Origin: Lachnospiraceae bacterium
GTDB lineage: Bacteria; Bacillota; Clostridia; Lachnospirales; Lachnospiraceae
NCBI GenBank assembly: GCA_017532145.1
Contig: JAFXJR010000024.1
Location: 1-45,295 of the forward strand
Reading direction: 5' to 3'
DNA length: 45,295 bases
Positions 1 through 45,295 of the stretch are shown piece by piece. Below the pieces are notes generated by a model. The model did no database searches. It was not told the DNA's origin and worked only from the letters and a program-made list of their open reading frames with translations. Positions within the stretch are counted from its first letter, which is position 1; each line of letters begins with the position of its first letter. Made by a program: the position numbers and the translations under genes.

Positions 1-2
1 GG

Positions 3-782
3 GTAGTAATTCCTGAATATGTGGTGGTACACGATGGTGTTCCGTCTGATTCTACAGCTTCTAACTATTATGTACGCTATCGAGATTATATTAAAAATGT
101 GGCTTCCTCTGAAATCTATGCCACCTGGCCGGAGAGCGCGATTTATGCCAATATTCTGGCGATTATGTCTGTAACCTTAAACCGGGTTTATACGGAATGG
201 TATCGCAACCAGGGCTATAATTTCACCATCACCTCATCCACAGCCTATGACCAGAAGTGGATTAGAGGCAGGAATATCTATGAGAATATCGACTATCTGG
301 TGGATACTGTATTTGCCAACTTTCTTTCCAGACCTGGTGTAAGACAGCCGATTTTTACCTCCTACTGTGATGGAAAGCGTGTTACCTGCAATGGATTAAG
401 TCAGTGGGGGTCTAAGTATCTGGGAGATGAAGGCTATTCAGCTATTGAAATTATCCGATATTATTATGGAAACGATATGTATATTAATTCGGCAGAAAGC
501 ATTGCAGGAGTACCCTCCTCCTGGCCTGGCTATGATTTAACAGTAGGCTCCAGTGGGGAAAAAGTAAGACAGATGCAGCAGCAGTTAAATAGGATTGCCC
601 AAAATTATCCAGCCATCCCTATGATTATGGCAGATGGAATCTATGGAAGTCGGACAGCGGAGGCAGTACGAACTTTTCAGAGAATCTTTAATCTGCCTCA
701 GACCGGTGTAGTGGATTATCCTACCTGGTATCAAATCTCAAATATTTATGTAGGAGTAAGCAGGATTGCAGAGCCTTCTTAG
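3..782 (+). CDS. Peptidoglycan-binding protein, 5' truncated by window edge
   Basis: The reading frame is open to the left edge (residues VVIPEY precede the GTG at 21), so the true start lies outside the window. The C-terminal 80 residues form a classic PG_binding_1 domain: a VGSSGEKVRQMQQQLN helix, then ADGIYGSRTAEAVRTFQ and LPQTGVVDYPTW. The N-terminal part (VASSEIYATWPESAIYANILAIMS) resembles the SpoIID/LytB-like proteins of clostridia, in which this region is followed by peptidoglycan-binding repeats. It probably acts at the cell wall or spore cortex. The missing N-terminus prevents a signal peptide check. A hairpin terminator follows immediately. Confidence 0.75.
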   Translation, partial: VVIPEYVVVHDGVPSDSTASNYYVRYRDYIKNVASSEIYATWPESAIYANILAIMSVTLNRVYTEWYRNQGYNFTITSSTAYDQKWIRGRNIYENIDYLVDTVFANFLSRPGVRQPIFTSYCDGKRVTCNGLSQWGSKYLGDEGYSAIEIIRYYYGNDMYINSAESIAGVPSSWPGYDLTVGSSGEKVRQMQQQLNRIAQNYPAIPMIMADGIYGSRTAEAVRTFQRIFNLPQTGVVDYPTWYQISNIYVGVSRIAEPS

Positions 783-806
783 AAGATAAGCGTGGGAAAA
801 TACCCA

Positions 807-848
807 AAAGCTGTACACCGGAACAGAATCATTCTGATGTACAGCTTT
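807..848. terminator. Bidirectional hairpin terminator
   Basis: An 11-bp perfect stem (AAAGCTGTACA at 807-817 with TGTACAGCTTT at 838-848) contains a second inner stem, CAGAAT/ATTCTG (824-829/831-836). It lies between the convergent peptidoglycan-binding gene and the ABC permease gene and would serve both strands. Confidence 0.75.
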
Positions 849-863
849 AGCTTTATGTATAGT

Positions 864-1691
864 CTATTCCAGATTTAAATTTTTACGCAGCAAAATCTCG
901 GTAAGGAAAAAGAGTAGACCACTCAGCAGAATGGATCCTAACATCTGTCCACTCCATAAAGCTCTGGTAATAATCTCACTATCGTGATAGCTAAGATGTT
1001 CACTATAATAGACAACTGGCAGATTTAGCAGCAGATTATTGGCAAACTGAATAATAACATATTGAAGGATATACCATAAAAATGCTCCTGCTACCCGGTG
1101 CTTGCTGAAAAGCTGTCCCAAGGCGATAGAGGAAAAAATAATTAGAACATTTAACATACTGCCAAGGATAGCTGAAAAAATAGAAATCAGTATAATGATA
1201 GGACCGGGTAAATCAATCTCATCAGCGATAAGACCGAAAAGTTCAGGGATGGCGATAAATAAATCTTCTAATGTAGCATATTCCATAGTGATTAAATTTG
1301 CTGCTACCAGAGAAAGAATACTGAGTACGACTAAAATTCCGGTAATCAGAATCCAGACTGAACTGACCAGTAGCTTAGAGAGTACAATCTGCCAGGGATC
1401 AGCCGGTAGGGTATTGGTGAGATAGCCTTCATCAGTGTATATATTTTTATAATAGCGTACAGCAATATAAACCATAATGGTTATTGAACCGGCAATAAGG
1501 AAGATAATATAAAAAAAGGTCAGTAACATTTTAGTTAAAAAGAAGAACATAGAATCAGAATCGTCCATCTGCCAGGCGGGTGAAAGAAGGAAGATGATTC
1601 CCAATAAGGTAATAACAACCAGAAACAGATTAATCATAGCCGGGATTCTCCACATCAGAATCCAGTCATACTTTAATAATTTTTTTAACAT
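864..1691 (-). CDS. ABC-2 type transporter permease
   Basis: A 275-residue integral membrane protein with about six hydrophobic segments, the first near residues 16-36 and the second near 52-76. The length and layout suit an ABC-2 permease of the BcrB/YtrC type. It is the last gene of a GntR-ATPase-permease operon. Its start overlaps the ATPase stop region by 7 nt, and an AGGAGG sits just upstream of its ATG, indicating translational coupling. With the upstream ATPase it should form an exporter, often for antimicrobial or cell-envelope stress in such operons. The substrate cannot be read from sequence. Confidence 0.8.
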   Translation of the reverse strand: MLKKLLKYDWILMWRIPAMINLFLVVITLLGIIFLLSPAWQMDDSDSMFFFLTKMLLTFFYIIFLIAGSITIMVYIAVRYYKNIYTDEGYLTNTLPADPWQIVLSKLLVSSVWILITGILVVLSILSLVAANLITMEYATLEDLFIAIPELFGLIADEIDLPGPIIILISIFSAILGSMLNVLIIFSSIALGQLFSKHRVAGAFLWYILQYVIIQFANNLLLNLPVVYYSEHLSYHDSEIITRALWSGQMLGSILLSGLLFFLTEILLRKNLNLE

Positions 1692-2395
1692 GCAAATATC
1701 CTCCTGAAATAAGCATCTACAGACTGTCCATGCTCTTCTCGAATTTGTTCCACCGTCATCTGGGCGAGTACCTGACCATTTTGGATAAAAATAACTTCAT
1801 CCAGAATATTTTCTATGTCAGTAATCAGATGGGTAGACAAGAGAATACTGGCAGCAGGATTATAGTTGCTAAGAATCGTCTTTAAAATATAGTCTCTGGC
1901 AGCAGGGTCCACACCGGCAATCGGTTCATCCAGAATAAAAAGATCAGCGTCCCGACTCATCACTAGGATAAGCTGTACCTTCTCCTTAGTCCCCTTGGAT
2001 AAGGTTTTCAGTCTGGCATCCAAGGGGACCTGAAGGGCATCTAACATCTCTCTTGCTTTTTTTGTACTGAAATCTTCATAAAAATCTTCAAAGAAATGGA
2101 TAATATCACAAACCTTGGTACCATGCTGCAGATAGGTACGCTCAGGCAGATAAGAAATCCTGGATTTGGAGGCAACACCCGGTGGATATCCATGAATCAG
2201 AATACTGCCTGAGGTGGGAGTAAGCAAACCGGCCATCATTTTAATTAAGGTGGTTTTACCATTTCCATTCGGTCCCAGCAAACCAATAATTTTGCCCCGA
2301 GGAATGACAAGATTCATTTGGTTGACTGCTAAAGTTTTTCCATAAATTTTTGTTAGCTCTCTGGCTTCTACCAGAATATTTGTTTGCATATTCAT
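1685..2395 (-). CDS. ABC transporter ATP-binding protein (BcrA/YtrB type)
   Basis: A 236-residue nucleotide-binding subunit. Walker A is GPNGNGKT at residues 41-48, the signature is LSKGT near residue 133 (a common variant of LSGGQ in BcrA/YtrB proteins), Walker B plus glutamate is DLFILDEP near 150-158, and the switch histidine is in LLSTHL. It starts 6 bp after the GntR stop. It should energise the permease encoded directly downstream. The first ATG was used; a second lies two codons in. Confidence 0.88.
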   Translation of the reverse strand: MNMQTNILVEARELTKIYGKTLAVNQMNLVIPRGKIIGLLGPNGNGKTTLIKMMAGLLTPTSGSILIHGYPPGVASKSRISYLPERTYLQHGTKVCDIIHFFEDFYEDFSTKKAREMLDALQVPLDARLKTLSKGTKEKVQLILVMSRDADLFILDEPIAGVDPAARDYILKTILSNYNPAASILLSTHLITDIENILDEVIFIQNGQVLAQMTVEQIREEHGQSVDAYFRRIFAC

Positions 2396-2401
2396 ACGTG
2401 T

Positions 2402-2770
2402 TTAACCATCCCCTTCTGTAAATGTTTGAATGTGTGACAGAATTTCTTTTCTGGAAAAACCTAGCTCCTCCATATGCTGAAGAAAATATTGGATATGCCC
2501 TTCTGCCAGCTGCTTCCGGGTTTGGTGAATTAATTCCTTATCTTCGGTGATTATTCTGCCACTGGTTCTTTGCGTGATAATCAGACCACTCCTTTCCAGT
2601 TCCACAAGAGCCTTTTGCATTGTATTAGGGTTGACACTGGCTTCTGCTGCCAGCTCCCGCACGCTGGGAAGACGCTCACCAGACTGGTAATAGCCGGAAA
2701 TAATCCGCATTTGTATAATTTCCATAAGCTGTGTATAGAGAGGCTTGTCTGAATCCAAAGTCCATGCCAT
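2402..2770 (-). CDS. GntR family transcriptional regulator, YtrA subfamily
   Basis: At 122 residues it has the short YtrA-type layout: an N-terminal winged helix (residues about 10-75, with YYQSGERLPSVRELAAEASV and the recognition-helix motif NPNTMQKALVELERSGL) and only a short helical tail instead of a large ligand domain. AAGGAAGGAT lies just before the ATG. It heads an operon with the ABC ATPase and permease, the usual YtrA arrangement in which the regulator represses its own exporter. A perfect palindrome over the predicted promoter (2988-3007) is the likely operator. Confidence 0.88.
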   Translation of the reverse strand: MAWTLDSDKPLYTQLMEIIQMRIISGYYQSGERLPSVRELAAEASVNPNTMQKALVELERSGLIITQRTSGRIITEDKELIHQTRKQLAEGHIQYFLQHMEELGFSRKEILSHIQTFTEGDG

Positions 2771-2815
2771 ATCATCCTTCCTTTCTGAAAGACCTGATTA
2801 ATGTTCAATTTTGCG

Positions 2816-2900
2816 TAACTATTCAGTAGGTCTGTACACTTACTGTACTGACTGTAGGAAAACATAGTAGTAATCGTAACTGTGATGTACTGAACAGTTA
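2816..2900. repeat. Dispersed palindromic element, copy R1 (85 bp)
   Basis: Ends are TAACTATTCAGTA and TACTGAACAGTTA (inverted, one mismatch), with an inner hairpin GGTCTGTACA...TGTACTGACT. It is flanked by CAATTTTGCG (2806-2815) and CCATTTTGCA (2901-2910), an 8/10 direct repeat that looks like a target-site duplication. It lies in the predicted 5' leader of the GntR-ABC operon, so it would be transcribed. Confidence 0.85.
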
Positions 2901-2987
2901 CCATTTTGCAAGTCCCCGAGATGAGCATAGGTTATGTTTGTACTTAATGTGCTTAAAGTAGGGGACTGTCTTGATTTGGTTAAATAA

Positions 2988-3007
2988 TGTATTACTCTAT
3001 TAATACA
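2988..3007. promoter_or_regulatory. Probable YtrA-type GntR operator
   Basis: A perfect inverted repeat TGTATTA-N6-TAATACA. It overlaps the predicted minus-strand -10 box of the GntR-ABC operon, where a bound repressor would block RNA polymerase. TGTA...TACA palindromes are typical of YtrA-family operators. Assignment to this GntR protein is inferred from proximity. Confidence 0.6.
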
Positions 3008-3033
3008 ATAATATATAAAAGGGGTTTTGTCAA
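3005..3033 (-). promoter_or_regulatory. Promoter of the GntR-ABC operon
   Basis: On the minus strand a consensus -35 TTGACA (3033-3028) is separated by 17 nt from a -10 TATTGT (3010-3005). Transcription would start near 2998 and give a leader of about 225 nt that carries repeat R1. Confidence 0.65.
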
Positions 3034-3070
3034 CATCAGATTTCTATTTAAAAAAAATAGTGATATAATG

Positions 3071-3143
3071 TAACTGTTTAGCAGGTGGCACACTTGCTGT
3101 GCTGGCCGTATAAAAACATAGTGGTAAAGGTAATGAACAGTTA
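3071..3143. repeat. Dispersed palindromic element, copy R2 (73 bp)
   Basis: The shortest full copy: TAACTGTTTAGCA at the left, ATGAACAGTTA at the right, and a GGCACACTTGCTGTGC inner hairpin. It is flanked by perfect 10-bp direct repeats TGATATAATG (3061-3070 and 3144-3153), the clearest target-site duplication among the copies here. The duplicated sequence is itself an extended -10 promoter box. Confidence 0.88.
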
Positions 3144-3152
3144 TGATATAAT
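3144..3152 (+). promoter_or_regulatory. Extended -10 box upstream of ispF
   Basis: TGATATAAT matches the extended -10 consensus TGnTATAAT and lies about 55 bp before the ispF ATG. An identical copy is at 3061-3069 on the other side of repeat R2. No good -35 is visible for either, as expected for an extended -10 promoter. Confidence 0.5.
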
Positions 3153-3208
3153 GAAAAAAATAGGGAAACACTGATTAAAGTCTTAGGAACAGGAAAGGAA
3201 ATAGGGAA

Positions 3209-3769
3209 ATGAGAATAGGTATGGGATACGATGTACACAGGCTGGTAGCAGGTAGAGAGTTAATCATGGGAGGAGTTTCGATTCCCTATGAAAAAGGATT
3301 GCTGGGACATTCTGATGCAGATGTACTTGTACATGCTATTATGGATGCACTGTTGGGAGCAGCAGCCTTAGGAGATATTGGAAAGCATTTTCCGGATACC
3401 AATCCGTCTTATCAGGGGATTTCTTCCTTAAAGCTGCTGGAGCAGGTAGGCAAGCTATTGGAGGAAAACTATTTTCTGGTGGAAAATATAGATGCTACCA
3501 TTATTGCTCAGGCACCTAAAATGCGTCCTTATATAGAGGAAATGCGAGAGAAGATTGCCATGACGCTGGGCATTGAACAGACACAGATTAATATTAAGGC
3601 AACGACAGAGGAAGGCTTGGGATTTACCGGAAGTGGAGAAGGAATTTCTGCTCAGGCAATCTGTCTGTTGACCAGTCCTATTAATCTGTCTGCTGAGGAT
3701 GTGATGGTACAGAAGCAGTGCAATGGCTGCTGTGGGTGTATGAGTACAGAAGGAGGCTGCAATGAATAA
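3209..3769 (+). CDS. ispF: 2-C-methyl-D-erythritol 2,4-cyclodiphosphate synthase
   Basis: IspF converts CDP-methylerythritol 2-phosphate to the cyclic diphosphate in the cytosolic MEP isoprenoid pathway. Family motifs are complete: GMGYDVHR with metal ligands D8 and H10, LGHSDADVL with H34, DIGKHFPDT, and the C-terminal signature [16 protein letters not shown]. The usual enzyme is about 157 residues. This one is 186, with an added tail containing five cysteines (CNGCCGC plus a last GGCNE). The tail DNA also contains the AGGAGG that drives the next gene, which overlaps ispF by 8 nt. GGAAATAGGG precedes the ATG. Confidence 0.95.
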
Positions 3770-4886
3770 AAGTGAAGAAGAACCCGGATTAAAGGAGACA
3801 TGGGGAAAAGATTGTCTTGTACTCCGTCCTCTGTGGGAGGAAGTATTTTTTGAGGATTCTCAAGAGTTTACGGATTATTATTTTCAGGAAAAAGCAGAGC
3901 GTAACCATGGATTTGCCTTATGGACCAGTCAGGGACAGCCGGTGGCTATGCTGTATCTGGCTCCTTATGATTTGATGCTTCGGGTAGGAAAGGAATGGGT
4001 GACAGCCAGAATAAACTATATCATAGGAGTGGCTACAAAAAAAGAGTATCGACATAGAGGATATATGGACAGACTGTTAAGGGTAGCATTGGAACAGATG
4101 AGTACACAAAATCAGCCCTTTACTTTTTTGATGCCGGCTGACCCATTGATTTACCAGCCCTATCAGTTTGCCTATATTTATGCCAAAGAGAAGCTTATCC
4201 TTTCCAGACCGGTGACAGAAGCAGAACGAGCCAGAACAGAGGAACTTTCAGAGCTGGCTGAGTTTGCCTCTGCCTTTCTTTCAATGAACTATGATGTATT
4301 TATCAGGCGAGATAAAGATTATTTTACAGTTTTGGAAAAGGAACTGGCAGCACAGAATGGAGGAATTGGTCTATGGCGAAGCAGGGAAGGTAAGGGAATA
4401 GAAGGTTATTTTCTTTACACGCAGGAGTCAGAAAAGCTGCAGCTTCAGGAGGCTGTAGTAAGAAATAGGGATGAAAATTGGCCGGTAATTTCCACCGGTG
4501 TGGCAGAGCCTGTGATTATGGCCAGGGTAGTAGATGTACAGAGGCTGCTTTCCCTACTTCGGACGGATGGAGCAGAGGTATTGTTTATTATTAGAATTAT
4601 TGACCCTTTGCTGGAACAGAACCAGGGATTATGGGAGTGCAGAATTTCTTCTACAGAGGCACAGATTCACAAAAGGGGAGATGGGCAGGAAAGAATAGAA
4701 GGAAGCAGAAGTCCGGTATGGAGCATAACGGCAGAAAATCTGATTCCTTGGATTTTTGGATATAAACCGACAAAGGAATGCTTCTGTTTGGACAAAGAGA
4801 CAACCTCAGAAGTCTCTGAACATTTTTTTAATCAGTTGGAGAAGCTAGCACTTCTTTCCAAGGTTTTTATTAATGAAATTGTATAG
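3762..4886 (+). CDS. GNAT family N-acetyltransferase (Eis-like)
   Basis: A 374-residue protein. The N-terminal half has a GNAT fold: [20 protein letters not shown] at about residues 87-106 carries the acetyl-CoA pyrophosphate loop (R/Q-x-x-G-x-G/A type, here RHRGY). The C-terminal half resembles the SCP2-like domain of Eis-type two-domain acetyltransferases. The acceptor substrate is not predictable. The start overlaps the ispF stop by 8 nt and uses an AGGAGG inside ispF, so the two are likely translationally coupled although no pathway link is evident. Confidence 0.8.
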
Positions 4887-4901
4887 AAGACAAAAATAGC
4901 G

Positions 4902-4989
4902 TAGCTATTCAGTAGGTCTGCACACTTACTGTGCTGATTGTAAGAAAAGGTAGTAGTAACAGCATAACGGTGAGGGTACTGAACAGATA
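4902..4989. repeat. Dispersed palindromic element, copy R3 (88 bp)
   Basis: The left end TAGCTATTCAGTA and right end TACTGAACAGATA carry mutations relative to other copies; the inner hairpin GGTCTGCACACTTACTGTGCTGATT is retained with G-T pairs. No direct repeat flanks it, so it is probably an older copy. It lies between the GNAT gene and hflX. Confidence 0.8.
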
Positions 4990-5043
4990 CGTTGTATCTT
5001 TAGTGATGAACTTATATAGAAAACAGGGAGGACAGGAGAAGGG

Positions 5044-6354
5044 ATGGCACAGGCAGAAAAGAAAGACAGAATAAAAAAGGAGTTGGATTTACCGAAAGAA
5101 AAAGCCCTGCTTGTAGGGCTGGATACAGGAGAGGATGAGGATTTTGACCGTTCTATGGAGGAACTGGGCGAACTGGCCAGAGCCTGCAGTATGCAGGCAG
5201 TAGGAACTGTGACGCAGAAGGCAGCGGCCATCAATAAGGCTTTCTATATTGGAACAGGTAAGGTGCAGGAGGTAAAGGAATATGCTCAAATGTTGGAGGC
5301 AGATATCGTTATTTTTGATGATTCCCTTACCCCTTCCCAGCTGCGCAATCTGCAAAAGGAGATTGATAGACCGATTTTAGACAGAACTACACTGATTTTG
5401 GATATTTTTTCTACCCGTGCAAGAACCAGGGAGGCCAAGCTGCAGGTGGAGACAGCCAGGCTTCAATACCTGCTTTCCCGACTGGTAGGAATGCACGATG
5501 CACTGACCAGACAGGGAGGTGCCAGCGGAAGCATGAGCAGCAAGGGAGCCGGAGAAAAGAAGTTGGAGCTGGACAGAAGAAAGATTGAAAGAAGATTGGT
5601 AGAACTGCGTCGGGAGCTGGATGAGGTAGCCAGAGAAAGAGAGACTCAGGGAAAACGCAGAATGGCTTCCAGAATCCCAAAAATTTCGCTGGTGGGCTAT
5701 ACCAATGCAGGAAAATCCACCTTGATGAATGCAATGGTAGATAAATATCTGGGTGAGGAGGAAAAAAGGGTTTTGGAGAAGGATATGCTGTTTGCTACTC
5801 TGGATACCACAGTTCGATGTATTCCTGTCAGCAATGGCAGAGAAATCCTGTTGTCTGATACGGTAGGCTTTATTCATAAGCTGCCTCATGGATTAGTCAA
5901 GGCTTTTCGCTCCACGCTGGAAGAAGTAAAGAATGCGGATTTACTTTTATGTGTGGTGGACTGTTCCGATCCAAATTACCGACATCAGATTCAGGTAACA
6001 GAGGAGACACTGAAGGAGATAGATGCAGGAGATATCCCAATAGTTTATGTCTATAATAAGGCAGATTTATGTGAAGATATGATTGTTCCTAAAAGGGTGG
6101 GAGATAATAAAATCTATATGTCTGCTAAGAACCATCAGGGACTGAAAGAATTGGCCGATATGATTTTGGAAAGAGTGTATGCGGATGATATACAGACAGA
6201 GTTTCTCTTCCCCTATCACAAGGGACAGGCTGTTTCTTATTTTATGGAAAAGGCGCAGGTACTGGAACAGGAGTATTTGGAAACAGGAATCCGGCTAAGG
6301 GTAAACTGCCACAGGGCAGATGCAGGAAAGTATGAAGAATACCGGATAGAGTAA
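5044..6354 (+). CDS. hflX: Ribosome-associated GTPase HflX
   Basis: The 436-residue protein has the HflX N-terminal domain (ALLVGLDTGEDEDFDRSMEE), a linker helix region with the family motif RLQYLLSRLVGMHDALTRQG and a glycine-rich GGASG stretch, then a TRAFAC GTPase domain. G1 is GYTNAGKST near residue 218, G3 is DTVGF near 272, G4 is NKAD near 338. HflX binds the 50S E-site region and splits stalled or hibernating ribosomes. AGGAGAAGGG directly precedes the ATG. It appears monocistronic, with repeat R3 upstream. Confidence 0.95.
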   Translation: MAQAEKKDRIKKELDLPKEKALLVGLDTGEDEDFDRSMEELGELARACSMQAVGTVTQKAAAINKAFYIGTGKVQEVKEYAQMLEADIVIFDDSLTPSQLRNLQKEIDRPILDRTTLILDIFSTRARTREAKLQVETARLQYLLSRLVGMHDALTRQGGASGSMSSKGAGEKKLELDRRKIERRLVELRRELDEVARERETQGKRRMASRIPKISLVGYTNAGKSTLMNAMVDKYLGEEEKRVLEKDMLFATLDTTVRCIPVSNGREILLSDTVGFIHKLPHGLVKAFRSTLEEVKNADLLLCVVDCSDPNYRHQIQVTEETLKEIDAGDIPIVYVYNKADLCEDMIVPKRVGDNKIYMSAKNHQGLKELADMILERVYADDIQTEFLFPYHKGQAVSYFMEKAQVLEQEYLETGIRLRVNCHRADAGKYEEYRIE

Positions 6355-6371
6355 AGGAAAAGAAAAGCAGT

Positions 6372-6692
6372 TTATAGGATTTGAATAATCTTTAAAATTT
6401 TTTCTTTTTTGGAGTCGTCACAATTTTGCAATGCTCTCAAAATTTCATTATCCAGTGCCAGTGATGAGTTTTCATACTGATTGGATAAAAGATAGTCGAT
6501 GGAGGTATCGAGGGCATTGGCGATAGCCAGTAGGACATTTAGGCTAACCTTAGTATGATTATTCTCAATGTTGGAAATATGGGAGGTATTGCAGCTGACA
6601 ATATCAGCCAGACGGTCCTGTGTAAGCCCTTTATGGATTCTTAGTTCTTTTATTTTAGTGCCTAATTTGGCATAATCAATTTCCTGCTGCAT
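6372..6692 (-). CDS. XRE family transcriptional regulator
   Basis: A 106-residue protein with a single N-terminal Cro/C1 helix-turn-helix (residues about 10-65: LGTKIKELRIHKGLTQDRLA, then CNTSHISNIENNHTKVSL) and a short helical C-terminus. The layout is typical of small repressors. It is transcribed away from the NACHT/kinase cluster across a 261-bp intergenic region that also holds repeat R4. Divergence makes it a plausible regulator of that cluster; this is inference from position. AAAGGAA precedes the ATG. Confidence 0.88.
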   Translation of the reverse strand: MQQEIDYAKLGTKIKELRIHKGLTQDRLADIVSCNTSHISNIENNHTKVSLNVLLAIANALDTSIDYLLSNQYENSSLALDNEILRALQNCDDSKKEKILKIIQIL

Positions 6693-6732
6693 GGAAATAA
6701 TTCCTTTCTGGTTTATGTAGGTAAATTATTGG

Positions 6733-6818
6733 TAATGATTCAGCAGGTCTGCACACTTGCTGTGCTGACCATAAAAAAGGTAGTGGTAACAACGTGACGG
6801 TGACGTACTGAACAGTCA
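6733..6818. repeat. Dispersed palindromic element, copy R4 (86 bp)
   Basis: Left end TAATGATTCAGCA, right end TACTGAACAGTCA, inner hairpin GGTCTGCACA...TGTGCTGACC intact. The flanks share AATTATT (6724-6730 and 6820-6826), a 7-bp direct repeat. It lies between the divergent XRE gene and the NACHT cluster, where it could affect expression of either. Confidence 0.83.
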
Positions 6819-6953
6819 CAATTATTATTTATTGTAGTCTTTGCCATTGGATGATAGAATAATCTAAATAAATAAAAAATACTTATATAGAAAATATAAA
6901 AAGAGATAACAAAGGGCATCTTATACCGATGGAAAAAGGAAGGGAGACAACAA

Positions 6954-7551
6954 ATGAAAATATTTCAGATAGAAGAATCACAGATAAATGCGATAAGAGA
7001 AGAAAAGCTGGCAGAAAAAAGTGAAATTTTTGATAGATTTTGTGAAGAATATGGCAAAAAAATAAAGTATGACATCTATGTATCCCAGCGCTGGGATATT
7101 CTGTTATCCTCAAAAGAAAAAAAAAGAGATGATGGATATTCTTCTACTGATTATCTGTTCAGGAAAGCTTTCTATCAGCTTAAATGGAGTCAGAATAGAA
7201 GGAGGAGACGACAGCCCGCTCTATCAGGTAAAATTTCAAGATAATGAAAATGGAATGCAAAAAATGTCCTTTTTTGATGGAGACATTATTAAGGTTAGTG
7301 CAGAAGTACTAAACCGAACCGAGGCTTCCAGACTGGCTTTGCTTATCGATTCATTTCGTAAAGGCATACTTATTGTTACTGAGGCTTCCATCCTGTCTGC
7401 AGCCAGTAAGGATTTTATCTATAAGATGGATAAAAAGGGGAATATGATTGCCTTGCGAGATACCAGTGAAAGTATGGAGACCTTTATGGAAGAAGACGAA
7501 TTGTTCAGGGAAATATGTGAGAAAGAATGCAGTGATGAAAGTGAAGATTAG
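6954..7551 (+). CDS. Unknown protein, first gene of the NACHT cluster, split by a +1 frame change at an A9 tract
   Basis: Two overlapping frames read as one protein. The first (from ATG 6954, preceded by GGAAGGGAG) runs to 7244; the second runs from about 7126 to 7551. The switch point is nine A residues at 7117-7125. With eight A the frames fuse into one 198-residue protein in which RWDILLSSKEKK continues into EMMDILLLIICSGK. After the tract the first frame becomes arginine-rich and unlike protein (WSQNRRRRRQPA), supporting fusion. The joined protein is soluble-looking, helical at the N-terminus and beta-rich in the middle, with an acidic tail. I recognise no family. It may be a phase-variable gene, a slippage-read gene, a real mutation, or a sequencing error. 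Confidence 0.6.
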
Positions 7552-7562
7552 GTGGTAGAAAG

Positions 7563-7575
7563 TAACTGTTCAGCA
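7563..7575. repeat. Isolated arm resembling the dispersed element
   Basis: TAACTGTTCAGCA equals the terminal arm of the R-family, but no inner hairpin or opposite arm follows. It may be a decayed remnant between the first two genes of the NACHT cluster, or chance. Confidence 0.35.
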
Positions 7576-7683
7576 CTTTGACAGCTATACTTTAATGCAG
7601 TATCTGATGATGCTCAAGAAGAAAACAGGTATAGGTTATGAACAACATAGGATGAAGAAAGTAAGAAAAGGTAGGCGGAAACA

Positions 7684-9729
7684 ATGAATTTATTGGAATG
7701 GTATCAAGAAAACCCTGGAAGCTACCATTTGATGGGAGCAGCAGGTGCGGGAAAAACTACATCTTTACAGTATATGAGTCGAGAACTATTGAAGCAGGAA
7801 TACCAACTGAAAGGGGGAGCAGTCATCGTTCCCATTTACCTTAAAATGGCAGAACTGAATACAAGGCGGATAGAAGCAGATGCTTTGTACAATTATATCG
7901 GGAGTAAGTATTTTGAAACCTGTACCCCAGAGGTATTGGACAGGATGTTTGCTGAGAGTGTAGATTATCGGTTTGTTTTATTGTTGGATGGGGCAAATGA
8001 AGTATTGAATCATACCACAAATGGGGTTCAGTCCGTGTATTCTATTCTGGAAAATGACATTCACCAGCTGTTAGCTCATCCCTGTGTAGACATTATTGTG
8101 ACGACCAGAGAAAATGGCGAGATTTTTAATGGTTCTTTTAGTGCATTGTTTCAGCGTTTGTATCTGTGTCCTCTAAATCGCTGGCAGATCCTGAGATATA
8201 TGGGAACTGAGGAGAGCAACTTTGATAACAGTCAGGAGGAAATGGTATCCAATCCTATGTTGCTTCGGATGTTTCGTCGAGTGTATAATTATGATAGAGC
8301 CAGAGCAGTCAACCTAAAGAATAAGTATCAGTTAATGAAAGAATATTTTTCTCTAGATGTAGAATTGAAGCAGGAGAAAGAACGGATTGATGATATTATC
8401 AAGGTGAGGCGGTATATTTTGGAGCAGATTTTACCTTATATGGCCTATGAAACAGAGTGTTGGCTGTTAGGGGAAGAACAGTCTGAACCTTCTTATGAGG
8501 AAGTATTGGATGGGGCTATGGAAAAAGCAGCAAAGTGTGGATATCATAAAGAAGTGATACAGAGAGTTCTTCAAATGATGGACTTGGTAGGAGAAAATCT
8601 CATTTTTTCTCATGACTTAATTCGGGAGTATCTGGCATTGGAGGAGTGGAACAGACGAGTGGCTTGTAGAGAAAAGGGAGTGGAAGACTTTTTAAAGCAG
8701 GTAATTAGTCAAATTCAGTATCAAGGTACTTCGGATTTAACCCGGCGAACCAGACATCTGGATTTGGCAGAGCTGTTTATTGGTTGTTATGAAACAGGTT
8801 TGATTGACAGACTGAAGGAAGCAGGAAGTGAATCAGAAAATGCAAGGATACTCACCCAAAGCTTGTATCAGGAGATAGCAGGAGTCTATGATGACCTAGG
8901 TAGGCAATACGGTACTCGTGCTATGGAATATGGATGGAAAGCCGTTGGATTATTGGAGGGCATGCGAATGGAGGATAATCTGGAAATGGCGGAAAAGCTG
9001 AATTTTTTATTCTACTGTACATTAAAAGGAAAAAAAGAAAGCAGTGAAGATCCATTAAAATTGTTGAATCAGGCGGAATCTTTAGTAAAAGTATATGAAA
9101 GTCAGGAGAATGATGAAAAACAGCGAGAAAGAGTTTATAGATTGCATGGAAAAATTATTTCCAATAAAGGGGCTTATTATTATTCAGAGAACTATGGCAA
9201 TGATTTGGAAGAGGCCATAAGATGGCATAAGGAGGCATTGGATTATCGAGAGAAACGGAAGTTGAAAAATGATGTGTATCAGAGCTATCGAACACTAATG
9301 TCAGATTATTGGAAGATACAGGATTATAAAACCTCCTATAATTATTATCAAAAGTTGTTGGAGGGAATGTTGTCTAATTTGGGAACAGAGGAAAAGAAGC
9401 TGACTAAACTATCAGAGTATAGAGCATTGGGATATGGAGAAGTGAGAGGCTTAGCTTCAGTTGTAGAACGAGGAATGGGGAGTGAACTTGGCTTGTTGAA
9501 ACAGTCACTGGAAGAAAAGGAAAGGGCAGAGATTGAAGAGGAGCTTTGTGCGGCTATTCCTTATGTTTTTGAAGAATTTTCTGATTCTTCCAGAAGAAGT
9601 GACAGGGATACTTTAAAATCGTTGAAAGATAAACTGGATAAACTGCAGGACTTAGCACATAGGGAGGAATTAAAGATTGTGGTACAGGATTATCTGAAAA
9701 AATGTAAAGAGATACTGGGGGAAGAATAA
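7684..9729 (+). CDS. NACHT-type STAND NTPase with C-terminal helical repeats
   Basis: The NTPase domain begins at the extreme N-terminus: Walker A GAAGAGKT at residues 18-25, Walker B FVLLLDGANEV at 97-107, sensor-like IIVTTRE around 137-143, the NPMLL motif at 190-194, and the NACHT winged-helix motif FSHDLIREYLALE at 308-320. The rest to residue 681 is helical and TPR-like (for example AIRWHKEALDYREKRKL). NACHT proteins are signal-sensing switches that oligomerise on activation and occur in bacterial antiphage and programmed-death systems. No effector domain precedes the NTPase, so an effector would have to act in trans. It is 4 bp upstream of the next gene. Start supported by AGGTAGGCGG. 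Confidence 0.85.
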   Translation: MNLLEWYQENPGSYHLMGAAGAGKTTSLQYMSRELLKQEYQLKGGAVIVPIYLKMAELNTRRIEADALYNYIGSKYFETCTPEVLDRMFAESVDYRFVLLLDGANEVLNHTTNGVQSVYSILENDIHQLLAHPCVDIIVTTRENGEIFNGSFSALFQRLYLCPLNRWQILRYMGTEESNFDNSQEEMVSNPMLLRMFRRVYNYDRARAVNLKNKYQLMKEYFSLDVELKQEKERIDDIIKVRRYILEQILPYMAYETECWLLGEEQSEPSYEEVLDGAMEKAAKCGYHKEVIQRVLQMMDLVGENLIFSHDLIREYLALEEWNRRVACREKGVEDFLKQVISQIQYQGTSDLTRRTRHLDLAELFIGCYETGLIDRLKEAGSESENARILTQSLYQEIAGVYDDLGRQYGTRAMEYGWKAVGLLEGMRMEDNLEMAEKLNFLFYCTLKGKKESSEDPLKLLNQAESLVKVYESQENDEKQRERVYRLHGKIISNKGAYYYSENYGNDLEEAIRWHKEALDYREKRKLKNDVYQSYRTLMSDYWKIQDYKTSYNYYQKLLEGMLSNLGTEEKKLTKLSEYRALGYGEVRGLASVVERGMGSELGLLKQSLEEKERAEIEEELCAAIPYVFEEFSDSSRRSDRDTLKSLKDKLDKLQDLAHREELKIVVQDYLKKCKEILGEE

Positions 9730-9733
9730 TTAG

Positions 9734-11803
9734 ATGAAGGGAAGGGAAATGCGGTATGAGCTTGGAAAGGCCATTTATACTCGGATCGGATTCCAAAAAG
9801 AAAAATGGACAGAGGATGTGGCAGATAGGCTGAAAAAAGGCTTTGAAGAAGGGAAGATATTGGAAAAGCTGGGATATTCCCCTCGGGTAGCAGTGAAAAA
9901 AAGCTGGTGTACAAGGATGAAAGAGCTACTGAAGGTCTGTGTGGATACAAAAACTGATGGATTTAAGGAAATATCCGATTATGGGGTGGAATCACATCTG
10001 GAATTAAATTATAAGGAAGATGACAAGATAGAATTGAGAGAGATACTCTTTCTGTTTTTTTATTTGATAGAATGTAAGCAGTGCGAAAACAAATACCTTG
10101 TACTATTTAAAAGGATGATAGAGGCAGCAGAGATTGCATATGAGCTGGAACGGTATGAGGATATGAATACAGCTATTCTCTATTTTGTCATTAAAAAAGA
10201 GCTTGGATTTGATAGATGGAAAGAGCTTCTTAAAGACTGGCACGAAAACGAAAAAGAGAATTGGAGTGGGAATCTGTCGATTATTCGCCAAAATAACATT
10301 ACCGATTTAACCTACAAAACAATAAATAATATGTTAAAGAATGGTGTAGAAGGTGAGATAGCTTTGTTGGAGGCAGAGAAGATACATGAGAGGAAGACGA
10401 GGCTTTCCCTACAATATATTAAGAACACAATGGAGGATGTGTTTCTCAATCCAGAATTAAATGATAAAAATAAGATAAGAGAAATCTTTGACTCGTCTAT
10501 AATTCAACATATTTTAAATGTGCAGATTCGACGACAGTGGTATTTTTTTAGGATGATTTCTACCATTGTACATAATCAGATTGAGGATATTGTAAGTTGC
10601 TTAAATGATCTTAGAAACTGTCAGGATAGACAAAGGAAGAAGGAGTATGAAAAAATGCTGTCAGATATGCTTCACTTCTTTTGGGGAGAGAAGGAGAAAG
10701 AGGAGACGGAAAGAAATGGACATCCTTTCCATATTGGTGATAAGAACTGGGGGGAAGTAGCCACTCATCTTAACTATCTGGAAAATATAAACATACAGAA
10801 TATAAAAGAGGATTTGATGAATTCCCGAATTACTGTAGGAAAGATTTGTGCTGCCTTTAATACTTATTTTGATGGAATGAAAATGGATAATGCAAGAAAA
10901 GAGTCTCCTGGTGCCATAGCAAGATTTCGTGAGAGATATCAATATTATATTCAGAGATTTAATATCGGAAGGGAGGAAACAAAAGAAGTTGAGGTGAGCC
11001 TGTGGTTAGAGGAGATGCAGGAGTTTTTGGTTCAGGAGGAAAGAGAATGCTTGTATTCTTATTTAATACCTTATGATTATAGGGATGCAGTGGAGGCGTA
11101 TTTGACTCGTCACTCTCTTCCAGATAAACTACCGGATATTTCAGACAGTCGAAGCTTAGAAGAAGACAGAGCGTTTGATGATTCAGATGGGATAACTGCA
11201 TTTTTTCAAGAGATTCTGGGATGTAGTGAGGAGCAAAAGGATAGGATTTTTAATATAGCTAAGAATGAGGGAATAAGTAAAGCAAAAGAAGAATTTTTAG
11301 CTTTGGGAAAGCCAAAGGGGCTGTCAGAAAAATTTTTAAAATATGTGTGGAAGAAGTGGGCGGATGATTTTTACCCTGTAAAACAGTATCCACGTTTTGG
11401 CGAAACTAAGATTAGAAACCTCTTCTGTAAAGACCATGAAGTAAGTAGAGAGCTACTTCTGTTGACTGTTCTATTAAAAAAGGTAATAGTAGGAGGAACA
11501 GTACAAAAGAAGTCAGCTATTATACGTATGCTGACCAATTGCCGACTTTCTCCTGAGTTTGCAGATACAGTCTTTGAAAAATATGTAGAAGCTGCTTTTG
11601 ATGATATGAATAAAGAAGATAACGGAAAGAATACTTATGAGGAAAGGTATAGGAGGCGAGCTTCCAGGATGCGGATACTGAATGAGCAGTCTTTGGAGAT
11701 GGAGCTGAGCTACCTAAAGGGAATCTATGATAAGGATGGACATTTGGTAGAGAGGGGTACTGCTGTATTTGCAGATGCTTTTTTTGGAAGGAGGATTGAA
11801 TAG
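9734..11803 (+). CDS. Unknown 689-residue protein of the NACHT cluster
   Basis: I do not recognise this protein. It is predominantly helical, charged, without signal peptide or membrane segments. The C-terminal region (from about residue 480) has short helical units (FQEILGCSEEQKDRIFNIAK, LSPEFADTVFEKYVEAAF) and a basic patch YRRRASRMR near residue 640. It starts 4 bp after the NACHT stop and ends one base before the kinase ATG, so the three genes are almost certainly one transcript. An alternative ATG at 9749 has AAGGGAAGGG in front; the first ATG at 9734 follows GGGGGAAG at a better distance. It could be an adaptor, sensor or effector of the cluster. Confidence 0.75.
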   Translation: MKGREMRYELGKAIYTRIGFQKEKWTEDVADRLKKGFEEGKILEKLGYSPRVAVKKSWCTRMKELLKVCVDTKTDGFKEISDYGVESHLELNYKEDDKIELREILFLFFYLIECKQCENKYLVLFKRMIEAAEIAYELERYEDMNTAILYFVIKKELGFDRWKELLKDWHENEKENWSGNLSIIRQNNITDLTYKTINNMLKNGVEGEIALLEAEKIHERKTRLSLQYIKNTMEDVFLNPELNDKNKIREIFDSSIIQHILNVQIRRQWYFFRMISTIVHNQIEDIVSCLNDLRNCQDRQRKKEYEKMLSDMLHFFWGEKEKEETERNGHPFHIGDKNWGEVATHLNYLENINIQNIKEDLMNSRITVGKICAAFNTYFDGMKMDNARKESPGAIARFRERYQYYIQRFNIGREETKEVEVSLWLEEMQEFLVQEERECLYSYLIPYDYRDAVEAYLTRHSLPDKLPDISDSRSLEEDRAFDDSDGITAFFQEILGCSEEQKDRIFNIAKNEGISKAKEEFLALGKPKGLSEKFLKYVWKKWADDFYPVKQYPRFGETKIRNLFCKDHEVSRELLLLTVLLKKVIVGGTVQKKSAIIRMLTNCRLSPEFADTVFEKYVEAAFDDMNKEDNGKNTYEERYRRRASRMRILNEQSLEMELSYLKGIYDKDGHLVERGTAVFADAFFGRRIE

Positions 11804-11804
11804 G

Positions 11805-13037
11805 ATGAGCAGACTGACATTAGTGGGGGAAAAGGAAGAGTTTCCAGGTGTGATGCTTTATGTAGATAAATACGGAATAGAAAAGATTTATGCTTATGCG
11901 GTAATTGGAAAGGGAGCAACTGCGATTGCATATAAGGGAGTAAGAATAAGCGGAGACCGAGAGGAGGCTTGTATCATCAAGGAATATTTTCCTGAGCTAG
12001 AGGGGGAAAATTATTGTAGTAAGTTGGTTTATACCAGAGATAAGGTAGGAAATCCAGTAAAAATCGTTGTTAAAGATGATAGAAAGACTCCAGAAGAAAA
12101 GGAGCGGCTGATTGAGGAAGAGAAGAAGCGACAGGAACAGAAGATAAAAATGGAATGTGAGATTGTTCGTCGAATGTATTTTGATGGAGAAGACAATAAT
12201 CCATATATCAAAAAGGCAGAGATTTTACCTAGGATGGAGAATAGGGGAGATACTTTGTATGTGGTATTGGATACAGCAAAGGGACAGACCTTGCATAGTT
12301 TGATAAGAGAGCAAGGAAGATTTTCTATAGAAGTTGCTGTGGATTATTTAGAGAAATTGTTGGAAATAATCCATACCCTGTTAGGAGAGAAATTTTTACA
12401 TGGAGATATTAAGCCCGAAAATATTTGGTTACAGGGAAATGTTCCTAATCAGCAGATGGTCTTATTGGATTTTGGAAGTGCCTTTGCTTATCAAGATTAT
12501 CAGGTAGAGATAAAGAAGCCGGAGGGATTGCGTGCATGGGCAGATGGACTGTTGGAGAACACAGGAATCGGAACCTATAGTGAAGGATATGAGTCGCTCC
12601 TTATCAAACAATTTGCAGATGCAAAGGAGAACTATGCAAATGAGGACGGAGATGATGAAGAGGGATGTACAAAACGAGCAGAAGCACTTTTAAAGATAAT
12701 GAATCAGCTAAATATTTCTGTAGACATTTTTAGTGCAGTACAAATGTTCTTTTATATGATAACGGGGACTATCTATACGGAAGAAGTGGTAAGAGAAGAA
12801 CTGATTCGTGAACTTAATTTATCGGAATTGGTGATCGACTATCTGTTGGAGATGATGATGAAGAATCAAGACAATTACTATACGTCGGTAGATAAGGTAA
12901 AGGAAGATTTAAGGGTATTACAGACGCTATATGTGAAAGGAGCACATCCCAAGGTATTGATTCAAAACCTGCGTCAGAGTATGCTCAAATCAATGGAAAT
13001 AGATACAGTATTATTAGGAGAAGTAAAAAAAGGTTAA
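11805..13037 (+). CDS. Serine/threonine protein kinase
   Basis: A 410-residue eukaryotic-like kinase. Motifs counted from the ATG at 11805: glycine loop IGKGATAIAY at 34-43, catalytic lysine K59 in IIKEYFP, catalytic loop HGDIKPEN with D201, K203 and N206, and DFGSAF at 222-227. All residues for phosphotransfer are present. An insertion of charged helix (residues about 92-125) lies between the lysine and the hinge. There is no transmembrane segment or PASTA repeat, so it is cytosolic and not a PrkC-type wall sensor. This start was chosen over an in-frame ATG at 11769 because GGAAGGAGG precedes it and it lies just after the upstream stop. Cluster position suggests it phosphorylates a partner in the NACHT system. 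Confidence 0.9.
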   Translation: MSRLTLVGEKEEFPGVMLYVDKYGIEKIYAYAVIGKGATAIAYKGVRISGDREEACIIKEYFPELEGENYCSKLVYTRDKVGNPVKIVVKDDRKTPEEKERLIEEEKKRQEQKIKMECEIVRRMYFDGEDNNPYIKKAEILPRMENRGDTLYVVLDTAKGQTLHSLIREQGRFSIEVAVDYLEKLLEIIHTLLGEKFLHGDIKPENIWLQGNVPNQQMVLLDFGSAFAYQDYQVEIKKPEGLRAWADGLLENTGIGTYSEGYESLLIKQFADAKENYANEDGDDEEGCTKRAEALLKIMNQLNISVDIFSAVQMFFYMITGTIYTEEVVREELIRELNLSELVIDYLLEMMMKNQDNYYTSVDKVKEDLRVLQTLYVKGAHPKVLIQNLRQSMLKSMEIDTVLLGEVKKG

Positions 13038-13092
13038 GCACAGGAATGCTATAGATAATCAGGCTGCGACAATATACTAAAGGGGTAGACGG

Positions 13093-14145
13093 ATGGAAAA
13101 GGGTACCTATATCTTTGATCATATTTTATGGAATATTATTTTATTTATGTGGGGAAAGCATCTTCTGTTTTGCTGTCTGTCTGGCTTTACCTATAGTGAG
13201 TCACTACTGATTCTTGGGCTAATCATTCTGTTAGTAACGGTGGCAGGAATTGCTATGACTTGGAAAGATAAAAAAAGCTTTCTTAATATACTTGGTCATA
13301 TTATTACTGCCTGGGGCATTTATACGGCGATAGCCTATCTGGATTTTTTTAAAACCAGACTAATTCTTATTGGCGGAATTACTCTTGTTATCACTATACT
13401 GATGATACTTCTTATTTTATTTTATAAAATGAAAAAACCAATGAAAAGGAAAAGAGTAATCAGAAGAAAGATGAGAATGGTGATTCGATGTGTACATAGA
13501 AATGTAATGATTTCTATGGTAATTTTTGTTTTTCCAATAGTAATATCTTCATTTTTCCGAGGAACAATACTCAATGCAGAAGTAGAGGCTACCAGAGTCT
13601 ATGGGGAGGAGCATAGTTTAGATGCCAATATGGAAATTATTGCTGATATTGACCCTGAAAGATGGGAAAGGTTAGATCTTCAACAGAGACTGAATGTCTG
13701 TCAAACCATTATAAATTGTGAAGCTTATTCTCTGGGACTAAGTCACGAAGTTTCAGTAGGTGTGGTAGAGATGAAAGAAGCAATTGTGGGAGGATATGAT
13801 GCTGTTCGGCATCATATTGCCATCGACATTAATCATCTAAGAAATGAACATAGCTATGAGATTTTGAATACGTTGATTCATGAAATTACCCATGCTTATC
13901 AGTATGAACAAGTACATTTATATCAGACCTTAGATGAAAAGTACCGAAATCTGGTACTATTTTCTGATGCCTCTGTATATATGAAGGAGTTTGCTAATTA
14001 CCAAAATACAGAAGATGGAGTAGAAGAATACTATAATCAGAAGGTAGAAGCAGATGCCAGAGAAGCAGCTGAAATTAAATCTACAGCATATATACAATGG
14101 ATAAATGAATATTGGGAAAAGATGCAAGATGATGAAGAGTATTAA
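13093..14145 (+). CDS. Membrane-anchored zinc metallopeptidase (HExxH)
   Basis: A 350-residue protein with about five hydrophobic segments in residues 10-155 (around 13-31, 36-55, 62-84, 91-111 and 138-154) followed by a soluble domain. That domain has a zinc-protease motif HEITH at 263-267, with downstream E319 in KVEADAREAA as a possible third ligand in gluzincin fashion. The basic stretch KKPMKRKRVIRRK (113-125) before the last segment suggests that loop is cytoplasmic, which places the peptidase domain outside the membrane. The exact family is not recognised. It follows the kinase by 55 bp, with AGGGG before the ATG, and is followed by a strong terminator, so it probably ends the operon. 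Confidence 0.75.
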   Translation: MEKGTYIFDHILWNIILFMWGKHLLFCCLSGFTYSESLLILGLIILLVTVAGIAMTWKDKKSFLNILGHIITAWGIYTAIAYLDFFKTRLILIGGITLVITILMILLILFYKMKKPMKRKRVIRRKMRMVIRCVHRNVMISMVIFVFPIVISSFFRGTILNAEVEATRVYGEEHSLDANMEIIADIDPERWERLDLQQRLNVCQTIINCEAYSLGLSHEVSVGVVEMKEAIVGGYDAVRHHIAIDINHLRNEHSYEILNTLIHEITHAYQYEQVHLYQTLDEKYRNLVLFSDASVYMKEFANYQNTEDGVEEYYNQKVEADAREAAEIKSTAYIQWINEYWEKMQDDEEY

Positions 14146-14197
14146 TTGCTTTGTGGTTATGAGTGGCTGTATTCGTTTTGGTATAATGAAAATAAAG

Positions 14198-14235
14198 AAA
14201 AAATCTCTATTATAATAAAATAATGGAGATTTTTT
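14198..14235 (+). terminator. Rho-independent terminator after the metallopeptidase gene
   Basis: The stem of about 15 bp, AAAAAATCTCTATTA (14198-14212) with TAATGGAGATTTTTT (14221-14235), has one mismatch and runs into a T tract. It probably terminates the operon from 6954 to 14145. Confidence 0.85.
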
Positions 14236-14368
14236 TGTTTGCTCAATAAGGGATGGAAATATTATTTTTGGTAGAATAAAAATACGAAACTATGGTTGAG
14301 GATAGTTTAAAATTAATAAATAGGGTACTTTGATAACAGAGGATAAAGGTCAGAAAGGAGAAATGAAA

Positions 14369-14605
14369 ATGGATAATTTATTAGATGATATTTATGAAAA
14401 GGTACTCTGTTATGAAAAAGAAATGCAGAAGGCAGAGAAGCGGTTGGAGCTGGAGGTGGAGAAATTGTTGTACCCTTATAAGGATATTTGGAATGAAGAT
14501 GATATAGGTACCATTCGAGAACTGATATATGCCTTCCAGGTGAAGGCAATAAAAGAAGGAATAAGACAAGGGATGAAATTGGGAATTGATTTATTGAGGG
14601 GATAA
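14369..14605 (+). CDS. Small helical protein of unknown function
   Basis: A 78-residue acidic/charged helical protein (MDNLLDDIYEKVL...GIRQGMKLGIDLLRG). The ATG at 14369 was chosen because AGGAG lies 8 nt upstream; a more distal in-frame ATG at 14363 is too close to it. The length and the C-terminal F-x-x-G-x-x-x-G-like helix resemble small DUF6809-type proteins of Lachnospiraceae, but I am not sure. It sits after the cluster terminator and so has its own transcript or weak read-through. Confidence 0.6.
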   Translation: MDNLLDDIYEKVLCYEKEMQKAEKRLELEVEKLLYPYKDIWNEDDIGTIRELIYAFQVKAIKEGIRQGMKLGIDLLRG

Positions 14606-15099
14606 GAGGATTTTGTATTTTTATATTCCAAAACAAAACTTATAGAAAAACGAATATATAAGTACTTGTACAAACGTATTATTTTTGATGTTATTTTATC
14701 ATATAAAATAAATATATATATATAAGCAAATTTAATGTCCATAAGGTCAAATAACAAGTGGGTATGACTGGTAAATTTTATATAGGATAGAAATAAAATG
14801 TCGTCTGACAGGCGACCATAAGAAAGAGAGATATGTTAGAAAAGGGGTGAAATAAGAAGGAGAAACTAAGGATAAGGCTGAAAGCTATAATTTGATAAGT
14901 AGGAAGGAGATGAAAAAAAGCTATGATTGTATATACAACGGGATAGGAAAGTGAGAGAGAAGGATAAATGGATAATAGATTATTTAACTCTTAAAAAAGT
15001 AAACTAATAAAAATACGATTAAAATGAATTATATAACGAAATACTAGCCAGAGGATTCGATAACCCTGTTGCTGTTCTTCGTAGAAAGGTAGATTACTT
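14606..15099. other. AT-rich intergenic region without recognised gene
   Basis: About 490 bp. Only a short hairpin GTCGTCTGACAGGCGAC (14800-14816) stands out. No riboswitch class was recognised, and no ORF with a credible ribosome site was found. The last 60 bp include the weak ribosome site GAAAGG for the vWA-SLH gene. Confidence 0.6.
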
Positions 15100-18000
15100 A
15101 TGAAAAAAATATATCAAATAATCATATCATGTTTTTTAATAGTTAATATTTTACTATCTTCAGTATCTACTGTTATGGCATCATATACTTCTCAAGATTT
15201 AGCAGTAGTAGACGGTATAGATGCAAATGCAGAGTTGGATAAAAAAATAACAGAGCAACTAGTAACAGAAATGTTTGGAGAACCATTGGGGGAAGGGATA
15301 CTCACTCAAGAGGGATATCAATATCGTGTGCCAGCAGAAGTGTTTAGTGAATTGAAAGAGAGTTTACAGGAAAGGGATAAAAAAAATTCAGAAGCAGTAA
15401 ATGAATTGCCTGATGATTATGTTGATAATAGCAATGAACAGTTACAAACGATGTTAGATGAAATGCAGGATATACCACAATTGCTTGCATCAGGTGAAGC
15501 TGCTCGTAAAGTGGAAATTGTATTTATTATTGATTCTACTGGCTCTATGGAAGAAGAGATCGCAGATGTAAAAAATAATATAGCACAATTTGCAAAATAT
15601 TTATCAGAAAAAAGAATATCGGTACGTCTTGGATTGATAGATTACGGTGATATTGTTGCAGATGGAGTAGATTCAACGGTAGTACATGATACAAGTTATT
15701 CTATTTGGATGAATGTATCTCAGTTCATTAACTCTCTATCTGATGTGTCATTAGGTAATGGAGGCGATATAAATGAAACGCCTATCGATGCTTTAGCACA
15801 TTTAACAGAAGGAACGATACCTTGGAGTTCAGATGCCTATAAGTTTGCTGTTTTGCTGACAGACGCAGGATATAAAACCGATAATACACATGGAATCAGT
15901 AATATGGAAGATATGATTCAGCGTTTATGCTGTATAGATGTTCAAGTATCTGCTATAACGCCAAAAACAGAATATACAACATACAATAAGTTAGTGAATT
16001 TGACAGGTGGTATTCAGGCTACTTTAAATGGTGAGTTTTCAGCTACTTTACTTAGTTATGCAGATGCTGTGATAGGAGGAGCTCAGCCAGTACAAGATTA
16101 TACAATACGTGTTACAGAGCAGACAACTGGAACACCTGTGAAAGGTGCAAAAATTAGTTGGAGTGATGGATTTGCTGAAAAAACAGATGCAAATGGATTA
16201 ACTGTTGTTACAACAAGGAATAATCCTATACGGTCAGTGAAGATAGTGCGTGCAGGCTATCATCCATTGGTAATAGATTCTTTGGATTTATTGAGTAAAG
16301 GCTGTATTGATGTAAAACTGAATGTAGATGAAGGCTATTTTGAATCAGGAGATACAATAGAAGGGGAAAGTCCTTCTGATACGGAAACTAATGTCCCTGT
16401 GTTGACAAAATCTATGTTCCAAAACCCTTCGTCTGGGAAAGGAAAAGTAGATGGTCCATCTATTAATGTATTTGGAAAAAGGATTAATTTATTATCAATT
16501 GAATTGAATTTAGATCTACCTTTATTTGAAAATATATCTATTGAGCATGATAAAGTAGAAAAAAAATATGAAGTCATTATTGGTGGTGAAGCTAAGTCTG
16601 ACAGTGGAAAAGATAAGGATCCTTATTGGAAAAATACTTATCAAAAATATAAATCGTTAGTAAAAATTTTTTCTCATAAATCAGATAAAGAAATATATAA
16701 TCAATTCCGAACATTGCGTAAAAATGCTAAGCTTATTAAAAAGAAAATGAATTTATTGCTTCCTATGGAAGTAGATAGTGCTGGTTACATGGAAGTAAGC
16801 TATGCATCTGGTGATCTAGCACTTGAAGGTGGAGTTGTTTTTGTAGCAGAGGCAGATGAAAAGACATTAGCAAATTCTAAGTTCCATATATATGGAGTAC
16901 CATGCTTTTTTAAGCTGGTATTTAGTATGGAAGCTAATGCTAAATTTGTGCTGGTAACAGTGGACTCAAAAGGAATAGAAACAGGGATAGGAGCATTTGG
17001 AAGAACAAGGAAGATAGGGATTCCTAAAACAAAGTTAAGTGTCACGCCTGCTTTAACAGGAACGATAAATGTAGGAGTCGATAAATTGCTTTCAGTAGGA
17101 GGAGGATTAAGGGGGGAAATAGAAGCAACTGCAGAACTTCCTTTTCAGAAATTTTCAGAGGCAGTAAATGCTAAATTAAAGGGGAGCTTTGTTATAAAAA
17201 TGCAGGCACTGGGATTTAAGGATGAGGTTGCATTAAAATTTGCAGAGAAACAAATCTATCCCTGGAATGAAGCTAAGAAAGCAGAGCCACTCGTAAAAAT
17301 CAATCAGGATAACTTTACATTGATTGAACGACCAAGAGCAAGTGCTACTCCTGTTGTATTCAGTAGTGATGATACCTGGAACTATTATAAGGCGAATACT
17401 TATGCAGATAGTGTTCCTCAACTTATAAAATTACATAATGGATACTGGCTTATGGTTTGGGTAGATGCAGTGCCAGAACGAGAAGAAAAAAATATGACAG
17501 CCTTGTACTACTCGGTAAGTCAGGATGGTCAAATATGGAGTAAAGCTGAGATGGTAGAAGATGATGGAACAGGCGATTTTGCTCCATATTTAGCGTTGGA
17601 AGAAAATGGAACTCCTATATTGGTATGGCAGGATAGTAGTCAGGTGTATGGTGATATAGAGCTAGATCTAGAAACACGCTTGAAGGACATTGATATATCT
17701 GCTGCAGCATTCGATGTAGTGACAAATACCTTTGGAAAAACAGTTACGTTAGAAAATGGGAATGAGATTGCTGAATTAGCTATCCAAGTTGTGCCAAATG
17801 AAAATGGAGCAGATATTTATTGGATAGAGAATACTGTAAACAATTTGTTGTTAGCCGAAGGCAATACTAAGATTTGTAGAAGTAGATGGGATAGCAAAGC
17901 AAGTAGTTGGAGTTCTGTTACAATAGTGGTAGATGATTTGGAAAATGTAAATAATTTTACCGCAGGAAAAATTGCTGATGAACCTTATGCAGCATATACT

Positions 18001-20259
18001 TTGGAAGGAGACGAACGAGTTTATTACATTGGACAAAAGACAGAAGAAAAAGAGAGTATTGCAAGTAGTGGAATCCCTTCCTATATACAAATTGAGAAAG
18101 GAGTATTGTACTGGAGTGACCCAGCAGGACTTCATTCATGGAATAAATCTGTAGAAAAGTTAGAAAGTGAAGAGCTAGCATCATCCCAAGTAACGATAGT
18201 GCAAGATGGAAGTAATCGTATAGCATTAATGTATATTGCTAATGGAATGGTCAATGAGATGTATGTATCGATAGATAATAAAGGCGAATGGACATCACCT
18301 GTACCGTTGACAAATTATAAAAAGAGTCTGGGAAGAGCAAGTGTAATATTGGATGGCAGTACGTTGTACTGGGCAATTGGAAGAACGACTGTTGATGAAA
18401 CAGAGAATATTTTTGAATCATCAGATTTAGTAGTAGATTCTTATTCGTATCAAGAAAAAATGATTGTTAGTAAAGAAGCTTTTGTCTCAGACTTTGAAGA
18501 TACCACAGATGGTATGGTAGATATTTTTATTGATGTATATAACCAAGGGCTGATGAAAAGTAAAAAAATGAAGGCATGCTTTTATCGTGAAGGAAACTTA
18601 GTAGGAGAATCTAACCTTTATCTATCTAGTGAAGATACGACCTCTGTTGTTTCAAAAGAGATGGATGGGATAGAGCCTGGAAAAAATTATTTATTGACTG
18701 CATCCTACCTCCTTCCAAAAGAAAGAATAGAGCATGAATTGACAGTACATATTACTGATATGGATCAATCAACTATATATGGTACAGCATCAGTGATAGT
18801 TCCAGGTGATAGTCCAGATTTGATAGTGGAAGATATAAATGTGGTACGTGAAGGGGAAACAGCTGTAGTAAGAGCAATAATAAAAAATATTGGAAAAGCT
18901 CCGGCTGAAAATGTAACAGCTACTATGACACAAGAAGGAGTAACGAGTACTGAAGAGAAAAGCTTGGGAAGCTTAAATACAGAGACTTCTGCACAGGTAA
19001 CTTATGTAGTTTCGGCAGATACATTAGTTGCTAAAGGACCTTATGATAACAAAAGATTCACCATAACAGCAAAAACTACTAGTGATGAGAAGTTAATTGG
19101 TGATAACAGTGAGAGTGTGTTACTGTCTCCTGTTCCTATGACAGAAATTAAGATGATAGATAAGGATGAAGTGGTTTTGGATGTAGGAAAAACGCATACC
19201 TTTTCATATGAAATTATGCCTTTGAATGCGGCTAGTAATACAGTGACCTGGATGAGCAATGATGTATCAGTTGCATCAATAAAAGATGGTGTGGTAACAG
19301 CAGTGCGACCAGGTACAGCAACCATTACGGTACTAGCAACAGATGCTAATGGAATACAGTTTACAGATACAACGGATATAATAGTAACAGGTATGAAAGA
19401 TGCCGCAGTAACGGGTGTAAAATTATCAAGAGAGGCATTGGAATTAGATCCTAATGAAACTGCTCAATTAACGGTTAATATTTTCCCAGAATATGCAGTT
19501 AACAAATCAGTAAGCTGGATAGTTGACGATTTAGATATTGTGTCTTTAGTTCCATCAGCAGATGGTAGTTCAGCTGTGGTGAAAGGATTAAAAGAAGGGA
19601 AGACAAATGTAGCGGTAAGAACGTCTGATGGTGGATATATAGACGTAATAGAAGTAAATATTGGTAATAAATTCGTATTTCCTTTTACAGATGTTCCTTT
19701 ACTTGAGGGGAATTGGAAGTATGAGAGCGTTAAGCATGTATGCAAGAACAGTATTATGTTTGGGATTTCAGGAACCACTTTGTTTCAGCCTGATCAGCCA
19801 CTGACTAGAGCCATGTTTGCTACTGTATTGTATCGGATGACAGGGTATCCTACAGTAGTATATCAGAATAGATTTAGTGATGTAGAGCCAGGAAAGTGGT
19901 ATAGCGACGCAGTTCTTTGGATTTATCATCAAAAGATAGCTCAAGGATTCTCAGACGGCTCATTTGGTACTGTAGTGAATATCACTCGAGAGCAAATTAC
20001 AAAAATGCTATATGAGTATGCAGTGATGAGAGGCTATGATGTAAGTGGAAAAACATCTATTGATCATTTCACAGACAGATATAGCGTTAGTCATTGGGCA
20101 GTAGGCTATTTACAGTGGGCAGTAGATGCAGGAATGATAAGTGGAAAGCCTAATGGTAATGGTTTTTACCGACTGGATCCCAAAGGAGAAGTGACAAGGG
20201 CTGAGTGTGCAAAATTATTAACGATGTTTATGCAAAAATATCAATCTGACATAAAATAA
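15100..20259 (+). CDS. Large secreted vWA / BIG2 / SLH surface protein
   Basis: A 1719-residue exported protein. Residues 1-27 are a signal peptide (KK, hydrophobic core, then a likely cut near VMA-SYT). A vWA domain follows, with MIDAS motif DSTGS at 145-149. Next is a carboxypeptidase-regulatory-like beta domain (about 335-410), a long beta region with propeller-like repeats (LIKLHNGYWLMVWVDA, LALEENGTPILVWQDSS), a CARDB-like domain near 1240 (SPDLIVEDINVVREGE), two BIG2-like domains near 1345-1525 (TVTWMSNDVSVASIKDG; LDPNETAQLTVNIFPE), and three SLH domains from about 1527 to the end. SLH domains bind secondary wall polymer, so the protein is surface-displayed, probably for adhesion. The gene appears AT-richer than its neighbours, consistent with transfer. 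Confidence 0.88.
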   Translation: MKKIYQIIISCFLIVNILLSSVSTVMASYTSQDLAVVDGIDANAELDKKITEQLVTEMFGEPLGEGILTQEGYQYRVPAEVFSELKESLQERDKKNSEAVNELPDDYVDNSNEQLQTMLDEMQDIPQLLASGEAARKVEIVFIIDSTGSMEEEIADVKNNIAQFAKYLSEKRISVRLGLIDYGDIVADGVDSTVVHDTSYSIWMNVSQFINSLSDVSLGNGGDINETPIDALAHLTEGTIPWSSDAYKFAVLLTDAGYKTDNTHGISNMEDMIQRLCCIDVQVSAITPKTEYTTYNKLVNLTGGIQATLNGEFSATLLSYADAVIGGAQPVQDYTIRVTEQTTGTPVKGAKISWSDGFAEKTDANGLTVVTTRNNPIRSVKIVRAGYHPLVIDSLDLLSKGCIDVKLNVDEGYFESGDTIEGESPSDTETNVPVLTKSMFQNPSSGKGKVDGPSINVFGKRINLLSIELNLDLPLFENISIEHDKVEKKYEVIIGGEAKSDSGKDKDPYWKNTYQKYKSLVKIFSHKSDKEIYNQFRTLRKNAKLIKKKMNLLLPMEVDSAGYMEVSYASGDLALEGGVVFVAEADEKTLANSKFHIYGVPCFFKLVFSMEANAKFVLVTVDSKGIETGIGAFGRTRKIGIPKTKLSVTPALTGTINVGVDKLLSVGGGLRGEIEATAELPFQKFSEAVNAKLKGSFVIKMQALGFKDEVALKFAEKQIYPWNEAKKAEPLVKINQDNFTLIERPRASATPVVFSSDDTWNYYKANTYADSVPQLIKLHNGYWLMVWVDAVPEREEKNMTALYYSVSQDGQIWSKAEMVEDDGTGDFAPYLALEENGTPILVWQDSSQVYGDIELDLETRLKDIDISAAAFDVVTNTFGKTVTLENGNEIAELAIQVVPNENGADIYWIENTVNNLLLAEGNTKICRSRWDSKASSWSSVTIVVDDLENVNNFTAGKIADEPYAAYTLEGDERVYYIGQKTEEKESIASSGIPSYIQIEKGVLYWSDPAGLHSWNKSVEKLESEELASSQVTIVQDGSNRIALMYIANGMVNEMYVSIDNKGEWTSPVPLTNYKKSLGRASVILDGSTLYWAIGRTTVDETENIFESSDLVVDSYSYQEKMIVSKEAFVSDFEDTTDGMVDIFIDVYNQGLMKSKKMKACFYREGNLVGESNLYLSSEDTTSVVSKEMDGIEPGKNYLLTASYLLPKERIEHELTVHITDMDQSTIYGTASVIVPGDSPDLIVEDINVVREGETAVVRAIIKNIGKAPAENVTATMTQEGVTSTEEKSLGSLNTETSAQVTYVVSADTLVAKGPYDNKRFTITAKTTSDEKLIGDNSESVLLSPVPMTEIKMIDKDEVVLDVGKTHTFSYEIMPLNAASNTVTWMSNDVSVASIKDGVVTAVRPGTATITVLATDANGIQFTDTTDIIVTGMKDAAVTGVKLSREALELDPNETAQLTVNIFPEYAVNKSVSWIVDDLDIVSLVPSADGSSAVVKGLKEGKTNVAVRTSDGGYIDVIEVNIGNKFVFPFTDVPLLEGNWKYESVKHVCKNSIMFGISGTTLFQPDQPLTRAMFATVLYRMTGYPTVVYQNRFSDVEPGKWYSDAVLWIYHQKIAQGFSDGSFGTVVNITREQITKMLYEYAVMRGYDVSGKTSIDHFTDRYSVSHWAVGYLQWAVDAGMISGKPNGNGFYRLDPKGEVTRAECAKLLTMFMQKYQSDIK

Positions 20260-20643
20260 TTTGTTTATGACAGGTGAAGTATAAGCTAAGGAAAGGGAAT
20301 GTTCGACAAGGAATAGAGAAGATTCTCTTTCTTTCCTGTATGAAAAAATCACATAAGAGGTGATAAAATGAATTTGTTATCAAGCTGGAGTATACCAATT
20401 CTTTATTTTGGAATTCTGCAACTTCTTTGGCTACTTTATCTTATAGAATAACAGGGAATATTTACCTATCTTGAATGGTGGTCGGAATTGGAGGAGTGCT
20501 TGTGAATACATAGAAACTTTTCGTAACTGGGAGATTTACAGACTACCCCCAAAATCCCATACCTTCACCATAACAGACACCAGATAGAAAGAAGATAGAC
20601 AAATAACAGGAGATAAAACAAGAAATAGATCAGGAGACAGACT
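20260..20643. other. Intergenic region with a short ORF
   Basis: A purine-rich/pyrimidine-rich imperfect hairpin between about 20288 and 20336 may terminate the SLH gene. The only coding candidate is the 27-codon ORF listed at 20368. No other motif is recognised before the MBOAT gene. Confidence 0.5.
20368..20451 (+). CDS. Possible 27-residue membrane peptide
   Basis: ATG 20368 follows AAGAGGTGA at a good distance and opens a 27-codon ORF: MNLLSSWS, then a single hydrophobic helix (IPILYFGILQLLWLLYL) ending IE. It lies about 190 bp before the MBOAT gene. Short single-helix proteins accompany some MBOAT acyltransferases (DltX with DltB), but this peptide lacks recognisable DltX features. Coding status is uncertain. 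Confidence 0.4.
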   Translation: MNLLSSWSIPILYFGILQLLWLLYLIE

Positions 20644-22050
20644 ATGGTTTTTAGTTCAATGATTTTTTTATGGATTTTTTTTCCTATTGTTTTTATGGGA
20701 AATTTTATTTTGTATAAAATAGGAAATTTCAGATTAGTCAATTTCTTTTTATTAATAGCAAGCTTGTTTTTTTATGCTTGGGGAGAACCATTGTATGTTT
20801 TTCTGATGGTATTTACTGTGTATTGTAATTGGAAGCTGGGACTGGCGTTAGAAAAATCGGAGCATCATAGAAACAAGATTTTAGTGGTAACAATACTGTT
20901 AAATCTTGCTTTACTTGGATGGTTTAAGTATGCAGGTATGCTGGTTTCAACCTTTTGTACTCTTTTAGGGATAACCTATGTGATGCCGGAAATTCCTCTG
21001 CCAATTGGAATTTCGTTTTTTACCTTTCAGGCACTGTCCTATGTGATAGATGTTTATCGTGGAGAATGTAAGGGTCAGAAAAGCTTTAGCAGGTTGTTAT
21101 TATATGTTTCTTTTTTTCCCCAGTTAATTGCCGGACCAATAGTAAAATACAAGGATGTGGAAGCACAAATTGAAAAAAGAGCTTTGACGGTTAGTAAGAC
21201 TGCAGAAGGAATCCGAAGATTTTCATATGGTCTGGGTAAGAAGGTATTGATTGCTAATGTGCTGGCAGCAGTGGCAGACAGTCTGTATGGATTGGGAATA
21301 TCAGAGGTGAGCAGTCCTATGGTGTGGGTAGCTTCCTTGTGTTACACCTTCCAGATTTATTATGATTTTTCTGGATATTCTGATATGGCAATTGGCTTGG
21401 GAAAGATGTTTGGATTTGATTTTAAAGAAAACTTTAACTATCCCTATATCTCATTTTCTATTCGCGAATTTTGGAGAAGATGGCATATTTCACTAAGCTC
21501 TTGGTTCCGGGAATATGTCTATATTTCACTGGGAGGCAGCAGAAAAGGAAAACTGCGAACCTATAGGAATCTATTGCTTGTTTTTTTTCTGACAGGATTA
21601 TGGCACGGAGCTAGTTGGAATTTTGTATTCTGGGGAATGTTTCATGGTGCTTTTCTGGTGATAGAACGAGTAGGAATAGGGAAGCTTTTGGAAAAGCAAA
21701 AAATACTGGCATGGATTTATACCTTTATAGTGGTTCACTTTGGTTGGGTATTTTTCCGAATAGAAGATATTAAGGAAGGCTTTGCTTATCTTAAGAGAAT
21801 GGTACTGCCATGGAGGTACATGGAAAGTGGCTATTCTTTGTTTGAGTTTATTGATGGCAGAACATTGTTGAGTATGGGATTTGCACTGGTAGGGATGGGA
21901 GTATTTCAGCACTTATCCTCAGGAAAAATAGGGAAGAAGCTATTGGCAGCAGAATATTTGGAAATAGCTTTCTGTACGGTTATTTTATGTTTTTCTTTAA
22001 TCAGCCTTACTGGAAATACTTATAATCCCTTTATTTATTTCAGATTTTAG
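20644..22050 (+). CDS. MBOAT family O-acyltransferase (AlgI-like)
   Basis: A 468-residue polytopic membrane protein with about ten hydrophobic segments. Family motifs: PLPIGISFFTFQALSYVIDV, the RRWHISLSSWFREYVYI loop near residue 275, and LWHGASWNFVFWG near 320 with the conserved catalytic histidine. Such proteins move acyl groups (usually acetyl) across the membrane onto surface polysaccharide or teichoic polymers. The next gene is an AlgJ/DHHW-type partner, the standard pairing for polysaccharide O-acetylation. The polymer is unknown; the wall polymer used by the nearby SLH proteins is one possibility. CAGGAG precedes the ATG. Confidence 0.92.
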   Translation: MVFSSMIFLWIFFPIVFMGNFILYKIGNFRLVNFFLLIASLFFYAWGEPLYVFLMVFTVYCNWKLGLALEKSEHHRNKILVVTILLNLALLGWFKYAGMLVSTFCTLLGITYVMPEIPLPIGISFFTFQALSYVIDVYRGECKGQKSFSRLLLYVSFFPQLIAGPIVKYKDVEAQIEKRALTVSKTAEGIRRFSYGLGKKVLIANVLAAVADSLYGLGISEVSSPMVWVASLCYTFQIYYDFSGYSDMAIGLGKMFGFDFKENFNYPYISFSIREFWRRWHISLSSWFREYVYISLGGSRKGKLRTYRNLLLVFFLTGLWHGASWNFVFWGMFHGAFLVIERVGIGKLLEKQKILAWIYTFIVVHFGWVFFRIEDIKEGFAYLKRMVLPWRYMESGYSLFEFIDGRTLLSMGFALVGMGVFQHLSSGKIGKKLLAAEYLEIAFCTVILCFSLISLTGNTYNPFIYFRF

Positions 22051-22145
22051 GTGAAGTAAAAGGTAATTATGGCAGGAACTTTTCCATAGCTTTGGATATG
22101 GAATGGCTGAGAATAATAAATGATATCAAAAAAAGAGGAAGACAG

Positions 22146-23291
22146 ATGAAGAAAAATTACACAGACTATGGGATGATTTTCCTATTTTGTATCCTGATAG
22201 GATGCCCATATTTGATTTGGCTGTTCGCTGGAAAATATCTGGAAGGGAAGAATCAGGAGAACAGGCTATTGGCAGAAAGACCGCAGATATCTGAATGGAG
22301 TTTAACGGAAATTTTAAGCTTTCCTCAGGAAACAGAGACATACATCAATGACCATCTTCCCTTTCGGAAGCAGATGATTAATATACAGGGAAAGCTGAAT
22401 TATTATCTGCTTAGGTCATCCATAGATAAACGAGTGATTCTTGGTAAGAACGGGTGGTTTTATTTTAATGATACTACTAACGGAGATCCTATTGGTGGAT
22501 ATAAAGGGCGAAATCTTCTGACAGAGTATGAATTAAGCAGAATTGCAGATAACATGCAGGTCACTAAGGATAATTTGAAAGCAGAGGGAATTGACTTTAT
22601 TATTTTTATCCCACCTGACAAGGAAAGAGTTTATACAAAGAATATGCCGGATTACTATGGTGTTCCTTCTGAGGAATATCCAATCAAGCAAATTATAGAA
22701 TATCTGCAGGAGCATACAGATGTGAAAATAGTCTATCCGATAGAGGAAATGGTAAGAACTGCAGAGACTTTGGGTGATGAGGTGCTGCTTTACCTTAAGA
22801 CCGATACTCATTGGACCAGAGCAGGTGCGTATGTAGGAGCCAGAGAGTTACTGAAGGAATGTGGTATTCAGCTTCCTGAGATGTTGAGCGAAGAAATATG
22901 GATTCAGGAGCAGGAATCGGGAGCAGGAGATTTAGCAAGAATGCTGAGTATTACTGATACACTTGGGAAAGTAAAAACATATGCTCCTAACGGCTATCCA
23001 CTGAATGGAGTAAAATGTATCAAGGCAGAAGATAACAGAGAGTTGCATTATCAAAGTCAAAGTCTGGATGGTCGGAAAATATTTATCCTAAGAGATTCTT
23101 TTTGCAGTGCTATGGCACCCATTATCGGTTCCCAGTTCAGAGAAAGTATTATGTGGCATAATACTACCTTTAATCATGATATGATTCAGAAGTATCAGCC
23201 GGATATTTTTGTGATGGAGATGGTAGAAAGAATTGCTCCTATAGAAATGTTTCATTTTACTTATCAGGGAGCAGAAGAAGCTATTCCATAA
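22146..23291 (+). CDS. AlgJ/AlgX-like (DHHW family) O-acetyltransferase partner
   Basis: A 381-residue protein with one N-terminal membrane anchor (residues about 9-28) and an extracytoplasmic SGNH-like domain: NGWFYFND, the D-x-H-W motif DTHW at 220-223, and RDSF at 316-319 with a candidate catalytic serine S318. AlgJ/AlgX-type proteins accept acetyl from the MBOAT channel and transfer it to polysaccharide. The ATG at 22146 was preferred over an upstream in-frame ATG at 22092 because AGAGGAAG precedes it and the membrane anchor then starts normally. It is about 95 bp after the MBOAT stop. Confidence 0.85.
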   Translation: MKKNYTDYGMIFLFCILIGCPYLIWLFAGKYLEGKNQENRLLAERPQISEWSLTEILSFPQETETYINDHLPFRKQMINIQGKLNYYLLRSSIDKRVILGKNGWFYFNDTTNGDPIGGYKGRNLLTEYELSRIADNMQVTKDNLKAEGIDFIIFIPPDKERVYTKNMPDYYGVPSEEYPIKQIIEYLQEHTDVKIVYPIEEMVRTAETLGDEVLLYLKTDTHWTRAGAYVGARELLKECGIQLPEMLSEEIWIQEQESGAGDLARMLSITDTLGKVKTYAPNGYPLNGVKCIKAEDNRELHYQSQSLDGRKIFILRDSFCSAMAPIIGSQFRESIMWHNTTFNHDMIQKYQPDIFVMEMVERIAPIEMFHFTYQGAEEAIP

Positions 23292-23362
23292 TACGATTAT
23301 TTGTTTTTATCTTTGCATCTCCTATTCTTTTTTGGTGCTGTTTACACGAACCTATGTAAATC

Positions 23363-23416
23363 AATTTGGAATAACCCACAAAAATACAGGAGTATATTTG
23401 TAGGTTATTCCAAATT
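23363..23416. repeat. 54-bp near-perfect palindrome
   Basis: Two 25-nt arms (23363-23387 and 23392-23416, starting AATTTGGAATAACC) match at 23 of 25 positions around the loop AGGA. It is between the AlgJ-like gene and the macro gene. No T tract follows, so it is not a typical terminator. It is unrelated to the R-family repeats. Confidence 0.85.
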
Positions 23417-23562
23417 ATCATTTATCAGCATTCATGCTATCATTTGTTGAGAAGTAATTTGCAGATGACAAAATGTGATGAACAGCGGAAAAAAGCTAAT
23501 GAATAATCATCCATCTACTTTTCTTGCACCTCTAAAGCAGATTGGGATAAAGGAGACTTTCT

Positions 23563-24672
23563 ATGCCATTTACTATTATACGAAACGATATTACTAAAAT
23601 GCAGGTAGATGCTTTAGTCAATCCTGCCTGTCCTCTGCCGGAACTGCAGGGCATCGTCAATCAGGCGATTCATCAGGCAGCAGGTTCCAAGCTACTGAAG
23701 GTAAGAAAGAAAGCTGGAATAATGCGAACAGGAGACATTTTACTTACCAAAGGTTATAAGCTGCCTGTCAAATATATTATTCACATGGTGGGACCGGTAT
23801 GGCAGGGTGGCAGGCAGGGAGAGATTCAGACTTTACTTGACTGTTATGAAAAGGTACTGCATTTGGCTCTAAAAAAGCACTGTAAGTCCATTGCCTTTCC
23901 GCTGATTTCCACAGAAGCCTATGGATTTCCTAAAACCAAGGCTTTACAGGTGGTGGTTAATGCAGTCAGTGGATTTTTGATGGAGCATGACATGATGATC
24001 TATTTGGTGATTTTGGATACAGAAGCCTTTCGGTTATCAGAACAGCTTTTTCAGGATGTGAAAAGCTATGTGGAGGAAACGCAGGTAGTAGATTTGCTGA
24101 ATGAGGAGATGGAAACCGCAGTTATCTTATCTGATGATGAGCCAACAGAGAAGGATTATTTTTTCGGTGAAAAGCCAATCCCCTTGCGTTCTGTCTCTTG
24201 TGAAAGGTCAGCAGATAGGTCTTATGCATCTGATGATATGTCGTGTTCTTTATCCAGTAGTAGTCTGGATAAAAATGGGGTTTCTTTGCCAGATTTAAGA
24301 GAAAGAATGGGACAGGTAAAGGAATCCTTTTCCAAAATGCTGTTACGTCTGATTGATGAAAAAGGAATGAAGGATCCAATCGTATATAAAAGAGCCAATT
24401 TGGACAGAAAGCTGTTTTCCAAGATACGTAAAAAGGAGTCCTATCAGCCCAGCAAGGCGACTGCTCTGGCTTTGGCTATTGCTTTGGAATTAAGTCTGGA
24501 AGAAACGGCAGATTTGTTAAGTCGTGCAGGCTATGCTCTGTCTCCCAGCAGCCAAACCGATTTGATTGTGGAGTATTTTATTTTAAACCATAATTATAAT
24601 ATTTTTGAGCTAAATGAAGTACTGTTTGCTTTTGGGCAGCCTATTCTGGGAGAAGAAAAAAGCCGATTGTAA
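23563..24672 (+). CDS. Macro-domain (ADP-ribose-binding) protein with C-terminal helical domain
   Basis: Residues 1 to about 165 form a macro domain: NDITKMQVDALVNPA, GTGD-like MRTGDILLTKGY, YIIHMVGPVW, and SIAFPLISTEAYGFP. Such domains bind or hydrolyse ADP-ribose and related nucleotides. After a serine-rich linker, the C-terminal part (about 255-369) is helical with an HTH-like arrangement (PSKATALALAIALELSLEET, then LLSRAGYALS), a layout I associate with clostridial macro proteins. A vWA gene follows within about 150 bp. AAAGGAG precedes the ATG. Whether it removes ADP-ribose or only binds it cannot be told. Confidence 0.85.
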   Translation: MPFTIIRNDITKMQVDALVNPACPLPELQGIVNQAIHQAAGSKLLKVRKKAGIMRTGDILLTKGYKLPVKYIIHMVGPVWQGGRQGEIQTLLDCYEKVLHLALKKHCKSIAFPLISTEAYGFPKTKALQVVVNAVSGFLMEHDMMIYLVILDTEAFRLSEQLFQDVKSYVEETQVVDLLNEEMETAVILSDDEPTEKDYFFGEKPIPLRSVSCERSADRSYASDDMSCSLSSSSLDKNGVSLPDLRERMGQVKESFSKMLLRLIDEKGMKDPIVYKRANLDRKLFSKIRKKESYQPSKATALALAIALELSLEETADLLSRAGYALSPSSQTDLIVEYFILNHNYNIFELNEVLFAFGQPILGEEKSRL

Positions 24673-24674
24673 AT

Positions 24675-24698
24675 GTCGCTTCCCGGGCGACCTGTTTT
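24675..24698 (+). terminator. Short GC hairpin with T tract after macro gene
   Basis: GTCGC (24675-24679) pairs with GCGAC (24687-24691), followed by CTGTTTTT. It is a plausible intrinsic terminator for the macro gene, which would give the vWA gene separate transcription. Confidence 0.55.
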
Positions 24699-24819
24699 TC
24701 TTCAGGAAGCATTATACTTGTGACAAGATAGTGATGAACAACAAATTTGTTGAAGAAAGCACCATAGCATTATTTTACTTTAGCATCAATGGAAGATAAG
24801 TATAATGGAGGAAAATCAA

Positions 24820-25512
24820 ATGGGATTAAAAGATAGATTAGAATTTCAAGAAAAAAGTAAACCAGAATATACAGAAATTGTGTTTATTCTGGATCGCAGT
24901 GGCTCTATGTCCGGTTTGGAAGCAGATACCATCGGAGGATTTAATACGATGTTGGAGAAGCAGAAAAAGGAGCCGGGAGAAGCAGTGATATCTACTATTT
25001 TATTTCATTCAGAAAGTCAGGTGATTCACAATCGCCAGAGTCTGGAAGAAGTTTTGCCTATGACAGATAAGGATTATATTCCTATGGGAAGTACTGCTTT
25101 GTTGGATGCTTTAGGAGATGCGATTACCCATATTTCTCAGATACATAAGGAGATGAAGAAGAAGTACAAGCCAAAGAAAACCCTTTTTGTTATTATAACA
25201 GATGGTGAGGAAAATTCCAGCAGAAAATATTCCTATGCTCAGATTAAAGAGATGATTCAGAAGAAAAAGGAAAAGAAGAATTGGGAATTTCTCTTCCTTG
25301 GTGCCAATATGGATGCGATTGCAGCAGCAGACAGGATAGGTATCCATGAGGACAGAGCCACTACCTTTTTGTGCGATGAGGAGGGAACAGCTCTAAATTA
25401 TGAAGAAGTTACTGCAGTTCTTAGTCAGGTCAGGGATGGAACAGTACCTTTGGGTAGAAAGTGGAAGAATAGAATAGAGCAGGATGTAGCAAAACGGGGA
25501 GGTTTTGTATAA
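24820..25512 (+). CDS. Cytosolic von Willebrand factor A domain protein (TerY-like)
   Basis: A 230-residue single-domain protein without signal peptide. The MIDAS metal site is complete: DRSGS at 25-29, the threonine loop GSTALLDAL, and ITDGEE. It resembles TerY-like intracellular vWA proteins, which are metal-dependent interaction modules. The ATG at 24820 was chosen because GGAGG is 8 nt upstream; the ATG at 24805 overlaps that site. Pairing with a macro-domain gene suggests a joint function in nucleotide or ADP-ribose signalling or stress, which is inference. Confidence 0.85.
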   Translation: MGLKDRLEFQEKSKPEYTEIVFILDRSGSMSGLEADTIGGFNTMLEKQKKEPGEAVISTILFHSESQVIHNRQSLEEVLPMTDKDYIPMGSTALLDALGDAITHISQIHKEMKKKYKPKKTLFVIITDGEENSSRKYSYAQIKEMIQKKKEKKNWEFLFLGANMDAIAAADRIGIHEDRATTFLCDEEGTALNYEEVTAVLSQVRDGTVPLGRKWKNRIEQDVAKRGGFV

Positions 25513-25521
25513 TTCAAAAAT

Positions 25522-25549
25522 ATGGAGCAGCCTTTTACAGCTGCTCCAT
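25522..25549 (-). terminator. Hairpin terminator overlapping the HAD stop codon
   Basis: ATGGAGCAGC (25522-25531) pairs perfectly with GCTGCTCCAT (25540-25549). Read on the minus strand the stem is followed by ATATTTTTG, so it best serves the HAD gene, whose stop codon (25535-25537) lies in the loop. It also closes the convergent vWA gene. Confidence 0.7.
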
Positions 25550-26386
25550 TAATATATTTACCAATCCATCTTCATCATTATCTGTCTCTGTCACCCTATC
25601 AGCTGCTTCCTTTACACAGTCCCTGGCATTTTTCATAGCAATTCCCAGTCCTGCTGCCTGCAGCATGGAAATGTCATTAATTTCATCCCCTGCAGCCAAA
25701 GTATTTTTAATAGGAATATTGAGCAAAGCAGACAGCGTTTGCAGGGCAGCCCCTTTTCCAGAGGCAACAGGAAAAATTTCCAGATATTTGTCATTAGAAT
25801 AAAGAAGAGAAAGTTTATCCCCCATTTCTGATTGAAGGGTAAGGCGGAAGTTTTCCAGCATTTGTTTGTCATAAAGTTCAATAGCAATACATTTGCAGGG
25901 TGGCTGATCCAGAGCTTCCAGTACATTTTCACAACAGATAACAGGGGTAATAATGACATGTTGATAGTAACGCAGCTGTTCATTGATAGCAGGAGTAATA
26001 ATATGAGTATCTGTATAGGTATGGCAGTGAATCCCCATTCGATGAGCAGTTTCCATAACGGCAGCAGTCTCCTCCATGGTCAGGCTGATACGGGAGACTA
26101 CCTTTTGCCGGTCACAATCATAGATTTCTCCTCCATTATAGCCTATCAGATACATCCCCGGAAAATACAGATTCAAAGCCCTTTGTACATCCCTAATGCT
26201 GTCGGTAGCTCTGCCTGAGCTAAGTGCCAGCAGGTTTCCTTTGGCTGTCCATTGCTCCAAAACAGTCCAAGTGGCTGGCGATACCTGTTTATCTGTGGTC
26301 AGTAGAGTACCATCTAAATCCGTAAAAAATATTTTCTGTTTTGTTCTTGTATATATATTTTCTATTTCTCTATTTTTTATCTTCAT
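25535..26386 (-). CDS. HAD superfamily Cof-type sugar-phosphate phosphatase
   Basis: A 283-residue HAD-IIB phosphatase. Motif I is FFTDLDGTLL (nucleophile D and acid D in DxDGT), motif II is ALSSGRA, motif III the lysine in SGKGAALQTL, and motif IV AAGDEINDISMLQAAG, with GIAMKNA after it. The central cap contains the usual Cof alpha/beta insert. Substrates of this group are small phosphorylated metabolites (sugar phosphates, flavin or pyridoxal phosphates), and no specific one can be read here. The first 15 residues before the HAD core are unusual, and translation might start at a later site. AAAGGAT precedes the ATG. Confidence 0.9.
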   Translation of the reverse strand: MKIKNREIENIYTRTKQKIFFTDLDGTLLTTDKQVSPATWTVLEQWTAKGNLLALSSGRATDSIRDVQRALNLYFPGMYLIGYNGGEIYDCDRQKVVSRISLTMEETAAVMETAHRMGIHCHTYTDTHIITPAINEQLRYYQHVIITPVICCENVLEALDQPPCKCIAIELYDKQMLENFRLTLQSEMGDKLSLLYSNDKYLEIFPVASGKGAALQTLSALLNIPIKNTLAAGDEINDISMLQAAGLGIAMKNARDCVKEAADRVTETDNDEDGLVNILMEQL

Positions 26387-26440
26387 AAATAAAATCCTTT
26401 AGACGATGAGTAGTTGACACTCTTTATTAGTCTATTTTTG

Positions 26441-26569
26441 TAACTGTTCAGTACCCTCACCGTTACGATGCAAAAATCCATGAAAATCGCCTACGGCGAT
26501 GGGATTGCTCGCTATCACTGCGTTTTCCTACGGTCAGCACAGCAAGTGTGCAGACCTACTGAATAGTTA
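26441..26569 (-). repeat. Dispersed palindromic element, copy R5 (129 bp, long form, inverted)
   Basis: In reverse orientation it reads TAACTATTCAGTAGGTCTGC to GGTACTGAACAGTTA. It carries an extra hairpin insert (ATCGCC-tac-GGCGAT) shared with R6. The flanks are TCTATTTTTG (26431-26440) and TCTATTTTTT (26570-26579), a 9/10 direct repeat. It lies between the PHP and HAD genes. Confidence 0.9.
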
Positions 26570-26584
26570 TCTATTTTTTATTAT

Positions 26585-26625
26585 CTTAACCCTACAAAAT
26601 AGTAAAACCACTTCGTAGGGTTAAG
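26585..26625. repeat. 11-bp inverted repeat beside R5
   Basis: CTTAACCCTAC (26585-26595) and GTAGGGTTAAG (26615-26625) are a perfect inverted repeat around a 19-nt loop. It sits 27 bp after the PHP stop. In neither direction does a T tract follow, so it is not a clear terminator. Confidence 0.6.
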
Positions 26626-26651
26626 GTGATAAGAAGACCTTCTTTATTCAG

Positions 26652-27572
26652 TTAAGACATCTGAGTCTGTCCAGAATGTCTTTTTTTTAGATTCGTCAAT
26701 ACCTCATCGGGAACGATAAGTCTTCCATAGCCGGTAGCCATTTCCAAGCCAGGCTTATTGGCACCATGAAAGTCGGAGCCGCCGCTGATACATAAATCAT
26801 ATTTGGCAGCCAGAGTCCGTATTTGTCGTTCTTCTGCCGGACTATAGGTGCTATATATCGTTTCAATGCCAATGAGTCCGATATTTTTCAAATCAGCTAC
26901 CAGAGTTTCCAGTACAGTATCACTAAAACGATAAAGAATAGGATGAGCCAGAATGGGAATCCCCCCTGCCCGTAAAATTAATTCCACTGCCTGCTCTGGC
27001 GTTACCTTTTCTCTGGGAACAAAGTACCTGGTATGATCCCCCAGATACCGGTCGAAGGCTTCCGATAGGCTCTTTACATAGCCATGATCCAGCAGATATC
27101 GGGCATAATGGCTTCTGGTAATGGTAGCACAGGGGAAAGTCTCCTGCAGCTTTTCATAAGTAATATCAATCTTGGCCGTCTGTAGGTTGGCACATAGCTT
27201 ATGGTTACGTTGGATTCGGGAATCCACGAAATGTTGCAGCCATTCTTGGAAAAAAGCAGCCTGATAGTCGATATACAGTCCTAAAATATGAACATCTCTT
27301 TTCCTATATTCAGTAGACAATTCAATACCGGGAATCACCTCCAAAGGCAGAGGTGGATGGTTGTCTGTTTCTGAGGAAAGGAGACCGGCAGCCAGCCGTT
27401 GATTATGCTCTTCTGCTGCCTTTAAGGCTTCAGGAATACCATCAGTAGTATCATGGTCAGTAAGAGCAAAGGCAGAAAGTCTCTTTTCCACTGCTAAGTT
27501 TACCAGCTGAGAGGGAGTCAGGCTGCCATCAGATTTATTGGAATGTACATGCAGATCTACAATTTTCATCAT
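26652..27572 (-). CDS. PHP-domain phosphoesterase (YciV/RNase AM-like)
   Basis: A 306-residue PHP protein. Metal-site motifs: DLHVHSNKSDG at the N-terminus (H8, H10), TDHDTTDG near residue 40, the glutamate of EVIPGIELS, ITRSHYARYL, HPILYR, and SGGSDFHGANKPG near the end. The layout fits the YciV/TrpH group, which hydrolyses 3',5'-bisphosphonucleotides and/or trims RNA 5' ends. The ATG directly follows the ABC-F stop (TAAATGATG), with AGAGGAT upstream, so the pair is co-transcribed and probably coupled. Confidence 0.88.
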   Translation of the reverse strand: MMKIVDLHVHSNKSDGSLTPSQLVNLAVEKRLSAFALTDHDTTDGIPEALKAAEEHNQRLAAGLLSSETDNHPPLPLEVIPGIELSTEYRKRDVHILGLYIDYQAAFFQEWLQHFVDSRIQRNHKLCANLQTAKIDITYEKLQETFPCATITRSHYARYLLDHGYVKSLSEAFDRYLGDHTRYFVPREKVTPEQAVELILRAGGIPILAHPILYRFSDTVLETLVADLKNIGLIGIETIYSTYSPAEERQIRTLAAKYDLCISGGSDFHGANKPGLEMATGYGRLIVPDEVLTNLKKRHSGQTQMS

Positions 27573-29210
27573 TTAGTTGTTATCCTCTTCATTCTGATTG
27601 GTGTATACGGTACGCTTTCTTGCCATTTCGTCACTGGCAAGATATTCGTCATAGGTGGTAATCTTGTCAATCAGCTGTCCATTAGGTAGAATTTCCATAA
27701 TACGATTGGCAGTAGTCTGGACAAACTGATGGTCGTGACAGGCAAAGAGTGCTACACCGGAGAATTTAATCAGTCCATTATTGAGTGCGGTAATCGATTC
27801 CATATCCAGATGGTTAGTAGGCTCATCCAATACCAGACAGTTAGCACCGCTAATCATCATTTTAGAGAGCAGACATCTTACCTTTTCGCCTCCGGAAAGT
27901 ACTTTTACCTTTTTCACTCCATCTTCTCCGGCAAAAAGCATACGTCCCAAAAAGCCTCGTACATAGGTAACATCTTTGACAGGAGAGTAGCCGGTAAGCC
28001 AGTCTACAATGGTATAGTCATTGTCAAATTCTTTGGTGCTGTCCTTGGGAAAATAAGCCTGAGAGGTGGTTACTCCCCATTTATAGCTTCCTGCATCCGG
28101 CTCAATTTCTCCCATAAGAATCTGGAAAAGGGTGGTTTTTGCAATTTCATTTCCTCCCACAAAGGCAATCTTATCGTCATGGCCTACGATAAAGGAGATA
28201 TTATCTAAAACCTTTACTCCATCCACCGTTTTGGAGATACCCTCTACAGTAAGCACCTCATTGCCAATCTCCCGGTCGGGACGGAAATCCACATAAGGAT
28301 ATTTTCGGCTGGAAGGTTTGATTTCATCCAGCTCAATCTTTTCCAAAGCACGTTTACGACTGGTCGCCTGCTTGGATTTGGAAGCATTGGCAGAGAAGCG
28401 GGAAATAAATTCCTGTAGCTCCTTGATTTTTTCTTCTTTTTTTCGATTAGCCTCCTTCATCTGCTTGATTAACAGCTGACTGGATTCATACCAGAAATCA
28501 TAGTTACCAGCATAGAGCTGAATTTTTCCATAGTCAATATCAGCAGTATGGGTGCAGACCTTGTTTAAGAAATAACGGTCATGAGAAACGACGATAACTG
28601 TATTTTCAAAGTCAATTAAAAAGTCTTCCAGCCAAGCAATAGCATCCATGTCCAGATGGTTAGTAGGCTCATCTAAAAGCAGAATATCTGGGTTGCCAAA
28701 TAACGCCTTAGCCAACAGAATCTTTACCTTTTCATTACCCGTTAATGTGTTCATCACGGCATAGTGAAGCTCTGTATCGATACCAAGACCATTTAACAGC
28801 ATGGCAGCATTGGACTCTGCCTCCCAACCATCCATTTCTGCAAATTCTGCCTCCAGCTCACTGGCTCGGATTCCATCTTCATCAGTAAAATCTTCTTTGG
28901 CATAGATGGCATCCTTTTCCTTCATAATCTGATACAGCCGCTCGTTACCCATAATCACCACATCCATAACGGTGTAGCTGTCATATTTAAAATGGTCCTG
29001 CTCCAAAACGGAGAGACGCTGTCCGGGAGTAATGGAGATTTCTCCCTTGGTAGTCTCCAGCTGTCCGGAGAGAATTTTTAAGAAGGTAGATTTGCCGGCA
29101 CCATTGGCACCAATAAGTCCATAGCAGTCACCCTCAGTGAATTTAATATTTACCTCTTCAAATAATGCTTTCTTTCCGATTCGTAAGGTTACATTGTTTG
29201 CACTAATCAT
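27573..29210 (-). CDS. ABC-F family ATPase (YbiT-like)
   Basis: A 545-residue soluble protein with two ABC domains joined by a charged linker and no membrane part; ABC-F proteins act on the ribosomal E site. Domain 1 has canonical Walker A GANGAGKST and DEPTNHLD, but its signature is LTGNE. Domain 2 has canonical signature LSGGE and DEPTNHLD, but its Walker A is GGNEIAKTT, lacking the glycine before lysine. The long insert after Walker A of domain 1 (ERLYQIMKEKDAIYAKEDF) is the arm. It resembles YbiT, not a known antibiotic-resistance ABC-F. Start supported by AAGGAAAGG. Confidence 0.88.
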   Translation of the reverse strand: MISANNVTLRIGKKALFEEVNIKFTEGDCYGLIGANGAGKSTFLKILSGQLETTKGEISITPGQRLSVLEQDHFKYDSYTVMDVVIMGNERLYQIMKEKDAIYAKEDFTDEDGIRASELEAEFAEMDGWEAESNAAMLLNGLGIDTELHYAVMNTLTGNEKVKILLAKALFGNPDILLLDEPTNHLDMDAIAWLEDFLIDFENTVIVVSHDRYFLNKVCTHTADIDYGKIQLYAGNYDFWYESSQLLIKQMKEANRKKEEKIKELQEFISRFSANASKSKQATSRKRALEKIELDEIKPSSRKYPYVDFRPDREIGNEVLTVEGISKTVDGVKVLDNISFIVGHDDKIAFVGGNEIAKTTLFQILMGEIEPDAGSYKWGVTTSQAYFPKDSTKEFDNDYTIVDWLTGYSPVKDVTYVRGFLGRMLFAGEDGVKKVKVLSGGEKVRCLLSKMMISGANCLVLDEPTNHLDMESITALNNGLIKFSGVALFACHDHQFVQTTANRIMEILPNGQLIDKITTYDEYLASDEMARKRTVYTNQNEEDNN

Positions 29211-29426
29211 GGTAATAAACCTTTCCTTAATAAAATGATTTTTAGTCGCTATCCCTTATTGTACAGAAAATTGCTGGATTTGCAAGGTTGTTTCGCAAGA
29301 AATTTTTGAATAGCCGATACCGCTATCTTCCTGCTTGAGATAGGTGTCAGGAAATGATATACTGAAAACAAAGGTTTTTGACGATGGATAAGAAGAAAGA
29401 AGGTACGATAAGAAAGGAGAAAGAAA

Positions 29427-30257
29427 ATGACAGTAGTTTTCATCGTGACAGGTATAATCGTGGTTTTATACTTGCTGGCAATTATGCCCCGAATGATTGG
29501 GAAACCGGATAAAACTCCTTTCCAGGGCTATCTGTATGCCCATCGGGGACTGCATGGAAACGAAGGGGATGCTCCGGAAAATTCCATGAAGGCCTTTGAG
29601 AAAGCAGTACATGGCGGCTATGGTATGGAGATGGATATTCAGCTTAGCAAAGATGGGATTCCGGTGGTATTTCATGACTTTACGTTGAAAAGGCTTTGTG
29701 GTGTGGCCGGTAAGGTAAAGGATTATACCTTTCGCGAACTGCAGAAATTCCGTCTGCTGGCTACCGGGGAAAAAATACCTGCCTTAAAGGATGTATTAAA
29801 CATGGTCAATGGCAGGGTTCCTTTAATTGTAGAAATTAAGGCGGAGTGGACCGATATTTCGGTATGTGAGCCGGTGGACAGGATATTGAGAGAGTATCCG
29901 GGGGTCTACTGCATTGAATCCTTTAATCCTTTGGTACTGCTTTGGTACAGAAAGCATCATAATCAGGTAATGCGGGGACAGCTATCAGACGCTTTTTTCC
30001 GGGAGACAGGATGGAAAGGACTGTTGTGCTTCGTGTTGGAGCATTTGTTGCTGGATTTTTTGACGAAGCCCGATTTTATCGCCTATAATCATAAATATTA
30101 TTGGACCCCATCCAGACAGATTTGCCAGAAGTTATACAAAAATACGGCAGTGGCCTGGACAGTACAAAGCCAGAAGGAGCTGGATGCCCGAAGGAAGGAT
30201 TTTGATTTGTTTATCTTCGATAGCTTTATTCCTCAGGATAATACAAAGGCTTCTTAA
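29427..30257 (+). CDS. Membrane-anchored glycerophosphodiester phosphodiesterase
   Basis: A 276-residue protein with an N-terminal hydrophobic helix (residues about 3-21) and a GDPD catalytic domain. H39 and R40 are in AHRGLHG, E51-N52 in APENS, the metal ligands E68 and D70 in MEMDIQ, and H83 in FHD. Such enzymes split glycerophosphodiesters to glycerol 3-phosphate and an alcohol. The anchor suggests action at the outer membrane face, where lipid or teichoic acid products are found. AGAAAGGAGAAAG precedes the ATG. Confidence 0.92.
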   Translation: MTVVFIVTGIIVVLYLLAIMPRMIGKPDKTPFQGYLYAHRGLHGNEGDAPENSMKAFEKAVHGGYGMEMDIQLSKDGIPVVFHDFTLKRLCGVAGKVKDYTFRELQKFRLLATGEKIPALKDVLNMVNGRVPLIVEIKAEWTDISVCEPVDRILREYPGVYCIESFNPLVLLWYRKHHNQVMRGQLSDAFFRETGWKGLLCFVLEHLLLDFLTKPDFIAYNHKYYWTPSRQICQKLYKNTAVAWTVQSQKELDARRKDFDLFIFDSFIPQDNTKAS

Positions 30258-30356
30258 GGGCAGTACATTAGTTATGTGTAAGTGTCAAAGAGCATAGCGA
30301 ATGTCTGTTTTGACGAACAGTATCTCTGGGGCAGATTTTGGACAGGAGGAAGGCTT

Positions 30357-31754
30357 ATGATAGATTTTGAACGTATCAGTCAATATCATGAAAACAATCG
30401 AATAGAAGCAAAGCGTTCTTTGGGAGGGCTGCCAAAAAGTCTGTGGGAGACCTATTCTGCCTTTGCCAATACCTATGGAGGAATCCTGCTGCTGGGAGTG
30501 GAGGAGCTGTCAGACAAGTCCTTTCAAACAGTGAATTTGCCCTGTCCTGAGAAGCTGGTGGAAGAATTTTGGGAAATTATTAATGACAGGGAAAGAGTAA
30601 GTGTCAATATTTTAAAAAAGCAGGATGTAACGATTCAAACGATAGGAGAAGACAGGATTATCAGCATTATGATTCCCCGTGCAGACAGAAGGAATAAGCC
30701 GGTATATATCGGGGGAAATCCTTATTTGGGCAGCTATCGCAGAGATGGGGAAGGAGACTACCACTGCAGCAGAGAAGAAGTACAGACCATGCTGCGGGAC
30801 AGGGAGGAGAGAACCCAGGATGAAAAGGTACTATTTCATAAGGATACCAGTGTTTTTGACAGAGAGACCATAAGAAGATATAGGACATATTTAGAAGATA
30901 TTCATACGGGATATGACTGGAAACAGTATGAAGATGATCAGATATTGTGTGGGATAGGTGCAGCACAGAGGGATGAAGAAGGGCTGCTGCATCCTACTGC
31001 TGCCGGTCTGCTTGTCTTTGGCTTTGAGGATGAAATTGTTCGGGAATATCCTTATTTTTATCTGGACTATCAGGAAAGAATGGGAGAAAAAGGGCTGACA
31101 GAGAGGTTGGTGTCCAACTCAGGAAAATGGAGTGGTAATCTGTTTGATTTTTATCTAAGAATCTCAGGAAAGGTAGTGCGGGGGCTGCCCTCCGACATTC
31201 ATCGGGCAGTACGGGAGGCAGTGGCTAACTGTATGGTTAATGGTGACTATCTGGGCAGGGGTGGCCTGGTGATTGTGAAGAAAAAGGATGATTTGCGTAT
31301 TTCCAATCCGGGCAGCTTTCGTATCGATATTCGGGACGCAGTAAATGGGGGAAAGTCGGATCCAAGAAACGCTTTGATTGCCAGAATGTTTAACTTAGTA
31401 AAGGTAGGCAGTCGTACAGGTAAAGGTGTGCCGGATATTTATCAGGTATGGGAAAAGAAGGGGTGGAAAATGCCGCAGGTGAAGGAAAGACTTCAGCCTG
31501 ACCGAATTACAGTTAAGCTGCCTCTCTATGAAGATAATACTGCTCAGTTGGATGAAAGATTTTTCGGAAAATATCAGAAATACAGAGATGATTTAATCAA
31601 TTATGTGACCAGAGTGATTCAGGTGGAGAACATTACCGTCATGGAAAGGCTGGCATTGGACAGACAGGAGGCAGAGCAGCTTCTGCAGCAGATGGAAGAA
31701 GAGGGTATTCTGATGCCTATGGAAGGGGAGAATGGATACCGGCTGAAAATATAG
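30357..31754 (+). CDS. AlbA_2 / HATPase_c_4 domain regulator (Schlafen-like AAA_4)
   Basis: The 465-residue protein starts with an AlbA_2 (AAA_4, Schlafen-like) domain: IEAKRSLGGLP, then AFANTYGGILLLGV. The C-terminal half contains an ATP-binding C-terminal helicase-like module (HATPase_c_4) with REAVANCMVNGDY, SRTGKGVPDIYQ and a winged-helix tail. Such proteins are usually annotated as putative DNA-binding or transcriptional regulators. The ATG at 30357 was chosen because AGGAGGA is 6 nt upstream; an in-frame start 75 bp earlier has no ribosome site. It stands alone, about 100 bp after the GDPD gene. Confidence 0.85.
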   Translation: MIDFERISQYHENNRIEAKRSLGGLPKSLWETYSAFANTYGGILLLGVEELSDKSFQTVNLPCPEKLVEEFWEIINDRERVSVNILKKQDVTIQTIGEDRIISIMIPRADRRNKPVYIGGNPYLGSYRRDGEGDYHCSREEVQTMLRDREERTQDEKVLFHKDTSVFDRETIRRYRTYLEDIHTGYDWKQYEDDQILCGIGAAQRDEEGLLHPTAAGLLVFGFEDEIVREYPYFYLDYQERMGEKGLTERLVSNSGKWSGNLFDFYLRISGKVVRGLPSDIHRAVREAVANCMVNGDYLGRGGLVIVKKKDDLRISNPGSFRIDIRDAVNGGKSDPRNALIARMFNLVKVGSRTGKGVPDIYQVWEKKGWKMPQVKERLQPDRITVKLPLYEDNTAQLDERFFGKYQKYRDDLINYVTRVIQVENITVMERLALDRQEAEQLLQQMEEEGILMPMEGENGYRLKI

Positions 31755-31912
31755 ACGGTATAGATGGCTGATATAGGCTTTAGAAAAAGACGGATTATGC
31801 CGATATAAGCAACAGAAGGCATAGTGAAGAAGCTAAGGAGAGCAACTGTTAAGGGAAGGAATCCATGGAAGACAGCTGCTCTTTCTTATTGGTAAAATAA
31901 AGTAATAATCGG

Positions 31913-32043
31913 TAATTGTTCAGTAGGTCTGCACACTTGCTGTGCTGACCGTGGGAAAAAGTAGTGGTAACAAGCAAAAATCTATCGCCGTAGGTGATTT
32001 TCATGGATTTTTGCATGGTAGCTGTGAGGGTACTGAACAGTTA
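31913..32043. repeat. Dispersed palindromic element, copy R6 (131 bp, long form)
   Basis: Ends TAATTGTTCAGTA and TACTGAACAGTTA, inner hairpin GGTCTGCACA...TGTGCTGACC, and an inserted second structure: GCAAAAATC...GATTTTTGC enclosing ATCGCC-gta-GGTGAT. The flanks share ATAATC (31905-31910 and 32046-32051). It fills most of the 333-bp gap between the AlbA regulator gene and the next gene. Confidence 0.88.
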
Positions 32044-32087
32044 CCATAATCCAACAAAGATAATCATAGGATAGGGAGGGAAACAGT

Positions 32088-32519
32088 ATGTATATAGGTA
32101 CTGATGGATGGTATAATACTGCCGGATTTACAAAAAGCAATAATAAAATAGCAGAAGCTCGGAAGACTGCTACAGGAAGCAGCACTTCTGCCTCTGTTGG
32201 GGTAATTGCAGGGGAAACAGACATAGACCAGATAAAATGGGAAGAACGCATGGAGAAGTGGGATAAGGAAATGGAACGAATCAAAGAGGAGAATGAGCGA
32301 TATAGTGAATGGTTGGAGGAAAGGCGAAAACTGCAGAAAATTAAGCAAAAAAAGCTGAGAGACAAAAAGGCATTGAAGGAATATCTCGCCCGTCAGGATG
32401 AGATAAGCCAATTAAACGAGAGACTGTCTTTGCAGCGGGCAATGGGAGAGGATGTGTACATAGAAAAGGCACCTCTGTCTAAAAGTTTGGGTGTAGCAGA
32501 GCTGCTGGATTTGCTGTAA
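32088..32519 (+). CDS. Unknown coiled-coil protein
   Basis: A 143-residue protein I do not recognise. The N-terminus is polar and low-complexity (TATGSSTSASVG). Residues about 45-120 form a strongly charged, Glu/Lys-rich coiled coil (MEKWDKEMERIKEENERYSE). The C-terminus is a short hydrophobic helix (VAELLDLL). No signal peptide or membrane segment. GATAGGGAGGG precedes the ATG. It is 13 bp upstream of another unknown gene, so the pair is likely one transcript. Confidence 0.7.
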   Translation: MYIGTDGWYNTAGFTKSNNKIAEARKTATGSSTSASVGVIAGETDIDQIKWEERMEKWDKEMERIKEENERYSEWLEERRKLQKIKQKKLRDKKALKEYLARQDEISQLNERLSLQRAMGEDVYIEKAPLSKSLGVAELLDLL

Positions 32520-32532
32520 CTGTGGAGAAAAA

Positions 32533-33177
32533 ATGGGAATGCTTAATCATAAGCAGAAGGGAGTAGAGGATAAAATGGCAAACTATATGGGGATGAATCT
32601 GGCTGGAATTAAAAAGGTAGAAGGAAATAGTCTGGCAGCAGGAGGCAATACACAGTCAGTCTGCCCCAGACCCTGGCAGAAGGGACAGTCTCTGGGAGAA
32701 TATGTGCTGGACTGTATATACAGCAGACAGGAGGAAGGAAGAACCGGTGAAACAAAGGAGGCCTATGAGGCAAGAGTATATGCCAAGGCAAAGGCAGGAA
32801 AGAAGCTGACCCCGGAGGAGATGAGTTTTTTAGCAAGGACAAATCCTATCTTTTATCAAAAGGTATTGCGGACTCAGGCATTAAAGAAAAGCTTGGAAAA
32901 CCAGCTGAAAAGCTGTCGCTCCAAACAGGAGGCAGAAGCCGTATATGGGGCAGCGGTCAGCAGTATTTCTACCAAGGATCCGGATAGGGAGATGATACTG
33001 GCTGGTCTGCAGGAGACCTACAAGGAATTTAAAAAGAGCGACCACTATAACCGGCTGCCGGAAAGAGTGGATGAGGAAGGAATTCAGGGGGGAATGTGTC
33101 TGGAGGTAAATGGGAACGGATATCAGGAGCTCTATCTTCTGGAGGGGAAAGGATTTTCCTTTCAGGCGAATGGTTAA
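32533..33177 (+). CDS. Unknown soluble protein, partner of the coiled-coil gene
   Basis: A 214-residue protein (from ATG 32533) without recognised family. It is helical and charged, with a proline/glycine-rich start and the segment KAGKKLTPEEMSFLARTNP in the middle, followed by helices with RSKQEAEAVYGAAVSS. An alternative start at 32575 (MANYMGMN) has GTAGAGGAT in front and is equally credible. It follows the coiled-coil gene closely. A separate promoter lies downstream, so it is probably not co-transcribed with the GGDEF-like genes. Confidence 0.65.
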   Translation: MGMLNHKQKGVEDKMANYMGMNLAGIKKVEGNSLAAGGNTQSVCPRPWQKGQSLGEYVLDCIYSRQEEGRTGETKEAYEARVYAKAKAGKKLTPEEMSFLARTNPIFYQKVLRTQALKKSLENQLKSCRSKQEAEAVYGAAVSSISTKDPDREMILAGLQETYKEFKKSDHYNRLPERVDEEGIQGGMCLEVNGNGYQELYLLEGKGFSFQANG

Positions 33178-33208
33178 AAAGATGGTAAAAAAGATAATTC
33201 AAAATCCA

Positions 33209-33237
33209 TAGACAAATTTCGCGAAAAAAGGTATACT
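33209..33237 (+). promoter_or_regulatory. Sigma-A-type promoter of the GGDEF-like pair
   Basis: TAGACA (33209-33214), a 17-nt spacer and TATACT (33232-33237), close to consensus at both boxes. Transcription would begin near 33244. Confidence 0.65.
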
Positions 33238-33296
33238 ATAACAATAAGAGACAAAAGGACACCATAAATGGGGAGAGGCATAAGAAAAGTTATGCT

Positions 33297-34244
33297 ATGG
33301 GGTATACTATGGAAATGGAATATGGAAAGTTGTCTTTTGAAAAGAGAAGAAAAGAGAACATCAAAAATTATACGATAAGAGATTTATTCTCTTTGGAGTT
33401 GCTTACCACCTGTCTTACCGAGATAGTCAAAGAGTATCAGGTGGACATCCTGTTGACGGAGCGTCATGGAGAACCGGTGTTTGTGCTGGGAGATTTTACC
33501 GGATTTCAGCCGGATGTGGAAAAGGAGCCGGGACAGAGGCTGCAGGTGGCAGGACGTACGATAGGGCATCTTTATATGAAGTATCAGGAGAATGCCCAAC
33601 AAAAGCAAGAGGCAGCTCAAGAACGAGTCCATCTTCTTCTGGCTTTGCTGGCTGCATGGGGAACAGATGCCTATATGCACAAGGAAGCAGTGGACTATAT
33701 TGATGAGTTGGAATTTAGACAGAGCAAAGCAGAGGATTCTCCTGACAGTACGAAGGAGGATATACTTACCGGAGTATATAATAAAAATTATATGGAAAGC
33801 CGGATGCAGGTTCTGGATCGTGCCAGGGTAGCTCCTGTGGCTGTGATTCATGCCAACATCAATGACTGGAAGTTTGTATATGATAATTTTGGAGTAGAGA
33901 AAAGTGACAGTCTGATTCAGCTGGTGGCTTCCATCCTGAAGAAAGAGGCTCAAGGAGAGTATGTTATCGGCAGAATCGATGGAGATGGATTTTTGGTGCT
34001 GATTCCTATGGCAGAACAGGGAGAGGCAGAAGATTACTGCAGGCGTGTGCAGGAGGCTTGTCATTCCTATAATGAGGATGAGATTCTGGCTCCGTCCGTA
34101 GCAGTGGGCATTGTGTATAAGACCAATGTGGAGGAGCGTCTTTCGGATAAACTATCCGATGCAGAATATGAAATGTTTACGAATAAACTGGAGCTTAAAA
34201 ACGCACCGGGATATCAGGAAAGAGTTCGGAAGGGCCTGAAATAA
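33297..34244 (+). CDS. GGDEF-like domain protein with degenerate active site
   Basis: A 315-residue cytosolic protein. Residues about 155-290 have the GGDEF fold order: DILTGVYNKNYM, a core strand, NINDWKFVYDNFG in place of the metal-binding D-x-D-x-F-K region, SDSLIQLVASIL, then RIDGDGFLVLIP where a diguanylate cyclase has RxGGDEF. The motif reads DGDGF at 228-232 and the first metal-ligand Asp is Asn, so cyclase activity is doubtful. The N-terminal 150 residues may be a sensor. The exact start is uncertain: ATGs at 33297, 33309 and 33315 all lack a strong ribosome site. A paralogous gene follows 37 bp later. Confidence 0.75.
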   Translation: MGYTMEMEYGKLSFEKRRKENIKNYTIRDLFSLELLTTCLTEIVKEYQVDILLTERHGEPVFVLGDFTGFQPDVEKEPGQRLQVAGRTIGHLYMKYQENAQQKQEAAQERVHLLLALLAAWGTDAYMHKEAVDYIDELEFRQSKAEDSPDSTKEDILTGVYNKNYMESRMQVLDRARVAPVAVIHANINDWKFVYDNFGVEKSDSLIQLVASILKKEAQGEYVIGRIDGDGFLVLIPMAEQGEAEDYCRRVQEACHSYNEDEILAPSVAVGIVYKTNVEERLSDKLSDAEYEMFTNKLELKNAPGYQERVRKGLK

Positions 34245-34281
34245 TAAGGATGGAGATTTGCGGACAAGGAGGAGCAAAGGA

Positions 34282-35016
34282 ATGAAAAGAGAAGATATGA
34301 AGTCGGGCAATATAGCATTTTATGGAGCAACGGAAGCACCGGTAGTATCTTATTTGAGGGGTCAGCTCAGATGTATGGAAGAAGAGTATAAGGTAAAAAT
34401 CTTCTTAGAGGAAGCACAGGGAGCAGAAGAAGGAGCCGAGAGGCGGCTGGGCATCGACTATGGAAGCATGGAAAATGCAAAACGCAGGGAAGTAGATGAA
34501 GTAATGAAGGTATTGATTCCGGCCTTGCTTTCCTATGGACAGTGGCAGTATATTGAAAACCAGATGCATGGCTCTCATGTAAAGGCTATAGAGGATCCTC
34601 TTACGGGAACTTTTACCAAAGAGTGGATGCTGAACCGTGCAGAAGTATTAAAGCGTGCTGAGATTTTTCCTACCATTGCAGTGGCAGTAAGAATCCGGGG
34701 ATGGGAAAAGATGGTAAAGGCTTATGGAGCAGAAAGTGCTGACAGTTTGATTCAGCTGACAGCGTCAATTTTGGAGAAGGCAGCAGACAAAGACTACTTA
34801 TTGGGCAGAATGGAAAATAATATATTTGTCGTACTTATTCCTCTACCTAAAAAGGGAGAGGCTGATCGGTATCTGAGAAAGATAGAGGAAGGCTGTAAGA
34901 TATATGAACAGTCGGTCTTTTCTCCAAAACTGGCAATCGGTATTGCAGCAACCCGCACAGAGCAGGATGATGTAAAAGAAAAGATTAAAGAAGCAATGGG
35001 ACAGGTAGCAGTATAA
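34282..35016 (+). CDS. Second GGDEF-like protein, fully degenerate signature
   Basis: A 244-residue paralogue of the preceding protein: shared blocks include LTG...K..M..R, SDSLIQL.ASIL and VLIP..K.GEA. It keeps DPLTGTF at about 105-111, but the active-site loop is ENNIF at 178-182 instead of GGDEF and the metal-binding region reads VRIRGWEKMVKAYG. It is thus predicted to be catalytically dead and perhaps a binding or scaffold protein. The ATG at 34282 has AAGGAGG 9 nt upstream; an upstream TTG in frame is less likely. It is cotranscribed with its paralogue. Confidence 0.75.
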   Translation: MKREDMKSGNIAFYGATEAPVVSYLRGQLRCMEEEYKVKIFLEEAQGAEEGAERRLGIDYGSMENAKRREVDEVMKVLIPALLSYGQWQYIENQMHGSHVKAIEDPLTGTFTKEWMLNRAEVLKRAEIFPTIAVAVRIRGWEKMVKAYGAESADSLIQLTASILEKAADKDYLLGRMENNIFVVLIPLPKKGEADRYLRKIEEGCKIYEQSVFSPKLAIGIAATRTEQDDVKEKIKEAMGQVAV

Positions 35017-35047
35017 TCAAGAGAAGAAAGTCCCTCTATAGATAGAC

Positions 35048-35086
35048 AAAAGGACAGTCGACAGGCAGCGGCTGTCTTTTTGTTTG
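35048..35086 (+). terminator. Intrinsic terminator after the GGDEF-like pair
   Basis: AAAAGGACAG (35048-35057) pairs with CTGTCTTTTT (35072-35081), followed by more T residues. Confidence 0.75.
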
Positions 35087-35214
35087 TGAGAAAGTTTACA
35101 TTTATAAAATAAATATTAAAAAGCAGAATATACATAAAATTAAGTAAAATTAAGAAAATACGAGAAAATAAAAGATATAATGATTAATATAGATTTTAAT
35201 CTCTCTGACTATAG

Positions 35215-35243
35215 TTGCAAACCTTTGCATATAAATCTAATAT
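35215..35243 (+). promoter_or_regulatory. groESL promoter
   Basis: TTGCAA (35215-35220), a 17-nt spacer and TAATAT (35238-35243). The start of transcription would fall near 35250, just before the CIRCE operator. Confidence 0.7.
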
Positions 35244-35255
35244 ATGTGTTAGTAA

Positions 35256-35282
35256 TTAGCACTCAACGATAAAGAGTGCTAA
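35256..35282. promoter_or_regulatory. CIRCE operator (HrcA binding site)
   Basis: A perfect TTAGCACTC-N9-GAGTGCTAA element. It is the known binding site of the HrcA repressor, which controls groESL and dnaK operons in Firmicutes. Located between promoter and groES, it implies heat-shock control of groES-groEL. hrcA itself is not in the window. Confidence 0.97.
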
Positions 35283-35330
35283 TAAAAGAAGATAAAAGTA
35301 AGCTTTATATAGGATAAGGAGGCATTTGAA

Positions 35331-35615
35331 ATGAAATTAGTACCATTGGGTGACAGAGTTGTATTGAAAAAGCTGGTGGCAGAAGAGACCACCAAGTCAG
35401 GTATTGTTCTTCCCGGACAGAACAAGGAGAAGCCCCAGCAGGCAGAGGTAGTTGCCGTGGGTCCCGGAGGAGTCGTAGATGGCAAAGAAGTAAAGATGGA
35501 AGTAAAGGTAGGAGACCAGGTAATCTATTCCAAGTATGCAGGAAGCGATGTGGAAATGGATGAGGAAAAATTTATTATTGTCAAGCAGAATGATATTCTG
35601 GCAATCATTCAGTAA
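35331..35615 (+). CDS. groES: Co-chaperonin GroES
   Basis: A 94-residue GroES: KLVPLGDRVVLKKL at the start, mobile-loop region EETTKSGIVLPGQNKEKPQ, AEVVAVGPGG, and VGDQVIYSKYAGSDVEMDEEKFIIVKQ (given here in shortened form). It caps GroEL for protein folding in the cytosol. It starts after ATAAGGAGG and is followed by groEL after 84 bp, in the normal groESL order. The last codons (ATC ATT CAG TAA) lie beside or within a remnant of the dispersed repeat. Confidence 0.98.
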   Translation: MKLVPLGDRVVLKKLVAEETTKSGIVLPGQNKEKPQQAEVVAVGPGGVVDGKEVKMEVKVGDQVIYSKYAGSDVEMDEEKFIIVKQNDILAIIQ

Positions 35616-35625
35616 TGGATGAAAC

Positions 35626-35662
35626 GTAGTGGCATAGTAACTGTGAGGGTACTGAGCAGTTA
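35626..35662. repeat. Partial dispersed palindromic element, copy R7
   Basis: GTAGTGG...GTGAGGGTACTGAGCAGTTA equals the right half of the R-family. The left half, with the inner hairpin, is missing; TCATTCAGTA over the groES stop may be a decayed left arm. It lies inside the groES-groEL spacer and is therefore transcribed with the operon. Confidence 0.65.
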
Positions 35663-35669
35663 TGATTAG

Positions 35670-37319
<1,650 letters not shown>

Positions 37320-37365
37320 TTTTTACTAAATCAGTAGTTAAGAATATAGTAAAATTAAAAAAAGT

Positions 37366-37412
37366 AACGGCTGTGGAAATAAAAATTTCTGCAGCTGTTT
37401 TACTATTTTTAC
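37366..37412 (+). terminator. Intrinsic terminator after groEL
   Basis: AACGGCTGTGGAAAT (37366-37380) pairs with ATTTCTGCAGCTGTT (37385-37399) with few mismatches, followed by TTTACTATTTTT. Confidence 0.8.
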
Positions 37413-37479
37413 CAGTAATAGCAATTTATTTTGATTATTATAGGTGAAATCTACTATAATATTGGGAGGTAGTATACAT

Positions 37480-37540
37480 ATATTTACAAAAAATATGGAA
37501 TAAAAAACAGCAATTTACATAAAATTTACAAAATTTACAT
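37480..37540 (+). repeat. TTTACA direct repeats upstream of chemoreceptor
   Basis: Four ATTTACA units: near 37482, then at 37512-37520, 37523-37530 and 37532-37540, the last three spaced 9-11 bp. They lie just upstream of a predicted promoter. Possibly binding sites for a regulator, possibly low-complexity AT sequence. Confidence 0.4.
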
Positions 37541-37547
37541 AAATATC

Positions 37548-37576
37548 TTCATTTTTTCAAAAAAATAGACTATAAT
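37548..37576 (+). promoter_or_regulatory. Predicted promoter of the first chemoreceptor gene
   Basis: A perfect -10 TATAAT (37571-37576) with a weak -35 TTCATT (37548-37553) at 17-nt spacing. It gives a leader of roughly 170 nt before the ATG, in which I see no structured element. Confidence 0.5.
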
Positions 37577-37755
37577 GTTACACAGAGTCACTGAAATAGT
37601 GTGTTTATACAATGATAAAAATACAAAAAGAAATCAATCTATTTCAGGGAGAGGAAAGGATAAATAGTATAATATTTGGAGGGAGCTGATGAGAAAGGAA
37701 TAGATTACAGAAACACGTATTCAGATAAATAAAATTCAGAGAGGGGAGACACGCC

Positions 37756-39459
37756 ATGGAGAGAAAGAAAAGAGTAGGACTTGAGAAACGGATGTTTAGA
37801 GCCAGTACACAGATGGAGATTATTTTAGGGGTTTCTGCTGTTTTGGCTATTGCTGCATTATTTTTATGGTCATATGCTTATGAGTATGCGATGCAATATT
37901 ATGGATTTTCACAGGGAGATATAGGAAAGGCGATGGCTTCCCTGGCAGAGACAAGAAGTTATTTGCGGGCTGCCATAGGCTATGAAAATCAGGAGGAAAT
38001 TGAAAAACTAAGCCAAAACTATGAACGATATAAGAGTGCCTTTGATGAGCATATGGAAGAAGTGGAAAAGGCCATGGTGACCAATGAGGGCAAAGCCCTT
38101 TACCAGGAAATTCAAAGTCAGCTGAATGGTTACTGGCAGCTTAGTGACGAAATTCTGGCTCAGGGTATACAGCAGGATACTGCAATAAGAGAAGCTGCTC
38201 AGCTCAGAGCCTTTGAGGAACTGACAAGCGCTTATGAAGCACTGCGTTCCTCCATTACTGAGCTGATGGATTTGAATATGGAAAAAGGAGACGAAACCCA
38301 TGATATGATGGGAGTAGCCAAGGGGATTATGTTGCTTTTAATGATGGCAATTGTGGTTACTGCTATAGTGGTAGGAGCATTGATTGCCGGAAAGCTTTCT
38401 AAAGGAATTGTACAGCCTTTGCACGGTTTGGGAGAACGTCTGGATGAATTTTCCAGAGGAAATTTTGAAAAGGAATTTCCGCAGATTCATACAGGAGACG
38501 AAATTGAGGCGATTGTTACAGACTGTAAAAGGATGGCAGAAAATCTGAGCAGTATCATTATAGATGCAGAAAATGTATTGGGAGAGATGGCAAGGGGTAA
38601 TTTTTCTGTGGATTCTGCTTATGAAGAAAAGTATGAGGGAGACCTTCAAAATCTGCTGGTGGCCATGCGGCAGGTGAAGGGAGAATTAAATAGTGTACTG
38701 AAGCAGATTGATGATGCCTGTGAAGAAGTACGGGCAGGTGTGGGAGAACTGGCAAAGAGTGCTCAGGAGCTGGCAGAGGGTGCCAGTGAACAGGCCAGTG
38801 CAGTAGAAGAACTGGTGGCTACAGTAGAAAATGTAGTGGTAATTGCTGAAGAAAATACAAAAAATGCACAGATGGCAGCAGGGATGGCCAGAGATTCAGA
38901 AAAGAGTGCAAGCAGAAGCCGTAATGACATGTCTGAACTGAATCATGCGATGGAAAGTATTACCGCTACCTCCAGAGAAATTGAAAAGATTATCGTAGCG
39001 ATTGAGGATATTGCTTCCCAGACGAATCTATTATCCTTAAATGCATCTATTGAAGCGGCCAGGGCAGGAGAGGCAGGAAGAGGTTTTGCCGTAGTGGCAG
39101 ACCAGATTGGAAAGCTGGCAGCTGATAGTGCCAGGTCTGCTGTAATCACCAAAGAATTGATTGGCAATGCAATAGATGAGGTAAACCGAGGCAATCAGAT
39201 AGTGGAAGCCACTACTTTGGTCATTGATGAGGTTTTAAGTAATATGCAGGTCTTTGCAGAGGCTGCTTTGGGTTCTGCTGAAACCTCCAAGACACAGCTG
39301 GAGCTGATGGAACAGATGAAGCTGGGTGTGGATCAGATTGCTATGGTGGTTCAAAATAATTCTGCAACGGCTGAGGAAACCTCTGCGGTTAGTGAAGAAC
39401 TGGCAGCTCAGGCTACCTCCTTAAGGGATATGGTGGGTAGATTTAAGCTACATAAATGA
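37756..39459 (+). CDS. Methyl-accepting chemotaxis protein
   Basis: A 567-residue receptor. TM1 is at about 22-40, followed by an extracytoplasmic helical domain of about 150 residues, TM2 at about 190-212, and a HAMP region ([20 protein letters not shown]) with a second HAMP-like stretch. The cytoplasmic signalling domain carries the highly conserved hairpin tip [20 protein letters not shown] and [11 protein letters not shown]. Ligand unknown. Receptors of this type control CheA/CheY. No flagellar or che gene is nearby. GGGGAG precedes the ATG. The ArAE-like gene follows after 40 bp and may be in the same transcript. Confidence 0.95.
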
Positions 39460-39499
39460 TAAGTATATTAAGAGGAGGGTTAGGAAAAGAGGTATAGAA

Positions 39500-40483
39500 A
39501 TGATGGTGGTAAATACAATAAAGATAGCAGGAACTGCCATTTTGTCCATTCTGTTGGCAGAACTGTTAAGGATGGAGTTTTCCGTATCTGCAGGTATTAT
39601 AGCCATATTGACTATACAGCCTACAAAAAAAGAGACAATCCGGACTGCTGCGGGAAGGCTGCTGGCCTTCCTCAGTGCTTTGGTCATTGCTTTTGGAAGC
39701 TTCCGGCTGCTGGGATGCAGTTTGGAAGGCTTTTTACTGTATCTGGCTATTTTTATCCTGTTGTGCCAGTGGTTAGGCTGGTATAGTTCTATGGCGATGA
39801 ATTCGGTATTGATTTCTCATTTCCTGACTTGGGAACGTATGGATTCTGCTGCGGTTATCAATGAAATCTTACTCTTTGCTATTGGAGTAGGTATGGGAGT
39901 GTTAGTCAATCTACATCTGCATAAGGATGTGGATTATATAGAAGAACTAAAGGCAGCAACAGATGAACGGATTCGTCGAATCCTCTATCGGATGGCAGAA
40001 CGGATTTTAGATAAGGAGATTTCGGATTACCGGGGGGAATGTTTTGTGGATTTAAGAGCTTCCATCAGAAAGGCAGCAGGAATTGCAGAAGCAAATTTTA
40101 ATAATCAATTTGGAAGCAGTGACGTTTATGATAAGGAATATATTCATATGAGAGAGGAACAGTGCCAGATTTTATATGAAATGTATAAAAATGTTAGAAC
40201 CATAAAAACCACACCGATTACCGCAGGGCAGATTTCTGGATTTTTCAGGGAGATTGCCGGTTCTTATGATAAAGATAATACAGGCAGGGAGCTGCTGGTA
40301 CAATTTAAGAAGTTGGAACAGGAGATGAAAGGATTACCACTGCCGGCTGACAGAGAGGAGTTTGAGGATCGGGCAAAGCTCTTTGCCCTTCTTGGGTCGA
40401 TAGAAGAATTTTTGCTGTTAAAGCTGAAATTTATGGAAAAATATGTGGAAAATGGCAGAGAGAAAAAGAAGGAAGGATTGTAG
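39500..40483 (+). CDS. Aromatic acid exporter family protein (ArAE/DUF939)
   Basis: A 327-residue membrane protein. The N-terminal half has about five hydrophobic segments (residues about 8-150) with the family-typical GIIAILTIQPTKKETIRTA. The C-terminal half is a soluble helical domain (ArAE_1_C-like, residues about 155-320). The family is named after aromatic carboxylate exporters, but the function of the DUF939 branch is unknown. It follows the chemoreceptor closely and is closed by a terminator. Confidence 0.82.
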   Translation: MMVVNTIKIAGTAILSILLAELLRMEFSVSAGIIAILTIQPTKKETIRTAAGRLLAFLSALVIAFGSFRLLGCSLEGFLLYLAIFILLCQWLGWYSSMAMNSVLISHFLTWERMDSAAVINEILLFAIGVGMGVLVNLHLHKDVDYIEELKAATDERIRRILYRMAERILDKEISDYRGECFVDLRASIRKAAGIAEANFNNQFGSSDVYDKEYIHMREEQCQILYEMYKNVRTIKTTPITAGQISGFFREIAGSYDKDNTGRELLVQFKKLEQEMKGLPLPADREEFEDRAKLFALLGSIEEFLLLKLKFMEKYVENGREKKKEGL

Positions 40484-40505
40484 TAGAGCAAACCTTCTTT
40501 TTTTT
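40473..40505 (+). terminator. Intrinsic terminator after the ArAE-like gene
   Basis: AAGGATTG (40473-40480) pairs with CAAACCTT (40489-40496) with one mismatch, followed by CTTTTTTTTTG. The stem overlaps the end of the coding region. Confidence 0.75.
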
Positions 40506-40737
40506 GTATAACTTATTTAAAAATTTTTGGGTAAAAGATAGGGAAGATTTTGTATTTTGCACTAATATGACAAAAAATAAGGCAGATTTTATCTTTCTTT
40601 ATAAAAAAAGATAAGATAGAGATATTCTAACAAATTATTTTTCAGTATATTATCATATGGGATGAAAAGAGCAGGAGCTTCCTTCACCACCTAAAGGTAG
40701 TCGTTTCTGCCTATAACAAACGAAAGGATTTTTATTT

Positions 40738-41703
40738 ATGAAAAAAAGAATTTTTATGTATCTATTGGTCAGCAGCTTTTTTCTGCAATCACCAGTAGGT
40801 TTGTGGGAACAGGGCAACCATAGTCTTTCCGTATTGGCTGCAGAGACGGCATTATCAGGCTCAGGAATCAGTAATATGTTTGGTCATACTGATGGAGAAC
40901 ATGATAACAATACTTGGGTTTTTGTAGGTGGTAAGGATGTGGCAGGCAGTTTTGACCGTATTCGTGGAGCCAGAACCTATATTGGACATTTTGAAGAGTA
41001 TATCAGAGGAACCAAGTATGACAACAATGGTGTGGATTCCTTAAATGGCAGACAACGTTATACTATCAACAGGGGCAGAGAAGGGATGACACTGGATCAG
41101 ATTGTCAATGATTATGACAGCTTAATTAGAGCATATGATCCCAAGGCGGCAGTCTATCTGGTATCGCCTGAGGATTATACAACGGCTGACTTAGAGAATT
41201 TTAAGATAAAGCTCAAGGCATTTATTGACCAGTCTCTTGTTTTAAGAGAGGGAAAGGGATTTGCCATTATCCAAAAGCCCTTTCAGACAGCAGATGCAGA
41301 GATGAATATAAGGATAGAGAACTTTGCTGCTGCAGTGGATGAAGTAGTGGCGGGATATACTCAAGATAAAGATTCTTATAGTAGAATTTTGGTGGTGGAT
41401 CATAAGGAACAGACAGCTGCCACAGCAAATACCAGTTGGGAAACTACCAAGCTGAATCCGGATGGCTCTCTGAATGCAGCCGGACATCTTGAGCTGGCAG
41501 AAGCTGTCTATGGAGGAACGGAAACCAACTGGCCCTCCAAGCGACCAAATATGCTTTTAAGGCTGACGGAGGCAGAACAGCCACAGGAATATATAAAAGA
41601 GTTACCTCTTGTAACTGCGGGAGAAGACAGTCTGCAGGTGACTATTCAGGAAGGCATAAGCAGTAGCTGGAGGTATGAAGTAGATTACCGGCAAGCCAAA
41701 TGA
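40738..41703 (+). CDS. Secreted SGNH-like protein that lost its SLH anchor
   Basis: A 321-residue exported protein. A signal peptide (KKR, hydrophobic core) is followed by mature sequence beginning near ETALSGSG. The segment NTWVFVGGKDVAGSFDRIRGA and the later VVDHKEQT and GSLNAAGHLELAEAVYG fit SGNH-hydrolase-like domains found in clostridial SLH proteins, although GDS is replaced by GGK, so catalysis is uncertain. The frame stops at 41701-41703, but an out-of-frame SLH tail follows at once (listed separately). The gene therefore looks truncated by deletion or frameshift and the product would be secreted, not wall-bound. Confidence 0.7.
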   Translation: MKKRIFMYLLVSSFFLQSPVGLWEQGNHSLSVLAAETALSGSGISNMFGHTDGEHDNNTWVFVGGKDVAGSFDRIRGARTYIGHFEEYIRGTKYDNNGVDSLNGRQRYTINRGREGMTLDQIVNDYDSLIRAYDPKAAVYLVSPEDYTTADLENFKIKLKAFIDQSLVLREGKGFAIIQKPFQTADAEMNIRIENFAAAVDEVVAGYTQDKDSYSRILVVDHKEQTAATANTSWETTKLNPDGSLNAAGHLELAEAVYGGTETNWPSKRPNMLLRLTEAEQPQEYIKELPLVTAGEDSLQVTIQEGISSSWRYEVDYRQAK

Positions 41704-41803
41704 TGAGGCAAAGACCTCCTTCCGTATGGACCCTCAGGGGGAGGCTACCCGGGCAGAGTGTGCAGCCATGCTGACCCGTTTTGCTAACAAATATATAAAG
41801 TAA
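41684..41803 (+). pseudogene. Orphan SLH-domain C-terminus
   Basis: In frame 2, starting just after a TAG at 41681-41683, the sequence reads ITGKPNDEAKTSFRMDPQGE and continues TRAECAAMLTRFANKYIK to a TAA at 41801-41803. This is the end of a third SLH domain, matching ISGKPNGNGFYRLDPKGE of the large protein at 15100. The rest of the SLH region is absent, so about 150 residues of anchor were lost at a junction near 41681. Confidence 0.8.
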
Positions 41804-41828
41804 ATTTTTGAATATCAAAAGGATGACC

Positions 41829-41904
41829 GTCAGATGAAGTGTGACTCCATCTGACACAAGGAAATCCCTCACTCAGCGTCTGGTATGCTTGCAGTGGGGG
41901 ATTT
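41829..41904 (+). terminator. Two consecutive hairpins, second terminator-like
   Basis: GTCAGATG (41829-41836)/CATCTGAC (41848-41855) is a perfect first hairpin. AAATCCCTCACT (41862-41873)/AGTGGGGGATTT (41893-41904) is a second, with one mismatch and a CTTTG after it. Likely terminator of the SLH-SGNH gene. Confidence 0.65.
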
Positions 41905-42115
41905 CTTTGCCTCGGTTAAAAAGAGAATGAACAGACAGGAAATTGTTAATGAAATCAATAGGAAATGAAGGACTAAAGAAGGGAGAAAATATTCGAAATA
42001 TCAGCATAAAATATATTTTTAGGAACTAAAAAGACTTTGACGTTTGGTGATAAATGTGATATGCTTTACACAATATTACAGTTATGTGAAAACAGATGAA
42101 AAGGAGAGGTCGAAT

Positions 42116-43795
42116 ATGCTGAAGAACGTAGAAAAAATGAAATTAAAGAAGCGACTGGCCTACGGTTATACCACAGTAATTATGATGATGGTTATATCCT
42201 GTGTATGTGCCTTGATCGGTATGGGTGTGCTTAGGGTAACCTTCGATAATTATTTGAAGGGGGCTCAACAGGCAGATACCGCAGTGAAGAACTGCCGAAT
42301 CAATACCAATATTGCAGCAAGAAATTTAAGAGAAATGGTGTTGAATAATAATCCTGCCACTTATCCCAGCTACAGAGCCAAGATTGAGGAGAAGGTTTGG
42401 GAACTGGATGGCTTTTTAAGCAATTTAAAGAGTTCAAATGTTATTCCTCTGTCCGAGTATGAAAAGTATGAAGCTGTGATAGAAAGCTGGGGGACTATCG
42501 CTTTCAGTATTATGGATGAGGTGGAAAGCGGTAATGATAAGGTAGCTACCGAAAAGATGCTGAATGAATGTGCCCCGGCTTTGGATAATCTGATTTCTCT
42601 TTCCATGCAGATTGATAATGAGACAAATATCCTTAAACAGTCAGCTATTTCCACAAATAATATAGCAATGATAGTCAGTATGGTGTGTATTTTAGGTATT
42701 TTGTTGATTGCCTTCCTGATCGCCAGAACACTGGCTAACCGGGTTATTGCTTCGATTATCACTCCCATTCGTGAGATTGAACGGGTTGCAGGAGAGATGT
42801 CAGAGGGTAATTTACATAGCAAGATTAACTATGAATCTGAGGATGAAATTGGTTCTTTAGCAGACAGTCTCAGACAGTCTATTTCCACTCTTAGTCTTTA
42901 TATCGACGATATTGGCCGGATTATGAAGGAGTTTTCCACAGGAAACTTTAATGTGGAGGCTCGGGTGGAATGGCTGGGAGACTTTAAGGAGATTCGGAAT
43001 TCCTTCCGAGCCTTTGAAGACAGTATGTCACAGACGATTAAAGGAATCCAGAGTGTAGCCAATGAGGTAAAGAGTGGAGCAGAGCAGGTGGCAGAAAGCT
43101 CTACCGATTTAGCTCAGGGAGCAACAGACCAGGCAGGAGTGACCCAGGAACTGACGGCTACTTTGGAAAATGTATCTGAGCAGGTAGCACAGAATGCAGA
43201 AAATGCGAAGAAGATTAGTAAACAGGTCGACAATAACGGAGAAGCGATTATTCATAGTAATGAAAAGATGCGTGAAATGGTAGAGGCAATGAAGGAGATT
43301 AATGAATCCTCCCGGGAAATTAGTAAAATTATTGCTACGATTAATGATATTGCTTCTCAGACCAACCTGTTGGCATTAAATGCTTCTATCGAGGCAGCCA
43401 GAGCAGGAGAAGCGGGCAAGGGATTTGCCGTAGTGGCAGACCAGGTTTCTGTATTGGCTACACAGAGTGCAGATGCGGCTAAAGAGTCTACTGTACTGAT
43501 TGAAACATCGGTAAGAGCAGTAGAAAAGGGTATGGTAGTTGCCGATGAGACGGCAAGGCAGCTGGAAGAAATCGTAGCTTCCTCCAAGGTTGTGGCAGAG
43601 GAAGTAAATAAGGTAGCAGTGGCTCTGGAAGAACAGACAGAGGCTATTTTCCAGATTAACCAGGGAGTAGAGCAGATTAATGATGTGGTACAGACCAATT
43701 CGGCAACTTCCGAAGAATGTGCGGCATCCAGTCAAGAAATGAGCGGCCAGGCAGGCAGTTTGGAAGGATTAATCAGACGGTTTATCGTAAAATAA
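42116..43795 (+). CDS. Methyl-accepting chemotaxis protein
   Basis: A 559-residue receptor with TM1 (about 17-40), an extracytoplasmic four-helix-type domain of about 150 residues, TM2 (about 185-207), a HAMP domain ([21 protein letters not shown]) and a signalling domain with the hairpin tip [20 protein letters not shown]. It ends [21 protein letters not shown] without a CheR-tethering pentapeptide. The ATG at 42116 was chosen because AAGGAGAGG is 6 nt upstream; the frame extends back to 42044 without a ribosome site. It is related to the receptor at 37756 but clearly different in the sensor region. Ligand unknown. Confidence 0.95.
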
Positions 43796-43804
43796 GAAAA
43801 GAAG

Positions 43805-43837
43805 AAAAGACTGTGGGTATTCTTCCCACAGTCTTTT
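43805..43837 (+). terminator. Intrinsic terminator after the second chemoreceptor
   Basis: A perfect 13-bp stem AAAAGACTGTGGG (43805-43817)/CCCACAGTCTTTT (43825-43837) around the loop TATTCTT. Confidence 0.92.
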
Positions 43838-43863
43838 GCGTCAAAAGAGAAAGAAGGGATAAT

Positions 43864-44700
43864 ATGTTAACGATAGGAGCACATATGTCTATTGCCAAAG
43901 GACTGATTCAAACGGTGAAAAGGGCAGTAGAAATGCAGGCAAATACCATGCAGATATTCAGTAGGAATCCCAGAGGTTCCTCTTATACCTCTTATGAAAA
44001 AAGTGAAATCAAAGAGTTTCGTAGAGTACTGAAAGAAAATCATTTTGGACCAGTGCTGGCTCACGCTCCTTATACGATGAATTTAGCAGGCAGTGACAGA
44101 GTCTATGAATTTGCCTGTCAGGTAATCAGAGACGATATTATACGTATGGAAGAACTGGAAATCGACTACCTGGTGTTTCATCCCGGCAGTCATACAGGAA
44201 TAGGTACAGAGCAGGGAATCGACCGTATTGTGGCAGGATTGAATCAGGCGATAACCGGCAGTGAAAAGATTATGGTTCTTTTAGAAACCATGTCCGGGAA
44301 GGGGACAGAGATAGGGGTATCTTTTGAAGAATTAAAAGCTATCCGGGAGAGGGTCAGCCATCCGGAACGTATTGGTATCTGTCTGGATACCTGTCATATT
44401 TTTTCAGCAGGCTATGATATTGTAAACCATCTGGAACAGGTGTTGGAGGAATTTGACCAGATACTGGGCTTAGACCTTCTGAAAACAATCCACTTCAATG
44501 ACAGTATGATGGCTTTTGGCAGTAGAAAAGACAGGCATGCAGTGATTGGAGAAGGTCAGATTGGATGGGAGGCCTTAATGGCGATACTGATACATCCTAA
44601 GCTGAAAAGCCTGCCCTTTTATCTGGAAACCCCTCTGGATGATCAGGGACATAAGGAGGAGATTGCCCGGATTAAGGAAGATTACTATTCATATGTGTAA
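43864..44700 (+). CDS. nfo: Deoxyribonuclease IV (endonuclease IV)
   Basis: A 278-residue AP endonuclease of the Nfo family that cleaves 5' to abasic sites in base excision repair. The three-zinc site motifs are all present: [61 protein letters not shown] and YLETP. The ATG at 43864 was chosen because GAAGGG precedes it and the core begins LTIGAHMS; the frame runs back into the chemoreceptor gene only by chance. It is transcribed after a strong terminator, so probably from its own promoter. Confidence 0.95.
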
Positions 44701-45039
44701 GAAAGAGGCACGAAACGGTTAAATTAAACTTATATCTGCTTTACCAAAACAGCCATAATCGTTTTGTTTATGCTTTTGGTGCTGTCTGTATAAATGAATG
44801 GCTGATTTGGGATGAATATGATGTTATTCATCCTGAGCAGTCAGTTGTTTTGTGGATTTGGTTTCCCCATTTTTTCTTTCAGCTGCCGTAATTTGCACAG
44901 AGAAATATCTCCAAAAAAAAATGAAATGGTAAGTATTTCTCTATGAAATATGCTGATTATAAATAGCAAAATATGGATGAATTGTTATTTTTTTGTTAGT
45001 TAATGATAAAAATTGCTATTTTTTTGGAAATTTATGTGA
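44701..45039. other. Intergenic region
   Basis: About 340 bp without gene. It contains one perfect 8-bp hairpin, GGATGAAT (44810-44817)/ATTCATCC (44826-44833), without a T tract, and an AT-rich stretch before the promoter. No RNA motif was recognised. Confidence 0.5.
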
Positions 45040-45045
45040 TATAAT
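45037..45045 (+). promoter_or_regulatory. Extended -10 promoter of the last gene
   Basis: TGATATAAT fits the extended -10 consensus. It lies 55 bp before the ATG at 45101. No convincing -35 is present. Confidence 0.5.
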
Positions 45046-45100
45046 GGGAAAATCTGAATGTCAGCAGTAAATATAAAAACAGAAAGGAGTAGACAGCAGC

Positions 45101-45295
45101 ATGAAACAAAGATTTTGGAAGGTGGCGGCAGCGGCATTGTTTTTGACGGGACTGTGCGGGGCAGATGTACGTGCAGCAGACAATGGTTATTGGAAAACGA
45201 CGAATCCGCCGGTAATCTATGGTGCGACAGCAGTGACCTTGCCGGAAGGAACAGAGTTCAGCACAGATGATATCCGATTCCGTGTTTTTGCTAAA
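45101..45295 (+). CDS. Secreted protein, 3' truncated by window edge
   Basis: ATG 45101 follows GAAAGGAGT. The first 26 residues form a signal peptide (MKQRFWKVAAAALFLTGLCG, cut near VRAA-DN). The 65 visible residues end in VTLPEGTEFSTDDIRFRVFA, which resembles the beginning of an Ig-like beta-domain of clostridial surface proteins. The remainder lies outside the window, so the function is unknown. A different-frame ORF in the same span is a shadow. Confidence 0.75.
   Translation, partial: MKQRFWKVAAAALFLTGLCGADVRAADNGYWKTTNPPVIYGATAVTLPEGTEFSTDDIRFRVFAK

What the first reader, a model, noticed from the sequence alone, without database searches (positions are those of the whole stretch)
6372..14605. 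Candidate undescribed system: XRE + small protein + NACHT NTPase + 689-aa unknown + Ser/Thr kinase + membrane metallopeptidase
Four genes packed head to tail (4-bp and 1-bp gaps, then 55 bp) join a NACHT switch, an unrecognised large protein, a kinase with intact catalytic residues and a membrane-tethered zinc protease, followed by a strong terminator. A regulator sits divergently and a frameshifted small gene leads. NACHT proteins and kinases are established parts of bacterial antiphage and conflict systems. This combination, with a NACHT lacking a fused effector, does not match one I know. I infer that sensing is by the NACHT repeats, relay by the kinase, and output by the protease or the unknown protein.
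Basis: partly seen in the sequence, partly recalled or inferred. Interest (0 to 1): 0.75.

Follow-up and report, generated by a model that had tools for sequence, protein, structure and literature searches.

The report
Clostridial NACHT-kinase-protease operon
A bacterium of the Clostridia carries a compact run of four genes (an immune-receptor-like switch, an unknown protein, a protein kinase and a membrane zinc protease) that looks like a rare version of a known class of bacterial immune or conflict modules, and relatives of its protease sit beside other immune-receptor-like genes.

Summary
Window 7684-14145 is a tight run: NACHT, 689-aa unknown, Ser/Thr kinase, membrane HExxH protease, with gaps of 4, 1 and 55 bp and a strong terminator. 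A divergent XRE gene and a small gene split between two frames lie upstream. The same four-gene set was found nowhere else. The unknown protein was found only in its own genome (1 of 397 family genomes, 1 of 16 of the genus), the kinase in 1 of 378, NACHT in its own genome plus two weak hits.

Another family genome has a kinase-NACHT fusion protein (L204). And the widespread protease family, though mostly elsewhere (often by conjugation coupling-protein genes, 9 of 63 loci within 5 kb), sits next to a NACHT gene (L120), a TIR/P-loop/LRR gene (L096) and a kinase gene (L123). The region is specific to this genome, between blocks that are apart in congeners.

Best reading: an accessory STAND/NACHT conflict module whose outputs, kinase and probably membrane protease, are separate proteins. 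A new variant of a known kind.

The parts
6372..6692 (-). XRE-family regulator, 106 aa, divergent
   Evidence: HTH_3 1.5e-14; generic HTH matches in PADLOC and PHROGs
6954..7551 (+). small gene split between two overlapping frames (6954-7244, 7069-7551); overlap holds a run of nine A
   Evidence: pieces searched apart, no match above a cut-off
7684..9729 (+). NACHT STAND NTPase, 681 aa, P-loop at residues 18-25, TPR-like C-terminus by eye
   Evidence: NACHT 2.3e-7, motifs, relatives weak
9734..11803 (+). 689-aa protein of unknown family, no hydrophobic 19-residue peak
   Evidence: no match above a cut-off; own genome only; hydropathy
11805..13037 (+). Hanks-type Ser/Thr protein kinase, 410 aa, HGD D201 and DFG present
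   Evidence: Pkinase 8.8e-15; motifs; best PDB sequence match death-associated protein kinase 3, 1.3e-9
13093..14145 (+). membrane HExxH metallopeptidase, 350 aa, hydrophobic peaks 11-29, 38-56, 90-108, 137-155, HEITH at 263-267, invariant E319
   Evidence: matches in 24 of 397 genomes, own included
14197..14236 (+). intrinsic terminator closing the unit
14330..14605 (+). 91-aa ORF beyond the terminator, probably not part of the unit
   Evidence: no match

Best explanation
An accessory STAND/NACHT conflict module, probably anti-phage or anti-invader. Shown: NACHT, kinase and protease families with intact motifs, operon-like packing and terminator, absence of the 689-aa protein from the 15 congeners searched, a kinase-NACHT fusion in another family genome, and protease relatives directly beside NACHT, TIR/P-loop/LRR and kinase genes elsewhere in Clostridia. 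Inferred: the C-terminus of the NACHT protein senses a cue; ATP exchange drives oligomerisation; having no fused effector, it works through separate proteins, the 689-aa protein as scaffold or adaptor and the kinase as signalling output; the membrane-tethered protease is a second output or executor at the membrane; the outcome is growth arrest or death of the infected cell. The XRE protein is inferred to tune expression.
For: Motifs and families; packing and terminator. L204:8824-11796 has Pkinase 117-283 (2.3e-19) then NACHT 371-522 (3.6e-12); it is the best match of the window kinase, after itself, among 8124 ORFs of the fetched pool (phmmer 4.2e-9), a pool enriched in NACHT loci; pairwise hhalign 96.8% (kinase) and 94.6% (NACHT). 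Protease relatives: in L120 a 1097-aa protein matching a NACHT profile built without it (1.7e-10) ends 204 bp before the protease, same strand, with a second NACHT-like protein upstream (Pfam 2.4e-4, below cut-off); in L096 a 1248-aa protein with TIR (SARM1 1.6e-22), P-loop and LRR (9.1e-59) follows directly; in L123 a 1461-aa protein with a kinase domain (7.3e-11) ends 202 bp before it. Rough chance: 16 other NACHT matches in 195 genomes, at an assumed 2900 genes each, is about 3e-5 per gene, so about 0.004 NACHT genes expected among about 126 direct neighbours; one was seen. Window region genome-specific.
Against: No second genome with the set. 0 of 15 stretches around the other 16 family NACHT matches hold a protease relative by profile (E up to 1) or a separate kinase (E up to 0.01). 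Three STAND/kinase neighbours among 63 protease loci is few, and the loci are in different architectures. The window NACHT did not list L204 at E up to 1 in phmmer. PADLOC named no defence family for NACHT, the 689-aa protein or the protease; the kinase core matches its PD-T4-6 models (1.8e-18), as kinases generally may. The chance estimate is by hand and mixes collections. Genome 87% complete in 134 contigs, so a chimeric contig cannot be fully excluded. No function tested.
Confidence: 0.55

Rival explanations
1. Two modules side by side: a NACHT/689/kinase conflict unit and an independent membrane protease that came with mobile or conjugative DNA.
For: The 55-bp gap is the widest and the protease has the lowest GC3 of the four (0.279 against 0.36-0.38). 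Its family is within 5 kb of a coupling-protein gene in 9 of 63 loci, beside a relaxase gene in L104 and, in L136, with relaxase, coupling proteins, ClpP, ParA and SSB genes.
Against: No terminator-like site between kinase and protease on the + strand; direct STAND or kinase neighbours in L120, L096 and L123.
Confidence: 0.22
2. A regulatory or surface-biology cluster serving the next genes (vWA-SLH protein, MBOAT, AlgX-like).
For: Those genes follow; a vWA-SLH relative lies near the right-hand block in the congener closest by hflX (43%).
Against: A terminator and 954 bp lie between; no operon counterpart in the 9.6-kb contig L178.
Confidence: 0.1
3. A decaying or chance accretion of orphan genes in a rearranged region.
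For: No relatives with the set; split small gene; genes that follow hflX in the closest congener are on another contig here.
Against: Four ORFs of 350-689 aa without internal stops, intact motifs, packing and terminator.
Confidence: 0.08

Closest known systems
bNACHT defence proteins, clade 14 (PMC12169576, passages)
   Same: NACHT switch without a discernible fused effector
   Different: No SNaCT14 match here while L203 and L212 match it; the passages describe single proteins, here an operon
STAND/EAD conflict systems with kinase or peptidase effectors (PMC8195603, PMC7159879, PMC10907252, passages)
   Same: NACHT-type NTPase with kinase or peptidase effectors, partly as separate proteins
   Different: No recognised adaptor domain; a membrane HExxH protease and a 689-aa partner are not in the passages read
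Kinase-NACHT fusion L204:8824-11796 (found here)
   Same: Same two domains, same bacterial family
   Different: One polypeptide with a hydrophobic segment at 735-753; its 473-aa neighbour shows no detectable relation to the 689-aa protein
L120 NACHT-protease neighbours (found here)
   Same: NACHT gene directly before a relative of the same protease
   Different: No kinase found there; NACHT protein of 1097 aa not detectably close to the window's (BLASTP E 0.51)
AVAST (Avs) systems (general features recalled)
   Same: STAND ATPase logic
   Different: Fused effectors as recalled; no PADLOC match for the NACHT protein

Membership tests
NACHT clade of STAND NTPases | NACHT domain above the Pfam cut-off | tested here: met
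   31.2 bits against 26.7
NACHT clade of STAND NTPases | Walker A, Walker B, C-terminal sensor repeats | tested here: inconclusive
   Walker A at 18-25 and VTTR at 139; LLLDGANE read by eye (the longer spelling sought was not found); TPR sub-threshold
bNACHT clade 14 | SNaCT14 domain | tested here: not met
   absent at E up to 1; present in L203 and L212
Tripartite antiviral STAND proteins | fused N-terminal effector | tested here: not met
   P-loop at residue 18; open frame only 684 aa
STAND/EAD conflict systems | adaptor domain shared by NTPase and effector | tested here: inconclusive
   no such Pfam match; distant adaptors may be unseen without structures
Any defence system | protects against phage or other invader | not testable with these tools
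   bench assay needed
Conserved multi-gene system | same four genes together in several genomes | tested here: not met
   none found; part pairings only (L204, L120, L123)
Protease family of alignment A1 | HExxH and conserved acidic residue with hydrophobic N-terminal segments | tested here: met
   E264, H267, E319 in 11 of 11 aligned sequences, the window's included, H263 in 10 of 11; hydropathy of the window protein

The most novel reading that the evidence does not exclude
A bacterial NLR-like cascade of four separate proteins: a NACHT switch, through a large orphan adaptor, turns on a kinase that licenses a membrane-anchored zinc protease. The protease family would be a reusable membrane executor plugged into NACHT, TIR/P-loop/LRR and kinase modules across Clostridia.
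Probability: 0.2. Interest if true: 0.78.

Novelty: new variant of a known kind. Interest (0 to 1): 0.48.

Why it matters
If true, this is a bacterial NACHT switch wired to a kinase and a membrane protease through separate proteins, closer in layout to animal signalling cascades than to single fused effectors. The fusion in L204 makes the NACHT-kinase half testable, and the neighbours of the protease in L120, L096 and L123 point to an unstudied membrane protease family as a recurrent partner of immune-receptor-like proteins.

Tried and rejected
My first scan for NTPases and kinases near protease relatives (letter patterns, 52 loci) was faulty: it missed the NACHT protein of L120, the TIR/P-loop/LRR protein of L096 and the kinases of L032, L123, L125 and L133. 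On re-checking I replaced it by profiles and neighbour lists over all 64 stretches (63 with the protease by BLAST, L057 without; four duplicate loci L099, L100, L109, L126 dropped). A draft that said no protease relative lies beside a NACHT gene was wrong; because of this I raised the best explanation (0.50 to 0.55) and the novel case (0.12 to 0.20) and lowered the two-module rival (0.30 to 0.22). Profile hits that are not STAND or kinase partners: L042 is ClpB-like by eye, and L094, L118, L040, L041 and L102 gave short or generic P-loop matches. Other P-loop neighbours (L111, L112, L133) look like other ATPases by eye. A group of weaker, shorter relatives with a small partner gene (L043, L047, L055, L056, L059) may be another family. 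Kinases lie in 6 of 63 loci (L030, L032, L123, L125, L133, L136), two of them PASTA-type.

A wider vWA-Macro-kinase-protease system (L032; window 23563-25512) was rejected: the vWA gene is in 54 of 190 genomes, Macro in 26 of 29 of its held loci other than the window's, and in G009 and G118 it is on another contig than the protease relative.

Full report
What is there. The 91-aa ORF at 14330 lies beyond it. The window is a whole contig of a 2.6 Mb, 134-contig, 87% complete genome. That the organism belongs to Lachnospiraceae is inferred: G357 of the same genome family matches strain XBB2008 in contig length and place.

What the proteins are. NACHT 31.2 bits against a cut-off of 26.7; Pkinase 8.8e-15; the protease has only weak SprT-like matches (0.019 in Pfam; 4.8e-5 to an NCBIfam SprT model, 23 bits against a cut-off of 113); the 689-aa protein matches nothing above a cut-off. 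The P-loop starts at residue 18; in nine other family NACHT proteins scanned the NACHT match starts after residue 200 in eight and at 131 in one. In the protease E264, H267 and E319 are invariant in 11 of 11 aligned sequences, the window's included.

How rare. 689-aa protein: 1 of 397 family genomes and 1 of 16 genus genomes at E up to 10, its own each time; no match in plasmids, phages, viral contigs or genome contigs (the two contig scans see close relatives only). Kinase: 1 of 378 at 1e-15. NACHT: 3 of 397 at 1e-3, its own and two weak ones. Protease: 24 of 397, own included, 42 loci in genome contigs, one viral contig, none in phages or plasmids.

NACHT and kinase. NACHT at 1e-7 or better is in 12 of 196 family genomes, own included. 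The 16 other matches lie in 15 fetched stretches, two of them short (L206, L208). A kinase profile at E up to 0.01 and a protease profile at E up to 1 found in these only one kinase, fused to the NACHT of L204; HExxH letters occur in L207, L212 and L213 proteins that do not match the protease. The fusion has Pkinase then NACHT, the motif HLDISPDN but no DFG, and is the best match of the window kinase in the pool after itself.

Protease and its neighbours. Of 64 stretches, 63 hold the protease by BLAST. Coupling-protein genes lie within 5 kb in 9 of 63 (Pfam confirms L121, L136 and L093). Direct same-strand neighbours include a 1097-aa NACHT protein in L120 (Ruminococcus sp.), a 1248-aa protein with TIR, P-loop and LRR in L096 (Candidatus Paralachnospira), and a 1461-aa protein with a kinase domain in L123. 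In L096 the two reading frames meet: the protease ORF ends at 3048 and a methionine before the TIR domain lies at 3068. The P-loop of L096 matches the NACHT profile only weakly (0.0043), so it may be another STAND clade. In L123 the PDB search gave only weak kinase matches (0.0018). For L120 the PDB search gave nothing; its NACHT reading rests on the profile and on Walker motifs seen by eye. So the protease is a modular gene with several kinds of partner, NLR-like and kinase proteins among them.

Genome setting. hflX is in 16 of 16 genus genomes, with the two genes before it in most stretches. No BLAST match (1e-4) to the operon proteins was seen in the 15 congener stretches (L091 and L092 are short, and the hflX ORF of L086 was apparently displaced in the listing by a longer overlapping ORF). 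The two genes that follow hflX in the closest congener are on another contig here. To the right, HAD, PHP, ABC ATPase and GDPD genes form a block kept in most of nine congeners examined, far from hflX where contigs are long (G398: 1.80 and 3.06 Mb). The region between is genome-specific, by insertion or rearrangement; GC 0.34-0.39 in the four genes against 0.425-0.452 in hflX and the two genes before it.

Mechanism. A NACHT switch without a fused effector needs a partner. The kinase is the best-supported one (packing, fusion elsewhere). The protease is supported by packing and by neighbours of its relatives. The 689-aa protein as adaptor is pure inference. Papers seen in passages: PMC12169576, PMC8195603, PMC7159879, PMC10907252, PMC13236601 (a rare CARD-NLR-like lysis operon). 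Paper searches listed none that by title or start of abstract describes this combination; they cover only the held library.

Verdict. A real accessory operon, best read as a new variant of NACHT-type conflict modules, with a protease family that deserves study. Not shown to be a conserved four-gene system.

Noticed in passing
L096:2933-6679: One 1248-aa bacterial protein with TIR (SARM1 1.6e-22), P-loop and BspA-type LRR, the layout of plant TIR-type NLRs, directly after a protease relative that carries an extra C-terminal region.
   Followed up: partly
L204:8824-11796: Kinase-NACHT fusion with a hydrophobic segment at 735-753, preceded by a 473-aa protein without a Pfam family: possible membrane-bound NLR-like kinase.
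   Followed up: partly
L120:1-9871: Two NACHT-like proteins, a protease relative and two small proteins alike to each other by eye, in one direction.
   Followed up: partly
L123:4838-11029: PP2C-like protein by eye, 1461-aa kinase protein with a nuclease-like C-terminus by eye, then the protease relative.
   Followed up: partly
L136:2929-9020: On a 125-kb contig of the viral collection with relaxase, ParA and SSB genes: PfkB, protein kinase, ClpP, coupling protein and protease; ClpP-like plus coupling protein near the protease recurs in L033, L093 and L115.
   Followed up: partly
23563-25512: Macro gene followed by a vWA gene, a common pair in the family (54 of 190 genomes; Macro in 26 of 29 held loci).
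   Followed up: partly
L205, L206 (G007:C32): Three NACHT genes close together; the two scanned carry pentapeptide repeats and DUF6273.
   Followed up: no
L035:564-3605: Protease copies, one interrupted by masked letters, alternating with secreted-looking proteins.
   Followed up: no
30282-31754: Schlafen AlbA_2 protein with a partial PADLOC pAgo-model match, 9.1e-9.
   Followed up: no
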